A stretch of 64,000 bases of DNA, taken from NCBI RefSeq assembly GCF_008831285.2, contig NC_045149.1, positions 1,676,001-1,740,000 of the forward strand. Reading direction: 5' to 3'. Source of the stretch: Nymphaea colorata. Lineage: Eukaryota > Streptophyta > Magnoliopsida > Nymphaeales > Nymphaeaceae. Below are positions 1-64,000 of this stretch, piece by piece. The stretch's first letter is position 1. Each line of letters starts with the position of its first letter. A program made the translations under genes and the position numbers. Under the pieces are notes generated by a model. It worked only from the letters and a program-made list of their open reading frames with translations. It made no database searches and had not been told where the DNA came from.

Positions 1-345
1 GGCGGAAGGGGGGAAGGGGAAAGAGGGGGAGGAGGTGGAGGCGGAAGGGGGGAAGAGGGGGAGGAGGTGGAGGCGGAAGGTGGGAAGGGGGAAGAGGGGG
101 AGGAGGTGGAGGCGGAAGGGAGGAAGGGGGAAGAGGGGGAGGAACGGGAGGAGGATGGGGGACGGGAGCAGGGAAGGGGGATGGGAGGGGGGAAGAGGGG
201 GAGGAGGTGGAGGGGGAAGGGGGAAGAGGAGGAGGAGGCGAAAGGGGGGAAGGGGGACGGGAGGAGGAACGGAAGGAGGAGGAGGAGGAGGATGGGGGAC
301 GTGAAGAGGAGGAGGAGGAGGAGGAGGGACGGGAGGAGGAGGGGG
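1..345. repeat. G-rich minisatellite (GGA-type, about 32-39 bp units)
   Basis: Nearly pure purine on the + strand. Units starting GGCGGAAGG and ending GGAGGTGGA lie at 1-39, 40-71 and 72-110, then become less regular. Many runs of four or more G separated by one to a few A make it a candidate G-quadruplex former on this strand. It is the internal array of the GC-rich MITE family. Confidence 0.8.
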
Positions 346-474
346 GACAGGCTGGGCCGGGTACCCACCGGGCCGCATCATCGGGCTCGGCCCGGGACCC
401 GGTTTTCCCGGCCTGGGTCTGGGCCCAACCGGGCCGGGTACCTGCCGGTGGCCCGGTCCCGACGCCCAAGCTTA
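1..474 (-). mobile_element. GC-rich hAT-type MITE, cut by the window edge
   Basis: Bases 350-474 are dense in GGGCC, CCCGG and GGGTACC words and end in CCCGACGCCCAAGCTTA. This matches, in the same order, the reverse complement of the left end of the element at 44748-45064, whose end reads CCCGACGCCCACCCTTA. Shared landmarks include CCGGTTTTCC and GGGCCCAACCGGGC. The purine-rich block at 1-345 corresponds to the pyrimidine-rich minisatellite inside that element. The left end and left target duplication lie outside the window, so the 8-bp duplication cannot be tested here. No protein is encoded: the ORFs across it are Gly/Arg/Glu low complexity. Confidence 0.65.
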
Positions 475-1832
475 CTAAATTTGAGCTCAACCGAATAGAG
501 TGACTAGAAATTGGGATATGATAATGTTTATCATGTATACGTTTATCTTCCTGTTGTTACGGTTTGACTTCATTCCGTCCAATTTGAGTTAAATTTAGTT
601 CTGATGGCTTGGAGCCCACTCTCGCTCTCCCTTTTCTTAGGGGCATGAGCTGAATTTGAGTGCAACCTGATGGAGTGAGCTGAAACTAAATTAGGATCAT
701 GTTTATCATGTATAAATCTATCTTTCCTGTTCTGTTTGAGTCCATTTTGTCCCAAAGTTCAATGTAGGTCCCAAGGTTTTAAAACTCATTCCTAGTACTT
801 TCTGCAACCCATAATCATTGTTGAGTTCATTTCAGCCAAATCAAATCAAATTTTTCTGATCTTTTAGCATATCCTTACAGGTAGGTGATTGATATAAGTA
901 CCCCCACCTCCACTTGTTAAAATTCCAATGATAACCTCATTTTTTTCAAACTCTTCCTAGTTTCCCTTTATAAATTTGACATTTTGAAGCTGGTGATTTT
1001 CAGAAACATTGATTTCAAAGCAATCTAAGAGAAATTTTTCAATGAAATTTTAGCCAAAGCTGACTTTATGTAAGCCCATAGGCTGGTCTAGTCAGACCGT
1101 GAAAAGTCAGCTGGAGCTCTGGAATTGCACATAGAAGTAAAATCGCCATTTCCTTTTCCACCCACATCTTTCAGCCTAAGCATAGGTTATAGTTTGTGTA
1201 CACCTAAGTTTATTGATTTTTTATTCCTAAAGCCATAGTCCAAGGAAAATCCATGGTTTGAGTACGTTTCAACCAAGATTACACTCAGGGCTAAAATAGT
1301 TAAATTTTTCTCCTTTTTCCACCTAAACATAGGATTATATGCCATACATACCTAAGTTAAGCTTATCATTTTCATATCTTCAAAGCTCTGGATTGAAATC
1401 CTTAGCTCATTTTAAATACATAATAATTGGTCCAAATCTTCACGTAAGGGCAAAATAATCATTTCTTTTTTAAATCTCTTACTCAAGCCTAAGGGCAAAA
1501 CAACCATTTCATCTTCAATAATGATATTTTGCATTTATGTTATATTCATGTATACCAAAGTCTGTAATATTTGGATCATCAATTAGAAGTTTTTCATCAA
1601 CTTTTCTTGATCTATGATCTATTGTCATCTATATCTTTTATCTAAAACTATGATCCAAATCTCCTTACCACATCCAAGATCTATTGTTTAGAGCTTTCTC
1701 TGCATTGATATCTTGATATGAATCTTATAAGATCCATTTTCTAGAACTTTCTCTGGATTCATATCTTGATCTAAATATGAGAACCATGTACATATCCAAT
1801 ATCCATATACATAAAATGTGCATATATGCAAT
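475..1832. other. No gene; degenerate direct repeat at 490-757
   Basis: AT-rich sequence without a credible ORF. Segments at about 490-582 and 669-757 are diverged direct copies of each other (shared words include GTTTATCATGTATA and CATT-CCGTCC/TTTGTCCC). The remainder up to the 97-bp tandem repeat shows nothing recognisable. Confidence 0.6.
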
Positions 1833-2025
1833 AAATGTCATACTCAATTTCATGTATTATGCTAGATGTCAATCTACATAGGTGGACATGAATGTGTAGA
1901 ATTCTTAGTTGATTAGTCTGGTTCAGACTAAATGTCATACTCAATTTCATGTATTATGCTAGATGTCAATCCACATAGGTGGACATGAATGTGTAGAATT
2001 CTTAGTTGATTAGTCTGGTTCAGAG
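1833..2025. repeat. 97-bp tandem duplication
   Basis: The unit starting AAATGTCATACTCAATTTC at 1833 recurs at 1930. The two copies differ at only one base that I can see (TCTACATAGG versus TCCACATAGG). No coding potential. Confidence 0.95.
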
Positions 2026-2039
2026 AAAATGGAATTTGG

Positions 2040-3500
2040 TGTTCGTAAGGCCTCATAACAAACAATGTTTGACATATAATATAATATATCCTTTGATATG
2101 TGCTTTCTCTCCATTATATTTGCATCAACTTCTCATTTCATGCAACATGTCAACATGAATAATTATTCATGAATCATTCATAACTTTGGAATATCAGCTT
2201 GTTTCAAATAGAATCGATTTTCATATAGATTTGGTTTTGGAATGAGTAAAATACGGTAAAAATAGAAGTTTTAACGTATGCTTTTTCGTCTTATATGAGG
2301 GAACTACGAATTTAAATGCCAAAAGTCTAGTCATTTTAGAGGAGTTTTTCTCTCTCCTCATGCTATAAAAGAGGAATTCTCTCGTCTACACTCTCCACAC
2401 CTTGGTCTCTTGTTTGTTGAATACAACAAATTTGGGGAAAACCCAAACGAGTACCCACATTTAAAAGTGAGCAAAACTTTAAGAACCTTAGTAGGTTTTG
2501 GGGTTTGAGCTACAATAGCACTCACCCAAGGATTGAAGCAGAGGTCGTCGGAGCAAGCTTGGTCTAGGTCTTTACAGGTAATTTCTTTTCCCTTCTCTTT
2601 CTTTTCTTTATTTTTCAGTTTAGTTCTTCTCTTTTCTACTTTTCTTTTAATAGCATGGCTTAGATTTTTTTTTTTCATGCTTTAACCTGACTAGTTTAGG
2701 TTATTTCTGCTTCAGTTCTTAGTTAATTAAATTTCCTTTAAGTACATTTATGCTTTAGAATTTTCATCTTAGAAATAGAATTTTATTTTTTTCAGTCTAT
2801 AGGCTAGGGACGCGGAGTCATGCATGCCCTTTCTTCCTCTCTTTCTTTTTCATTTCAGTATTTAAATTTTGTTTTATATTCTCCTTCAATGCATGTTGAA
2901 ATTTGAATCTTAGATATCATATTAAAAGTCCGAACAATAAATCTGATTTAAAACTTAGTCGGTCCTCAGGTAAACCCTAGAGCCTAAATCCTTATTATAA
3001 GTTTGGCTTAAGAAGTTTGGATTTCAAATCAAGTAGAGTATGAATTGAGTTTGGATTTGATTTTGGATCTTTTTAAGGTCATTCCTATATTTCTTAAACC
3101 TTAGAGACTAAATCTTGACTATGCATAATCTACTCACTTGCATGCATATTAGATCTAGGTTTATTTTCATGAGTCAATGCTGAACCAAGGCATGAACTGA
3201 GTCCCTTTTGACAAGTATTACAAGTTCATGAATCTTAAATTCTAATGGTTCACTTAAATTTTAAAGCATGCATCTCTTTTTAAAATATAGGCACATTTGC
3301 TTTCATGCACGTAGGATTAGGACGACAATCATTATTTAGGCACTTAGAACATTGGGTCGAGTCCTTGGTTAGATTACCCATGATAAAGGTGCTAGGAAGG
3401 GTCATGCCTCATACCGATAGGTTGGGTCCCTCTCTCAGATTCCCACACAAGGAAAATGTAGGCAATTACTAATTATTCTTATTCATGCAGCTATTTCAAA
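2040..3500 (+). repeat. LTR-like copy 1 of a decayed LTR retrotransposon
   Basis: The part from about 3010 to 3500 aligns with 8480-8895 of LTR-like copy 2: shared order of the words AGATCTAGG, ATTAGGATGA/ATTAGGACGA, GATTACCC, AGGAAGGGTC/AGGAATGGTT and CATACCGATAGGTTGG. A TATA-type promoter sits at 2364. It reads as a retrotransposon LTR or LTR-proximal region with no clear TG..CA ends and no intact coding region. Assignment to Ty3/gypsy rests on the gag remnant at 10.3-11.0 kb and is inference. Confidence 0.45.
2364..2371 (+). promoter_or_regulatory. TATA box in LTR-like copy 1
   Basis: TATAAAAG, followed by a pyrimidine-rich stretch (TTCTCTCGTCTACACTCTCC), as expected for an LTR promoter and its transcription start region. 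Confidence 0.4.
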
Positions 3501-3884
3501 CGGTTTATATGCAAAGTTAAGAAATTTTTCATGTAAACAATACCCTTTTCATTGTTCCAAATGTGGTCATAAGGTCTTTACGTCAATTTTGTTTCTGTAG
3601 TTTTCTGTGTGATTCATGTTTTTGCTTTAAATTTGCAATGCACGTTGTTATCACCCCAAATTTTTCAAAAAAAGACTATATTTTATTATTTGGATTTAAA
3701 TTTTAGATGCAAGACAAATTTGTGACTATTCGATCCAAAATGGATTTCTAAACCGTTGTCCAAACCCAAACACAAAATTCAAATTCAAAAACCAACTTTA
3801 GACGTGAGATTCAAATCCAAAATCCAATTATCAGATCCAAATTAGATCCAAAATCCAAGTTTACATCCAAATCAAGAATTCCAA
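3501..3884. other. AT-rich spacer
   Basis: No gene. From about 3700 the sequence consists of loosely repeated words around ATCCAAA and AAATTCAAA, grading into the TTTTGAATTT-rich start of the next repeat. Confidence 0.6.
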
Positions 3885-4580
3885 AACTCCCTTCCCTCTA
3901 GAATTCAAATTTTGAATTTCGGCTCCAAAACTATTCCCTCTTGAATTAAAATTTTGAATTTCAAATTTTGAATTTTGGGACCAAAACTCTTCTTTCTTGA
4001 ATTCAAATTTTGAATTTTAGTTCCAAAACTCTCTATAAATACCTCCCACAATCTTCCATCTTGGGCATGAGCCAACCATGTAGGAACCTCTCATGCTTCC
4101 TCACTTGAAATTTTTTATTTTCCCTTAACTATCTTTTTTCATTTCTTTCTTCTTCTCCATCCTAGGAAGCAATCTTCACCAAGCCCAAACTCTTCAACAG
4201 AGCACTAGGGGATCTCTTGGGGGGTCATTTTCATCATCTTGGAGCTTTATCCAAGGTGATCCTCAGATTATTCAAAGGAGGACACTCATCTATATTCGAG
4301 ATATATAATCATCCATTTTTATTCTCATTTCCTCTTGCCACCTCCCCATGGCCATGCAAGAAAGCTCAAATGATTTCCTATCCGGAATTGAGAGCTATGT
4401 CTTGAATGCACCGCTAGCATGAGCAAGGTGAAACAAATGTCATTTCTTCATTTATTCCTCAAAAATATGCTTGCTATGATGATTTATTTATTGTTTATGT
4501 TTGAGATGATGTTCATGTATGATGGATTACTTTTCCTTTAATGAATGAGCAAATGCATGGTGAAAATGAATGTTTGGTTT
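3885..4580 (+). repeat. 695-bp direct repeat, copy A (promoter-bearing, LTR-like)
   Basis: Nearly colinear with 6058-6752 at an offset of 2173 bases, with scattered substitutions and small indels. The repeat begins in an AAATTTTGAATTT-rich stretch, carries a TATA box (TATAAAT at 4034) and a leader ATCTTCCATCTTGGGCATGA, then a short ORF of no known family. The promoter followed by a leader suggests an LTR or a small LTR-type element, but there are no TG/CA termini. Confidence 0.8.
4034..4040 (+). promoter_or_regulatory. TATA box in direct-repeat copy A
   Basis: CTCTATAAATACC; conserved at the matching position 6207 of copy B, which supports a retained promoter rather than chance. Confidence 0.4.
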
Positions 4581-6037
4581 GGGATTTGTCCAACCTGGGA
4601 AAGCCCCTCATGAATTTGTACATGTTAATATGCATTTTCATGTCATTCTCATGTTTAGTTTATTTCTTAGTCACCCGATTAGCAACCCCAATGAGTGTTT
4701 TCTTACGTTGCTTTTCATTTCATGAATGTTTGATTTTCTTCCATAACCAATGGTGGGAGAACTAAATTTTCTTGTGATAAACAGGATTTTATGTTCACAT
4801 ATCAAATATTTGAAATCATATTTTTCAAAAGATTTTCAAAAGCAAATACTCTCTCTAACGCGGCTTTGGAGACTTCGCCTAGGCTCTTGCATGAGTCTAA
4901 GTTCCTCTCCGCGTGAGTTTAAGTTCCTCTCCAGCCTACATAAAAGTTGAAGTCGGATATTATTAAATCATCTCTTGATTTCATTTTCATGAAGACATAT
5001 ACGTACATACATGTTATATACGTATACGTGTACATGAGTACCTTTCTTTGTTTTTCTCTCTTCATGATTTAACCTGTTATTTTCCAAATTCTTATGCACA
5101 TACATATATAAATGAATGCATGTATGTGTGTTTCATTTTCTCTTTTTCTCTTTCTTTTTAAAACCTCTCTCTCTCTCCTTCTAAAATCTCCTTCTCCTTC
5201 TCTATTCGATTTAAACTTCTTTTTTACAAGCTTTCGTATATGTATATATATACATATATATGTATGTATAAATATGTTTATGTATACGTTTTTTTCTCTC
5301 TTTTAAATCCTTTGTTTTGTCGTTTTCAAAATCTCCTTGTCTCTCTTTTTCTCTACATTCCTCTTACATTCAAGTCTTTCCTTTTTTTCATTCTCTTGAA
5401 TATTTTTCTCTCAAGATCCTTTTATTTGCCGACTTCATCAAAACCAAAATTCAAGTAATGACCCACTATTAGAATAATGCTTGATGGTCTATAGCCCCAC
5501 TCCATTTTCAAAAACTCTTTAAAACATTTATGAAAAATATAAAAACGAAAATATTAGATGTATGTGGTGGTATGAATGTTTTTAGATGAATGTTATGGTA
5601 GGAATGAATTATCCTCTCCTAATCATATACGAATAATACTCTTATGCATTCTCACTCAGCATCATTTATGATCACAAGCACCTCCCCAAAGAACTTAAGC
5701 AACAAGAGATGGATCTTTATCTACGTACTAACCGAATTAGAGCAAAATCTCAAACCTACTTAACTTCTTAAGAGAACACAAAAGTGACTTCAAAAAGTAA
5801 TCTCCAAATTTTTCAAATGATATTTGTAAAAGTCTTCCAATTCAAGATTTCATTCAAAATCAAAACAAATGGCTCTTCAAAAACTTTCTCAAGAAATTGA
5901 AACATCAAGTCTTCAATATTTTCTCAAACATCGCATCACATTTAAAATGAGAAAGATGTTTAAGTCAAAACAAAATGCATCAAGGATAAGCATGACCCTT
6001 GGATCGATTACCCCTGGTAGAGGCACTGGGAATGGTC
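4581..6037. other. Spacer between the two 695-bp repeats
   Basis: No recognisable gene. Contains T/C-rich tracts and a TATATATACATATATATG run near 5240-5270. Bases 6000-6053 resemble 3380-3415 and 8815-8870 (GATTACCCnTGGTA..GG..CATACCGAT), so the right part belongs to the same LTR-like family. Confidence 0.5.
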
Positions 6038-6057
6038 GATCCTCATACCGATGTAGG

Positions 6058-6752
6058 AACTCCCTTCCCTCTAGAATTCAAATTTTGAATTTCGGCTCCA
6101 AAACTATTCCCTCTTGAATTCAAATTTTGAATTTCAAATTTTGAATTTTGGGTCCAAAACTCTTCTCTCTTGAATTCAAATTTTGAATTTTAGTTTCAAA
6201 ACTCTCTATAAATACCCCCCACAATCTTCCATCTTGGGCATGAGCCCACCATGTAGGAACCTCTCATGCTTCCTCACTTGAAATTTTTTATTTTTCCTTT
6301 GCTATCTTTTTCCATTTTTTTCTTCTTCTCCATCCTAGGGAGCAGTCTTCACCAAGCCCAAACTCTTCAAGAGAGCACAAGGGGATCTCTTGGAGGGTCA
6401 TTTTCATCATCTTGGAGCTTTATCCAAGGTGATCTGAGATTATTCAAAGGAAGATGCTCATCTATATTCGAGATATATAATCCTTCATTTTTATTCTCAT
6501 TTCCTCTTGCCACCTCCACATGGCCATGCAAGAAAGCTCAAATGATTTCCTATCCGGAATTGAGAGCTATGTCTTGAATGCACCGCTAGCATGAGCAAGG
6601 TGAAACAAATGTCATTTCTTCATTTATTCCTCAAAAATATGCTTGCTATGATGATTTATTTATTGTTTATGCTTGAGATGATGTTCATGTATGATGGATT
6701 ACTTTTCCTTTAATTAATGAGCAAATGCACGATGAAAACGAATGTTTGGTTT
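6058..6752 (+). repeat. 695-bp direct repeat, copy B, flanked by 16-bp repeats
   Basis: Second copy of 3885-4580, TATA box at 6207 (TATAAATA). It is bracketed by an exact 16-bp direct repeat GATCCTCATACCGATG at 6038-6053 and 6755-6770, which copy A lacks. This is what insertion or ectopic recombination into the CATACCGAT motif of the surrounding LTR-like sequence would leave. Confidence 0.8.
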
Positions 6753-6984
6753 GTGATCCTCATACCGATGGGCAAGTCCATTTCTTTCTCATTTTCAAAA
6801 TAAAATTTCATTTTTCTGGAGCACTTCAAAAGCCAAAATAAAATTTTTTGGGATGTGAACACATATATTTTTACCCTATGCATATTTTCCAACCTATAAA
6901 ATTTTGTTGATTTTTTATTATGTGAAGACACAATAGACCAATTTGGAGACCAATCCAAGTTTATTTTTTAAGATTTTAGGCGGA

Positions 6985-8930
6985 CCAAATGCAGCCGTTT
7001 AATCTGTTTTACAAATTCTATTTTATGCAAGTCTGAGTCTCTAGCTTATGTTTCTGGTCCTGTATCTTTTGGATCAAAAAATGTTTTTCAAAACAACAAC
7101 TTGGAATTGATTTTAATATATGTAGAAAGCCTTCCTACCAAATTTTGTGTCAATCTGATAAGGTTAAATTAGTTTTTGAACTTTGCAAAGTCACCTACCA
7201 AGTCAAGTTGTCATATTTTTCAAACGAACAAATTTTCATGTTTCAGCTTGTTGACCTAAGTTAAACCCAGATTTAACATCTAGTCTTGATTTTTATTGTA
7301 TTTAAACATGGTTAGGGTTTGTTCATGCTAACCTTATTCTATTGTTAGTCAAACTTGTAAATCATGATTTAAATATATTAGGTGATCTTTTTTTTGCATT
7401 CTCGAATGTTATGTTATTTTAATTACATGTTCATTATTTCCAGTTTCTAATCTTGTATTACTCAATTCAATTCAAATTTACATTTGAATTCACAAATTAA
7501 CTAAAGCTGGTTCATCACATGGCTGGAGACAATAGCCCTTGCATGTGAACTTCAAGCCTAGCCCATTCCTAGCATGGATTCAATTTTCAAAATCATGCAT
7601 ACTATAATTAGTATTATGTCATGTTATGTTTTTTTGTTTAATAAGTATTCATATAGTTTATTTTTGTTTATCATCATGCATTCAATCTCAAAGCATCCAC
7701 TAAAAATTAGTTCCATGGGAGGATTAAGTTGGATTAATCAATTACATGCATGTCAGAATAGTCCTTGCATGCACTTAGTCTGAACTGACTTTCATAAGGA
7801 TATACCTTTTCAAGAACATAGTTTTGAATTGCACATTTTCGAAATTGAACCTTTTCAAACTTGTTTTCCCAAAATATTAGGTTCAAACATGATTGAAATC
7901 CATCACTTAGACTTGACTGACCTAAATCTTGTTAAATGTACTCGATTTCTCAACTAAGACTTGACATTGAGACTGCTACAACAAGCAGGATCCTAACCTA
8001 TGTTGGAACTAGTCCCAACTTGGTTTATCTAAGTCAATCCTTTTCACATAAGAAGGGTAGATTGTATGAATCTAAAATAGATCCAAACTTCTTGAGTTCG
8101 ATAACGAATCTCTGAATTTGAGCGTCCAAGTTGATGCTTTATATATGGATTTGAACCAATTGGAGCTCTTGTATGAGATCTTACAGAGAATCATATCTTT
8201 ACATGAATTTTGGATATTAAATCTAAAACTTTTCATTTTAGATCTTGGATATTGGATCATGATTTCCAAACTTGAAAATTAGATCATAATTTGAATTTAG
8301 ATTTCAAATCCATGTTATTTGGATGAAGAATTCAGATAAAACAAGTTCGGATTTTATAATTAAACTCAGCTCAACCTTAGTTGACACTTTAGATCCAAAA
8401 CTCCCAATTTCAAACCCTTAGATTTAGATATCCAAATTGGACCATCAACAGTAAATTTGGATTTTTCCTGAATTAGATATGAATTTAAGTTTGGAACTTA
8501 ATATTTTAGATTTTAGATCATAGATCTCTTTAGGCCCATGTCCCAAAGCCCTAGAAACTATATCTCAACTATCTCTAGACCTAGTTTGCACGCACTATAC
8601 TAGATATATGATTTGTTGCATGACTCGATGATGATACAAATCATGAGCTATGTCGCTAAATTCTAAAAATTCTTTAAGTTCGTGCACTCCAAGTTCTAAT
8701 GATACACCTAGTTATAAAATTTAAATATTTTTAAAATTAGTGCATGTTCTTTGCATCTAAGATTAGGATGATAATAGAAATTCAAAATCTAGAATACTTA
8801 GTCTAGTCATTGCTCTAATTACCCTTGGTAAAGGAGCCAGGAATGGTTAGATCTCATATCAATAAGTTGGCTTTTATCTTTTCTGATTTCCTATAAGAGA
8901 TATGGAGACAAATATAGTTTTGAACTTTTT
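6985..8930 (+). repeat. LTR-like copy 2
   Basis: Colinear with 16785-18250 from about 7085 to 8505. Shared phrases include CCAAATTTTGT, TAACCTTA, CAAATCATGATTT, TCAAAATCATGCATA and TTTCATAAGGATATAC. Its tail (8480-8895) matches LTR-like copy 1. No ORF of any known family. This is an old, non-coding retrotransposon segment. Confidence 0.6.
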
Positions 8931-10289
8931 TTAAAATGAATGATCATGTGCAAGCCTGCAAAAGTTTGCATGAAAATAGAAGTGGTGACCATGATGGAAC
9001 CTATCTATGTTTTGACTACATTAAGTGTTCCAGATCACAAAGTTTTGATCATCGTCCCAACCATAGAGCTATCTAGGTGTCCTCATATGACATATGCATT
9101 TCTTGTTTGCATTAAGACTTATAATTGAGAGGAATTTTATACGTTCACATAGATCTAAGATCAAATATAACTCATCAAAATTTAAACTTGCTAGAAAACC
9201 ATGTTTGCTTTTCCCTAAAAATTTAAGTCTCTTCTTAGGATCTGCATTAGAATCCTTGGTTTGCTCATGTGCTCATGATTTTTGTACTTTACCTAAAACT
9301 ACACAAGTCTTGGTCATCATGTCGTAGGATTTTCCCCATTAAAGAAAGCTTCATGGGGATTCAATGACTAGACAAACCTACTGGAAGCTTGTATTGACCC
9401 CCTTGCTACATACTAAGACAATAGTCCCTTATATCTATAGGAGAAGTGGGAGCCTAAACTATTGAGCCCAAGGAAGAGTCTATGCCATATACATTAGATT
9501 TTGTACAAGTATCTAGGCAAAATATGATATGGAACTATTGCTGAACAAGAACCTTAGGGATCTCATTAAGAGAACAAGACATTTTTCAAATATGCATCAT
9601 AGAATAGTGTCTTCTAGGGTGTGTTGCATATATGTCTCTATGTGATCAATGTCTATCTTGCCTCATACATTCATAAATTCCTTTCAGAAAGTGGATGTGA
9701 ATTTCTAAAAATGTCATCCCATTTTCTTTTTCAAAACCATACAGGAGTTCAAGTTAAATCCACCTCTTTGGATGTCCCTTTGGTCTATTTGGAGTCAGAC
9801 TTTTATATCATGTCATTACATTCCTTCTTTATTGGGTCGACCTCATTAAGCCCAATCTCTTTACCATGGTCATATTATATTTTGTCTGATCAGTTTGTCA
9901 TTACCCCACCACCTTCGTAAAATGAATATTTTGACAACCATATTCATTTCATTTTGAACTAGCCTATATTGTTATATGAACCAGGCAATATAGACATTAT
10001 GACACCCTTAAACAGATCAAGAAAGAATAATGTAGTAGATGGCAAAGATATAGGGTAAAAGTTCATGAGAAATCTAGCAGCTCTAAAAAAGAAAAGCATG
10101 AAGATGTTCTAGAAAATGTTAAAGAATAATGGAGGAACTGAATCAAGTAGAAACAGAAGCAGGGGAGCTTCAACCAAGGGAGACACTTACAAATCAACTA
10201 TGACACTGCAACCTTGTGTAAAGTAGATGGAGCAAGTTGTAGGCTAAATGAAGAATAATGGCGAGCAACAATAATTTAAAAATGACTTT
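8931..10289. other. Unresolved, probably internal retrotransposon sequence
   Basis: Short ORFs only, none recognisable. It lies between LTR-like copy 2 and the gag remnant, so it may be an untranslated leader of the same element, but I see no primer-binding site. Confidence 0.3.
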
Positions 10290-11000
10290 TGCAAGGATTT
10301 GGATGATGAAGACCTAGCGCGACTTCTGAGGAAGCGTAGCAAGTTCAAAGGGACGAGATCCCACATGTGCACCTAGGCATTTTCTTTGCCAAATGTGGCA
10401 AACTCCAAGACAATGATAAGGCACTTTTTGTATGTTTCCAAGGAGCTTAGAGGGGGAGGCAACACAACGGTATGTGGAAACATATAGATCCCTCCAGAAT
10501 GAAAGACTTTGACAAGGTTATGAATGTTTTTATTGGCAGATATGAGTCCAATTGTTTTGATGTCCCTTATCATCAATACTTTAATGAGGATACGACAAGA
10601 ACCTGATGAACATTGCGAGGATTATATTCAGAGGTGGAAGTCTGTGAGTAGCAAGATGAGAAGCACGATGGCGTAAGACCATGCCTTGACAATGATTCTT
10701 GGCAATTTCTAGGAAAAACACATCAGGTATCATCTCATACAACATTTGTACACATCATTTTATGATCTAACGGAGGAAGAATAGTGCATAGAAAAGGCCT
10801 TTATGTTCAGCTGTCTCCATACAGAAACCAGTCAGAGCTATTACAAGAAGGACAACGACAAGGAGTTGGCCAAGTCTCAAGTCCATGCACAATGATGGGG
10901 AAGCCAAATACAATGACAGGGAAAACAAAAATAACACTACATGATTATCCAAGGGAGATAGCAAAAGATACCCAGGGTGCACAAGGGATAGGAAATTTAT
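10290..11000 (+). pseudogene. Decayed Ty3/gypsy-type gag fragment
   Basis: The + strand, read across several frames and stops, gives phrases typical of the retrotransposon gag domain: a stretch with PDEHCEDYIQRWKSVSSKM near 10590-10655, followed by a segment with HALTMILGNF and IRYHLIQHLY near 10680-10755. The spacing (aromatic-x2-RW, then about 40 residues to the next hydrophobic helix) is that of gypsy Gag. At least three in-frame stops are present and no zinc knuckle, protease or polymerase follows. Family assignment is by eye and moderate. Confidence 0.45.
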
Positions 11001-11348
11001 GCATATAGAACAAAACAAAAAGGAGCTTCTCTTATCGCAAAAACTGTGCAAATTCCCAAAGATGATAGATCCTCTTGAGATTAAAGGAAAATACAAGGAT
11101 CAATTCTACAAATTTCAAAGAAGTCTTGGCTAAAACACTATAGATTGTATTCTTTTCATGCAGATCATACAAGACTTCATAGATGAGGGGCTTCTATTGG
11201 AAGGGGTGATACCTGAGAAAATGTTGGAGGCTAAGTTGAACATGTTATTGCTTTGTTTTTGTTCTTTTCCATGCATTAAAGAGACATTGTAAGTCCCCTC
11301 TTTAAGCCTTTGACCAATCAAATTGTTTTTTCTTTGAACCAAATGTGT

Positions 11349-12110
<762 letters not shown>

Positions 12111-12202
12111 TGCATCGATCTTTCACCAGCTTACAATTAGCCAAATGCAAATACAAACAAGCCTTACCAAAATTTACAAGCATTCAAGTGCACATACATT
12201 GG

Positions 12203-12391
12203 TACATGAATTTCACAAGTATACAAGTAGTAATACTTTTGTATGAGATCCACAAGCATAAAAGCACTCATACTATCATATGAGATTCACAAGCATACAA
12301 GCACTCATACTTTCAGACAAGATCCACAAGCATACAAGCACTTGTGCTCTTATATGAGATGTATAAGCATACAAGCACACACATCTTGATG
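12203..12391. repeat. 37-bp satellite-like tandem repeat, five units
   Basis: Units begin at 12203, 12243, 12280, 12317 and 12354. The consensus is close to ATGAGATCCACAAGCATACA followed by AGCACTCATACTTTCAT, and the last four units hold an exact 37-38 bp period. Units differ at several positions, so the array is not very recent. Confidence 0.85.
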
Positions 12392-13250
12392 TGATATCCT
12401 ATGTGCTTTGGTGGATACAAGCATCAATAAGCATGAAAGCACATGTGACTCAATGCATAAATTTCATAAGCATTTACAAGCATAAAACCTTTTACAAGCA
12501 TACATGCATCCGAACACCCACACCAACTGCATGAAAATTCATGTTGTAGTGCACGTGCACTCACACAGCTGCATCTAGTGCATAGACTTTTGTGCTTTGG
12601 TGCATGAACACCTATACCCAATATGTGGACTTCATGCTGTCGTGCATGAGTATCTACACCCAATATATGGACTTCGTGCTTTGACACACAAACACCCGAA
12701 CACTTGCACATCGTGCATTGATTTGATGATCTGGCGCACCTTTTGAACAATTCTATGAATTGGAACTCATGTGATGTGCATAGAACTCAACCTCACATGC
12801 ATAAAAGAACATATGAGCAGTAACCCTTTGAACTCTTGTTTGCACACATGAAAACTTGTATTCATTTGCATACAGGAACATGTGACCATCGAACTTGTGT
12901 AATATGTCTTGAACACATACTTTGCAATACATTGAACTAGTACACTTGCACACTGAACTCTTGTTTTTTGTACACTAAACTTGCCTCATGTGTATCAAAC
13001 TTGCTTCCTTGGTGCACTAAACTTGTGTAGTGTATGTGGAATGTCATATTGCAGTGGCTAGAACTCCCATGGTAATGTACGCTGAAGTCGAGTTTCTAAT
13101 GCAGCCCCCAAAACTCACCTCACAATGAACCAAATTGCAAGTCAAAATTGTACTTATGGCATATAAGAACACATGAGTACACATTGGAACTCACATTTTA
13201 ATGGACGGAACTCGTGCTTCAGCACACACAAGAACACCCCAGTATTTGAT
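12392..13250. repeat. Degenerate tandem-repeat zone
   Basis: Continues the satellite with decayed, longer-period units: a roughly 43-bp unit with ACCCAATATGTGGACTTC / ACCCAATATATGGACTTC at about 12600-12685, then irregular repeats of GAACTCTTGT, GAACTTGTGT and AAACTTGC words up to 13.25 kb. No gene. Confidence 0.5.
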
Positions 13251-15400
13251 AACAAATCACTATGTAAATTTTGAACCAAATACTTCAAATGAGATTTGTT
13301 TATGAGATTTTAATGTCTTCAAGAGAGTAAATTCTAATCATTGTTTGAAGGAACTCAACAAGCAAGGGTTTCAACAGAATCATGACATCAACCAAGAAAC
13401 AAAAGCTCAATGACATAGAAAGAGAAGTAGTTTAGAACATATCATTGATCTAGATGGTCGAAAGGTCACGAGAAGCTAATAGAATTTGTACAAGAAAGAT
13501 GATTTGAAATGGTTTGAGCCAATCAAGCAAGGACACTACAAAATGTGCATTGGGAGATGGGCTTGGGCTAGTATAGTCATTCCTTTAGGTCAGCACTTGA
13601 GAGTATCAAAAAGGCAAAAAGCTTGATTTGAGTGTATCTTGTAAAGTTATGTAACCTATGAACTTCTATCTGTTATGTCTCCTAAAGTTGTCTGAACTCT
13701 CAAGTAAATAAGTCTGAGGGGTGCCCTATACCTAGTACCCCAAGACAGACTGGTCTAAGAGCTGCCAATCTGAATGCACATACAACTAGTTCAAAAGAAA
13801 ACCTGATAGACACGACATTGCATGTGATAGAACTATACTTGCCCACCAAAGTGGTGGGGATCCATAGTAGCCTATGAGGTGGTGAGGTATTTCCCCTCTA
13901 GGTAAAGGTCATTTTGAAAACAAGAGCAAAAGAAAATAGCAAAAGTAAATAGCAAAAAGAAAAAGGAAAGAGCAAGAGACAAAGCAATCAAAATAAAGAA
14001 AAGGAACCAGTAAAAAACAAAAGAATACTTATTCGAGAGGCGGAAACTACTCAGCAAAATTTCTTTTATTGATGTGAAACTCCTCATGGACTAGAAACCC
14101 TAGGTTAATAATTGCTCCTTTACAAGACTTCCTATAAAATGGAGAGCATATTTTTTAAAATATCATGCAATTATAATGAATATGAACTTGCTTTAAAGAA
14201 TAAAAAAACTATGATTAAAGATATCTTTTACCCTCAAAGATGTTAAAGGATTATAACAGGTCTGTGAAGAGATATTAAGTTCAAAAAGAGCATAACTTTG
14301 TCACAAAAATGCTGGATTTCACATGAACTTGTCCTTATGGATGCACAATGATTTGTTCCTGTGGACAGACAATGTTTAGAACTCACCCTCATAGACATAA
14401 AATGTCTTGAACAAGGAACTACTCACGATGTTTTCCCAGTTTGTACTTGAGCATCATTATTTTTCAAGAGCACCAGTGGTCTTGTCTTCAGACTGTCACA
14501 AATTATAAAAAGTTTTCTAAAACTGGGGGGGGGGACTTTCAAGAACACCAACTTGAGTTTTCATAAAATAAGAACTTCCCCTTATACAAGATCAATCAAA
14601 ATTTATTTCATCTCTACAAGTCACTATGAACCCTCAAAACATGCTTAGCAGCTTACATTTGGTCAAAAATGGTCCATTCCCCCTATTCTTCCATGATCCG
14701 TTGTCATCACAATACATGTGGACCTAAGAAGACCCAATATAGGATATTCAATGCCAATAGAGAATTTTCAGTTCTATTTCTAGTTTTCAAGTCTGAATTG
14801 TAGTGTCAGAACAACCATTTCTATGAAAGGGCACACTATTTCTACCATTTCTATATGTTTTAATCACTATTTTTGCATGATTTGAGTGAGTCAATCCAAA
14901 CTGAGCTGGGATCATATTCTTCTACGCTGGATATGACTATTGTTACCTTCAGTTCAAACAATTTTACCTTAGATCGATCACAACTATAGTTTTCTAGTTA
15001 CTCTTAGGGTGTCTATGTCTAGATATTGTCATTAGCAACCTTTGAACTAATTTTTGAGATATTTGGAATACCAATTTTCAATCTAATCACATAGATTTTT
15101 TTCAGTGACTCTCGAGGAAAATATTAGTTTGTTAACTTCTCACAAACAAGCCCCATTCCCCATTTTACCCATCACATTTTCATTTACAAGGTCAAATAAA
15201 GCTTGGTCAATTTTGAAAAAAATAATTTCCCAATGGCAAATGGAGGAATTTGTTAGTCAAACCTAGAATGCCCCCTAAACTAAACCTAGTCTACCTCCCA
15301 GTGTGGCCGGACTCCCTGTCCAGGCTTGTAGGGTCAAATGTTGTGTTGAGGGTAAAAATGTTATTTGCACATACAGTATTATTTGCATAAAAAGTAAGTT
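13251..15400. other. No recognisable feature
   Basis: AT-rich sequence with no ORF of a known family. A run of ten G at 14525-14534 is the only striking local feature. Confidence 0.5.
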
Positions 15401-16050
15401 TGGAGCTGCATAAACCAAACCAAGGGGGTTCTTACACCAGAACGAAGCCCAGTACGGCTCACAAGGGTCTGAACCTACTTAGAACTGAGCTCAACCAGAT
15501 TTGAACCTAGATTATCCTGTTTGACTAGAATTGAACCCAGTTTGACGTGAGCCTAGTCTGACTTACTTCTAGCTGAGTCCAGACCTAGATCAAGCCTAGA
15601 TCCACCTCCTAAACAATGAGTTTGAGCTCATAAGACTTACACTGAGCCTCCTTTGGGTGCATAGATCTTAGATCCTTGATGCAAGTCACAATATCAGAAC
15701 TCAAATCTATAATATGCATTGATTCAAGTATAAATCTTAAGTTAAGATCTCTAGAACTAAATTTCTCAATCCAGATCATGATCTAGTCTTTTGATCCTAG
15801 TCGAAGATCCAAATTCTTCTTCAAATCTAAATCCAAATCATTCCAAAATCCAAACCATAATATGGATCTAGATTTATATCCAAAATAATTTGGTGATGAC
15901 ATATGTCAGCCATCTCATCTTTTAGAAGGATGACACGTGTTCGCCATCTAACCATTTAGAATGTTGACACTAAACTAAATTCTAACTTTAAAATTCTAAC
16001 ACTTGTGACAATCATAAAGGCTCAGTCGACCTTGGGACTCTCCTATTCTC

Positions 16051-16058
16051 TATAAATA
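16051..16058 (+). promoter_or_regulatory. TATA box upstream of LTR-like copy 3
   Basis: TATAAATA followed by GAGAGGCTCTTGGGC and a T/C-rich leader. The layout is the same as in the other LTR-like copies: promoter, pyrimidine-rich leader, then the shared block. Confidence 0.35.
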
Positions 16059-16369
16059 GAGAGGCTCTTGGGCAGGACATCCCATCTGAATTCTCTCTAA
16101 CTCCTTTGATCTCCCTCTAGTTCGATGGTTGCATGTATCTTCATTCTCTTTTATTTTCCATTTTGATTATTCTATTTATGTTTAAACATGTTTGAATTGA
16201 TGGTTTGCAAGTTTTATGCCATCACATTTGAGGTTTTTATGTGTTTTAGAGAGGTAACTTTTAAGTCCAACTAAATTCGAATTTGTAAAAAATCTATAAT
16301 TTGAATTCACTTTAGAAGGCTATATCTCTCTGACTACACATCGTACTGATGATCTATAAAAAGAAAGTG

Positions 16370-18260
16370 TTTCTTTTATGTCTAACTTTTTTCTCCAAAT
16401 TTAATCAAATTCTAAGCCCGTTTAGTCCTACATTAGGTCATTTTTCCAAATTCTTTTTTTTTTTAGCTTTCAAACTACAAAAATCAGATTTTTGAAAATT
16501 GTCTAAACTGTAAACTCTATAACCTTTGTTTGATAACCCTGATTTGTATTGTGTAAAAGACAAAAATCAAATCTATATGTCTAGTGTCTCTTTGTCAAAT
16601 TCTAAGCCCGTTTAGTGTCTCCCTTTTTCAATTTTATTTGATTCAAAGTTGATTTAATAGGTCACTTACATGCTTTAACCGAAACTATTTTCTGAAAACT
16701 TTTTGCAGAATTCTATAGAAATATATTTTTCATCAAGTTCATGATGTTAATTCTCCTTCCCTATTAAAGTTTTTTCAAAACCTTCAACTTTTGTTGATTC
16801 TTTATCACACTAAGATTCTATCTCATGTATAAAGAGTCTTCCAACCAAATTTTGTTTCAATCCGATGTGGTTAACATATTTGTTGAAATCATCAAAGTCA
16901 CCCACTGAGTCAAGTTCTCATACTTTTTAGACCGATAAATTTTCATATTTTAACTTGTTAACCAAAGTTAAGTTTGAATTTAACCTCTAGTTTTGATTTC
17001 TCTTGTATTTTAATGTAGTTAGGGTTTGCTTGGGGACTTTCAATGTGTCCTAACCTTAGTCTAGTGTGAGTCAAACTTGCAAATCATGATTTCTATATAT
17101 TATGTGATTTTCTTTTGCATTATCGCTTGTTATGTTATCCCAGTTACATATTCATTATTTTCAATTTCTAATCTTATATTACTCCCTTCAATTTCAGATT
17201 TGCATTCAAATTCACAAACAAACTTATGCTAGTTAGTTACATTCCAAGAGGCAATAGTCCTTGCATGTAAACTTTGAGGCTAACCAAGTCCCTGTGTGGA
17301 TTCAGTTTTTCAAAATCATGCATATTGTAATTAGGCATGGTATGTTTTTTTATGTTTGATATGCATTCAAATAGCTTACTTTCACTTTGCATCATGCATT
17401 CAAGTTTAAACCATTACTTAGAATTAGGTCCACATGTGAAAAGGTTGGGTTAATCAACTACATCCATGTGTCCTTGCATGCATTTGGTCTGAGTTGACTT
17501 TCATAAGGATATACATTTTAAAAAACATAGTTTTGAATTGCACATCCTTCAAATTGAACCACTTTTCAAACTTGTTTTCCCAAAATACTAGGTTCAAATA
17601 TGATTAAGGTCTAAACCTTAGACTTTGCCTACCTAAATATTGTTAGGCTTACTCGATATCTCAACTCAGACCTTGGCCCCACTATCACAAACACGATCCT
17701 AACCCACATGAGGACTCGGCTGAAGCTCTGATCGCTTCTAGCTTATCTAAACCAACCCCTTTCACCTAAGATAGGTAGATCATATGAACTTAAAATAGAT
17801 CCAAACTTCTTTAGTTGGATAACAAATCTTTGAATTTGGATTTATATCTAATCATATCTTTAGGTCAATTTGGACGTCCAATTTTGAGCTTTAGATGTGG
17901 ATTTGAACCAATATGAACCTTTTTATTAGATATTATGGAGAATTAGATCTTTATTTAAATTTTGGACATTATATCAACAACTTTTGGTCTTACTTCTTGG
18001 ATATTGGATCATGATTTCAAACCTTATAAAATTATATGATAATTTGACTTTTGGATTTCAAATACATGTTATTTGGATAAAAAACTCTGATCATACAAGT
18101 TTGGATTTTAGAATTAAACTCAAATGTCAACCCTAGTTGACCCTTTAGATCTGAAACTCCCAATTTCATACACTTATATTTAGATCTGTGAATTGAATCA
18201 TCAAAAGTATATTTGATTTTTTCTAGAATCAGAACTTGAACTTAGAGTTGGTTATGCCTG
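16370..18260 (+). repeat. LTR-like copy 3
   Basis: Homologous to LTR-like copy 2 over 16785-18250 versus 7085-8505, diverged by many substitutions and small indels. The match stops at about 18250, where a copia polyprotein remnant begins. Confidence 0.6.
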
Positions 18261-18269
18261 ACTAGAGTA

Positions 18270-20560
18270 TATTCTAATTAACAAAATCACAATTCCAATA
18301 GTTGGTAATGTCATATTGTTTGACCATGATTTCACTATAGTACATATTCCTAACTTAGGGTAGGAGAATTACTTTTCTTTACTAGGCATGATGTTGTAAT
18401 TTGTTAAAATATAGGTATGTTCTCACTTTTGACTAGCTTTTTTTAAATTCATTTAGATGGTGGAACTGAATTTTTCAATCAAGAACTTAATACATTCTTG
18501 TTTAAATAAGGCATGATTCATGAACGTGGCACAAGCTGTACAACACAGCATAATAGTGCTGTTGAAAGAAAACATTGATATATTCTTGTTGGAGCTCACG
18601 AATCAATATCCCAAGCTTATATACGTTTAACAGTTTGAGTGGATGTGTTTTAACCACTGTTAACCATATCAATAGAACACCAACTTCTCTGTTATAGGAA
18701 AAACTCTATATGAAGTATTATTTCAAGGGAAATCAAGTATTTTTCATCTAAGAGTTTTTGGTTGCCCATCTTAGAAATATTGCCTTTTTAAGCCATCCAA
18801 AATCTACCATCATCTGTTGGTTTACCTTTGTCTTTGAGGACATATATCAAAAAAGGTAACACATTTAGGACAATATGGAAAAGAATTACATACAATTCAA
18901 GGAAGCCAATCTTCACAAATTAATGGTATCACATTGAACCTAACATAACTTAGAATCACTATGTCCTTGATAGATGAAAACTCCAGACATTGAAAACTTC
19001 ATGCATCAAAATCAAATGCTTTTTTGAACAACAGAAACTATTCCTAGGCTGCATCATTCAAACAATGCAAACGACCAATCTTGCTAAGGGATTTCCATTG
19101 CAACATCATCTCTGTTCATATCATTGAGCCATTCATTTACAACAAAATGTCAAGTTGTGACATTGGACATCCATTGTCCAAATATATTTCTTTTAAGTTC
19201 TCACATTCATTTACATGAATTATTCTTCTCAACCATCCCTCATATTCCTGAACCAAAATCATTTTATGAAATGTACAATGTGAGTATTGGTGTCAAAGTA
19301 TGTCAATGGAACAAAAAGCAATGGAATTTATTCTCACTAAAACTATCTTTCAAATGTCAAGTCAATTACTATAAATGTGTCTACATGTTTAAATATAAAC
19401 TAGATGGCTAGATTGGGTGGTTCAAATTAAGTGGTGATTGCTTGCTAAATTCTATGCACAAATCAAGGGATATGACTACAATGAAACATATGAACATACA
19501 ACAAAATTAGCCACAGTAAGGTGTTTACTCACCATGGCACTTCAATTGGAGTTTTTATCCAATGAATGTCTTCAACAACTTTTTGCATGGATATGGATGT
19601 TCTAAAATGTTAAGGCAGTCTCAAGGAGATAAGTATTTGTAAATTAAGTGAATACTTGTATGAACTAATAGCAAGGCCTACACAATTGGTTCATGAAATT
19701 CCCAAATGATTTCATAGGTTTTGACTACGTTAAATCAGAATCGGAATTGTTTACTCTATCTTATTGCAGTTGTAATCTATGTAGATGATCCAATTGTTGC
19801 AGGAAATCAAGAGCAACATCTCATCAAAATAAATCAAGGTGTATATCAGTAAACTTTTTCACTTGAAAGATTTGGGAAGTCTTAAGGTTTTTCTTAGGCA
19901 TAAAACTAGCCAAAGTAAAGATGACATCTCCTTGTAAAACCATCAGCCACACAGATGCAGAAGCATAAAACTTGTTTATGTTTGATGAAGTTATTAGTGA
20001 TCCTAAGAATATAGGTCTGTGGTAGGTAACATGATCTACCTAAATGTTATTTTAAATCCTTGCATCAATCATATGAATGCAACTATGAAGGTTGTGAGAT
20101 ATCTTAAACATAGTCCTTGCCAAGGAATTCTTCTTTGGAGCAATATTCATTTACTTATGAATGCCTTTTGTGATGTCGGCTAGGCGGCAAGCAAAGAAAC
20201 TTGTAGGTTAGTTTACAATTATTGTATACTACTAGGGTAATTTTCTATTCAATGGAAAACCAAGAAATGACCTATGATATTCAGCTGAAGTTGAGTAACA
20301 TGCTATGGGTATTAAAATTGAAAACTGGTAAAAATCTAAAGTTTTCATCATTAATCACCAAATGAGTTGTATTATGACACCTAAGCATCCTTACAAATCT
20401 CTCCAATTCTGTTTTCCATTAATGCATATAACATATCAAAATTGACCATCACCTTGTGCACAATCTAACAAGATAGGGGTACTTAAAAGCATTATTTTTT
20501 TCATCAATGGATCAAATAACTTTTCCCTTCAAAAAGGCTTCAAGCTCAACAACTTGGTGT
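18270..20560 (+). pseudogene. Ty1/copia pol remnant (integrase to RNase H)
   Basis: Read in mixed frames, the + strand carries the order integrase, reverse transcriptase, RNase H. Near 18460-18560 it gives DGGTEF, then a QHNSAVERKH motif that matches the D-N-G-x-E-F and V-x-E-R-K-x-R signatures of copia integrase. Near 19240-19410 it gives EPKSFYE and a K-Y-x-x-DG end typical of the region before the polymerase. Near 19880-20300 it shows a FFLGIKLAK block and RNase H-like phrases ending near 20300. Stops and frameshifts are frequent. No LTRs could be delimited, so this is an old fragment. Confidence 0.7.
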
Positions 20561-21955
20561 ATATGATACATAACAATAGTTTGAGGGAGAGTTTTATATT
20601 GATATTTGCAAACATTTGCCCAAAATGTTCTTGAACCAATCATGTTTTGCTCAACATCCTTGCTACATGCACCAACCAATGGTACTATTGTTACACATGA
20701 AATGTCATGTTTTATAAATCCAACTAGATTTCGCTACTTAAATTATAATAATGTTTGTTGTATCTCAATCATTTATCAAACTTGTATGTAAAAAAAAAAA
20801 AAAGGAGCTTCCATTGTTCGCATTTTCTCTTCTTTAAGTATTTTTCCTTGCATCTACTCTATCATGCATTACAACTTGCAATATATTCCACTAAAGAAAC
20901 TATAATGATTGTAGGGAACATTCCCATGGGACTTCAAACTTTCCAGCTACATACACCCTAAGCTACTCATAGAAAACACATGAATCAATTCCTAAAAAAG
21001 TTTCCAATTGTGCATTGTCCACATGTCTCATACCTATTCCTTTGGGAAAAAAAAAACCCCTTTCCTACACAGAACATGAACAAGTCGAGCAATCATTGAA
21101 AACTACTTCTAGAACTGCACCACACCTTGGGTCCATCTCATGCATGGTAGATAGCAAGAGTCTAAAAATAGTGCAACAAATGTGACTGTGTTGATGTGCT
21201 TTTCTTTCAACAGTCCTATCTAGTACAATCTGAAAAAGTAATTTTTTTTGGCATGTGAAAGGGTTGAACTTGAGCCAACTCCCTGCTACCTATGCTATCA
21301 CAATACATGAGATTAAACCAATGTCAGTGACGATAGAAAACTGAAAAAAAAAAACAACCTTGCTATGCTACAATTATCAATGGAGATGTTGCATGGAGCA
21401 GCAATCAGAAATGACAAAAAACCATAATTTTGTTATGAAGTTTGCCTTACACTGACAAACATTATCGTAACTATTATTTAAATGTTAAAAAGAACGCAAA
21501 AGCAAAGCATAAAATGCACACATAAATTGAACAACATGCACTGCAGAGACAAAAATATCAACCTGAAAGTGATTATCCTATTGCAATGGAAAACCATGAT
21601 CTATTCCAATCAAAATAAAAGTCAAAGCCTCAATAAGTAGACTCCAACCAACTTAACCTAATATCTCATGTTAAGAGTCAACTATAACAAAAGTTCATAT
21701 TTTGCACTAAATCTTTAAGACTTTTATCAAAATTTGTCCTCATTGGACAATGGCAATAGGTTGTCCCTAGTTATATGGTTTGAGAAACACAATTTATATG
21801 ACATTTTAAACTGAAATCTAAATTGCAAATGACACAAAATTACAAATCAACCAATTGCTATCAATCAGAAAATTAAACAAACAATGTAATTGGGAACTAC
21901 AAGTCAAATAGAAGATCTGCTTATGACCATTTCCACCAAAGTAGAGAATGAAGGT
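20561..21955. other. No recognisable feature
   Basis: AT-rich sequence, short ORFs only. The first part may be the untranslated 3' region of the preceding copia remnant, but no LTR is visible. Confidence 0.5.
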
Positions 21956-22409
21956 TAAGGATGTTCAACAAGTCGAAACAACTTGGGCTCGACTTGAACT
22001 CACTGGTTAGACTTGATTCAAAATTGACTCACTTATAAGTGAATTGCGTTTGAATTTAAAAATGAACTCATTTAAGAAAATGGGCTAAGCTCGAGCTAGC
22101 CAAGCTCGACTCAGCTAATTTCAATTAAATGTGTAGAGACTGAATTTTTAAAAGACATTTTAGTGTATTGACACAAAAAAAAGATAGCTCAAGTGGGACA
22201 GCCTTTTAGCTAGCAAAGGAGAGGTTCATACTTCAAACCCAGTTGTCTGCACCAACTTTAGAGGAATTTTTTTACAAAATGGTAAAAACGGCTTGGCCAA
22301 GCTCAAGCTAGATTTTAGCTCTAGCATAGTTGAGCCACGCTCGAGTTGAGCTTTAAGCACTTGAGCCAAGTCAAGCTGGCAGCTCGAACTCAGCTCATGT
22401 TTATCCCTA
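21956..22409. mobile_element. hAT-type non-autonomous element
   Basis: Ends are imperfect inverted repeats of hAT type: TAAGGATGTTCAACAAG on the left and, reversed, TAGGGATAAACATGAGC on the right. The inner flanks are rich in GCTCGA, CTCGAG and GAGCC words on both sides. The 8 bases outside each end (ATGAAGGT and GTGCAGAT) agree at five positions, as expected of an old 8-bp target duplication. No transposase. Confidence 0.5.
22175..22275 (+). mobile_element. Possible tRNA-derived SINE inside the hAT-type element
   Basis: TAGCTCAAGTGG at 22185 fits the RNA polymerase III A box, and GGTTCATACTT at 22223 fits a B box. The order and spacing are those of a tRNA-derived head. The segment ends in a short T run near 22267. 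The boundaries are guessed and no target duplication was found. Confidence 0.35.
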
Positions 22410-24009
22410 GTGCAGATAGAATGTTCCTCTCACTCCAAGTGTATTCAACAACCATTTAAATTCCCATCAAAATTCATATGAAAAACCAGCTTGCTGCTTG
22501 AAGAATAATTAAAGAGCTTGGAGGTATTTGAGAAAAGTGGAAGAAATAAATTCAAGAGCGCTCTTTAGAATGAGAGTTGGTCCTTTGGATCAATGGGGGG
22601 AGGTTGATCAAGAATGGGTCGATAACAAGTGGCAAGCATTTAGAGAAGAGAGGATAAATCCCAAGTCCTCTATCATTCAGCTTTATAAGCTCATAACTTC
22701 TAGTTTCTCTTAAATAAGGTTCTCACATAACTATTTTATGACAAACTTCAAAAACTATGTTAAATTCTCATGTAAGGTTGGTGCAGCCTATTGAAACATC
22801 TTCTTGAGATTTTAAGTGATCCCAAACATGGATCTAAGAAAGTTTGTGTCCTATGGCAATTGGCCCAATCCATTATAAGCTTAACTAGGTTGATGCTAGA
22901 TAGGTCTACTTCTGAACATGATTTGGAGTCTGAAATTTATTGTGAAATCCACAAAGTAGCTCTAACATTAATGAAACACTCCTTGAAAACATTTTTCATT
23001 GAATCACAAATAGGAGATTAAAGCATGAAAATATGCTCAAATGCATGAACCATGGGTTTACAAATCCAATTTAGGTACTCATGAATTAAATTTCATGGAG
23101 AAGATATTAGAAGAGTTCCTACAAAGGATGTCGTAGCATAATTATGCATGAGTGCTATCTAAACAATCCTCATCTAGTCATCCCTTAGAGCCATGTAGGA
23201 AAGAGCAGCTTGTAGTTGTAAAATTTACTTAGAAATCACAAAAGCCACCAGTAGAACTCCAAAAAATCGAAGAGTCAGCTAGAATGGAGTGCACAAACAT
23301 CACGGAGGCTCCCACTGAAAATCCTATTATTGAGAGATTCAACACAAAAAAAAAGAAGTCAGCAGTTAGATGTTGTCAGTAGCACTCTTTCTACTTCTTC
23401 CATCTTATTTTCCAAGCCCATAATATTTTGACTTTTTCTTATATACTTGGGGTTGTGCTTGTTAATGTATATCTTTGAGTGACAGAATTCATTGCCACAT
23501 TGAGTGGGATGAGAATGTGGACTATAGGTGGGGGAGCGACTAGACCTATTATTATGTTTTCTTGTGCTACAATATCATGTAATTTACCTTTTGTGTAAGA
23601 TGTCCTTGTGTGCTTAATTACCTTTTTAATATGTTAGATATGAACTTGTCTTTCTTTTTCAGTAGAGTGTTGAGCTTTAGGATGTAGACAACTCAAAGAT
23701 ATTATAAAATCAATTTTGTTTCCATTATCATCATGAAATTTTACAATGACATTGTAGAATTTCTTCTTTTGTGTCTACCTTTAATAAAAATCATTTGTAA
23801 ACTTAATTTTTTTAAATAAAACTTTGTTTTTCAAAATTCTTATTAATAATTTTTTCTTGTATTCAATCCGAACTCATGTCACTACTTTATGGAACTTATT
23901 CTTATAACTTTTATTATTAGGTTACAATTTTCGTTTTGTTTAACTTATTGGTTTTGAGAAAAGCTTATATCAAAAATTGCACCAGTCCTTAAACTTTTTC
24001 TTTTTCTAA
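22410..24009. other. Unassigned sequence with two short open stretches
   Basis: Open stretches at 22528-22713 and 22791-23021 on + (61 and 76 codons) have balanced amino-acid composition, but I recognise no domain. They could be exon fragments captured by a transposon or chance ORFs. The rest, to 24.0 kb, shows nothing. Confidence 0.3.
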
Positions 24010-24764
24010 CATGTAGGTAGTACTTTTGAAGGCAAGTATGTTTCTATTACAATGGAAGTACACACATGATATGTTCAATGAAACTAGAATGGTGGTTGTT
24101 CAATCAGTCAATTTTTTCATAAGAAATTGTCTTCAATTACATACCGTGAATGGTGAGCTACTTTATGATCAATTTGCAAACTAAATAAAGATTGTCTGGT
24201 GAATTTATTTGCTTAACAATAATAGTCATGACATAGTTAACAGATTTATGCATACACATCACCAATCTCAAAAGGAAATTGTACTAAGAGTTGTGAAATA
24301 TTTAAAGAAAAATATTAGTCAAGGCATATTGGATCGACAATGTCCACCTGAAGCTCACATGTTTATTGCCTCTAATTGGGCTGATCGCCTTGAAACTCGT
24401 TGTTTGTTTCCTAGATAGTGCATCTTTTTGGTGATAATCTTATCTCTTACAAATTCAAGAAGCAAAAAATTGTTTTTGCAATCTTTTGCAAAAGCTGATT
24501 ACCAAACCATTGGCAAATATAAAGTTTGTAGGCTTATATGGTTTCAATATCTTTTAATTTGCTGCACACAGACCTACTCGGTTATTTTATACCAACCAAG
24601 CCACTCTTCACATTGCAGTAAACCTAGTATAAAGCATATAGACATTGAGTAATATATTATTCAATAGCAAATTTCTGCACATGTACATTCCCTTGGGAAA
24701 CAATATTTTTTTTCCCTGCCTCGGACCTAGGACAACAAGAATTCTATACTTTAAGTCGGGGGAG
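24010..24764 (+). pseudogene. Ty1/copia RNase H remnant with polypurine tract
   Basis: At 24209-24418 the + frame gives IVNRFMHTHHQSQKEIVL then RVVKYLK and SNWAD, the classic copia region between polymerase and RNase H. The following 24430-24650 stretch continues in other frames with the N-Q-A-x-L-H-I-A type motif near 24595-24620. At 24751 the sequence TTAAGTCGGGGGAG is followed by TG at 24765, which is a polypurine tract at an LTR boundary. Gag, protease and most of the polymerase are missing or unreadable. Confidence 0.65.
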
Positions 24765-25200
24765 TGAAAACAACAGGATAGCTTGAAGCTATTTATCATA
24801 AATGGATGGAAAATTTATCATGAAAATGGGAAGTGGTTACCATCACCTACTGCAATCTATGTTACTCTACAAAAATAGCAAGTTGTAATTTCCATTGTTA
24901 CATCTTGTAATCTTTGTTCTTACTTAAAAATTTGTGTGCTTCTGTTGTTATCATATTTACCAATTAAAAATGAGAATCCCCTCAAATGAAGGAAATGAAT
25001 AATGCAGTTTGCAAGCTTTCCTAGATTCACAAGAAAACAATATATGATCTAACTTGAGAAAATTTGGTCATATTTTTTGTAGGGCATGTTTTTGAACTAT
25101 CAAAAGCATCACCAACCATAATCTAACAAAAGAGAGGAGGTTTATGATTCCCATAACAAGAAATTTTGTGTTATACGATTTCTAAGAAGAAATTATGCAA
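24765..25200 (+). repeat. Probable 3' LTR of the preceding copia remnant
   Basis: Starts TGAAAACAACAGG directly after the polypurine tract. The right end and a partner LTR were not found, so the length is a guess. Confidence 0.35.
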
Positions 25201-25701
25201 GGCAACCTGGACAGGTAGGTGAGTTTCACTTTAAAATCAAGCAATGGTAATAATTGTCCTTCCTATATTGAAGATTTACCATTTTTAGAAGGATTAGCCT
25301 TAAGTCATATGACAAAATATTGGAATTGGAGATAATAATTGTCCTTCTTATTACCCTTGCTTAATTCATAACCCATCATTTTGTGACTGGAGATCATTCA
25401 GGTGAAATTTTTCTACATTTGTTTGGCCAATATTTGTTGCCATCAATAATGTTGCCACAATCTCTAATGCTCACAACATCGCAGTCATAAGTGGTTCTTT
25501 CCTCCTATAAAAATAAAGAGAAAAAAAATTACCACATTAAAGCATCATCAAAATTCTTAAGATAGATCTCAAACTTTGTTTTTCTTTCCAAATATAGTTT
25601 TGTTCCTCGTGTTCCTTTTTCTATGAATGAGTTGACCAAAGGCTAAAACTAACTGCACTGGCATTTGAGGGGCTTTGCAAATATAATTCAAGTAAGATTC
25701 C

Positions 25702-26093
25702 TCAATGAAGAAAGAAGATAGAAAGAGGGAAACACACCTACACTAAGAGGCAAGGATTTTAATGTGGTTTGGTTTTTTTATCTCATCTATGGTTTTGTTA
25801 TTTGGCCCTTATAGTCAATGTCGAGATCTCCTATTTATAGACTTCTCACTCCATACAATTCATTTGGTAGTTACATTAGGATATTCTCTTTTCTATTTCA
25901 CAATTTCCTTAGATCTGGTATACCAATACAACAATAATTGTTATCATTTTTGTTATTATTATCCTCTAATATTTTATTGCCCCAATTGGAGATTTTTTTT
26001 TTCCTTTATTGATAGGATTCATTTGGTTTGACTTTCCTTTATGAAGTATTGTCCCTAACTTGGTTCATTTTTGTTTTAAATGTTCTTTCACAT
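25702..26093 (-). repeat. 3' LTR of an old minus-strand copia element
   Basis: Homologous along its length to 30548-30930: shared words include GGCAAGGATTTT / GGTAAGGATTTT, CATTTCCTTTGGTAG / TTCATTTGGTAG, TATCATT..TTATTATCCTC and GGTTTGACTTTCCTTT / GGTTCAACTTTCCTTT. On the minus strand it begins TGTGAAAGAAC right after a polypurine tract (CTTGAGGGAGGA, 26092-26103). The divergence is substantial, so the insertion is old. Confidence 0.6.
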
Positions 26094-29000
26094 CCTCCCT
26101 CAAGAGAAACTTCATTTCCTTGATGTAGCTCATTGAGAACATTCAGACATAGCCTCGTTAACCTGTTTAGTTAATCTATCAGCTATTTCATCCTCAGCGG
26201 TGGGATAAGGAGCATGAACCAGACTTCTTAGCAATTAAATGACATACAAAATGTACATCGATTTTATGCATGCTTCTAGATTTTTTAGTACCTGGACAGC
26301 CAGCCCAATCGGCTTCTGAATAAACATGTATATACTTATCCCTTAAGGAGGCAAAGTGAAGACTATGTTGTAGATTTTAGATATGAAGAATACACTTCAC
26401 CAGCAATCCATGTATCACTGAAGGTTTATGCATGAGTGCATTGACTTTATTAACATTGATATAATATCTAGTTAAGTAAGTGTACTGTAATGCTTCAACA
26501 ATACTCCTGTCAAGAAAAAAATCATCAAAATCTGCACTATCACCACCATATAACTTTGCTTAGGACATTGGAGTCGAACCAGACTTGCACTCAATTGTTA
26601 TGGTCATTCATTAGTTATTCCATAGTATATTTTTGTGGTGATAATTGTGGCTCCTTGATCATCATATGATACCATTACTCCAAAAAAGTAATGAAGTCCA
26701 CCAAGATCTTTAAGGGCAATTTGGCTTCTAAGAATTTTTACATTCCAACTTGGAGAAGTTTTGTAGTCAAGATATCATCTTTGGGTATGCTTGAACTTTT
26801 AAAACTGATACTCATATGAGAGTTACTGACCTCTTGAAACCATGCCCTAGGAGCTAGCTTTAGCCCATGTAATGTTTCATGAAGTTGGCAAATATAAGAA
26901 GGCATTTGTGGATCCATGAATCTCGCAATTGGATCATATACACTTCTTGGAGGGTGCTATATATTGAGAAACATGCTATTGAAATCAAATGGTCATATAA
27001 TCTATCCCTTGGTTAAAGCAAGCTATAAAACCATTTGTATGGTGGCAAAATAACTACTGTAATGAAGGTCTCAAATAAATCAACATCTTCTTCTTCATTT
27101 AATTCCTTAGTGACAAGCTTAGGTTTAAGGTGCTCAAGAATTTTATTTGGCTTCCTTTAATATCATAGACCCTTTACAAAAAACAGCATTATAGTTGAGA
27201 GGAGGAGGAAGAAGCAATCAGGTTTGACTTGTTTGAAAATATTTAAATCTGTCCTCCATCGCTAAATGTGACTTAGCATCCCAGTTCACTTTCTCAAATG
27301 TCTTCAGTTTTATGTACCCTAAAAAGTGATTTAGCAAAACAATAGATAACATATATCGAGAGAAAGGCTTAAGAGAGCCAATTTGAAACCTAGTTACCAT
27401 TTGGAGGGTGCATTATGGCACAGGAGTGGCAAGATCTTGCTGGGGAAGGTCTCCATGGTCAATACCAAATCAATGTCCTCATGTGGTTCAGCTATATGGA
27501 AATAGAAATTGAGGGTGAAGTGGGAGCTTGATCATGAGAGGGCTACATCGGGTTAACATAAGAGTGTTCCTCACGCTTAGAAAGGAATCATCATAGATCT
27601 ATGACCTCAAATAGTTCAAGAACATGATTTAATGTAGATGTAGACAATTTAAACTCTTTATCAAAGGGAAAGAAATACTCTTCATTGTATCCAAGTCCAT
27701 GAAAACGTATGCATGATTATTCTGGCTATATCCCATAAAATTGTATGATTTGTATTAATAGTCTAGATTGGTGGACATATATGATCTTAGATTTGCATGG
27801 AAAAGGCAACCAAAGGCCTTGAGAGACTCATAGTCTGGTTAACCACTTTGAAAAGGACCATGAGAGAACTCTTGCTAATTTTGAACTATTTTGGAGGCAA
27901 ACAACATTAAAAGCAAAAGACCAAAAGCATGTGGGCATCTTACTCCAAGACATCAAGGTGGGACTGATGTCAATCAAGCGCCCATGTTTGCATGGACACT
28001 AAGAATCTATTCTATTCTTGAGCATGAGGGTGAAAAATATTCATGTATGATTCCCACCTTTTCAAATGGGGATCTATAACTTTGTCTTCTCATCCCTCGT
28101 AGTACGAAAGTTCTCCATATTCTTTCCAAACTACAGCCATGACCTTAAACTTTTGGAACATTAACAATACTATAGGTTTATGCTTTGGCAGAAATAGGTA
28201 TGCATGTTTAGAAAATGCATCAAAAATTATGATGTAGTATCAATGTCCAATTCCACTTAAAAGAGAGGGTGGTATTTAGACATTATAATAGATAGGCTTA
28301 AGGGGCTCAAGTTCACTATATTTAGTTTTATCAAATGACAATTTATAAAATTTTCCACACAAAGCATAAATATTAATAGAGCAACCAACAAACGGTAAAC
28401 AAAATAGAACTTTCAACTATTCTTAAGTTAGCATGGCCCAACCGATTATAGCACATTGTTCGGCCACCTTTCTCTCCAATTGAAGTAGTCCTTTCATTGA
28501 AGTCTCAAATATCCAAACATTTTAATTCCATCTTTCACCAATATATGCAACCCGTCCTTGCTAGCTTTGGTGTCTCTAATTTTGCATCTGAAGAATCAAA
28601 TTCAAAAACTATGTCATTGTCTTTAGCAAATCACTAAACTAAATGCAATTTCTAAAATTATAATAGAAGGAACATTAAAGATAGTACCCCTAAATAATTA
28701 TGAACAAACCACTTCAAATGAACTTCTACCAATATGTTGATTGTCAAACCTATGTTGTTTCTTGCCTTTATAGAATGATTGCCTATGCAGATTGAATAAA
28801 TTGAGGAAAAGCTCAAATCGTGCAAGATGTTGAGAGGCTCTTGGATAGGGTACCATGACTCCTCCCTACAAATGTAAAAGGTATAGACATGATGAGCATG
28901 AGGAGAATTCAATGATTCTGACTAAATATGGTGACATGTTTTGGTAGCATTACCTAGTTTGTCACAAAACTGATAAATAATTGATTGTCAATTTTTGTTG

Positions 29001-30535
29001 TTAGTTTCCAAATTTAGATGGCTATTCTAAAAGAATCCTCGATGGTGGCCTCTTCCATGAAACCTATGTCAATCTCCTCGATAAAATACTTTGGTAACAG
29101 CCTTGGTTCACATTGTTTTATTCTAAATTTACTTGTGAATATGTTGGCTTCAAGTTGAGAATCAAGAGTGTCATCTCTATACTCTTCTCCAAGAAAAGCT
29201 TCATGGATATTGGCGCACTGTATTTCCTGATAGACAATGCAAGGAATCATACTAACTCGGGGGACCTCATAGGGCATAGGAAAGCAAATCTTAATCTACA
29301 ACCTTCCTAGCCATGTTAACTTGATGGGCAATAGGTCAAGTCATTAGTCATATTTAGTAGGTTTTGCTCCCCACTTCAAGCATAGGCTGTGCTTGTGCCA
29401 TTCAAAACTCTGTTTTAGTCTCATTATTGCAAGTTCTTTTGTTTGAGCAAGATTTCTGAGGCATATATATACCTGCCCAAGCTGGTCATCTTTTGGATTG
29501 CAGCTTTTGGATGTCTATCAAAATGAAAAATTAGTCCTTAAAAAAAATTATATATTATCCATTTATACTGGCTTTGTTTATACTCAAAAAAAAATTCATG
29601 GAACATGTTTGTAAATAGTTTTTCTCTTTTTAATTGTGAATTTTTTCCTTGATTTGTAGGTGGAAAACCATGAAAGCAAAAGATGTGTATGGAACTAAAG
29701 CTAGAGATCATTATGTGAAGGAATCATGAATTTTTTGTGTATTTAAATAGTTATAAGATTTTTTTGCTTAATCATGCAAAACATTAATGCATACTACAAG
29801 ATCAACAAACATGCTTGAGTTTTGTTCAATGACTCTCCCTCTCTCTTCCCCTATGTGCGTGTGTGTGTGTGTGTATGTATGTGTATATATATATGAACGG
29901 CTAGGGTTATTGTTCCTAAAAATGATTATATGAGGGATTATGGATGGTTGGGGGACCATTCCTAATGAGTCTTTATTAGGAATGGTTGCAACTATTCCTA
30001 AAAGTATTTAAGAACACTACTTTTAGAGATGTTTTAGGAATGGTCACTCAACTATTCCTAATTACTTTTAAAAAAAGATGCATATACTTTTTCAAACGGT
30101 TTCTAGCCATTCTTAGAAGTATATACTCTTGTTGTGCACTAAAGTTGTTCCTTCAGATGCATTATATGAGCAGGACATTGCACAACATAGGCATTCCTCA
30201 AGTTGCACCAAATTTAGTAGGAAGTCTCAAGACTGACCATTGAGAATCAAGTTCAGTAACAGAATAGATTGTCGAACTCAATAAGAGTTGTACTCATTGT
30301 TATAAACACTCTAGATTAATGGTTTGCTTCTGATCTTCTTCTCATTTAGTCCATAAGACACTAAGAGTGAACAAAGCTCATGATCAAAAGCTCATATGGA
30401 GGCCATAGTTCAAACTTCAACTTTGTGGAAAGGAAATATTTAAAGTTAATTACAGTTCTAGCAATGTTGGGAGAGACAAATTGCTCATAGCATTTTTCTT
30501 CATGGTCGTTAGCAGTTGTCTAGGGATCATGGAAA
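26094..30535 (-). pseudogene. Old Ty1/copia coding region, gag to RNase H, heavily decayed
   Basis: Read on the minus strand from high to low coordinate. Integrase C-terminal type phrases (FMGYSQNNHAYVF) lie near 27690-27740. Reverse transcriptase phrases lie near 27060-27130 (VDLFETF), near 26930 (EVYM) and near 26830-26900 (LHETLHGLKLAPRAWFQ in mixed frames). An RNase H tail ends near 26180, followed by the polypurine tract. The 28.1-29.3 kb part sits where the Gag-pre-integrase region should be but is barely readable. Stops and frameshifts occur throughout. Together with LTRs at 25702-26093 and 30548-30930 this is one complete but dead element. Confidence 0.65.
29900..30130. repeat. MITE-like block with repeated AGGAATGG/CCATTCCT motif
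   Basis: The motif CCATTCCTAA, or its complement TTAGGAATGG, or the variant ACTATTCCTAA occurs about six times in both orientations within 230 bases. Such motif clusters are typical of the subterminal regions of CACTA-like or similar DNA elements. It lies inside the old copia region, so it probably inserted there. The ends were not resolved. A (GT)n and TA microsatellite adjoins it at 29860-29895. Confidence 0.4.
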
Positions 30536-30547
30536 GTCCTGATACCA
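30536..30547 (-). other. Primer-binding site (initiator Met tRNA type), old copia
   Basis: On the minus strand reads TGGTATCAGGAC, close to TGGTATCAGAGC, the copia primer-binding site complementary to the initiator methionine tRNA. It lies at the inner edge of the 5' LTR. Confidence 0.55.
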
Positions 30548-30930
30548 GCTTAAAGAAGGAAAAAGAGAAAATGAGGGGCAACACACACACGCACACACAT
30601 ATGAAAAGGTAAGGATTTTCGACATGTTTGGATCTCACAATCTATGTCTAGAATTTTTCTACTCAATCCCCACAATGAACATCAAGAACTCCATTTATTC
30701 AGTTGTCACTGTACACATTTCCTTTGGTAGCATCAAAATATTTTCTTTCATACTTTACTATTTTCTTAGAATTGATAATATCATAAATACCACAAGAATC
30801 ATTGCCTTATTGGTTATCATTATCCTCCAATATTGCCCTCAGTATTCATGGGATTTCTCTGGTTCAACTTTCCTTTGTGATCCTATCTTCCCAAACCTGT
30901 GTTTATTATTGTTATTCATTCTTTCAAAAG
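30548..30930 (-). repeat. 5' LTR of the old minus-strand copia element
   Basis: Partner of 25702-26093. Inner edge defined by the primer-binding site; outer edge near TTCTTTCAAAAG at about 30927. No target duplication could be recognised, in keeping with age. Confidence 0.55.
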
Positions 30931-32337
30931 TTAACACGTCAAGTTAATTGTAGAATTGGATACAACAATTATCATATCCAACTATTGGTTGGATAAAATG
31001 AAATGGGGGTGGATGAGGGGAGATAAACTTTTGATTTTGGGATGTGGAGTCAACTAGGATTTCTGATTAGGCCTCCCACTCTTACCTGGGGATCGGAGAT
31101 GGTGATGAAACTGGAAATGATGTATAGTTTCCCCTGCTCCTCCAACATTGTGCCCAGGGAGTGCATAGAGAGGAAAAAGCTATGGAAATGCAGGACCAAG
31201 AAATGTTCAATGGTGAAGATAATGGTCGCATTCTCCCAAGTAGTCATATTTGGGGCAACCGACCTCCATCTTCAATGGAAGTGTCAGAGCAGAAAAGATA
31301 TGGTACTATTGAGGAGGTTGACGGAAGTGAACAGTATTAAGGATGGTAAGAAGGAAGGTGGTTTGTGTACATGGGAGGAAGGAAGTTGGAAAAAAGTCGT
31401 TACAGGGAGCCAAGATTTAGATTTAGATGGATGTCTAGAGGCATTCATGCATCAAGAGTCTTTTTCACAATGTCAGCCTACTGATGCATGGAGGAATGGT
31501 TCAGGTTTGTTATAGTATCTGGTTTCTATGATGGAAGTTCAGTTGTAGGCATGGACTATAGATTTGGCTTTGAATTCCCACTCAAGATATGGGGAAAAAA
31601 AAAATCTAAATCTTAGGCTCTCCATTATTGGTAGGGTAGATCTCGTGTGAGAGTCAATATTGAAGAGGAAATGGAAGTCATTTTGAGAAAGCACACTTGG
31701 ATGGTCGACGGTAGGTCCCTGGTAGGCCTTAGGAGGAATTCATGAACTGAAATGAGGATCATTGAAAAGAATCAGTGTGAGTGTAGATTTAAATGCCAAA
31801 GTCTTCCCACCATATTTGGAACATCTACAGTTTTCACTAAGGTGATGGAAGCTTTCTTTGTTAGAGCATATACGTGCGTGTCGCAGATGCAATGACTAAG
31901 ATATGCCCACATCTAGGTGAATTTTCCCCTTAATTTTAAGCAAGGTTGGCAAACCTGTAACTCAATCTCAGATCAGTAGACGACCAGGTATTGACTGTGT
32001 GACTTGGTTGAGTCAAGTCATAAATTTTTCCTGCATATGAATGAAGTTGAGCATATTTACTACATATCAGACCTCAACAATTAACTACATAATGCACATA
32101 TAATTATAAATTTCAGCAAAAATTTAACTAATATCACTATAATGCTACAATACGGCCATAGAAAATTCCTCTGTGCGGAATGAGGGGGATAGTTAGAAGA
32201 TCAAAACAAGCAAGGTCAGTTCATCAACAATCAAAATATACATAAAGATTAGAAAGCAGATAAGCAAGTAAATGTGGATACAATACACCATTCAAATCCA
32301 TGGACAGTGAAGCATGTCTCTAACATTCCCCTAAATC
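30931..32337. other. Unassigned; 157-codon open stretch at 31042-31515
   Basis: The + strand ORF 31042-31515 is the longest here. It is rich in Lys, Glu and Trp with no domain I can name, and open fragments in shifted frames continue to about 31900. It may be a decayed transposon ORF or a captured gene. Nothing recognisable lies between 31.9 and 32.3 kb. Confidence 0.3.
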
Positions 32338-33356
32338 TAGGCCTGAACAACGAGCCGAGTAACTTGAGATCAGATTGTTAAAGGTTGGCTCAAAGTTGAG
32401 TTCGTGCTAACCCTTTTCTTAAATGAGTCCAGCTCGAGTTGAAATTAAAACTTGAGCTCTACTCAAATAAGCTCGAGTTGGCTCGATTACCTTAGTTTTG
32501 AAACATGAAAAAGTAGTTTCAAATTTGCAAAAAGAAGAGCTGAGAACCTCTTTCTGTAAAAATATTATTTAAAAATGTTGTGGCTTTAACCTTTTAGAAT
32601 CATAATAGCTTAAAAAGAAGACAAAAGTTTGGGTCATTTTGAATTTAAATGGTATAAATGCCCTCATTTCACCCACAACCCTCATTTTCTTCTTTTGTTT
32701 CTCTCTCTCGTCACTCCTCCTTTTCTCCCAAACCTCTTCACTCCTCCTCTTCTCCCAAACCTCGAGCTCCATAACCCTCCTAGCATCTCCAATAGTTAGC
32801 ATGCTACCAACGCCTTTGCAGCTACAACCCACCATAGCAGAACAATATCGGTTAACCCACTGTGAGTTTTTTTATTGTTTATTAATTATTTTATTTATTC
32901 ATTTTATTTTTTAATAGGTTTTTCTTTTTTGGTTGAACGTTCTAGTGGATAGAGATGGAATTCACCTTCTCTAGTGAGGCAACCGGCAGCTTTGAGATCG
33001 ACAACCCACCATACATGATGATGGCTGACCCATGATAAGTTTTCATATTGTTCCAGCCTACACTGGAGCCCAATGTTTTCCCTAAAATGTCATTTCTCTC
33101 CATTTTAGGGTTTTTAGAGATTCCATTTAATAAATGGAGTTACTGTTTTAGGGATTTTAGGAACTCCATTAAAGAGTAACACGAGCTTGAACGAGGTCAT
33201 TCCCCTAGGGTTTTCAAAAACTCCATTTGAGAAATTGAGTTACACGAGCCTAAATGAGTCCAGCTCAAGCTCGACACAAACTATCGATTCGAGCTCGAGC
33301 CAAGCAAAAATTAGTTGAGTCAAGCTCAAGGTTGACTCGGCTCGTGTTCACTCCTA
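32338..33356. mobile_element. hAT-type non-autonomous element, about 1 kb
   Basis: Terminal inverted repeats: TAGGCCTGAACAACGAGCCG on the left and, reversed, TAGGAGTGAACACGAGCCGAG on the right. Flanking octamers CCTAAATC (32330-32337) and TCTACATC (33357-33364) agree at six of eight positions, the 8-bp duplication length of hAT elements. Both ends carry GCTCGAG and GAGCTCGAG words, as in the element at 21956-22409. The interior (32600-32930) has T/C-rich short ORFs without similarity to a transposase. Confidence 0.65.
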
Positions 33357-33364
33357 TCTACATC

Positions 33365-33828
33365 ATTCACCATTCTTGCAACATATGTCATGTAAAAAGT
33401 AATTAACAATATACATGTATCTAAGACACCTTTTTTGTGTTTGTTTATTTAAGTGCCCAAACTTGATGTACCTTCTTTAAGTTCAGGTGAAGACTCAAGG
33501 TGTGATTGGTGAAGCTGCAGGTTACCCACTCAGTGTAGCAGTTCCTTCCCAAATCACAAACAACAAAACCCATGAATGTGAGTATGAGTTAAGGGGTTAA
33601 CCGATAACCATCAAAATTGAAAACTCTTTAATTAACGGTGAAATTAGAGATTTCCTAGCTGCCACACGACTAACAGCCCACTTGACACCCTATGGAGCAT
33701 TGGAGATGTGGGGAGAGAGAGACAGAGATAGAGGGTGACAGAAGTGAGGTTAGATCTTTGGCAATAGGCCTTTAGAGGTCATTGGAGATAATTGTGGCCA
33801 AGGAACATTGGAAGAGAGAGAGAGAGAA

Positions 33829-33867
<39 letters not shown>

Positions 33868-34439
33868 ACCCTTTGATGCCAGACATAGCATCTCATCATT
33901 GGAAAACAAGAGGGATAGAGAGACAAAAGAGACCTCTACTTTGGGCCTATGATAGCTAGCTTTTGGATGCCACTGGAGAGGACCGTCATCTTCCACAGAA
34001 CTCTAATAGCCAATAGACTGCCAGAGATAGAGACATACTTGAGTTTGCTGCATGTCGGTGGCGGATGGAAGGCACTGAAAAACAGTGCCTCCAGCCTCTC
34101 CACTTCATTATAAAACCTTGCCCTGCTTCAATGAAGAGGAACTAAGAAAATGGAGAGGAACTAAGAAAATGGCAAGGCAATGGCAACTCAAGCATTAGGC
34201 AGGAAGCATGCATAGTTTATTTAAGTCGGTTTGGTTCGTTTGAAAACAGATGTGTTTAGCCGATTCACACCAGAAAATGTGGTGTATCACTGCAAACTGT
34301 CTTGTGCCTAAATCGGCCGAGTCATACATGATTCAGTATTCAAGGGCAATCATCACAGATTCTGCTGCTACCTCACCAAACCTTGACTAGTTTCTAGATA
34401 TTTGGGCAGTCTGAGCTAATTAGCTCAGTGCATTTTCTG
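33365..34439. other. Spacer with GA microsatellite
   Basis: No gene recognised. A (GA)n tract occupies 33812-33864; the Ser/Leu-rich minus-strand ORF over it is a translation of the repeat. Confidence 0.6.
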
Positions 34440-35041
34440 GCCCTGGTTTTAAGCATGATTGGAAGGTAAGTCTTAAGATAGGAGATAATAAGTTCCTACA
34501 AGAAATAAAGTATAAAGCAAGGGTCAGATACCACAGCAAGTGTGGCACCACCTCCCATTTTGAGGATATGTGCAAACTAAAGTCGTTAATTGAAAATGGA
34601 AACTAAAGTCGTTAATAAGGAAGAATAATTTTAGAAGGCATCAAGAACAAGAAAGATGTTGAACATAATATATTGAATGGCATATGCTCTAGAAGACTGA
34701 GAAGTAGGCTTTGATGGAAGAGCTACCTTAGTAGAGCAATACAATTGGCAAAGTCTAACAGAACTTGCTTTGAGATTATGATGATCGTAGTAAAAGGGAA
34801 AGGCAAAGGAAGGAGTCCAAAGCTAGGACGCAGAAAAAAGGCAATAAGGTGTCTCCTAAAAAAATGTGCCTCCATTTTGACCATTTTATGATTCTTGATG
34901 ACTATGTTAAAGATCATGAGCTTGACGAGGGTGGCCCTCTGGGATTTATTTTTACTTCAAATAGGTCAAAGAATTCGTGTGGTTTAGAAGAGGAAGATGG
35001 ATAGGTGACTGTAATTTTTAGTCAATATGTTCATCAGATTA
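34440..35041 (+). pseudogene. LINE ORF1 remnant with degraded zinc knuckle
   Basis: Near 34525-34580 the + strand reads RYHSKCGTTSHFEDMC, a CCHC-type nucleic-acid-binding knuckle with its first Cys apparently lost. It precedes the endonuclease start by about 0.8 kb, which is the usual place for the C-terminal knuckle of a plant L1-type ORF1. Stops and shifts break the rest. The 5' boundary of the LINE is unknown. Confidence 0.45.
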
Positions 35042-35339
35042 ATGTGGAGAAACTGACCCCAGTCAAAAAAAATTTGGAGGGTTAATTGGAAAAAGAGTAC
35101 ACACTTTGTTAGTCAAGGAAAGATAGAAAGGCTGCTCTTGCGACCTTTTTAATCTGGTGAAAACTCTTGTAACTAGATGTAGTGTCTCTAAGAAGAGGAA
35201 AACGACGTGTGCTGATTGCTTGAATGGCATGGAATATCAGCATCATATTATTGGGTAGACTGATAAGGATAATGATGGGCAAACGGAAAAAGAGGTCGTT
35301 CAAGCCTAGTATCAAAGAGACAATCCAATCCCAATGGGA

Positions 35340-36071
35340 GTGATTTGTTGGAATGTTAGGGGCTTAGTGAAGCTGTATACCCAATATGAACTCAGTTGGA
35401 TTTTGACAGAAAAGAGTAATGTGTCGATGTTTTTATTATTGACTTTATGTTAACTTCTATAAGGATTGCTAACATTATGAACAAACTTGAAAGCTACAAG
35501 TATGCATATAGTGAGAATGTTTTAGGTGGTGTTAATCTTCCTCCTATATTGGCAATGGAGTGCAAAATAAAGCTTAGTCAGGTTCTTCTCATGGAAGAAG
35601 TCATGTGGGAACAGAGATCAAGCAAAAAAAGGTTAATGAAAGGGATAAAAACACATTCTATTTTCATGCAATGGCGAAGAGTAGGCTGATTAAGAGGCAA
35701 ATTAGAATTATGGGAAGTGAATGCAGACTGTTCAATGACCATGAGCAGATTGTTGATATATGCACTAGCTACATTAAGGAGCTCCTAGGTCATAATCACG
35801 CTGAAGGAAAACTGTTCGAGGCTTTAATTGATGGCGAGACTTGAAGTGATTTCTTGCTTTTGCCAATCATTGGGAATGAAGGAAATGATGGAGTTATCAG
35901 CTTAGGCAAGGATAGTACGGTGGGTCTGGATGGTTTTTCGAACTATTTCTGTCAAGGATATTGGAAATTATTGAAGGTGATCTTGTAGAGGCAATCTATG
36001 ATTTCTTCCACAAAGGAAAAAAATTTCAAATCACAAATTACATGATGATTTTCCTAATAGCCAAAAATAAA
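35340..36071 (+). pseudogene. LINE ORF2, left half (endonuclease start to RT start)
   Basis: Near 35343 the + strand gives ICWNVRGL, the start of the L1 apurinic endonuclease (typically I-S-W-N-V-R-G-L). Near 35905-36070 it gives LGKDSTVGLDGFS, then DLVEAIYDFFHKGKKFQ and LIAKNK, the block that opens plant LINE reverse transcriptases. There are stops and at least one frameshift (about 35965), and most of the endonuclease appears deleted. The reading is interrupted at 36071 by the copia insertion and resumes at 41434. Confidence 0.7.
36067..36071. repeat. Target-site duplication, left
   Basis: ATAAA, identical to 41434-41438; 5 bp is the usual length for Ty1/copia integration. Confidence 0.9.
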
Positions 36072-36310
36072 TGTTGCGTAGAGAGGTAGAGAGGAGGGAG
36101 AAGAGAAGAAGGTGAGGAAGGAGGAGAGAATAGGTAGCAGTCATCAATCTGTCGGCTGCTCCTTTTCTATTAGACTAAATAAGGATTAGGGTTATGTTTA
36201 ACCCTTTACATAAAGAGTCCAACAAATTTTTAAAAATTCAGAAAGCTACCTAATATTAAATACCAAAATACATAACACTTTAAATACCAAAGCAGCATGT
36301 TTCCTCAACA
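36072..36310 (-). repeat. 3' LTR of the copia element
   Basis: 239 bp, TGTTG...CAACA. Differs from 41195-41433 at three bases: one T/C in CCTTTTCTATT, one C/T in GAGTCCAAC and one T/A in the following AAATTTTT run. It has a purine-rich tract (GAGAGGTAGAGAGGAGGGAG) near its outer end. Confidence 0.97.
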
Positions 36311-36322
36311 CTTCCCCTCAAG
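36311..36322 (-). other. Polypurine tract
   Basis: On the minus strand reads CTTGAGGGGAAG directly before the TGTTG of the 3' LTR; the classic copia plus-strand primer. Confidence 0.9.
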
Positions 36323-37194
36323 CTGGAGCATAGATGTCTATCATGTTTAGCTTGCTACAACACTTCATGAAATTAGATATTAGAAGAGCTTTGGTAAATA
36401 TATCTGCAGGTTGGTCTTCGAAAGCAACATACTCAGTAGAGATAATCCCTGCTTGGACCAAGTCTCTAATGTAATGACAATAAACTTCAATATGCTTGGT
36501 CCATTCGTGGACGACCGGATTATTTGCTATGTAAGTAGCCGCTTTATTATCACATTGCATTTTTATAGGCAATTCTACCTGAATTCCAAGACCTTCTAGC
36601 ATGCCTCTCACCCACGTGATTTCAGTGGCTGTTTGGGCCATGGCTCGATATTCTGACTCGGCACTCGATCGAGCAACAACAACTTGCTTTTTACTTCTCC
36701 AAGAAACTAAGTTGCCACCAACAAAGATACAGAATCCCGTAGTGGAATTTTTGTCATCAATTGAGGCTGCATAATCTGCATCAGAATAAGCTTCTATCTG
36801 AAGTGCGGTGCTTCTTCTAAATAATAGACCCTTTCCAGGGGATCTTTTTAGAAATTTCAATAATAACATAGTTGCATCCCAATGGGCTTTCCTTGGCTTA
36901 TTCATAAATTGGCTTAGTTTTCCCACAACAAAGGATATATCAGGTCTAGTAATTGTCACATATAGTAGCTTTTCAATGAGAGACCGATATGATTTGCTAT
37001 CAACAGGTTCAGATTTGTCATCATATAAATGAGTGCGAGAATTCATAGGAATAGAAGGTGGTTTAGTTCCAGTCATACCTGTTTCATGTAGCAAATCAAG
37101 AACATATTTTCTTTGAGAAAGGACTAGACTTTCTTTACTTCTTGCTGCTTCTATCCCCAAGAAGTAACGTAGAGAGCCAAGATCTTTAGTAACA
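36318..37194 (-). pseudogene. copia RNase H domain and polymerase C-terminal part
   Basis: An open stretch of 280 codons, the longest intact piece of the element. In order: FLGIEAARS, the LYVTITRPDISFVVG block, SDADYAA, then RSSAESEYRAMA, CDNKAATYIANNPVVHEWTK and QPADIFTKAL. The acidic residues of the RNase H signature in SDADYA, AESEYRAM and CDNKAA are present. One conserved position in the HIEVDCH-type motif reads Tyr instead of Asp (HIEVYCH), which may harm activity. It ends 8 bases before the 3' LTR, overlapping the polypurine tract. It joins the polymerase domain only through a frameshift near 37215. Confidence 0.9.
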
Positions 37195-38087
37195 AAATGT
37201 CGTTGTAAATACTTCTTTGTGTCTTGTATTTTTGTTCATTGTCACCAATCAAAATAATATCATCAACATATATCACCATAACAACTATACTTCTTGAAGT
37301 TCTTTTTATGAACAATGAATGATCTAAAGGCGATCTCTAAACTTAGACACAACATCACACAACTTCTGAAACCATGCTCTAGGACTCTGTTTCAAACCAT
37401 ATATAGCCTTATTTAACAAACATACCTTGGTACACTCCCTCTCTTTCTCAAAGCCGGGTGGTTGCTGCATATAAACCACTTCAGTTAAATCCTCATACAG
37501 AAATGCATTTTTAACATCCAGTTGGTACATGTTCCAACCATAATGAACTGCAACAGATATAATGGGTCGTATAGTGCCCAAACGTGCCACAGGAGAGAAA
37601 GTTTCAAAGAAGTTAACACCATATGTCTGTGTGCACCCTTTTTCTACTAAACATGCCTTGTAGCGCTCAACTGTACCATCTGAGTTGTACTTGATAGTGA
37701 AAACTCATTTCGAGCCAACAATATCTGCCCCATGAGAAAGTCCAACGAGATCCCAAGTGTGACGAGATATTAGAGAATCCATCTTCTCCTTCATAGCCTG
37801 GTACCACTTATAGTCCAACATAGCTAGTTCATGTGAAATAGGAATGGATGTAGCTGACAAGGCATCAATGAATTTGCACATATGGTCTCCCACATGAGTT
37901 GTACTAACAAACTTAGAAAGATGATGAACTGTGCATTGTCTAATCCCTTTACGCAGTGCAATAGGTAATTCATTAGGAACAGAAGCATCAAGGGAACACT
38001 TAGGCATGTCATGTAATTCAAAATTACTTACCTCCCGAGAGTAAGATGGTGCAGGGTCATTAGATGATGGATTTCTTCTTGAATATG
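37195..38087 (-). pseudogene. copia reverse transcriptase, broken
   Basis: RNA-dependent DNA polymerase region. The stretch 38007-37705 covers the part before the catalytic core and ends in a TGA (37707-37705) at a place where the family has Trp (before VFTIKYNSDG), so a TGG to TGA change is likely. The stretch 37590-37324 carries LDVKNAFLYEDLTEVVYM, QPPGFEKE and IYGLKQSPRAWF, and then shifts frame near 37330. The catalytic YVDD motif is intact in the next frame at 37259-37270. There is a further shift near 37215. The domain is complete in outline but cannot be translated as one protein. Confidence 0.9.
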
Positions 38088-39199
38088 TCAGAGGAGGATC
38101 TTTAAACCGTGGAATGGAGGGAGTGGAACAGGTGGGTGAAGATGAAAAGGAAGGGACTCAAGGGGAATTGGAGGAATTGGAAGTGGAACAGAAGAGGGCA
38201 TCTCAGACTTTGGATATGAAGGACTTGCAGAAAAGAATGGAGACGACTCGAGAAAGGTTACATCGGCACTGACAAACTCTCGATTAGATATAGGATCTAG
38301 GCATCGATACCCTTTTTGATTTCTAGAGTATCTCACAAACACACATTTACTTGTTTGAGCAGCTAGTTTATCTCGATTGGAACCAAGTTTATGTACAAAG
38401 CATGTGCACCCAAATATCTGTGGGGGTAAAGAAAATAAAGCTCTATTTGGGTAGAAAATTTGTATTGGAATTTTGTTGTCTATGGAAGATGATGGCATTC
38501 TATTTATTAGGTAACATGCAGTCAAAATTGCATCTCCCCAAAATTTGAAAGGCATATGAGAATGAATCATGATTGTGCGGGCTACATCCAACAAATGACG
38601 ATGTTTTTTTTCAACTACAGCATTTTGCTGAGATCTGTGAGGGCATGTAAAATGTGGCACAATACCATGGGATTTATAGAAGTCAAGTAAATGAAAGATT
38701 TGAACTCGAGAGCATTGTCAATGCAAACAACCTTGACACAATAAATAAATTGAGTTTTTATTTTCAATATGAAAGATTTCAAGATACAAGCAGCTTTAGT
38801 TCTCTCTTTCATCAAAAACACCCAAGTGACACGAGAAAAATCATCAACAATGGAAAGATAATAACGAGACGACAATCGACTTGGAACCCGACTAGGCCCC
38901 CCAAACATCAATATGAACCAAATCAAATAGACATTGACTAGACTGACTTTGACTCGATGGAAAGGAAGTACGACTTGCTTGCCCAGTTGACAAGTTTCAC
39001 ACTCGATAGACGTTGTGGAAGAAATATGAAGACATAGCAGCCGAAGTTTAGGAAATGATGGATGACCCAATCTGAGATGCCACTGGAAGGCACTTGAAAA
39101 ATAATCAACTAGGAGCGATGCCTCCTTATGGGATGTATCCAAGATGTATATTCCATCTATCTCATGGCCTCCACCAATCTTCCTCCCAGTCGATAGATC
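38088..39199 (-). pseudogene. copia integrase, broken
   Basis: Zinc-binding part: WHLRLGHPS followed by CETCQLGK. Catalytic core: the second acidic residue is in a CIDNALEF motif and the Glu in NAVVEKKHRH. The first catalytic Asp region is lost from the open frame, because a one-base loss near 38979 and an extra G in a six-G run near 38897 shift the frame between them. A second shift near 38680 separates the core halves. The C-terminal part has FGCTCFVH, KCVFVRYS and REFVSADVTF, and ends in a Pro/Ser-rich tail. The domain order is normal but the protein is non-functional as it stands. Confidence 0.9.
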
Positions 39200-40576
39200 C
39201 TAAAATACACAAGTACCCGAGTCAAAAATAACTCTGCAATTCATCTTCATCTCTTTAGTTAGTTTGCTTACAGATAACAAATTCTTCGAGAATTCAGGAG
39301 TATATAACACATCATGAACATGCAAAGATGGAGAAAGATAAACATCTCTATGTCCTTCTACTGGTGATAGTCTTCCATTTGCCAATCGAACATGTTGAGG
39401 TGAATCAAATTTCTGCAGGTTTGAAATACTAGTATCTCCACAAGAGTGTTTAGATGCTCCAGAATCAATTATCCAACAACCTTTAGAAGTAGTTTTACCT
39501 GCAGAGTACGCTGAACTTGTGACAGCTGTAGATGCCGATGAAGTAGAAGGAGTAGCATTTGATCTATGCTCCATAATTAAATCAATTTCAGCTGGACTTA
39601 AATTAAGAGATGTAGCATCTACTGAAGCAGCAGTGGGATTCGCCTTAGGAGCCATACTGATAGAGATAGACTGTGTGTTTGGAGTAGAGCTGGATGAAGA
39701 TGTCACAGACAAAGAAGTGGATGAGTTAGGTTTACCCACTTTGTTCCAGCACCTATCCTCTATGTGACCAAGACGACCACAATATGTGCACTGAAGTCTT
39801 CCACGTCCTCCAGGACTTCGGCCTCTTCCTCTACCACGGGAAGAGTATAGTCCACTTCTTCCTCCTTCAAATGAGGCAAGGGCAGACGGCTGTGAGTTGT
39901 TCGAGGATGGAGGAAGAGTAACAACCAATCTGTTTATTCTATTGAAGGTCTCATCAAGATCAGGAAAATCTTAACCTGTAAGCATTTGAGCCTTGGATGC
40001 AGAATTATCAGAAGATAGTCCAGCAAGAAATTTAACCACAATCATTTGCTCCATATGAGATTTGAGACAATGCTTACAGGGCGGTTTTAAGGAATTCATC
40101 TTTTCATAAGTAAACTTCAACTTTGTAAAATATTCTGTCAAATCCATGTTACATTGCTGCATTTGTAACAATTCTTGCTGAATCTTTAAAATTTTACAGA
40201 TATTTTTATCTTGAGAGTACGTCTTCCGAAGAGAATTCCACATATCTTTGGCTGTATTATAATAACAAAGCCTTGCTGCAATGTGGTGCTGAGTGCTATT
40301 CATAAGCCAAATACTAATAATGTTGTTTTCTTCCTCCCACCGTGTGTATTTACCAGTCTTTTCAACTGGTTCATCTTCTTCCAATATATATTTCTTTCCA
40401 TGTCCAACGACCGACAACATGAAGGTTCTAGCCCATACATCATAGTTGGCTCCATCAAATTTGATAGTAGATCCAAATGAGAATGGATTTGATAAAGCTT
40501 TGTATTCATCACCTGCCTCTATGTGATGATTTTCAGATTCAGTTCTATCAAGTTGTATAGATCTGTTGGCAGCCAT
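39200..40576 (-). pseudogene. copia gag and protease, interrupted by nonsense codons
   Basis: Starts at the ATG whose first base is 40576 (MAANRSIQLDR); the frame is open further upstream without another ATG. Gag shows the NYDVWARTF and WEEENNIISIWLMNS blocks of the copia Gag family. A TAA at 39973-39971 interrupts it in frame. Downstream come a Gly/Arg-rich patch, a CCHC knuckle (CTYCGRLGHIEDRC, 39790-39749) and the protease active site WIIDSGASKH near 39475-39446. A TAG at 39202-39200 then closes the frame, where the family usually has Gln (after CVF), and the integrase continues in the same frame. Gag normally forms the virus-like particle that packages the element RNA. Confidence 0.9.
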
Positions 40577-41181
40577 GATAAAACCACGAAAATAGATAAC
40601 TATAAAAGCCAACGGCAGACAGGATATGTACTAGCAACCACAGAATTTTCCAGCCAGATTTCAACACCAACCTACAGCAGACTGAACATAAACAACATTC
40701 ACAGACTTACTGCAGTCAGATTTCAAGACAAACCTGCTTCATTTTGACTGAGACTCAACCCTGCACCACACGGCCAGGCAGATCAGACGTTCACTGGTCT
40801 GATATTTTTAAATGACATCCATTGAGTCAAATCTGATATATTCTACGACATTCAGATCTGATCAACATCAACTGTTTGTCAACGACATCACCTAAGTTAG
40901 ATATGATACACTTTGACATTCAGATCTGAACAAAAACAACAACTTGTCAACTTCATCCGATTAGGTTCTTCAGCAACATGAAGACTTCGACAACAACATA
41001 GGGTGCAGATCACGTCTCTACATGTAGAACGTGATCAGCCCCTTTTTCATCAAGCAGTCCCACCACTTTTCTTGAAGGCAGCAACAACTTTAGACGTCCA
41101 ACCTTGTCGTGAATGAAGGGATGAGAAAAAGAGAAGAAGGGAAGCCGCGTGAAACCCTAGACGGCACAGTCCTAGGTCCGA

Positions 41182-41194
41182 GGCTCTGATACCA
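41182..41194 (-). other. Primer-binding site (initiator Met tRNA)
   Basis: Minus strand TGGTATCAGAGCC, adjoining the 5' LTR without a gap; this is the standard plant copia sequence complementary to the initiator methionine tRNA 3' end. Confidence 0.95.
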
Positions 41195-41433
41195 TGTTGC
41201 GTAGAGAGGTAGAGAGGAGGGAGAAGAGAAGAAGGTGAGGAAGGAGGAGAGAATAGGTAGCAGTCATCAATCTGTCGGCTGCTCCTTTTCCATTAGACTA
41301 AATAAGGATTAGGGTTATGTTTAACCCTTTACATAAAGAGTCTAACAAAATTTTAAAAATTCAGAAAGCTACCTAATATTAAATACCAAAATACATAACA
41401 CTTTAAATACCAAAGCAGCATGTTTCCTCAACA
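41195..41433 (-). repeat. 5' LTR of the copia element
   Basis: 239 bp, partner of 36072-36310 with three differences. It would supply the promoter on the minus strand. Confidence 0.97.
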
Positions 41434-41438
41434 ATAAA
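41434..41438. repeat. Target-site duplication, right
   Basis: ATAAA, identical to 36067-36071. Joining the two flanks at this duplication restores continuity of the LINE reading. Confidence 0.9.
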
Positions 41439-41534
41439 AATGTGAAAAGGTTTGAGTATAGACTTATCTCCTTATGCAGCACATATATGTCGTGATCTCC
41501 AAAGTTATGGTCTAAAGATTGAGATATCATAACA

Positions 41535-41735
41535 ACATCTGGTCAGAAGAGCCCTCCAAAGATCCTGGGCGGTCATCGGCTTTCCAAGCTTCGAGCTTCC
41601 CTTCATTCACTATAACTATGATAAAGAAGACCTCGGGTATAGAAGTACGAGCTTTAGCTCGACATATAGGTATGTCTGCTCAAAAAGCACGAAGGGTAAT
41701 TGATCAAATTCGTGGTTGCTCCTATGAGCACAAGC
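41535..41735 (+). pseudogene. rpl22: Plastid rpl22 fragment (NUPT) inside the LINE
   Basis: From the ATG at 41618 the + frame reads MIKKTSGIEVRALARHIG then MSAQKARRVIDQIRGCSYE. This is the N-terminal third of plastid ribosomal protein L22; the K-A-R-R-V-I-D-Q-I-R-G-x-S-Y-E block is diagnostic of plastid L22. After residue 37 (41728) the similarity stops and LINE sequence resumes. The 80 or so bases before the ATG are neither LINE nor a sequence I recognise, and open in frame; they could be organellar, filler, or part of a former nuclear leader. L22 binds 23S rRNA in the plastid ribosome. This copy lacks two thirds of the protein and is not a gene. Confidence 0.8.
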
Positions 41736-42530
41736 GTCATGCAGTTACGAGAAGTGATCAGATTATTCAACCTAACCAAACTACCTTCTCTATGGGGAGG
41801 CACATCCATGATATTATCCTATGTACAAATGAAATGGTCAATTATGAGGAATTTTGGAGTAAATGTGGTTGTTTAAAGTTGGACATTTGGCAAAGCTTAT
41901 GATAGTTTCTTTTAGCTTCCCTAAGAACAATATGCTTGTGTTTAGATTCTCCCCAAGGTGGGCAGAGAAAGTAATTGTGTCACTTCAGTTTCTTATGAAA
42001 TTTTGGTTAATGGCAGACTTGGAGAAAGGTTCGAAGGTAAAAGATGTTTGAAGCAAGGGGATCCAATGTTCCCTTACCCTTGTATCATGATTATGAAGGT
42101 GTTCAATAGATGTCTTCAGGCTAACATAAGCAACAGAAAAATTGAAATTCAAAAATTTGTAGAATGAGGCAAGAGATAGGGATGGCAATGTTCGCCAGAT
42201 GATGGGCTCCTAGTTGCAAAGGCCAGCAAGTACTCTATTCTATTCATTAGGGGAATGAATTTGAAAGACTAGCATACAAGAAGGTTAATAAAGAAAAAAA
42301 AGATTAAGGCAATGAGGTTCTTAGGATGTTCAACTGGTGACTTGAGTAATTTTATGAGATGGCCTTTGGGGTCTCTCCTGGCCAACTATCTTGATTTGCT
42401 AGTTGTTTACAGATCAGCTCACATAGGCCCTTTGTTTCTCTTATTTACAAATAGAGAAGAGAATGACAGGATGGAAAGCTTGACATGTTAAAATCATGAA
42501 AAAGAGATGAGTGTGAGAGAGAAACGACAC

Positions 42531-42788
42531 TCACAAATTAGCTTGGGCATTGGGCTGGGTACTCGACAGGTACCCGGTTCCCGACCCAACTCGGGCCCGG
42601 TCTCAGGCCTATAAATTGGGCGTCGGGCCGGCCCGAGTAAGCCCGATAACTTATTTTTAATATTGCTTTTATATTAAAATTATTATTTTTTAATGTTAAT
42701 CGACTGGGCTTGGGCTTGAGTTCTAGGCAGTCGGGCCAGGCCCAGGCTGCTGGTATTGGACTGTGGCCCCCCAGCCTTATTCACAAAT
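42531..42788. mobile_element. GC-rich hAT-type MITE with 8-bp target duplication
   Basis: Element about 42539-42780, flanked by identical octamers TCACAAAT at 42531-42538 and 42781-42788. Left end TAGCTTGGGCATTGGGC resembles the reversed end of the element at 1-474 (TAAGCTTGGGCGTCGGG). The right end, reversed, is ATAAGGCTGGGGGGCC and is more diverged. It contains GGTACCCGG, GGGCCCGG and CGGGCCGGCCCG palindromic words and an AT-rich core. It lies at the junction between the LINE remnant and a copia fragment. Confidence 0.7.
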
Positions 42789-43078
42789 TTGCATGGTTCA
42801 ATTAGTCATAACATAGAAAAAGGCAAAGTATGTCTCTTCTCCATTTGGCATGCTTCACGCAAAGAGTCAAATTTATTGAAAATGGAAAGAAGTTCATATT
42901 TACAAGGAATATGTTATACGATTTTTATAGAGGGGCGCCCAAGTCACTTATGCCATTGCTACCGAGTAGCTCGTTCACAAGTAATGCTGCTAGTTCACAC
43001 CCACTAGCTCCTAACTGCAGCTTGTAGAGTCCTCACTCATTGTTTCCCTTGAGAAGAACATGCCCTATCTTGTCATCT
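42789..43078 (-). pseudogene. copia fragment: Gag-pre-integrase region
   Basis: Minus strand, mixed frames: DDKIGHVLLKGNNE then GLYKLQL near 43075-43000 and ACQMEKRHTLPF near 42860-42820, which fits the second Cys pair of the integrase zinc-binding region (C-x2-C-Q-x-x-K-x-H-x-L-P-F). It is the downstream continuation of the protease fragment and stops at the MITE. Confidence 0.55.
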
Positions 43079-44351
43079 TTAACATTGTGGGTGAAATTCT
43101 AGTAGCATGCCATTATCTTTCGTAAACTTGTGTACTGAAAGTATATTTTTGGTGATAGACAGCACATGCAAAATATCTTTCATTATGAATTTTGAGTCAA
43201 TATGAAAAAAAACAGAGGTTCCAATGTGTTCAATGTTCAAACCTTGTCCATTACCGATGCGAATTTGATCTCCTCCATTATAGCTAGATTGGATTGTCAA
43301 ATTGTTGAAATTTGATGTGGCATGGTGTGTAGCTCCAGAGTCAGGGTACCATCCTCCATGATCAAACGAACCATGTACATCAACGTCATGTGCTTTAATA
43401 GATGAAGCTTCCAATTTTTATGATGTTTGTATGTGTTGCACTTCCATGCATCATGACCAGATTGACGACATGCTTGTAAAACCGTGTGACAATTTGCTGC
43501 AATATGTCCATTATTTCCACAAGCAAAGAAAGATGGGAGATCGATCTTGATTTTTACTTTGTCTCTATTATTCTTAAAATGATTTCGGCCAAAGTTTTGA
43601 TTTTTCATAGTAAAACTCACCGATGAATTTTCTGTAGAGAAATTATCTGTTTCATCCAATTGTGACTCATGAATAAGTAACATTACATGCAAATATTCCA
43701 AAGTGATAGAATCGACCCTAGTGTTTAATGCAGTTCTAAGGGACCCATATTCACTAGATGGTAAACCAGCCATAATACAAGTGACAAGATCATCATCTGG
43801 TTTTGATGTCAGTGCTAATTGGTCAGCAATACCTTTTGCTCTACAAAAGTATTCTGAAATAGATTTTGTTTCCTTTCTTAAATTTTGGAGTTGGCTTTTC
43901 AATTGCTAAGTTCTAGCTCTTGACCGTGCAGCATACATTCCCCTGAGAGCATTCCATAATTAATGGGAAGAAGAGAGTCCCACAACATGACTACGAACTA
44001 GATCATTTAGTGACAAGAGAATCTGGCTTAATAAAAGTTGATCCAATCTATACCATTCATCATATTTTGGATTGTGTCGCTTTAAGCCATTGTTGTCATC
44101 TATCCATTTAGACGGCATCGTTGTTTACCATCAATGAATCCCATAAGATTATAACTCTTAAAGAGAGGTGTGAACTATGATTCTCAAATTAAATAATTAT
44201 CTTATGCACGCTTAATGGAAAGGAGATACTGCAGATTTGTAGGTGTATGTATGAAGCATAGGAAAGATCTGACCTGTATTTCGTGATATGTCTAGTGTAG
44301 CAGACTTTGGTGCATGCTGCTATTGAAGGAGATTCATGCCATAGAGCTTTG
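43079..44351 (-). pseudogene. copia gag and protease fragment
   Basis: Minus strand. The Gag N-terminal part near 44125-43920 shows MPSKWIDDNNGL and DEWYRLDQLLLSQIL, followed by stops near 43965 and 43910. An open stretch 43902-43297 continues Gag (FCRAKGIADQLAL, IMAGLPSSEYGSL) and carries two knuckles, CGNNGHIAANC and CRQSGHDAWKC. A frameshift near 43400 leads into the protease with WYPDSGATHHAT (in 43414-43079). The family differs from the element at 36-41 kb (DSGATHH versus DSGASKH). The polymerase is absent, so this is a truncated element. Confidence 0.8.
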
Positions 44352-44364
44352 GGCTCTGATACCA
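44352..44364 (-). other. Primer-binding site of the truncated copia
   Basis: Minus strand TGGTATCAGAGCC, the initiator-Met-tRNA type; places the 5' LTR immediately to its right. Confidence 0.85.
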
Positions 44365-44700
44365 TAAAAAGGAAGGCACACAAAAACTCAAATAACGTGG
44401 TTCAACTCAGGTTTGAGTCTACATCCACAACCAACCAGTTTCTCTCTCACACCTCAATCGTTTGTGTGAGAGGGGTTCTATTGACTTTTAAAGGAATACA
44501 CCCTTTGGAAGGTTTAGCTATTCCCTTAGTTTTAGGATCACAATTGCAGTCAATATCTTGATGATCTTCTTGGATATAGATTTGATCTCCTTTCCTAATT
44601 TTCTGATCAACCATATTTGCAACTGTTTTGGCTACCGCTGCTACTTTGTGTTGATCCTTATCTTCAATAGGGTTGCAAGTACATTGACAGCAGCAGGAAT
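44365..44700 (-). repeat. Probable 5' LTR of the truncated copia
   Basis: Starts at the primer-binding site. It contains the GTTCAACTCAGGTTTGAGTC and TCTCTCTCACACCTC words common near copia LTR ends. The outer boundary is not clear and no partner LTR remains in the window. Confidence 0.45.
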
Positions 44701-44739
44701 GAGCTACCTTGGAGATGGTAAGGCGGGTGTGGCATCAAG

Positions 44740-45072
44740 GGCAGAGGTAAGGGTGGGCGTCGGGCCCGGCCGCCGTCGGGTACCCTGTACCCAGCCCGGT
44801 TGGGCCCGGATCTTGGCCAGGAAAACCGGCTCCTGGGCCGGGCCTGGGCCAAATACTGCAGCCCAGGTCGGCCCGGCCTGGCCCGATCCGGCCCGCTCCC
44901 CCTCTGGCCCTCCCCCACCCCCTCCGTCTCCCTCTCCCCCTCCGGCCCTCCCCCACCCACTCCGTCTCCCTCTCCCCCTCCGGCTCTCCCCCTTCCCCTC
45001 TGTCTTCCTCTCCCCTTGGCCACCGGGCCGGGTCGGGCCTGGCCCAGCCCGATGCCCACCCCTAGGCAGAGG
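44740..45072. mobile_element. GC-rich hAT-type MITE, intact, with perfect 8-bp target duplication
   Basis: Element 44748-45064 (317 bp). Left terminus TAAGGGTGGGCGTCGGGC; right terminus, reversed, TAGGGGTGGGCATCGGGC: 16 of 18 bases agree. Identical octamers GGCAGAGG flank it at 44740-44747 and 45065-45072, the hAT hallmark. The interior holds GGGTACCC and GGGCCCGG palindromes and a C/T-rich minisatellite. Proline-rich ORFs on both strands are composition artefacts. It encodes no transposase and would need one in trans. Confidence 0.92.
44897..45017. repeat. 38-bp pyrimidine-rich minisatellite inside the MITE
   Basis: About three units of 38 bp starting CTCCCCCTCCGGCCCTC and ending CCGTCTCCCT, plus a partial fourth. 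The complement matches the 32-39 bp purine-rich units at 1-345, so the array belongs to the element family. Confidence 0.85.
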
Positions 45073-47943
45073 TAGGGGGCCAGCAGGGGCTATGGCCTCC
45101 CTTCAGATTTTAAAAAAGTCAAAAATTTACTTATAAATTTAAGAATTCTAGTTTAACCTATATAAAAAAAAATTGTAAAATTATAATTTGGCCCCGATTA
45201 AAATTTTGAAACTATATTTAAATGGCCCCTGCGATGAAAAACTCCTAGCTCCACCCCTGTGTGGCATCCATGGTAGGAGCAAAAAGAAGATTTTTTGAAG
45301 CTGACCCGGCTGTTCTATAGTGTGTTCTTAAATACTACGAGGACTATGGAGATGAAGTTTTGGGCTTAGATCTTCCGTTTTGAATATCATTTAGTTTTGA
45401 AATAAAAGTTGGGACCTAATGCCCAGCATGCTTTTTACTTCAATCGCGGGTCGGCTGGCTCTTGATTCAATCTATGAGTAATCTATGAGTTGATTGTTAA
45501 TCCACAAAAAGGATTGTCGTATTTATTTCTTTTTCAAAAAGCAAACGGGAAAAAAAATATTTTTAAAACTTAAAATAAGAAAAAGCTATAATATTATTTC
45601 AAACATAACATAAATGAGCGGTGGGTAAAATATTTAGTAGCATCTGTATCCTAAGGTAAATCGAATCAATTTGCCAACAATATGATTCGAACAGTCTAAT
45701 CGGCCGATTCTCACAAAGCTATATTCAACTAATTGTTCGACCTTATAATCTAATGGCACCATATATGGGTAGGCTTTTGGATTGTATTGTATAAAATTTA
45801 CAACTAAGTTGAAAGTTTTAGGTGCAACTGAATTTTCAAATTCAGCAAGAAGATCCTACAATATAATTTGGATTTAGCTACGAACTGAATTCATTTTTGT
45901 TGCAAATTAATTTGATTAATAATGGTATATGAAGGGGTGAGCCAGAAAGGTTTTTCTATGGGACACTAAATATATGGTTAACAAAGTTTCAATTAATCGT
46001 AAGGCAGAAAGGTTTTTCTATGAGACACTAAATATATGGTAACAAAGTTTCAATTAACCATGGGGAGGTGATTCAAATCACAAAAATCTACCTCATATTC
46101 ACCCAAGTTTCAACAATAAATTAACATTTGACGGAGTCGATAGGTCCCACGGAAACCCCACCTGCACCCGTGATATATGATCAATATACATACAGAAATG
46201 TATAAAATCGATCACATACCATCCTAACTCCGGATGACTAGATTCAAGAGCTTAGAACCTATCTAAATAACAGTAGGGCGCGTTCGATCCTGATCGTTGA
46301 AATGGGCTCTGCGTTTTTTGTATTTGTCCTGATGTTATATATCAAAAGGAGCAGAGAAAAGAAAAGGGGCGGCAGGACTTTGGAAATGACCGGTCCATTA
46401 TGGCAGTGCCTTCTTAGACATGGGCCTTGTTTTCCTCCATGAAAAGACAAGGCCACGTCCAATGGATTCCCTTCTAGTCAAACTTCAAAATATTCCCAGC
46501 ACCTCAAAATGCTCAGGAGAATTGGATCGGATCGATCGGGTGCTCACTATTCTTCTAGTTAATCGGGTCGATACGCTTGTCCTTGAATACTCTAGATCTA
46601 TATACGATTAATAGTTACCAAGTGTTAACTTAAGATCAAATTGATCAATATCTGACCTATAACTTTTTCTAGTTTATATTTATATATATGTAATGTTCGT
46701 GGATTTTGCCCAAGGGAGCTCTTTTCGAATAAATGATATAACGTTATTGAATAATTAAGACGCCTGCTTTTTCACTGGAAGCAAAGGTATAATTTTTTTT
46801 TTATGGGGTAAATAATTAACAAATTTTTAATTAGTTTTAGCGCGGTGAATTCGAATCTCCTGAGGCTGCCCTATATAATTGGACCAAGGTCTACTGAAGT
46901 TTAACATGTATATTGGAAGTTTCATATTGGGCTTAACATGTATATTGGAAGCTTCAGATTGGGCTTCGTGGGGCATACGCCCCATGGAGCCCTCACATAT
47001 CTCTGCCCTTGTTCACGTGCTTCACAAAATAGGCTCGTTCCGCTGAGAAAATTAAGCATATAAATAAAGTACATATAACTAAATAAGCTACATATTTACG
47101 GCAAACTTAGATAATTTCATTGTTGATCAGTTGCATTAAATTAATGTCATATACGTTACTCATAACCACATTGATTTCCAAAATAAAAAACGGATACTGC
47201 CTTCTCTTATATTCGCATTACTTTTATACAAGTGATGCATATATCATAGGGATATGAGATCCAGAGATCTCCTTTTTATACAAAGTTTGCACGCATTCTT
47301 TTTTAGTACTACAGAATTAACCATATATATATATATATATATATATAGCCCTTTACAAATTGTTCAAATAGCTTTTAATCTTTTCAAGCTAAATGTGTGT
47401 TTTTAACAAGCAAGAAATTATATGAATATTTGTAATCAATCTTTTTTGGAACCAGACTATGTTCCATGGCATTAATAGATATTGCATATATTTATTTCTC
47501 TAATAAGGTCAAAATCATGCCAAAGGCATTTCATCAAGGGCGTGGAGGTACCTAGGTTCTTGCGATCCATTTTTGCAGACATAATATATAAGGCGCCTCT
47601 AAAAACATTGTAGTGCTCTTCTTATTAAATGCGTACAGTTAGATGCGTTTACCATGGACTAGTTTAGTAAATAATATGTACTAATGTATATATGCTTTCT
47701 GAAGAATTGAAAAGACAACTGACACTGGTGCCACAAAAAGTTAACCACGAAATGTTAAACATTTTGTAACAATAAATCCAGTCAATTCCACTTATGGATT
47801 TGCTAAAATATAAAATAACACATCCAACAGCTCAGCTTAACGGAAATCTCACTTTATCTGTTTCCTATGTCCCTGGACCCTGCATGTGTCTAAGAAAAGA
47901 CTTTATATCTACTTAATGTACAATATCCTACACAGTTAATTTG

Positions 47944-47993
<50 letters not shown>

Positions 47994-48219
47994 ACATATG
48001 GCAACCTTTCAGTCAAGCGGCGAAGTTGCAGATAATCCCACCTCGGCCTAAAACTTTTCACTATAGCACCTCATTAATTTACTTCATTCTTAGTGGACGC
48101 TGACTTTCCGGTCCAGCTTAGCCGATGAATCCTGTCTTAGCAGCAGTATCACACCTTTGTGGCCCTCACCTGGTTCGGATAGTGAGTGATTCTTTTTTTT
48201 TTTCTCTCTCTCTCTCTCA

Positions 48220-48282
<63 letters not shown>

Positions 48283-49513
48283 CAAAGTTAAGAAAATAAG
48301 TCTAGAAACCCTACGAAATTTAACATTACCTACGCTTGTCACACATCATTAATGGCGGGCTTTCTATTTTTCCGTGGTTAGAAGGAGAAATCATCTGGCG
48401 TCTCTCGACAGACCACCCGCTGCAATGTGTAGTACAATGTGTTCAATCACGCTAGTCATAATTGGGCAGAGCTCAAAATGGCTTGGTGGATTTCAGCCCA
48501 TATATATAAAGAGAGAGTATTGTGTGTCTGCGTGAAAAATTAAATTGGTTGTTTGCAATCTTATGGATACGTAAGTCTTTACAGCGATGTTGTTAAAAAT
48601 TAAAATCAGCCTGAACCCCCCAGTTCCTATCCTATAGAATCGGTTGCCGGGCCACTCAGAATCGCCTGCCTTACACCTGAAACGGTAAAATCAGGGCAAA
48701 TAATTGGCGATTCAACTCCAGTCAACCGATTTTACCCTTAAAAAATGAAAAATAAAAATGACCTCAAGGGCTTTTTGATTCGCTGCAGTGTTTTCCTCCA
48801 AGGAAAGAGGCAAAGCTGATGGTCGTCCACCAGAACGACAAGTGGTAGAATCCGGCCGAGTTGGTTGTTTACCAGGATCATAAAATGGCAGAATCCGGCA
48901 GATTTGGTCGCAGGACCAGAGATTGGAAGTGCCCATCTCGGTCTGAGAACTCAGGACGCCGAATTAGCGACTTTGGTGGTCGCTCCGCATTGATGCTAGG
49001 GCTCGGGGGATAGCCTTAGCGCTCCTCCTGCGAAGACGCCGAACGCCCAGCATCGCTGGCATTGAGCAAGTCCGAGCAGATGTACCTGGCCGTTCTTTGA
49101 AGAACTTTGGGATCTTTACTGCTTCTCTTTCTACCGTTTATGTGGCTCTAAGCGTGGCACTTGCTGGTTCTTTTATTCTATTTTTCTTTGGAGTTGGTGA
49201 TGAATTTAAATATAAAAATACGTCAATGCACATTTATCGTGACTTTGTTGAATATAGGCACTTGTTTGCTCATTATATTTCATTTTCTTAACTTGTTTCT
49301 CTTTTTTAGAGAAAACTTCTATATTATTTTTCTTATTTGTTCAGATTTGAAGGATTTTTTTTCCAATTTTGTAGTTACTTAAACTAAAAATATGTTTTCT
49401 AATGAATCCAATTCAAAAAGTATTCTGATTAATTCTGATTTCGTTCATCGATTCTCTGAATAATAGGGCTTTCCGATTTGATTCAGAAATTGATTTCACT
49501 AAGTTTTGCTTTG
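45073..49513. other. Gene-poor spacer with small repeats and TA microsatellites
   Basis: No credible gene. A 62-bp tandem duplication lies at 45943-46064 (unit starts CAGAAAGGTTTTTCTATG) and a roughly 30-bp direct repeat at 46900-46967 (AACATGTATATTGGAAG twice). TA microsatellites are at 47322-47347, 47947-47989 and 48222-48281, the last preceded by a CT tract. Bases 48600-49090 are more GC-rich, with short ORFs of no known family. Confidence 0.6.
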
Positions 49514-50265
49514 GCTTCTTGTTTTAAGGAGAAGTTGGAATATATTTATTATCGACATTAACAAGAATTTGATTATCTTCAACCGCTCATTAATTAGATC
49601 ATTGTAATGATCCTAATTGCCACAGAATTTGCTAGATGCCTTCTATAATAATGACATCTTTATCATATGTAAGCTCCTGCTTGTTGCTATTAACTATTTT
49701 TGTTTTCATCGTCAATACAGCATCAGCTTTCATTCTCCTTCAAACTTGATGATGATTTACTGAATCTCAATGTGTCATGATCACCTTGCTTCTTATTTAT
49801 AAACCAGATGGTGTGCATGCTTTGGTGAAAATGTCTGCAATCCTTTTCGGTTATCCAAAGGCCTTTGTTAAGGAATAAGTCTTATTCTGCAAGCATGCAT
49901 GCTATGATATCATGAAGAAAGACATAAGGAAAAAAAAATTAATGTGGCTGAAATCTTTTCTAGTCCAAAGAAGGCCACCATTTACCTTTGAATCCATGTG
50001 TACAATCTCATTCATATGTAAGCTTTCATATAGTTAAGGTAGCTCCTTGTTTTAAGGTGTAGCTAGAATACATTTATTATCCACATTAATAGCGCAATAA
50101 TTTCTTGATTTTTTTTAACTATTCCCTAATTAGATCATCGTAATCATTCATAATTTCCATCAAATTTGCTAAAGATGCTTTCCATGATGATTGCATCATT
50201 ATCATATATGCTTCCCCAATTGTTGTTGATATCTATTATTGCTTTCATCTTCGACACATTATCCT
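49514..50265 (-). repeat. Two copia gag-start-like fragments as diverged direct repeats
   Basis: Segments at about 49514-49735 and 50042-50265 are diverged copies of each other (TTGTTTTAAGG, ATTTATTATC, ATTAGATCAT, TTTGCTA). On the minus strand the second gives SKFDGNYE and neighbouring phrases resembling the F-D-G-x-x-Y-x-x-W start of plant copia Gag. They are short, stop-ridden scraps; the identification is tentative. Confidence 0.35.
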
Positions 50266-50616
50266 ATTTGAGCTGCCAGATGGCTAAAATGTAAAAGTAT
50301 GTCTCTAAAAATCACTATCAAAGGTTTGTCACTAAGAGCACTATTAAATTGCCATTAACAACTATTTACGATTCAACAATGGTTTATTGTAGCTTTAGTG
50401 CAATCTATAGTCCTTTTAGGAATGAATTTTTACATTGTAGTCATTTGGCAATTGTGCAGCATATGACAACATTGACTTTTTCACGGTCTAGCATCCAGCA
50501 GCATTGACTTTTTTGTATAGATATATATAGAGGATTCAAGTACGTAGGATGTCGGATATTATTAGATGGCTAAAAATTAAAAATCTGTTGTTAAAAATGA
50601 GCATCCATTTATAAGC

Positions 50617-50853
50617 ATTAGTGACAATTTATTATACAACTAATGATTCATGGTTCTTTTAACAATAGATTTCAATTTTTTGTCATCTCTAAGTGTGTTG
50701 ATCTTGTGTTATATATATACACACACACATACACACAAAAAATATATATATATATATCACACACACATGCCACACACTATGGGGCAACAAAAAACTTGAC
50801 AACTATGCGAAAAGAACCATGAAACATTAGTTGTATAATAAATTGTCACTAAT
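50617..50853. repeat. 44-bp near-perfect inverted repeat around a TA/CA-rich loop
   Basis: Arms 50617-50660 and 50810-50853 are reverse complements at 43 of 44 positions, separated by 149 bases of (TA)n and (CA)n. The arms begin ATTAGTGACAATTTATTATA. A transcript across it could form a long hairpin. It could be a MITE with these arms as terminal repeats, but no target duplication is evident. The GTCACTAA word also occurs at about 50325, outside the arms. Confidence 0.85.
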
Positions 50854-51654
50854 ATTCATATGTGATATATACATATATATATATATATAAAGAAATACCC
50901 AACCATCTAACCATGATTGTCCATATGAAAGAGATAAATGGTTGAGAGAAAAATAATGAAAAAAAAATATGTGAAATAATATTAGATGAATGTCCATCAT
51001 TTTTTTCTCCTTGTTTTTTAATTTTAATGTTCAATTATGTTAAATTAAATAGCCCTGGTATATGGCTGGATGACTCTGGAAAGCGAAAGTCACCATTTAA
51101 TTTTTATATATATATTGAAGTCAGCTGTTTCAAATCTCCATTTGATCTCTTCTATGCAAAAGGAAGAACCTAATATTCAGAGTTCTTATAATTGGCTGTT
51201 GGCAGAATCTAATTTCTTTAGCCCTTGCTTACATAACTGACGTATACGTGACAATGCTGTTCGTATGCGCCTGTAGAATCCTCCTGTTCCATGTTCACTA
51301 TTTTGCTTGCAAAAACTAAGTTATTCCGCTGCATGTATAGGTTTTTCACTACCTTTACATGTGGGGGTCCACAATAACATAAATATGATCAGTAGTTAAA
51401 TAATCAATCTCTCTCTCGAATAGAGTACATGATCATTGCTGCAATTAAGAGATTAAAAATATGATCAACATCAGCGTTTGGAAATTCTCGAGGCAGTATG
51501 ATGTCGTTTTGTAAGTAGGCTTGATATATCTATGGTAATGAAATAGGTTTGTGGTTAACCAGTAGTTTTCTTTAATAATTAATTAATGTATAGTCGATGA
51601 GTGCTGATGTTAATGATGCGTTTTTTATAGTGTTAAGGAAGGCACCCCATTAAT

Positions 51655-51697
<43 letters not shown>

Positions 51698-53243
51698 TTG
51701 GATTTTAAAATTTTTTATGTTTAGTATTTTGCTTTTAAAATTCGATCAAGGGAAAAAGCGGCCGCTAAGGGACGGTTAAGCTTTGGGAAGAAAGCAAAGC
51801 AGGCGTGGGAAAGCTGGTGGGTGAGCACTCGGTGTTATTTTATACATGGAGGCAGAGGAAAACATGACAGGACAAATAACCTCTACACATGTCGACCCAC
51901 CAAATATCCCTCCATGTCTCCCTCCTGTAAGCTACCCAACATGCCTTAAAAAGTAAGAAGGTTAGCTTAGCTAGTTTACGGTGATTCATGCAATTTATGC
52001 CCATATTTGCAATTTATCAACAACTCTCCATCCTAAATTTTATGGTGATTCATGCAATTTATGCTTATACTTCACAACTTATCAACGGTTTTGATCCAAG
52101 TGAAGGCGGAATCCTTCTTCCTTCGACCGCTTGTCTACAGGGTGCAAGGGTTGCGTCCAAACCTAGAATGGGGTCGGTGAATTTTTCTAATGAAAATCAA
52201 GGATTCCCAATCCAACAACAAACTGTGCTACTTTGTCTTAAAGATAACAACTGATCAAGATTGCATTTTGAAGCCTTGTAGATACATCATGACTTGACAA
52301 CAACCTGGTTGATCAAATTTCTCCACTAATCTATTCTAAGTCAAGGACTGAAGTTGTCATTTATTTAATTGTTGACTTAGCAATTCGTTGATTAGACGCA
52401 AAACTATGTAAGCTTCTCCTTTTATTCCCCCCTTTCTTTTTTACTTTAGTCAAGCGGATGGAACATTTGAGATCTATAGACCCAACGCAAGGCTAGCGTA
52501 GCCATATTCTCAAGTTTATCAATTTTGGGAACATATCTATATGCTCTATTCTAGCTAAGCAAGCCACTAGCTCCATGGAGCTAAAATCTATATATATATA
52601 TATATATATATATTCACCCTTAAAAGGCTCACTCGCTACAATCAACTCGCACGTATAGCTAACCATTGGTGTCTAATCAAGGAAAAATGAGAAATCAATT
52701 GAGTCCCCACCAACTTGGTACGTGGGACCCACCTGCTGAAAGCAGCCCCAATGGAATTATAGATAGCTTTGGAGTCATCCCTTCAAGGGCATATTAGTAA
52801 TCAAAAGAAAGAATAAGCAACTTTACTTAAATAAGATTAAACGCAGCAGGCACTAGACTACTAATATAAAGGGAGACTGAAAAAAAGATTCATTTTTCTT
52901 TTTTCTGAATTCCACTAATTTATCGGCAATCGTTGATCTGTCGGGACTCGAGTAGTAAACAACGTGCTCTCACCTGCTCATACTCACACTACCCCACAAC
53001 CCCTTTTTTTTAATTCAAAAATAAAGTGTTAAATTATTCACCGTTGATCTTTGATAGAATATTAAAAGCAAAAAAAAAAAAAACATGCTTGATGCCACGG
53101 ACCACAGTGCAAGCCGAAGTCCTCATTTTTTTTTCTTTGTTTTGGGGAAAAATTTTCAAACCTGCAATACCACCAATCCCCAAAAACCACCCCTCCCTAA
53201 AACCGCGCCTGCTCCTGCGTGTGCTGAAAAGAAGACAAACCCT
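50854..53243. other. Spacer upstream of the AHL gene
   Basis: No other gene recognised. A CT microsatellite lies at about 51658-51695 and TA tracts at 51106-51114 and 52590-52612. The T-rich and A-rich stretches at 52990-53080 directly precede the transcribed leader. Cis elements for the AHL gene are probably here but none can be assigned with confidence. Confidence 0.5.
52865..52870 (+). promoter_or_regulatory. Candidate TATA box for the AHL gene
   Basis: TATAAA in CTAATATAAAGGGAG, about 0.69 kb before the coding start, which would give a long leader. It is one of several AT-rich possibilities. Confidence 0.2.
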
Positions 53244-53280
53244 AGAGAGAGAGAGAGAGAGAAGAGAGAGAGGGAGAGGG
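53244..53280 (+). repeat. GA microsatellite, probably in the AHL leader
   Basis: (GA)n with small interruptions. GA/CT tracts are common in plant 5' leaders and promoters and can bind GAGA-type (BBR/BPC) factors; that link is inference. Confidence 0.6.
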
Positions 53281-53429
53281 CTTCATCCCTCTTCATTCTT
53301 TTCTTTCCCTTCTGCTACACCAACAGAGAGCTTCCCTAAGATCTCGGAGCTGCAGCAGCAGAAGCAGGAGAGAGAGAATACGTGTTCATCACACGAGAGA
53401 AGTCTGCAAATCTTGCTGTTGATAGATAG

Positions 53430-53444
53430 ATGATAGATACCTAA
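53430..53444 (+). other. Short upstream ORF (uORF)
   Basis: ATG ATA GAT ACC TAA, four codons, in the same frame as the AHL protein but closed by its own stop 111 bases before the CTG start. If the leader is transcribed from upstream it would be the nearest AUG before the AHL frame, and could lower or modulate initiation downstream. Confidence 0.4.
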
Positions 53445-53555
53445 TCAGTCATCGCTGTCCTTGGTTGCTCTGAGAATTTCTTCGTCTTAATTTGCTTCTT
53501 TCTCTCTTCTTCTTTTTCTTCTTTTAAGAGGGAGAGTGCAGAAACAACAGAAAGC

Positions 53556-54464
53556 CTGGCAAACAGGTGGTGGACCGGCCATGTGGGGCTGCCGAGCCTC
53601 AACCCGGCCGGCGTACCGGCGAGTTCTCCGGCAGGTTCGTACCGGAGCTCAACCGACTCGCTCTTCCCTAACCTCAACAAAATTGATAAGACGCCTATAC
53701 AGTCTGTGGACGACAAGACCGCAAACCAGGCGTGCTCGGAGTCATCCCCAAGGGAGACCAAGTCTGATCCCGAGCACGATGACCCGAATACCGGACAGGA
53801 GGTAGTGGAGGCTGGATTCCGGCGTCCTCGCGGCCGGCCACCGGGCTCGAAGAACAAACCAAAGCCGCCGATCATTATCACGAGAGACAGCCCGAACGCC
53901 ATGAGAACGCACGTCATGGAGGTCGCAAACGGGAGCGACGTCGCCGACTCCATCGCCGTCTACGCCCGCCGGAGGCAACGCGGTGTCTGCGTGCTAACTG
54001 GCAACGGCACGGTTGCGAACGTCTCTCTGCGCCAGCCAGCCGCCCCTGGATCGGTGGTTACGCTCCACGGCCGGTTCGAAATATTGTCGCTCTCCGGCGC
54101 GTTTCTGCCGGGACCTGCACCACCAGGTGCTACTGGACTGACAGTTTACCTCGCCGGTGGGCAGGGCCAGGTTGTAGGCGGCAGTGTCGTCGGACCGTTG
54201 GTAGCTGCCGGGCCTGTCATGGTGGTGGCCGCAACCTTTTCCAACGCTACGTACGAGAGGCTGCCGCTCGAAGATGAGGGAGAGATGCCAGGTGCGGGTG
54301 CGTCCGCTGCCGGAATCTCTGCGTCCCCGGGCTCCGGTGGCGGTGGCTTAGGAGAGGGACCGCCACTCCCCATTTTCAATCTGCCTCCGAATTTGATGAC
54401 CAACGGCCAGCTCGGGCACGACGCTTTCCCCGGATGGGCGCCTTCTCGGCCACCAACGTACTAA
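53556..54464 (+). CDS. AT-hook motif nuclear-localised protein (AHL19/AHL20-like), apparent CTG start
   Basis: DNA-binding regulator of the plant AHL family: nuclear proteins that bind the minor groove of AT-rich DNA and act as trimers through their PPC domain, repressing growth and defence genes. About 302 residues, single exon, TAA at 54462. Residues 1-11 read [11 protein letters not shown], matching the family start M-A-N-x-W-W except that codon 1 (53556) is CTG. AT-hook near 88-104 ([17 protein letters not shown], core RGRP 92-95). PPC domain about 109-234 with [16 protein letters not shown] at 172-177 (the interaction motif) and [16 protein letters not shown]. The tail ends RPPTY, as in relatives. 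The first in-frame ATG is at 53901, after the AT-hook, so it would give a non-binding protein. An out-of-frame ATG lies at 53581. GC-rich compared with its surroundings. Family: very sure; start: uncertain. Confidence 0.93.
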
Positions 54465-56852
54465 AAGGAAGAAGCTCAAAGTGGGGACTCTTCTCAATCA
54501 ATCCTTCTTTTCTTCTGCTGCTGCTAATTCAATATGGTCTTCTATCTATATATATATATATATATATGCACACACTATATATATGGCATCTCTTTCTCTC
54601 TACATATAAATAGTATGGTGATCTTTAGTTATGCTACTACCTGAGTGTTTTGATTTTGTTTCTATGCCTAGATTAATGAGAAATAATTTATTTTCATGAA
54701 CATATCTCCACAATAAGGAGCAGCATCATCTTGACCATGACCCCACTAAGATGATGGCAATGATGAACCTAACTATCATCATCATTATTGACATTGATTC
54801 TTGTAGTCTGGAAAATGGTGATGTTGCTGAGCATGGTATACTAATTTGAGCACTAGGTTGTGTAGTATCGCGCATATATATGGAGGAATAAGTACTTCCA
54901 TGTGCTGAACATCGCTTTGTAATCACTGGAACCTCAATGTTGGACGTTTTAGATCCTTGATTTTGCAAATTTCAGGATGTGCTTCGGCTGAAATATTTAG
55001 AGGCTTCTGTCCTGTACCTATTTTGGTGACCTTAAATTGTTATTGAATAAATTCCTGTTGGGTTGTTTGCTGCTGCTGCTCCTATTTTGGTGATTGAGGT
55101 CATCGTGGTGATTATGGCATGGGTGTTAGTGCTTGCTAGAGAAGAGGGCTTTATACATATAACTATGCATATGGGCTTCTTTGGTTGTGAAACCTTCTTG
55201 GGCGTTTAGCTTTCGATTGCTTAAAATTTGATTTACTTGGTACTTTCATCTGCACTACATGCATATTTCTTTCAAGACCTAAAAGAAAAGTATAAAGTTC
55301 TTTAGAGTTTCAGAGTGTATTCAAGAAATTCTTTTGACATGTGAAATTTTCTCTTGCGTTTTTTTAACACCAAAACAATAATCTAAGAGATATTCGCCAA
55401 TAATCAGGAGACGCTTTATTGTTTAAGGGAATCATGGGCTATTCAAAAAATTACTTCTTAGATGAACTTGTTATGTGGCTAATCTATTAAGCCTATTAGT
55501 TATGCTGTTAAACTATGTATATCAAGAATTCTCGGTGGAATGTTCATGCTGCTGAAGCTTGTTTTGGTTTTCTGGGCAGTGTTATGTGCTGAACAATTTC
55601 GCTTCAAATGTTTAATATTAATTATAAGACAGATTGAAATTTCACTATGGCTCTTCTTATTTTTTCTTTGGTCACTGCTACGCTCGTTTTGGTATTTGTG
55701 CAAAATGTTGTTTCCACTCTTGTCGCTAATATGCGTCGTTTACGGAGTGACACCACCATCTCTCGTACTTCACTTATATGTTCATGTCCTTTTCTAACTG
55801 AAGTGTCACTCTTCAACCTTTGGATTCCATAAGAAATGTGGATAATCTTCTAAGTTTTCTCTTGCTGATTCTTTGTTATATTACACAAATAAGGAACAAG
55901 TTATTGCAGTATAGAGACCTAAACGAGAAAGTTAATTGTTCTTTATCCATACAGGTTGATGCCGTGTCTTCTTTATCTTAAGACTACATTTGGGTTGTAA
56001 TTCTTTTGAATAAAGCAGGCCGAGTAATATTCAGTTCAAAAGCACCGAATTAATGTGGAAAGTCATAATTAATTAGCTAATTAGTCCCACTGTCTTATGG
56101 TACCGCACAGATGTGATCGGTCGTAGCAAAATAAGTTTGTCAGATTTGAGGATTTAGACTTTTCAGGGTTTCATTTCCAGAAATGCATTCTCCTACTATG
56201 AATTAATTGATAATTTCATATACTCTCAAAATGGATTTGATACCACCAAGTTCGATCCCCATGCAAATAGTTCTGCTCCAAATTAACATGCCTATAATTT
56301 CGAATTCTTGTGATTACTTCAGCAAGGAGGCTTGCTTCATTAATTGTTTTTGTTTAAATGTCAAGAAGTAGATCACCAAATATATTTGGATTAATGTTCT
56401 CAAATATTCCAGCCCTGCTAGTATTAGTACAACAAGACTCGCTTGATGGATGGATCCATTTTGCCGACAATCACATTGACACTCATAAGCACCCACACAC
56501 ACACACCCACACAACCCACACAACATATAGTGTATAGTGTGTGTGTGTGTGTGTGTGTATACTGACATTCTGTCATGGAAGGTGGCCAGTTATATATGCA
56601 GTTGACATCCTAGTTGATTTCTTGGACTGTTTAATTTAGCACAAATAAGCTTTTAAGCTTCTTACCCACTTGTTATTGCAGAAGCAGGCCGTCAGTTATA
56701 GAAGAAGAAGAAGATTAGGCTCTATTAATAGTTAGTACAGTTGGATAATGTTTTTGACGTTCATAACTTCCTCTAAAATGTACAGGTTGTTCTTTGTTGC
56801 CACGGTGAAGGATGTCAATTTATCGCTTCAGCGAACGACTCATATATATATA

Positions 56853-56913
<61 letters not shown>

Positions 56914-59903
56914 TGATCATTGTTTTTAATTTCTTGAAAGGCGTATGGGGGCAGCGAGGAACTGCCATGCAATGCTGTCGGTGGAACATTGTATTTTTTA
57001 TTTTCCCCTGGACGGTGTCAAGACATTGTTATTTTGCTGGATCAAGGACATGGCAGCAGCAAAGTCTCGATCTCCAAGCATCTCCATTTTCAAGCAAAAA
57101 AAAACTAAAAAAAAATAAAGAAACAAACGGAGACGTGCTGATCATTTGATAACCATGGATTCTCCTGTTGAAGATCAAAAGCATACATGAAAGATTATAA
57201 ACTATTAGCTAGTGTGCCCGTTCCCTTTTAAAAATCATGAGTCAGAAACATGAATAATGCGCATTCTCTTTTAGCAATGCAATGGAGATAAAAGAATATG
57301 AATCGGAACCAACTCACGCATGCAAATTTTGTCTTCCTGATCCATGATTTTAATTTGGCTTTCCGAACTAGTTTTTCACGGTCGCAGAGTTAACAAAGTT
57401 TTTAGTTTCTTCAAAAAAACAGGAATCATACAGCGTTTCCTCTCTCTCTCTCTCTCTCTCTCTCAGAGTGTCAGTGGCATGTGTTATTGGCTTGCCACGC
57501 GCTTCATGTTTGCTTCTTTGAGTCCGCTAATGATTGTGTTAGTGTATCCTTCTTCAAACTCTGGTGGTTTTTCTCAATGAAAATATATACAGCGTTGAGT
57601 TTTCCAGTACTTAATTGGTTAAAACCAGTGGTGGTTGAAACGAAATCAACAGGGCCAACTTCCAGCTGTGTACGTAACTTCACTCCTTTAATTTGCATGC
57701 CTCATTTCGAAAGTTTTTTTAGAAAATGTTTGAACATTAACAAACAGATTTAGGCAGACTTTTACCATTAATTTTACGTTAAGATCTGTACTGAACTCGT
57801 TTCAACTTGGAAGTTTTAAACTCAATCTTCTAGCGTGGGTTGCCGGAGTCCTTGTTAGCTCCTTAAATATTAATTAATTTGCCTCCTTTTACCTCTAGGG
57901 AGGGCATCTTCAACAGGACAAGGAGCAAACAGCTTATAAATGATACGTTGATCGAATGAGTTTATACATTATCATTCAAGTCTCCTAAATCTGAAGATTG
58001 TATTATACATTATCTCTTCCAAATGAGAGAAAGAGAGAGAGAGAGAGAGAGATTGCAACGACAAGCCTTGTCGTTAATCCGTAGGACATCAAGGTCAGCC
58101 TCTTTACCGCAAATGCAGACCAACATGTAATGCTCACAAGAATGGAACCTGAGACATGATGTTCAACCAGCTCTGCTACACGTGGGTTGAAGAAAAGGGG
58201 GAGAGACAGATAGAGATAGCCGACGTATATAAGGAGGTGGTAAGGAAAAGAAAAGAACGTTTGACACATCACCTTTTTATCATAATTGCAAATACAAGTT
58301 TTACCATGTCTATGATTTCATATCACGGGCGTCACCCTTGCCGCCTTGCGACGACTTCTTAGGAGGCCCTCAAGTTTCACTATGCCATGTTGGGACTTGA
58401 AAATTAATTACGTTGCCCTCCTTTGAACTGCCATGCAAACTACGACCACCTTAAAAAAAAAAAACGCCATCTTTTTACGGTTGTTGCAAAAGAGAGACCC
58501 CATAAGATTAGAAAAATAAAAGTCGACCGTGAGACAGGATATAACAAAAGAACTAGCCTCCCAAATAGAAATACAGAAAAAAAAAAAAAAAAAAGTTTAC
58601 TTGAGATGATCGCTTTTAAACCTAAGCAGCTAAACCAGTCCCCTAAGACATCTTTTTAACAGTAGAGCCCGAGGAGGAGGAGGAAAAAACAGCGCAAAAG
58701 CCCAACTTCACGTGAAGGCACATGGCCCAAGCCACTCTTAACCCTAATATTTAATTAGTAAAAAAGTAACCCACCGATGGTAATGGCCCAATATGGATGG
58801 CCCCTCGGACTGCAATTATTTCCCCTTTCCCATTAAAATAATCCCCCAACCTACATCACATTAACTGATTCATTGACATATTATATTATTCTAATGCTAG
58901 TTTAGGTCGAGGGTCCTTTCTTTTCGATTGTCATAATCAGCAATCGTCGAGAGAGAGAGAGAGAGAGAGATTCTAAAGCATATGTACAAGCCGTGAAGAC
59001 AACGAAAAAGTTGTGATGCCAATGGCCATGGCTCCTTTAATTGTCCGGGAGGAGGAGGGCGACTTTGGGTGTTAGTGTTGCAGCATTTTACTGCCACCGT
59101 AAAACATTATAACTACTCCATGGCAAGTCTCGTAGAGGTTCCCACCTGTATCAAGTGTAACTTGTCGTAATCTATGAGTTCATATCCACTAAGTGGGTTT
59201 TCACACACAAGGGGCACATATTTTGGATAACTTTGGCTTTCTCATGAGATCAGGTGCCCACTTATTCATCAATGTAAGAACAATGGCTATAGCAGCACGC
59301 AGCACCAAGGTAACAATAGTAGCATCAATCATAACCCGGCAAAATTGTTTCGGTTTCTGCTCACTTCAATTGCATTGAAAGCTTTCCCACAGGGTTATCT
59401 TCTTATACGCAGTTACTAACCACATTATTTTATACCGAGTTACTAACCACATGATTTATACTGCCAAGAGCAGTGATGAAGCCACATGCGAGCCCGTGTG
59501 GGCAATTGCTAATATGGGCACACAGAAATTTTCAATGAGTGAACTGGGTCCAAGGTCCCACCTGCTTCTAATGGACCTAGGTTTGCTTGTTGTGTGCCCA
59601 AACCCAGAAATTCCCTTGCTCTGCCACTTGCCGAGAGCGCACCTAAGTTTCGTCTCTTTGAATTGGAAACGGAAAAATGTTAAGGCCTTGCTTGTATAGT
59701 TTATATCTGAGAAAGCACGTATATATACATATGCCGAGTAACGGCTAGCTAGATAGATAGGAAGGCTGCGCAACATTAGGAAATCTGTGAGTTCTACATA
59801 TCATCATCAACATCAACACCATCATGGTTGTCATCCTCAAATTTATCATCATTTTCATCGCATTTTCCTCGTTGTAAAGAAATGAATTCTTCGGCGCATG
59901 TAA
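54465..59903. other. Spacer downstream of the AHL gene
   Basis: No further gene recognised. The AHL 3' untranslated region begins here; AATAAA at 55046 is one possible polyadenylation signal. Microsatellites: TA at 54547-54566 and about 56842-56895 followed by GA, a CA-then-GT pair at about 56489-56562 that could fold back on itself, CT at 57440-57464, and GA at about 58031-58051 and 58949-58971. Short ORFs have no recognisable domain. Confidence 0.6.
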
Positions 59904-60343
59904 ATGGAAGACGGAATTTTTATCCCCTCTAAATCATCAATGAAAAAAATAAAAGAACAAGACAGGATATAAGTACACAATCTACACACACACGCACCAA
60001 ACGTGTATTCCAAATTTCAAAGAGAATAAAAAGGAAAAAAGAAACGAAGATGGGGGAATAATGACTCTTTGCCTCCCCCAAAATCTCAGGGCTTTGTTTT
60101 GAGGGGAGGAGCTGTTGCCTCCCATGGAAGACGGAATTTTTATCCCCTCTAAATCATCAATGAAAAAAATAAAAGAACAAGACAGGATATAAGTACACAA
60201 TCTACACACACACGCACCAAACGTGTATTCCAAATTTCAAAGAGAATAAAAAGGAAAAAAGAAACGAAGATGGGGGAATAATGACTCTTTGCCTCCCCCA
60301 AAATCTCAGGGCTTTGTTTTGAGGGGAGGAGCTGTTGCCTCCC
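59904..60343. repeat. Perfect 220-bp tandem duplication
   Basis: 59904-60123 and 60124-60343 are identical base for base as far as I can read, starting ATGGAAGACGGAATTTTTAT and ending GCTGTTGCCTCCC. The complete identity means a very recent event, or an assembly artefact. Confidence 0.97.
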
Positions 60344-60617
60344 CTCCCTGTGCAGGGTGAATCGTGATGCCTGCCGAGCCACGCAGGTAGCACATTGCCC
60401 GCCCAAAAAGAAATTTCCATATGGATTATTTTTTTTTTTGGTGGAGGCTGTCGCTGCCTCTCCCCGGCACTGGTGACACCCGCCAGGAACTTCCCGGCAA
60501 GGTCGACACCTGCTTTGGTTGTTTGAGTGCCATCAGGGGCAGTGACAGTTCTGGATGCTCCATCAAAATCAAACCTTTGGGGGCTGTTGTGGGTGGTGGA
60601 GGGAGAGGAGTAGGTGC
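60344..60617 (-). other. GC-rich open segment, possible captured gene fragment
   Basis: Between the tandem duplication and a CACTA-like end, this GC-rich stretch is open on both strands. The minus frame reads a balanced sequence including RFDFDGASRTVTAPDGTQ and DLAGKFLAGVTSAGE, unlike the surrounding low-complexity ORFs. I do not recognise the family. It may be an exon piece carried by a transposon or chance. Confidence 0.3.
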
Positions 60618-61010
60618 CACTGTAAAAAAAAAAAAAAAAAAAAAAAAAAAGTATTGTTTTTACTGGCACTTTGTAATTATCAATGTAAATAACAAAAGCG
60701 TTAGTAAAAGTTTTTTCGTGCTCGCTAAAACATTTACTGACGTTTTACTGAGTAAATATGTAACCATTATTGACGTCCCTCTTTAGTAATTCCGATCACA
60801 TGGAATTAAAAACAAGTCTGTACTAACGTCCACTTTCATCAGTAAATATCGTCACTTAAGCTACTATATTACTTTCTTAGAAAATCACTACTTATACTAA
60901 CGGTATGTCGTTGTCAGTAAATCTTTTTACGAGAGGCGGTTTTACTGACGTCTATCTTTGTTGGTAAATTAGTAAAAGGTAAATTAGTAAAAACGAGTTT
61001 GGTTGTAATG
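60618..61010. mobile_element. CACTA-like MITE
   Basis: The left end starts CACTG; the right end, reversed, is CATTACAACCAAACTCG, one base from the common CACTACAA terminus. The interior repeats TACTGACG / CGTCAGTA / ACTAACG / GTCAGTAAA words in both orientations at least six times, as in CACTA subterminal regions. The flanking triplets TGC and TGT agree at two of three positions (3-bp duplication expected). A run of about 26 A follows the left CACTG. No transposase. Confidence 0.5.
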
Positions 61011-62634
61011 TGTCGACCTCCCCCAAGCGGCACCCCACATCAAAGTGTCCATGTAGATGCCTGACAGGCACACATACATGTGTATATATAGAGGATGTGG
61101 ATTTTTCGGCCAGTCCAATACTCCATTCTCACACAAAAATAGTGCATTGGGCTGCATGTGGAAGATATATATATATATAAGTTGGTAAAAATTAGACCAC
61201 ATGGGTAAGAGACAAAAAACAAGACCTATTAAAATTAATTATTAAAAAATATTTTTTTAATCAATGTATATCTATATATATACCTACCTTTTTTTTATTA
61301 GAAAAACAGAGAAAACTCAAAAAGAGTACACACAATTTTGGAAAGCACAATATTATATGTATAAAGTAAGCTGCTTCTATTTGAGATTGCTTTGAAAATT
61401 CTTGGTTTCACCAATAAATTTATCATTTGTAAATCATATCTTGAGTAAATTTTCATGTTTAATGCACAGTGCAGATAATTTGATTGATCCTACTTTTGCA
61501 TTGAGGCGCCAATTGCGAGCCTTGATCTTGTACGGAAGCTAAAGATAATTAAAGAATATCAACACTTGCGGGGGAGGGTAAACGAAATTCATTTGTAGCA
61601 TGTGGATTTTAGTGTCTATATATATATATATATTCTAATAATTTGTCAAAAGAAGAATATAGTGGCACAAAGTACTTGAAATGAAGCTTGAGGCTATTTG
61701 ACAATTGGCCTCGTCTATGATGAGACTTTTTAGTTCCTTTGTCAACATAGATGCCGCTTTAATAAATTTATTTTTGCTGCTTATTTTAATGGATAAATAA
61801 AACAGCTTCTGCTTTTAATTCATCTATAACAAATAGATTTTGTTCTTGTATCATGTAAAATCAGTTTGATAGGCTTAATTAGTGAATTTATTATTAGCAT
61901 CTCCTCTTTCACAAACTTAAAGACAATATCAACTCGTGCAAGTAATTTTCTATCAAACAACGGTCAATACTTTAGGCTTCTTGTGACCTAACCTATTGAT
62001 TAAATAATGAAACGAAACATCCGTCAAGCCTAAATAAACAAAAGAAAAGGACATTCCTTTTAAAAAAGGATTTAGGGTGATATGACATTAAAAAATCAAG
62101 CTAGCTACCATTTGGAATGCCATTTTTATAGGTTTTCGTCTCATTCATATTTTAAGAATAATAAGTTTGCAATATCTTTCATGAAGCCCATAAATAGATA
62201 CGCGACACTTGTGAACTGAGAATGCACCTATTTATATAGTGAATCAATCAATCATACAAACTCCAACACTGCAGCCACTTTACGATGCACCCTGGTATGT
62301 CATGAGCAGATATTAACACTATTTTTTCGTAAATTTTCTTTTATATTAAATTAGCTTTAGCCTGCCCAGATCTTCATAACTTGCCTTTTATTTTCTTCTT
62401 CATTTTCCTCCACCTATTATATCACATTCCATTAGAAAAAAAAAAAAAGGCAACAAGACAAAATTCATACCGAAAATTCCATTCTGCCGGATGCCGGGTG
62501 TTACTCAATAACTAAAAAATTTAAAACTAGTTGCTGAAAACACCATAAACCGTTGGCATAATTAGTACCTCTTTACTCAATGATTTTTATCGAAACAATG
62601 TTTCAACTTTTAGCCATCCAAAAAATTTAATCGT

Positions 62635-62677
<43 letters not shown>

Positions 62678-63390
62678 GAAAAAAAACTATACTTATTAAA
62701 ATTAATTAATTAAAGTATTCTTTATACAGTCTAACCTTATAGATACACACGATTTAATTAATTGTGAATTGGTGAGAAACATATTTTAAGATAGTACTTT
62801 TTTACTTTAATAATATTTTTTTAATAATAAAAAATTGAACGACTTTTATAACGTCAAAATTTTTATAGTAGAAAATGCCAATTCTTTTGCAAAAATAACT
62901 TGAACTAGAACATGGATTATGTAATCTAATGTTTATAAGCATTTTGAGGTTTAAGTTTTCTGCCTTACCCAAGTAGTCAAGTATTTACGAGTGACTATAT
63001 ATAGTCACTGAATGAAAACTACAACTTTTATACATTTATGTATATCAAACCAAGGCCGTCCATCATTTTGATGTGACGGCCCTGTCATTCCTTTTACTTA
63101 TTTATTTTTGGTGTCACATCTACACTACACAACTGTGGAACTCTACTCCATGGTGGGGAAGGGGTTCCTCCTCCCCCTTTCATTGGCCGTTCGATCAAAA
63201 TGGAAAGTGGAGAGGAGATTCCCTTGCCAGCTGATGGTGGGGCACAAGCCATCGGCCACCGGGAGTAACAAAATTCCACCACCCACCCACCCCCCCTCCC
63301 CAAATGGACGACATTTTGGGAATTTATTAAAAAGAAATGTCCTTTACTATCTTTTTACTTTTAATGACTAAAAATATTTTAATTATTAAC
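61011..63390. other. AT-rich spacer, no gene
   Basis: Contains a TA microsatellite at 62642-62674 and several shorter TA runs. The region 63094-63303 is more GC-rich, with overlapping short ORFs on both strands that resemble nothing known. Confidence 0.6.
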
Positions 63391-64000
63391 TATATTTGTG
63401 CCCGGCCAAGCCAGTAGAAGGATATGCTGCTTTGCCAGCTCAGGCATAGCTCGGAAAGCATGTGAGATTCAATCGGACACTGAGCCAAGCAGAAAGCAAT
63501 GCACGTGTAATGTACAGCGCGTGCATCATAGTGCAAGTCCGTCGTTGGGGAATCAAATGAGTTCCCCACGCGTAGCGTTTGGATGCGCAAAAGGGTGCGC
63601 GTGGGTTAGAGACAATTCTTCCAATGGACTCATATGCTACATTCCACAACCACGTAGAATCACGCGGGGTTGAGCAAATGAATGCTCATCGTCGAGTAGG
63701 ACGATGGTCGACCGCCTTACTTAATGACATATAGTCGTCAACTGGCTTCGGTTTGGGGACTTCCTTACAAGGGAAGTCTACAACCACCAAGATTTCGTAT
63801 CAAAGTAGATAGACACTTGGAGGAATGACAAAGTTTTGACAGGCATCATGGTCACGGCTTGCCGATGGCCTACAATGGGATAAACCTTGGTGATGGTGTG
63901 CCGAGTGTGTAGCTCTCCTCGTCTAGTCCACAGTCCCAAAAGATTGATGAACGCTTCCGCTAACTTAAGAAAGAGTCGGGCTGGCTGAAGGCTTTGGGGA
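63391..64000. other. Compositionally distinct block, possibly an LTR-element end
   Basis: From about 63391 (TGTGCCCGGCCAAGCCAG) the sequence is clearly richer in G and C than the preceding 2 kb and continues so to the edge. Onset at a TG and lack of coding capacity would suit an LTR running off the window, but no repeat partner, primer-binding site or target duplication is in view. The short ORFs are not recognisable. Confidence 0.3.

Follow-up and report, generated by a model that had tools for sequence, protein, structure and literature searches.

In a 64,000-nucleotide stretch of Nymphaea colorata DNA, referred to here as the window, a gene encoding an AHL protein carries CTG at the position where a start ATG would be expected. 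With a probability of about 0.55, this is a working, intronless clade-A AHL gene whose main protein begins at CUG 53556. This reading builds on the letters at the site, the encoded domains, the start context, a break in composition at the CTG and a predicted hairpin downstream of it; from these we infer that the CUG is in use, with some efficiency, and has become fixed in the species. The first-pass annotation of this DNA had offered a choice between a CUG start, a start-loss allele and a one-base error. This three-way choice proved to be the right framing, and the interpretation built on it is partly supported as a whole.

The AHL coding sequence and its start position

The AHL frame runs uninterrupted from 53445 to 54461 on the forward strand and is closed by TAA at 54462-54464 (Table 1). 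The gene between 53556 and 54464 is intact, with both an AT-hook and a PPC domain, and its 909-base coding sequence has neither a frameshift nor a second lesion across 302 codons. The intact frame over 53556-53900 is more than chance, as 2.98% of 5000 mononucleotide shuffles keep it open. At 53556 the sequence reads CTG-GCA-AAC-AGG-TGG-TGG in the context GAAAGC-CTG-GCA, and A-N-R-W-W is encoded directly after the CTG. The N-terminus expected for the AHL family is M-A-N-x-W-W. There is no in-frame ATG between 53445 and 53901, and the first one, at 53901, lies 3′ of the AT-hook, so that no in-frame AUG gives the whole protein. The bases around the CTG, a purine (A) at -3 and G at +4, make a good context for a plant CUG start. 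Thus, the open frame, its lack of an ATG before 53901 and the CTG in its context are as the first-pass annotation had described them. That annotation also suggested that the CTG arose by deletion of one base. Such a deletion is possible but is not the sole single-step route, since A-to-C in AAAGC-ATG-GCA explains the letters equally well as the loss of one A from AAAGCC-ATG-GCA; both give an identical sequence, and only an aligned relative can tell substitution from deletion.

Table 1. Positions of features at and around the AHL gene, numbered from the first letter of the window
Feature	Position	Strand	Basis
TATAAA, possible TATA box	52865..52870	+	sequence
Short uORF MIDT, weak context	53430..53444	+	sequence
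In-frame upstream ATC with G at both -3 and +4, possible other non-AUG start	53451..53453	+	sequence
AG after pure pyrimidine run, resembling a 3′ splice site; no good donor in 52860-53528	53528..53530	+	sequence
CTG where the start ATG would be expected, with A (-3) and G (+4)	53556..53558	+	sequence
AHL coding sequence of 302 codons, from CTG to TAA	53556..54464	+	open frame, composition break at start, Pfam PCC
Predicted RNA hairpin, beginning at coding nt 20, with AUG 53581 in its internal loop	53575..53611	+	folding, weak against shuffles
Out-of-frame AUG, 74 codons and stop	53581..53805	+	sequence
AT-hook, 14 residues	53820..53861	+	translation
First in-frame AUG; 187 residues, PPC without AT-hook	53901..54464	+	sequence
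PPC (PCC) domain match	53904..54242	+	Pfam PF03479, residues 154-266 of open frame

Type-I, or clade-A, AHL genes are characterized by one type-I AT-hook with G-S-K-N-K, a type-A PPC domain and the absence of introns (PMC4209074). Similarly, the gene in the window encodes an R-G-R core, the sole R-G-R in its translation, followed by G-S-K-N-K, its PPC domain contains GRFEIL, and its coding sequence is unbroken from 53556 to 54464. By its hook and G-S-K-N-K, its GRFEIL and its lack of introns, the gene fits a type-I, clade-A AHL gene. The match of the frame to PF03479 (PCC/DUF296) has an E-value of 6.4e-23 and 81.7 bits against a cut-off of 25. According to the same source, the type-A PPC domain generally begins with L-R-S-H, and T-K-H precedes GRFEIL (PMC4209074); here the domain begins with M-R-T-H (two of four residues agree) and T-L-H stands before GRFEIL (two of three). 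The M of M-R-T-H is the first in-frame ATG. Differences from the clade-A AHL form are M-R-T-H instead of the general L-R-S-H, and CTG instead of the start ATG that the family motif would lead one to expect.

A search of solved structures by sequence gave eight distinct sequences up to an E-value of 10, and the best of them (E 0.076) was a putative DNA-binding protein aligned to the PPC part. A structure predicted without relatives (mean pLDDT 36.9, pTM 0.19) was set aside. Scans with the full protein and with its 152-residue AT-hook and PPC part gave no relative in a genome contig collection, and scans with the full protein, a 71-residue PPC part and the N-terminus as a DNA pattern gave none in viral contigs; both collections are free of plants, and these results have no bearing on conservation.

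Composition, leader and folding around the CTG

Judged by third positions, the change to coding composition lies no more than about five codons from the CTG. Third-position G+C in the AHL frame is 0.41 in 53445-53555, and then 0.78, 0.65 and 0.71 in three blocks to 53900. The best change-point falls at 53553 both for third-position GC (interval 53547-53571; 24 of 1000 shuffles equally strong) and for GC at all positions (interval 53526-53574; 2 of 1000). A position-specific coding score, which was trained on the C-terminal part and given little weight, is 5.0 in frame over 53556-53900 against -9.5 and 2.1 in the other frames, and it peaks at 53574, six codons inside the gene (5.55, compared with 5.01 at 53556), an offset that counts against the CTG as the start. 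The break near 53553 argues against an N-terminal extension, whether from upstream codons or from a spliced exon. It does not tell whether the CUG is used, the start has recently been lost or a base is wrong: a gene that lost its start very recently, or one with a single wrong base, would equally be expected to show this break and an intact frame, which counts against the CUG start.

Among upstream codons, ATC 53451 is an example of another in-frame non-AUG codon from which an N-terminally extended protein might start. It has G at both -3 and +4, and one study of Arabidopsis puts the share of AUC among alternative starts at 12.6% (PMC8770321). However, the stretch 53445-53555 is leader-like in its third positions (0.41) and the break comes only near 53553, so that such a start is hardly to be expected. 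The in-frame AGG at 53529, also upstream of the CTG, has A at -3 and G at +4; AGG is listed among the least used near-cognate starts (PMC11062462). The presence of these two codons upstream, each with a purine at -3 and G at +4, counts against a start at the CTG.

It is also very improbable that a distant upstream exon carries an ATG and is spliced in frame, for example to the AG at 53528. A pure pyrimidine run does lie ahead of this AG, and the sequence back to 50001 offers 33 ways of combining an ATG, a donor and an acceptor in phase, the best donor among them scoring 8.2 of 12.1 bits (with assumed plant weights, maximum 12.1). However, shuffled sequences contained a mean of 31.1 combinations, and 27 of the 60 shuffles had as many as 33. 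None of the combinations with a donor of at least 7 uses AG 53528 or 53530, the best donor in 52860-53528 reaches merely 2.5 of 12.1 bits, coding composition begins only at about 53553, and genes of the type-I AHL kind are without introns (PMC4209074). Nothing points to a missing first exon. An upstream exon with an in-frame ATG was the case by which the first-pass annotation would have been overturned, and in this partial test it came out weak.

In the region 52401-53540, TATAWA occurs only at 52865, besides a TA repeat at 52589-52613. If transcription starts near this TATA-like box, two long uORFs of 84 and 113 codons lie at 53085-53433 (+), and the TGA (53431) of the second overlaps the ATG (53430) of the uORF MIDT. 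The latter uORF had been proposed to add further control; it is indeed present at 53430, but the context of its ATG is weak, with T at -3.

The hairpin predicted at 53575-53611 has arms of 6 and 7 and a stability of about -24.7 kcal/mol. The first 95 nt of the coding sequence are more stable than 972 of 1000 synonymous draws, and their fold stability ranks second among 55 windows along the AHL gene. Against dinucleotide shuffles the hairpin stands out less, with z -0.39 for 71 nt (67 of 200 as stable) and z -1.63 for 145 nt (16 of 200). Of 300 synonymous draws, 162 reach the same level of pairing at nt 12-18, where it is thus not raised, and 83 do so at nt 19-30, where it is not clearly raised. 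Within the 95-nt fold, moreover, the CUG is base-paired. In addition, a 20-nt segment that spans the CTG, 53545-53564, is 75% complementary to 53402-53421, and this pairing could also bury the CTG. The hairpin, with its arms of 6 and 7, was absent from the results of a repeat search that called for arms of at least 8. It was reported from in vitro analyses that a hairpin 17 nt into the coding sequence, and less so one at 11 nt, raised initiation, and that hairpins at 5 and 35 had no such effect; the same source gives predicted hairpins at nt 30 in AGAMOUS, which has an ACG start, and at nt 22 in tobacco RpoT, which has a CUG start (PMC2001202). As in these two genes, the predicted hairpin of the AHL gene lies 20-30 nt into the coding sequence. 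It is only modestly unusual and was given little weight, as no more than a supporting hint for a CUG start.

Initiation at the CUG and competing explanations

Under the preferred reading, scanning 40S subunits would recognise CUG 53556 with initiator Met-tRNA because its context is strong, and the GC-rich hairpin 20 nt downstream would perhaps aid this recognition. The product would be an ordinary full-length AHL protein at a lower, perhaps regulated, dose. Among the near-cognate starts reported in plants, CUG is the most frequent (PMC8770321; PMC11062462). CUG starts are decoded to initiator Met (PMC5461538), so that a CUG-started protein would be ordinary and differ in amount alone. The first-pass annotation expected each explanation to have its own consequence for the presumed trimeric AHL complex; for a CUG start, the consequence would be one of dose, not of a changed complex.

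CUG-only starts have been shown or reported for RpoTp of Nuphar and tobacco, in the case of Nuphar with reporter constructs, and plant nuclear genes with solely a non-AUG start are called rare cases there (PMC3022604). Like AGAMOUS (ACG) and RpoTp of tobacco and Nuphar (CUG), the AHL gene has no in-frame AUG ahead of essential sequence. It differs from Nuphar RpoTp in belonging to another gene family and in being known here from sequence alone. Genes of the AHL, AT-hook or PPC type with a non-AUG or CTG start were not found in the literature searched, which does not establish their absence from print. The AHL literature searched by AHL and start terms made no mention of CUG, a search for CTG start codons in plants gave matches that were all bacterial by title, and the matches to the N-terminal peptides in literature text were off topic by title.

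The CTG could instead mark a recent start-loss allele. A single substitution or deletion would then have removed the ATG, with the open frame left as an inheritance, in a gene heading to non-function or making little but a truncated PPC protein. A single change accounts for the letters, the internal AUG 53901 coincides exactly with the beginning of the PPC domain, and the intact frame and the composition break suit a young loss. This explanation is unlikely but by no means negligible: the 302 codons hold no second lesion, of the nine substitutions by which a random single change can alter ATG, just one yields CTG, and among near-cognate codons it is CTG that plants use best (PMC8770321; PMC11062462). 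Moreover, a CUG in such a context should still start some protein, and hence the loss would be partial. If the plant itself has ATG and the assembly contains a base error, one letter would restore a perfectly ordinary gene. However, the site is not a homopolymer and the rest of the 909-base coding sequence is without a frameshift, and we regard such an error as quite unlikely.

Subunits that miss the CUG would mostly initiate at AUG 53581, which is out of frame, has G at -3 but T at +4, and reaches its stop at 53803. The presence of this AUG, already pointed out in the earlier annotation, was confirmed together with its 74-codon frame, and a second out-of-frame AUG at 53779 is also 5′ of 53901. 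The hook-less PPC protein from 53901, once put forward as a main product, is unlikely in that role, as both out-of-frame AUGs come first; because AUG 53581 precedes it, this protein is probably at most minor. Its synthesis would need further leakage, or a restart about 95 nt past the stop of the 53581 frame. If made, it could behave like the AHL protein SOB3-6, whose hook is defective and whose overexpression has a dominant-negative effect (PMC9377115). A more elaborate reading, which we consider highly doubtful, is that selection has fixed the CUG as the start, that start-codon stringency thereby determines the AHL dose, and that leakage past both the CUG and AUG 53581 gives a DNA-non-binding, PPC-only antagonist. 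If this were true, one mRNA would encode both a regulator and a protein that antagonises it, their ratio would depend on the strictness of start-codon choice, and the antagonist, beginning exactly at the domain boundary 53901, would bind full-length AHL proteins and not DNA.

AHL proteins are dose-sensitive. Phenotypes of SOB3 overexpression and of dominant-negative forms support this sensitivity (PMC9377115). If the CUG is used, the gene would be a natural case of start-codon choice setting the level of a chromatin regulator, and, if confirmed, this AHL gene would join the few plant genes that begin at a non-AUG codon. An annotation that requires ATG would reduce the gene to a hook-less PPC protein or omit it. 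If the CTG is a base error or a private allele, its relevance would be limited to annotation.

Other features of the window

Searches of the whole window with Rfam at the gathering threshold and with ARAGORN each gave 0 matches. A frame at 41516-41899 (+) containing KARRVIDQIRGCSYE matches ribosomal protein L22 weakly (E 0.0074, below the Pfam cut-off); it resembles a single exon, or else a fragment, of an L22 gene of organelle type, and words expected for the next L22 exon were absent from the six-frame translation of the window. A broken Copia-type LTR retrotransposon lies at 36318-40630 (-), its gag, SH3-like and reverse transcriptase parts being split between different frames, and a second Copia-type remnant at 43082-43905 (-) has gag and a Pol beta-barrel domain. 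A short, weak reverse transcriptase match (E 0.0002, below the Pfam cut-off) is located at 26741-26956 (-). The stretch 44600-45100 is GC-rich (0.745 at 44800-44999, against 36% GC for the window) and has long open frames on both strands.
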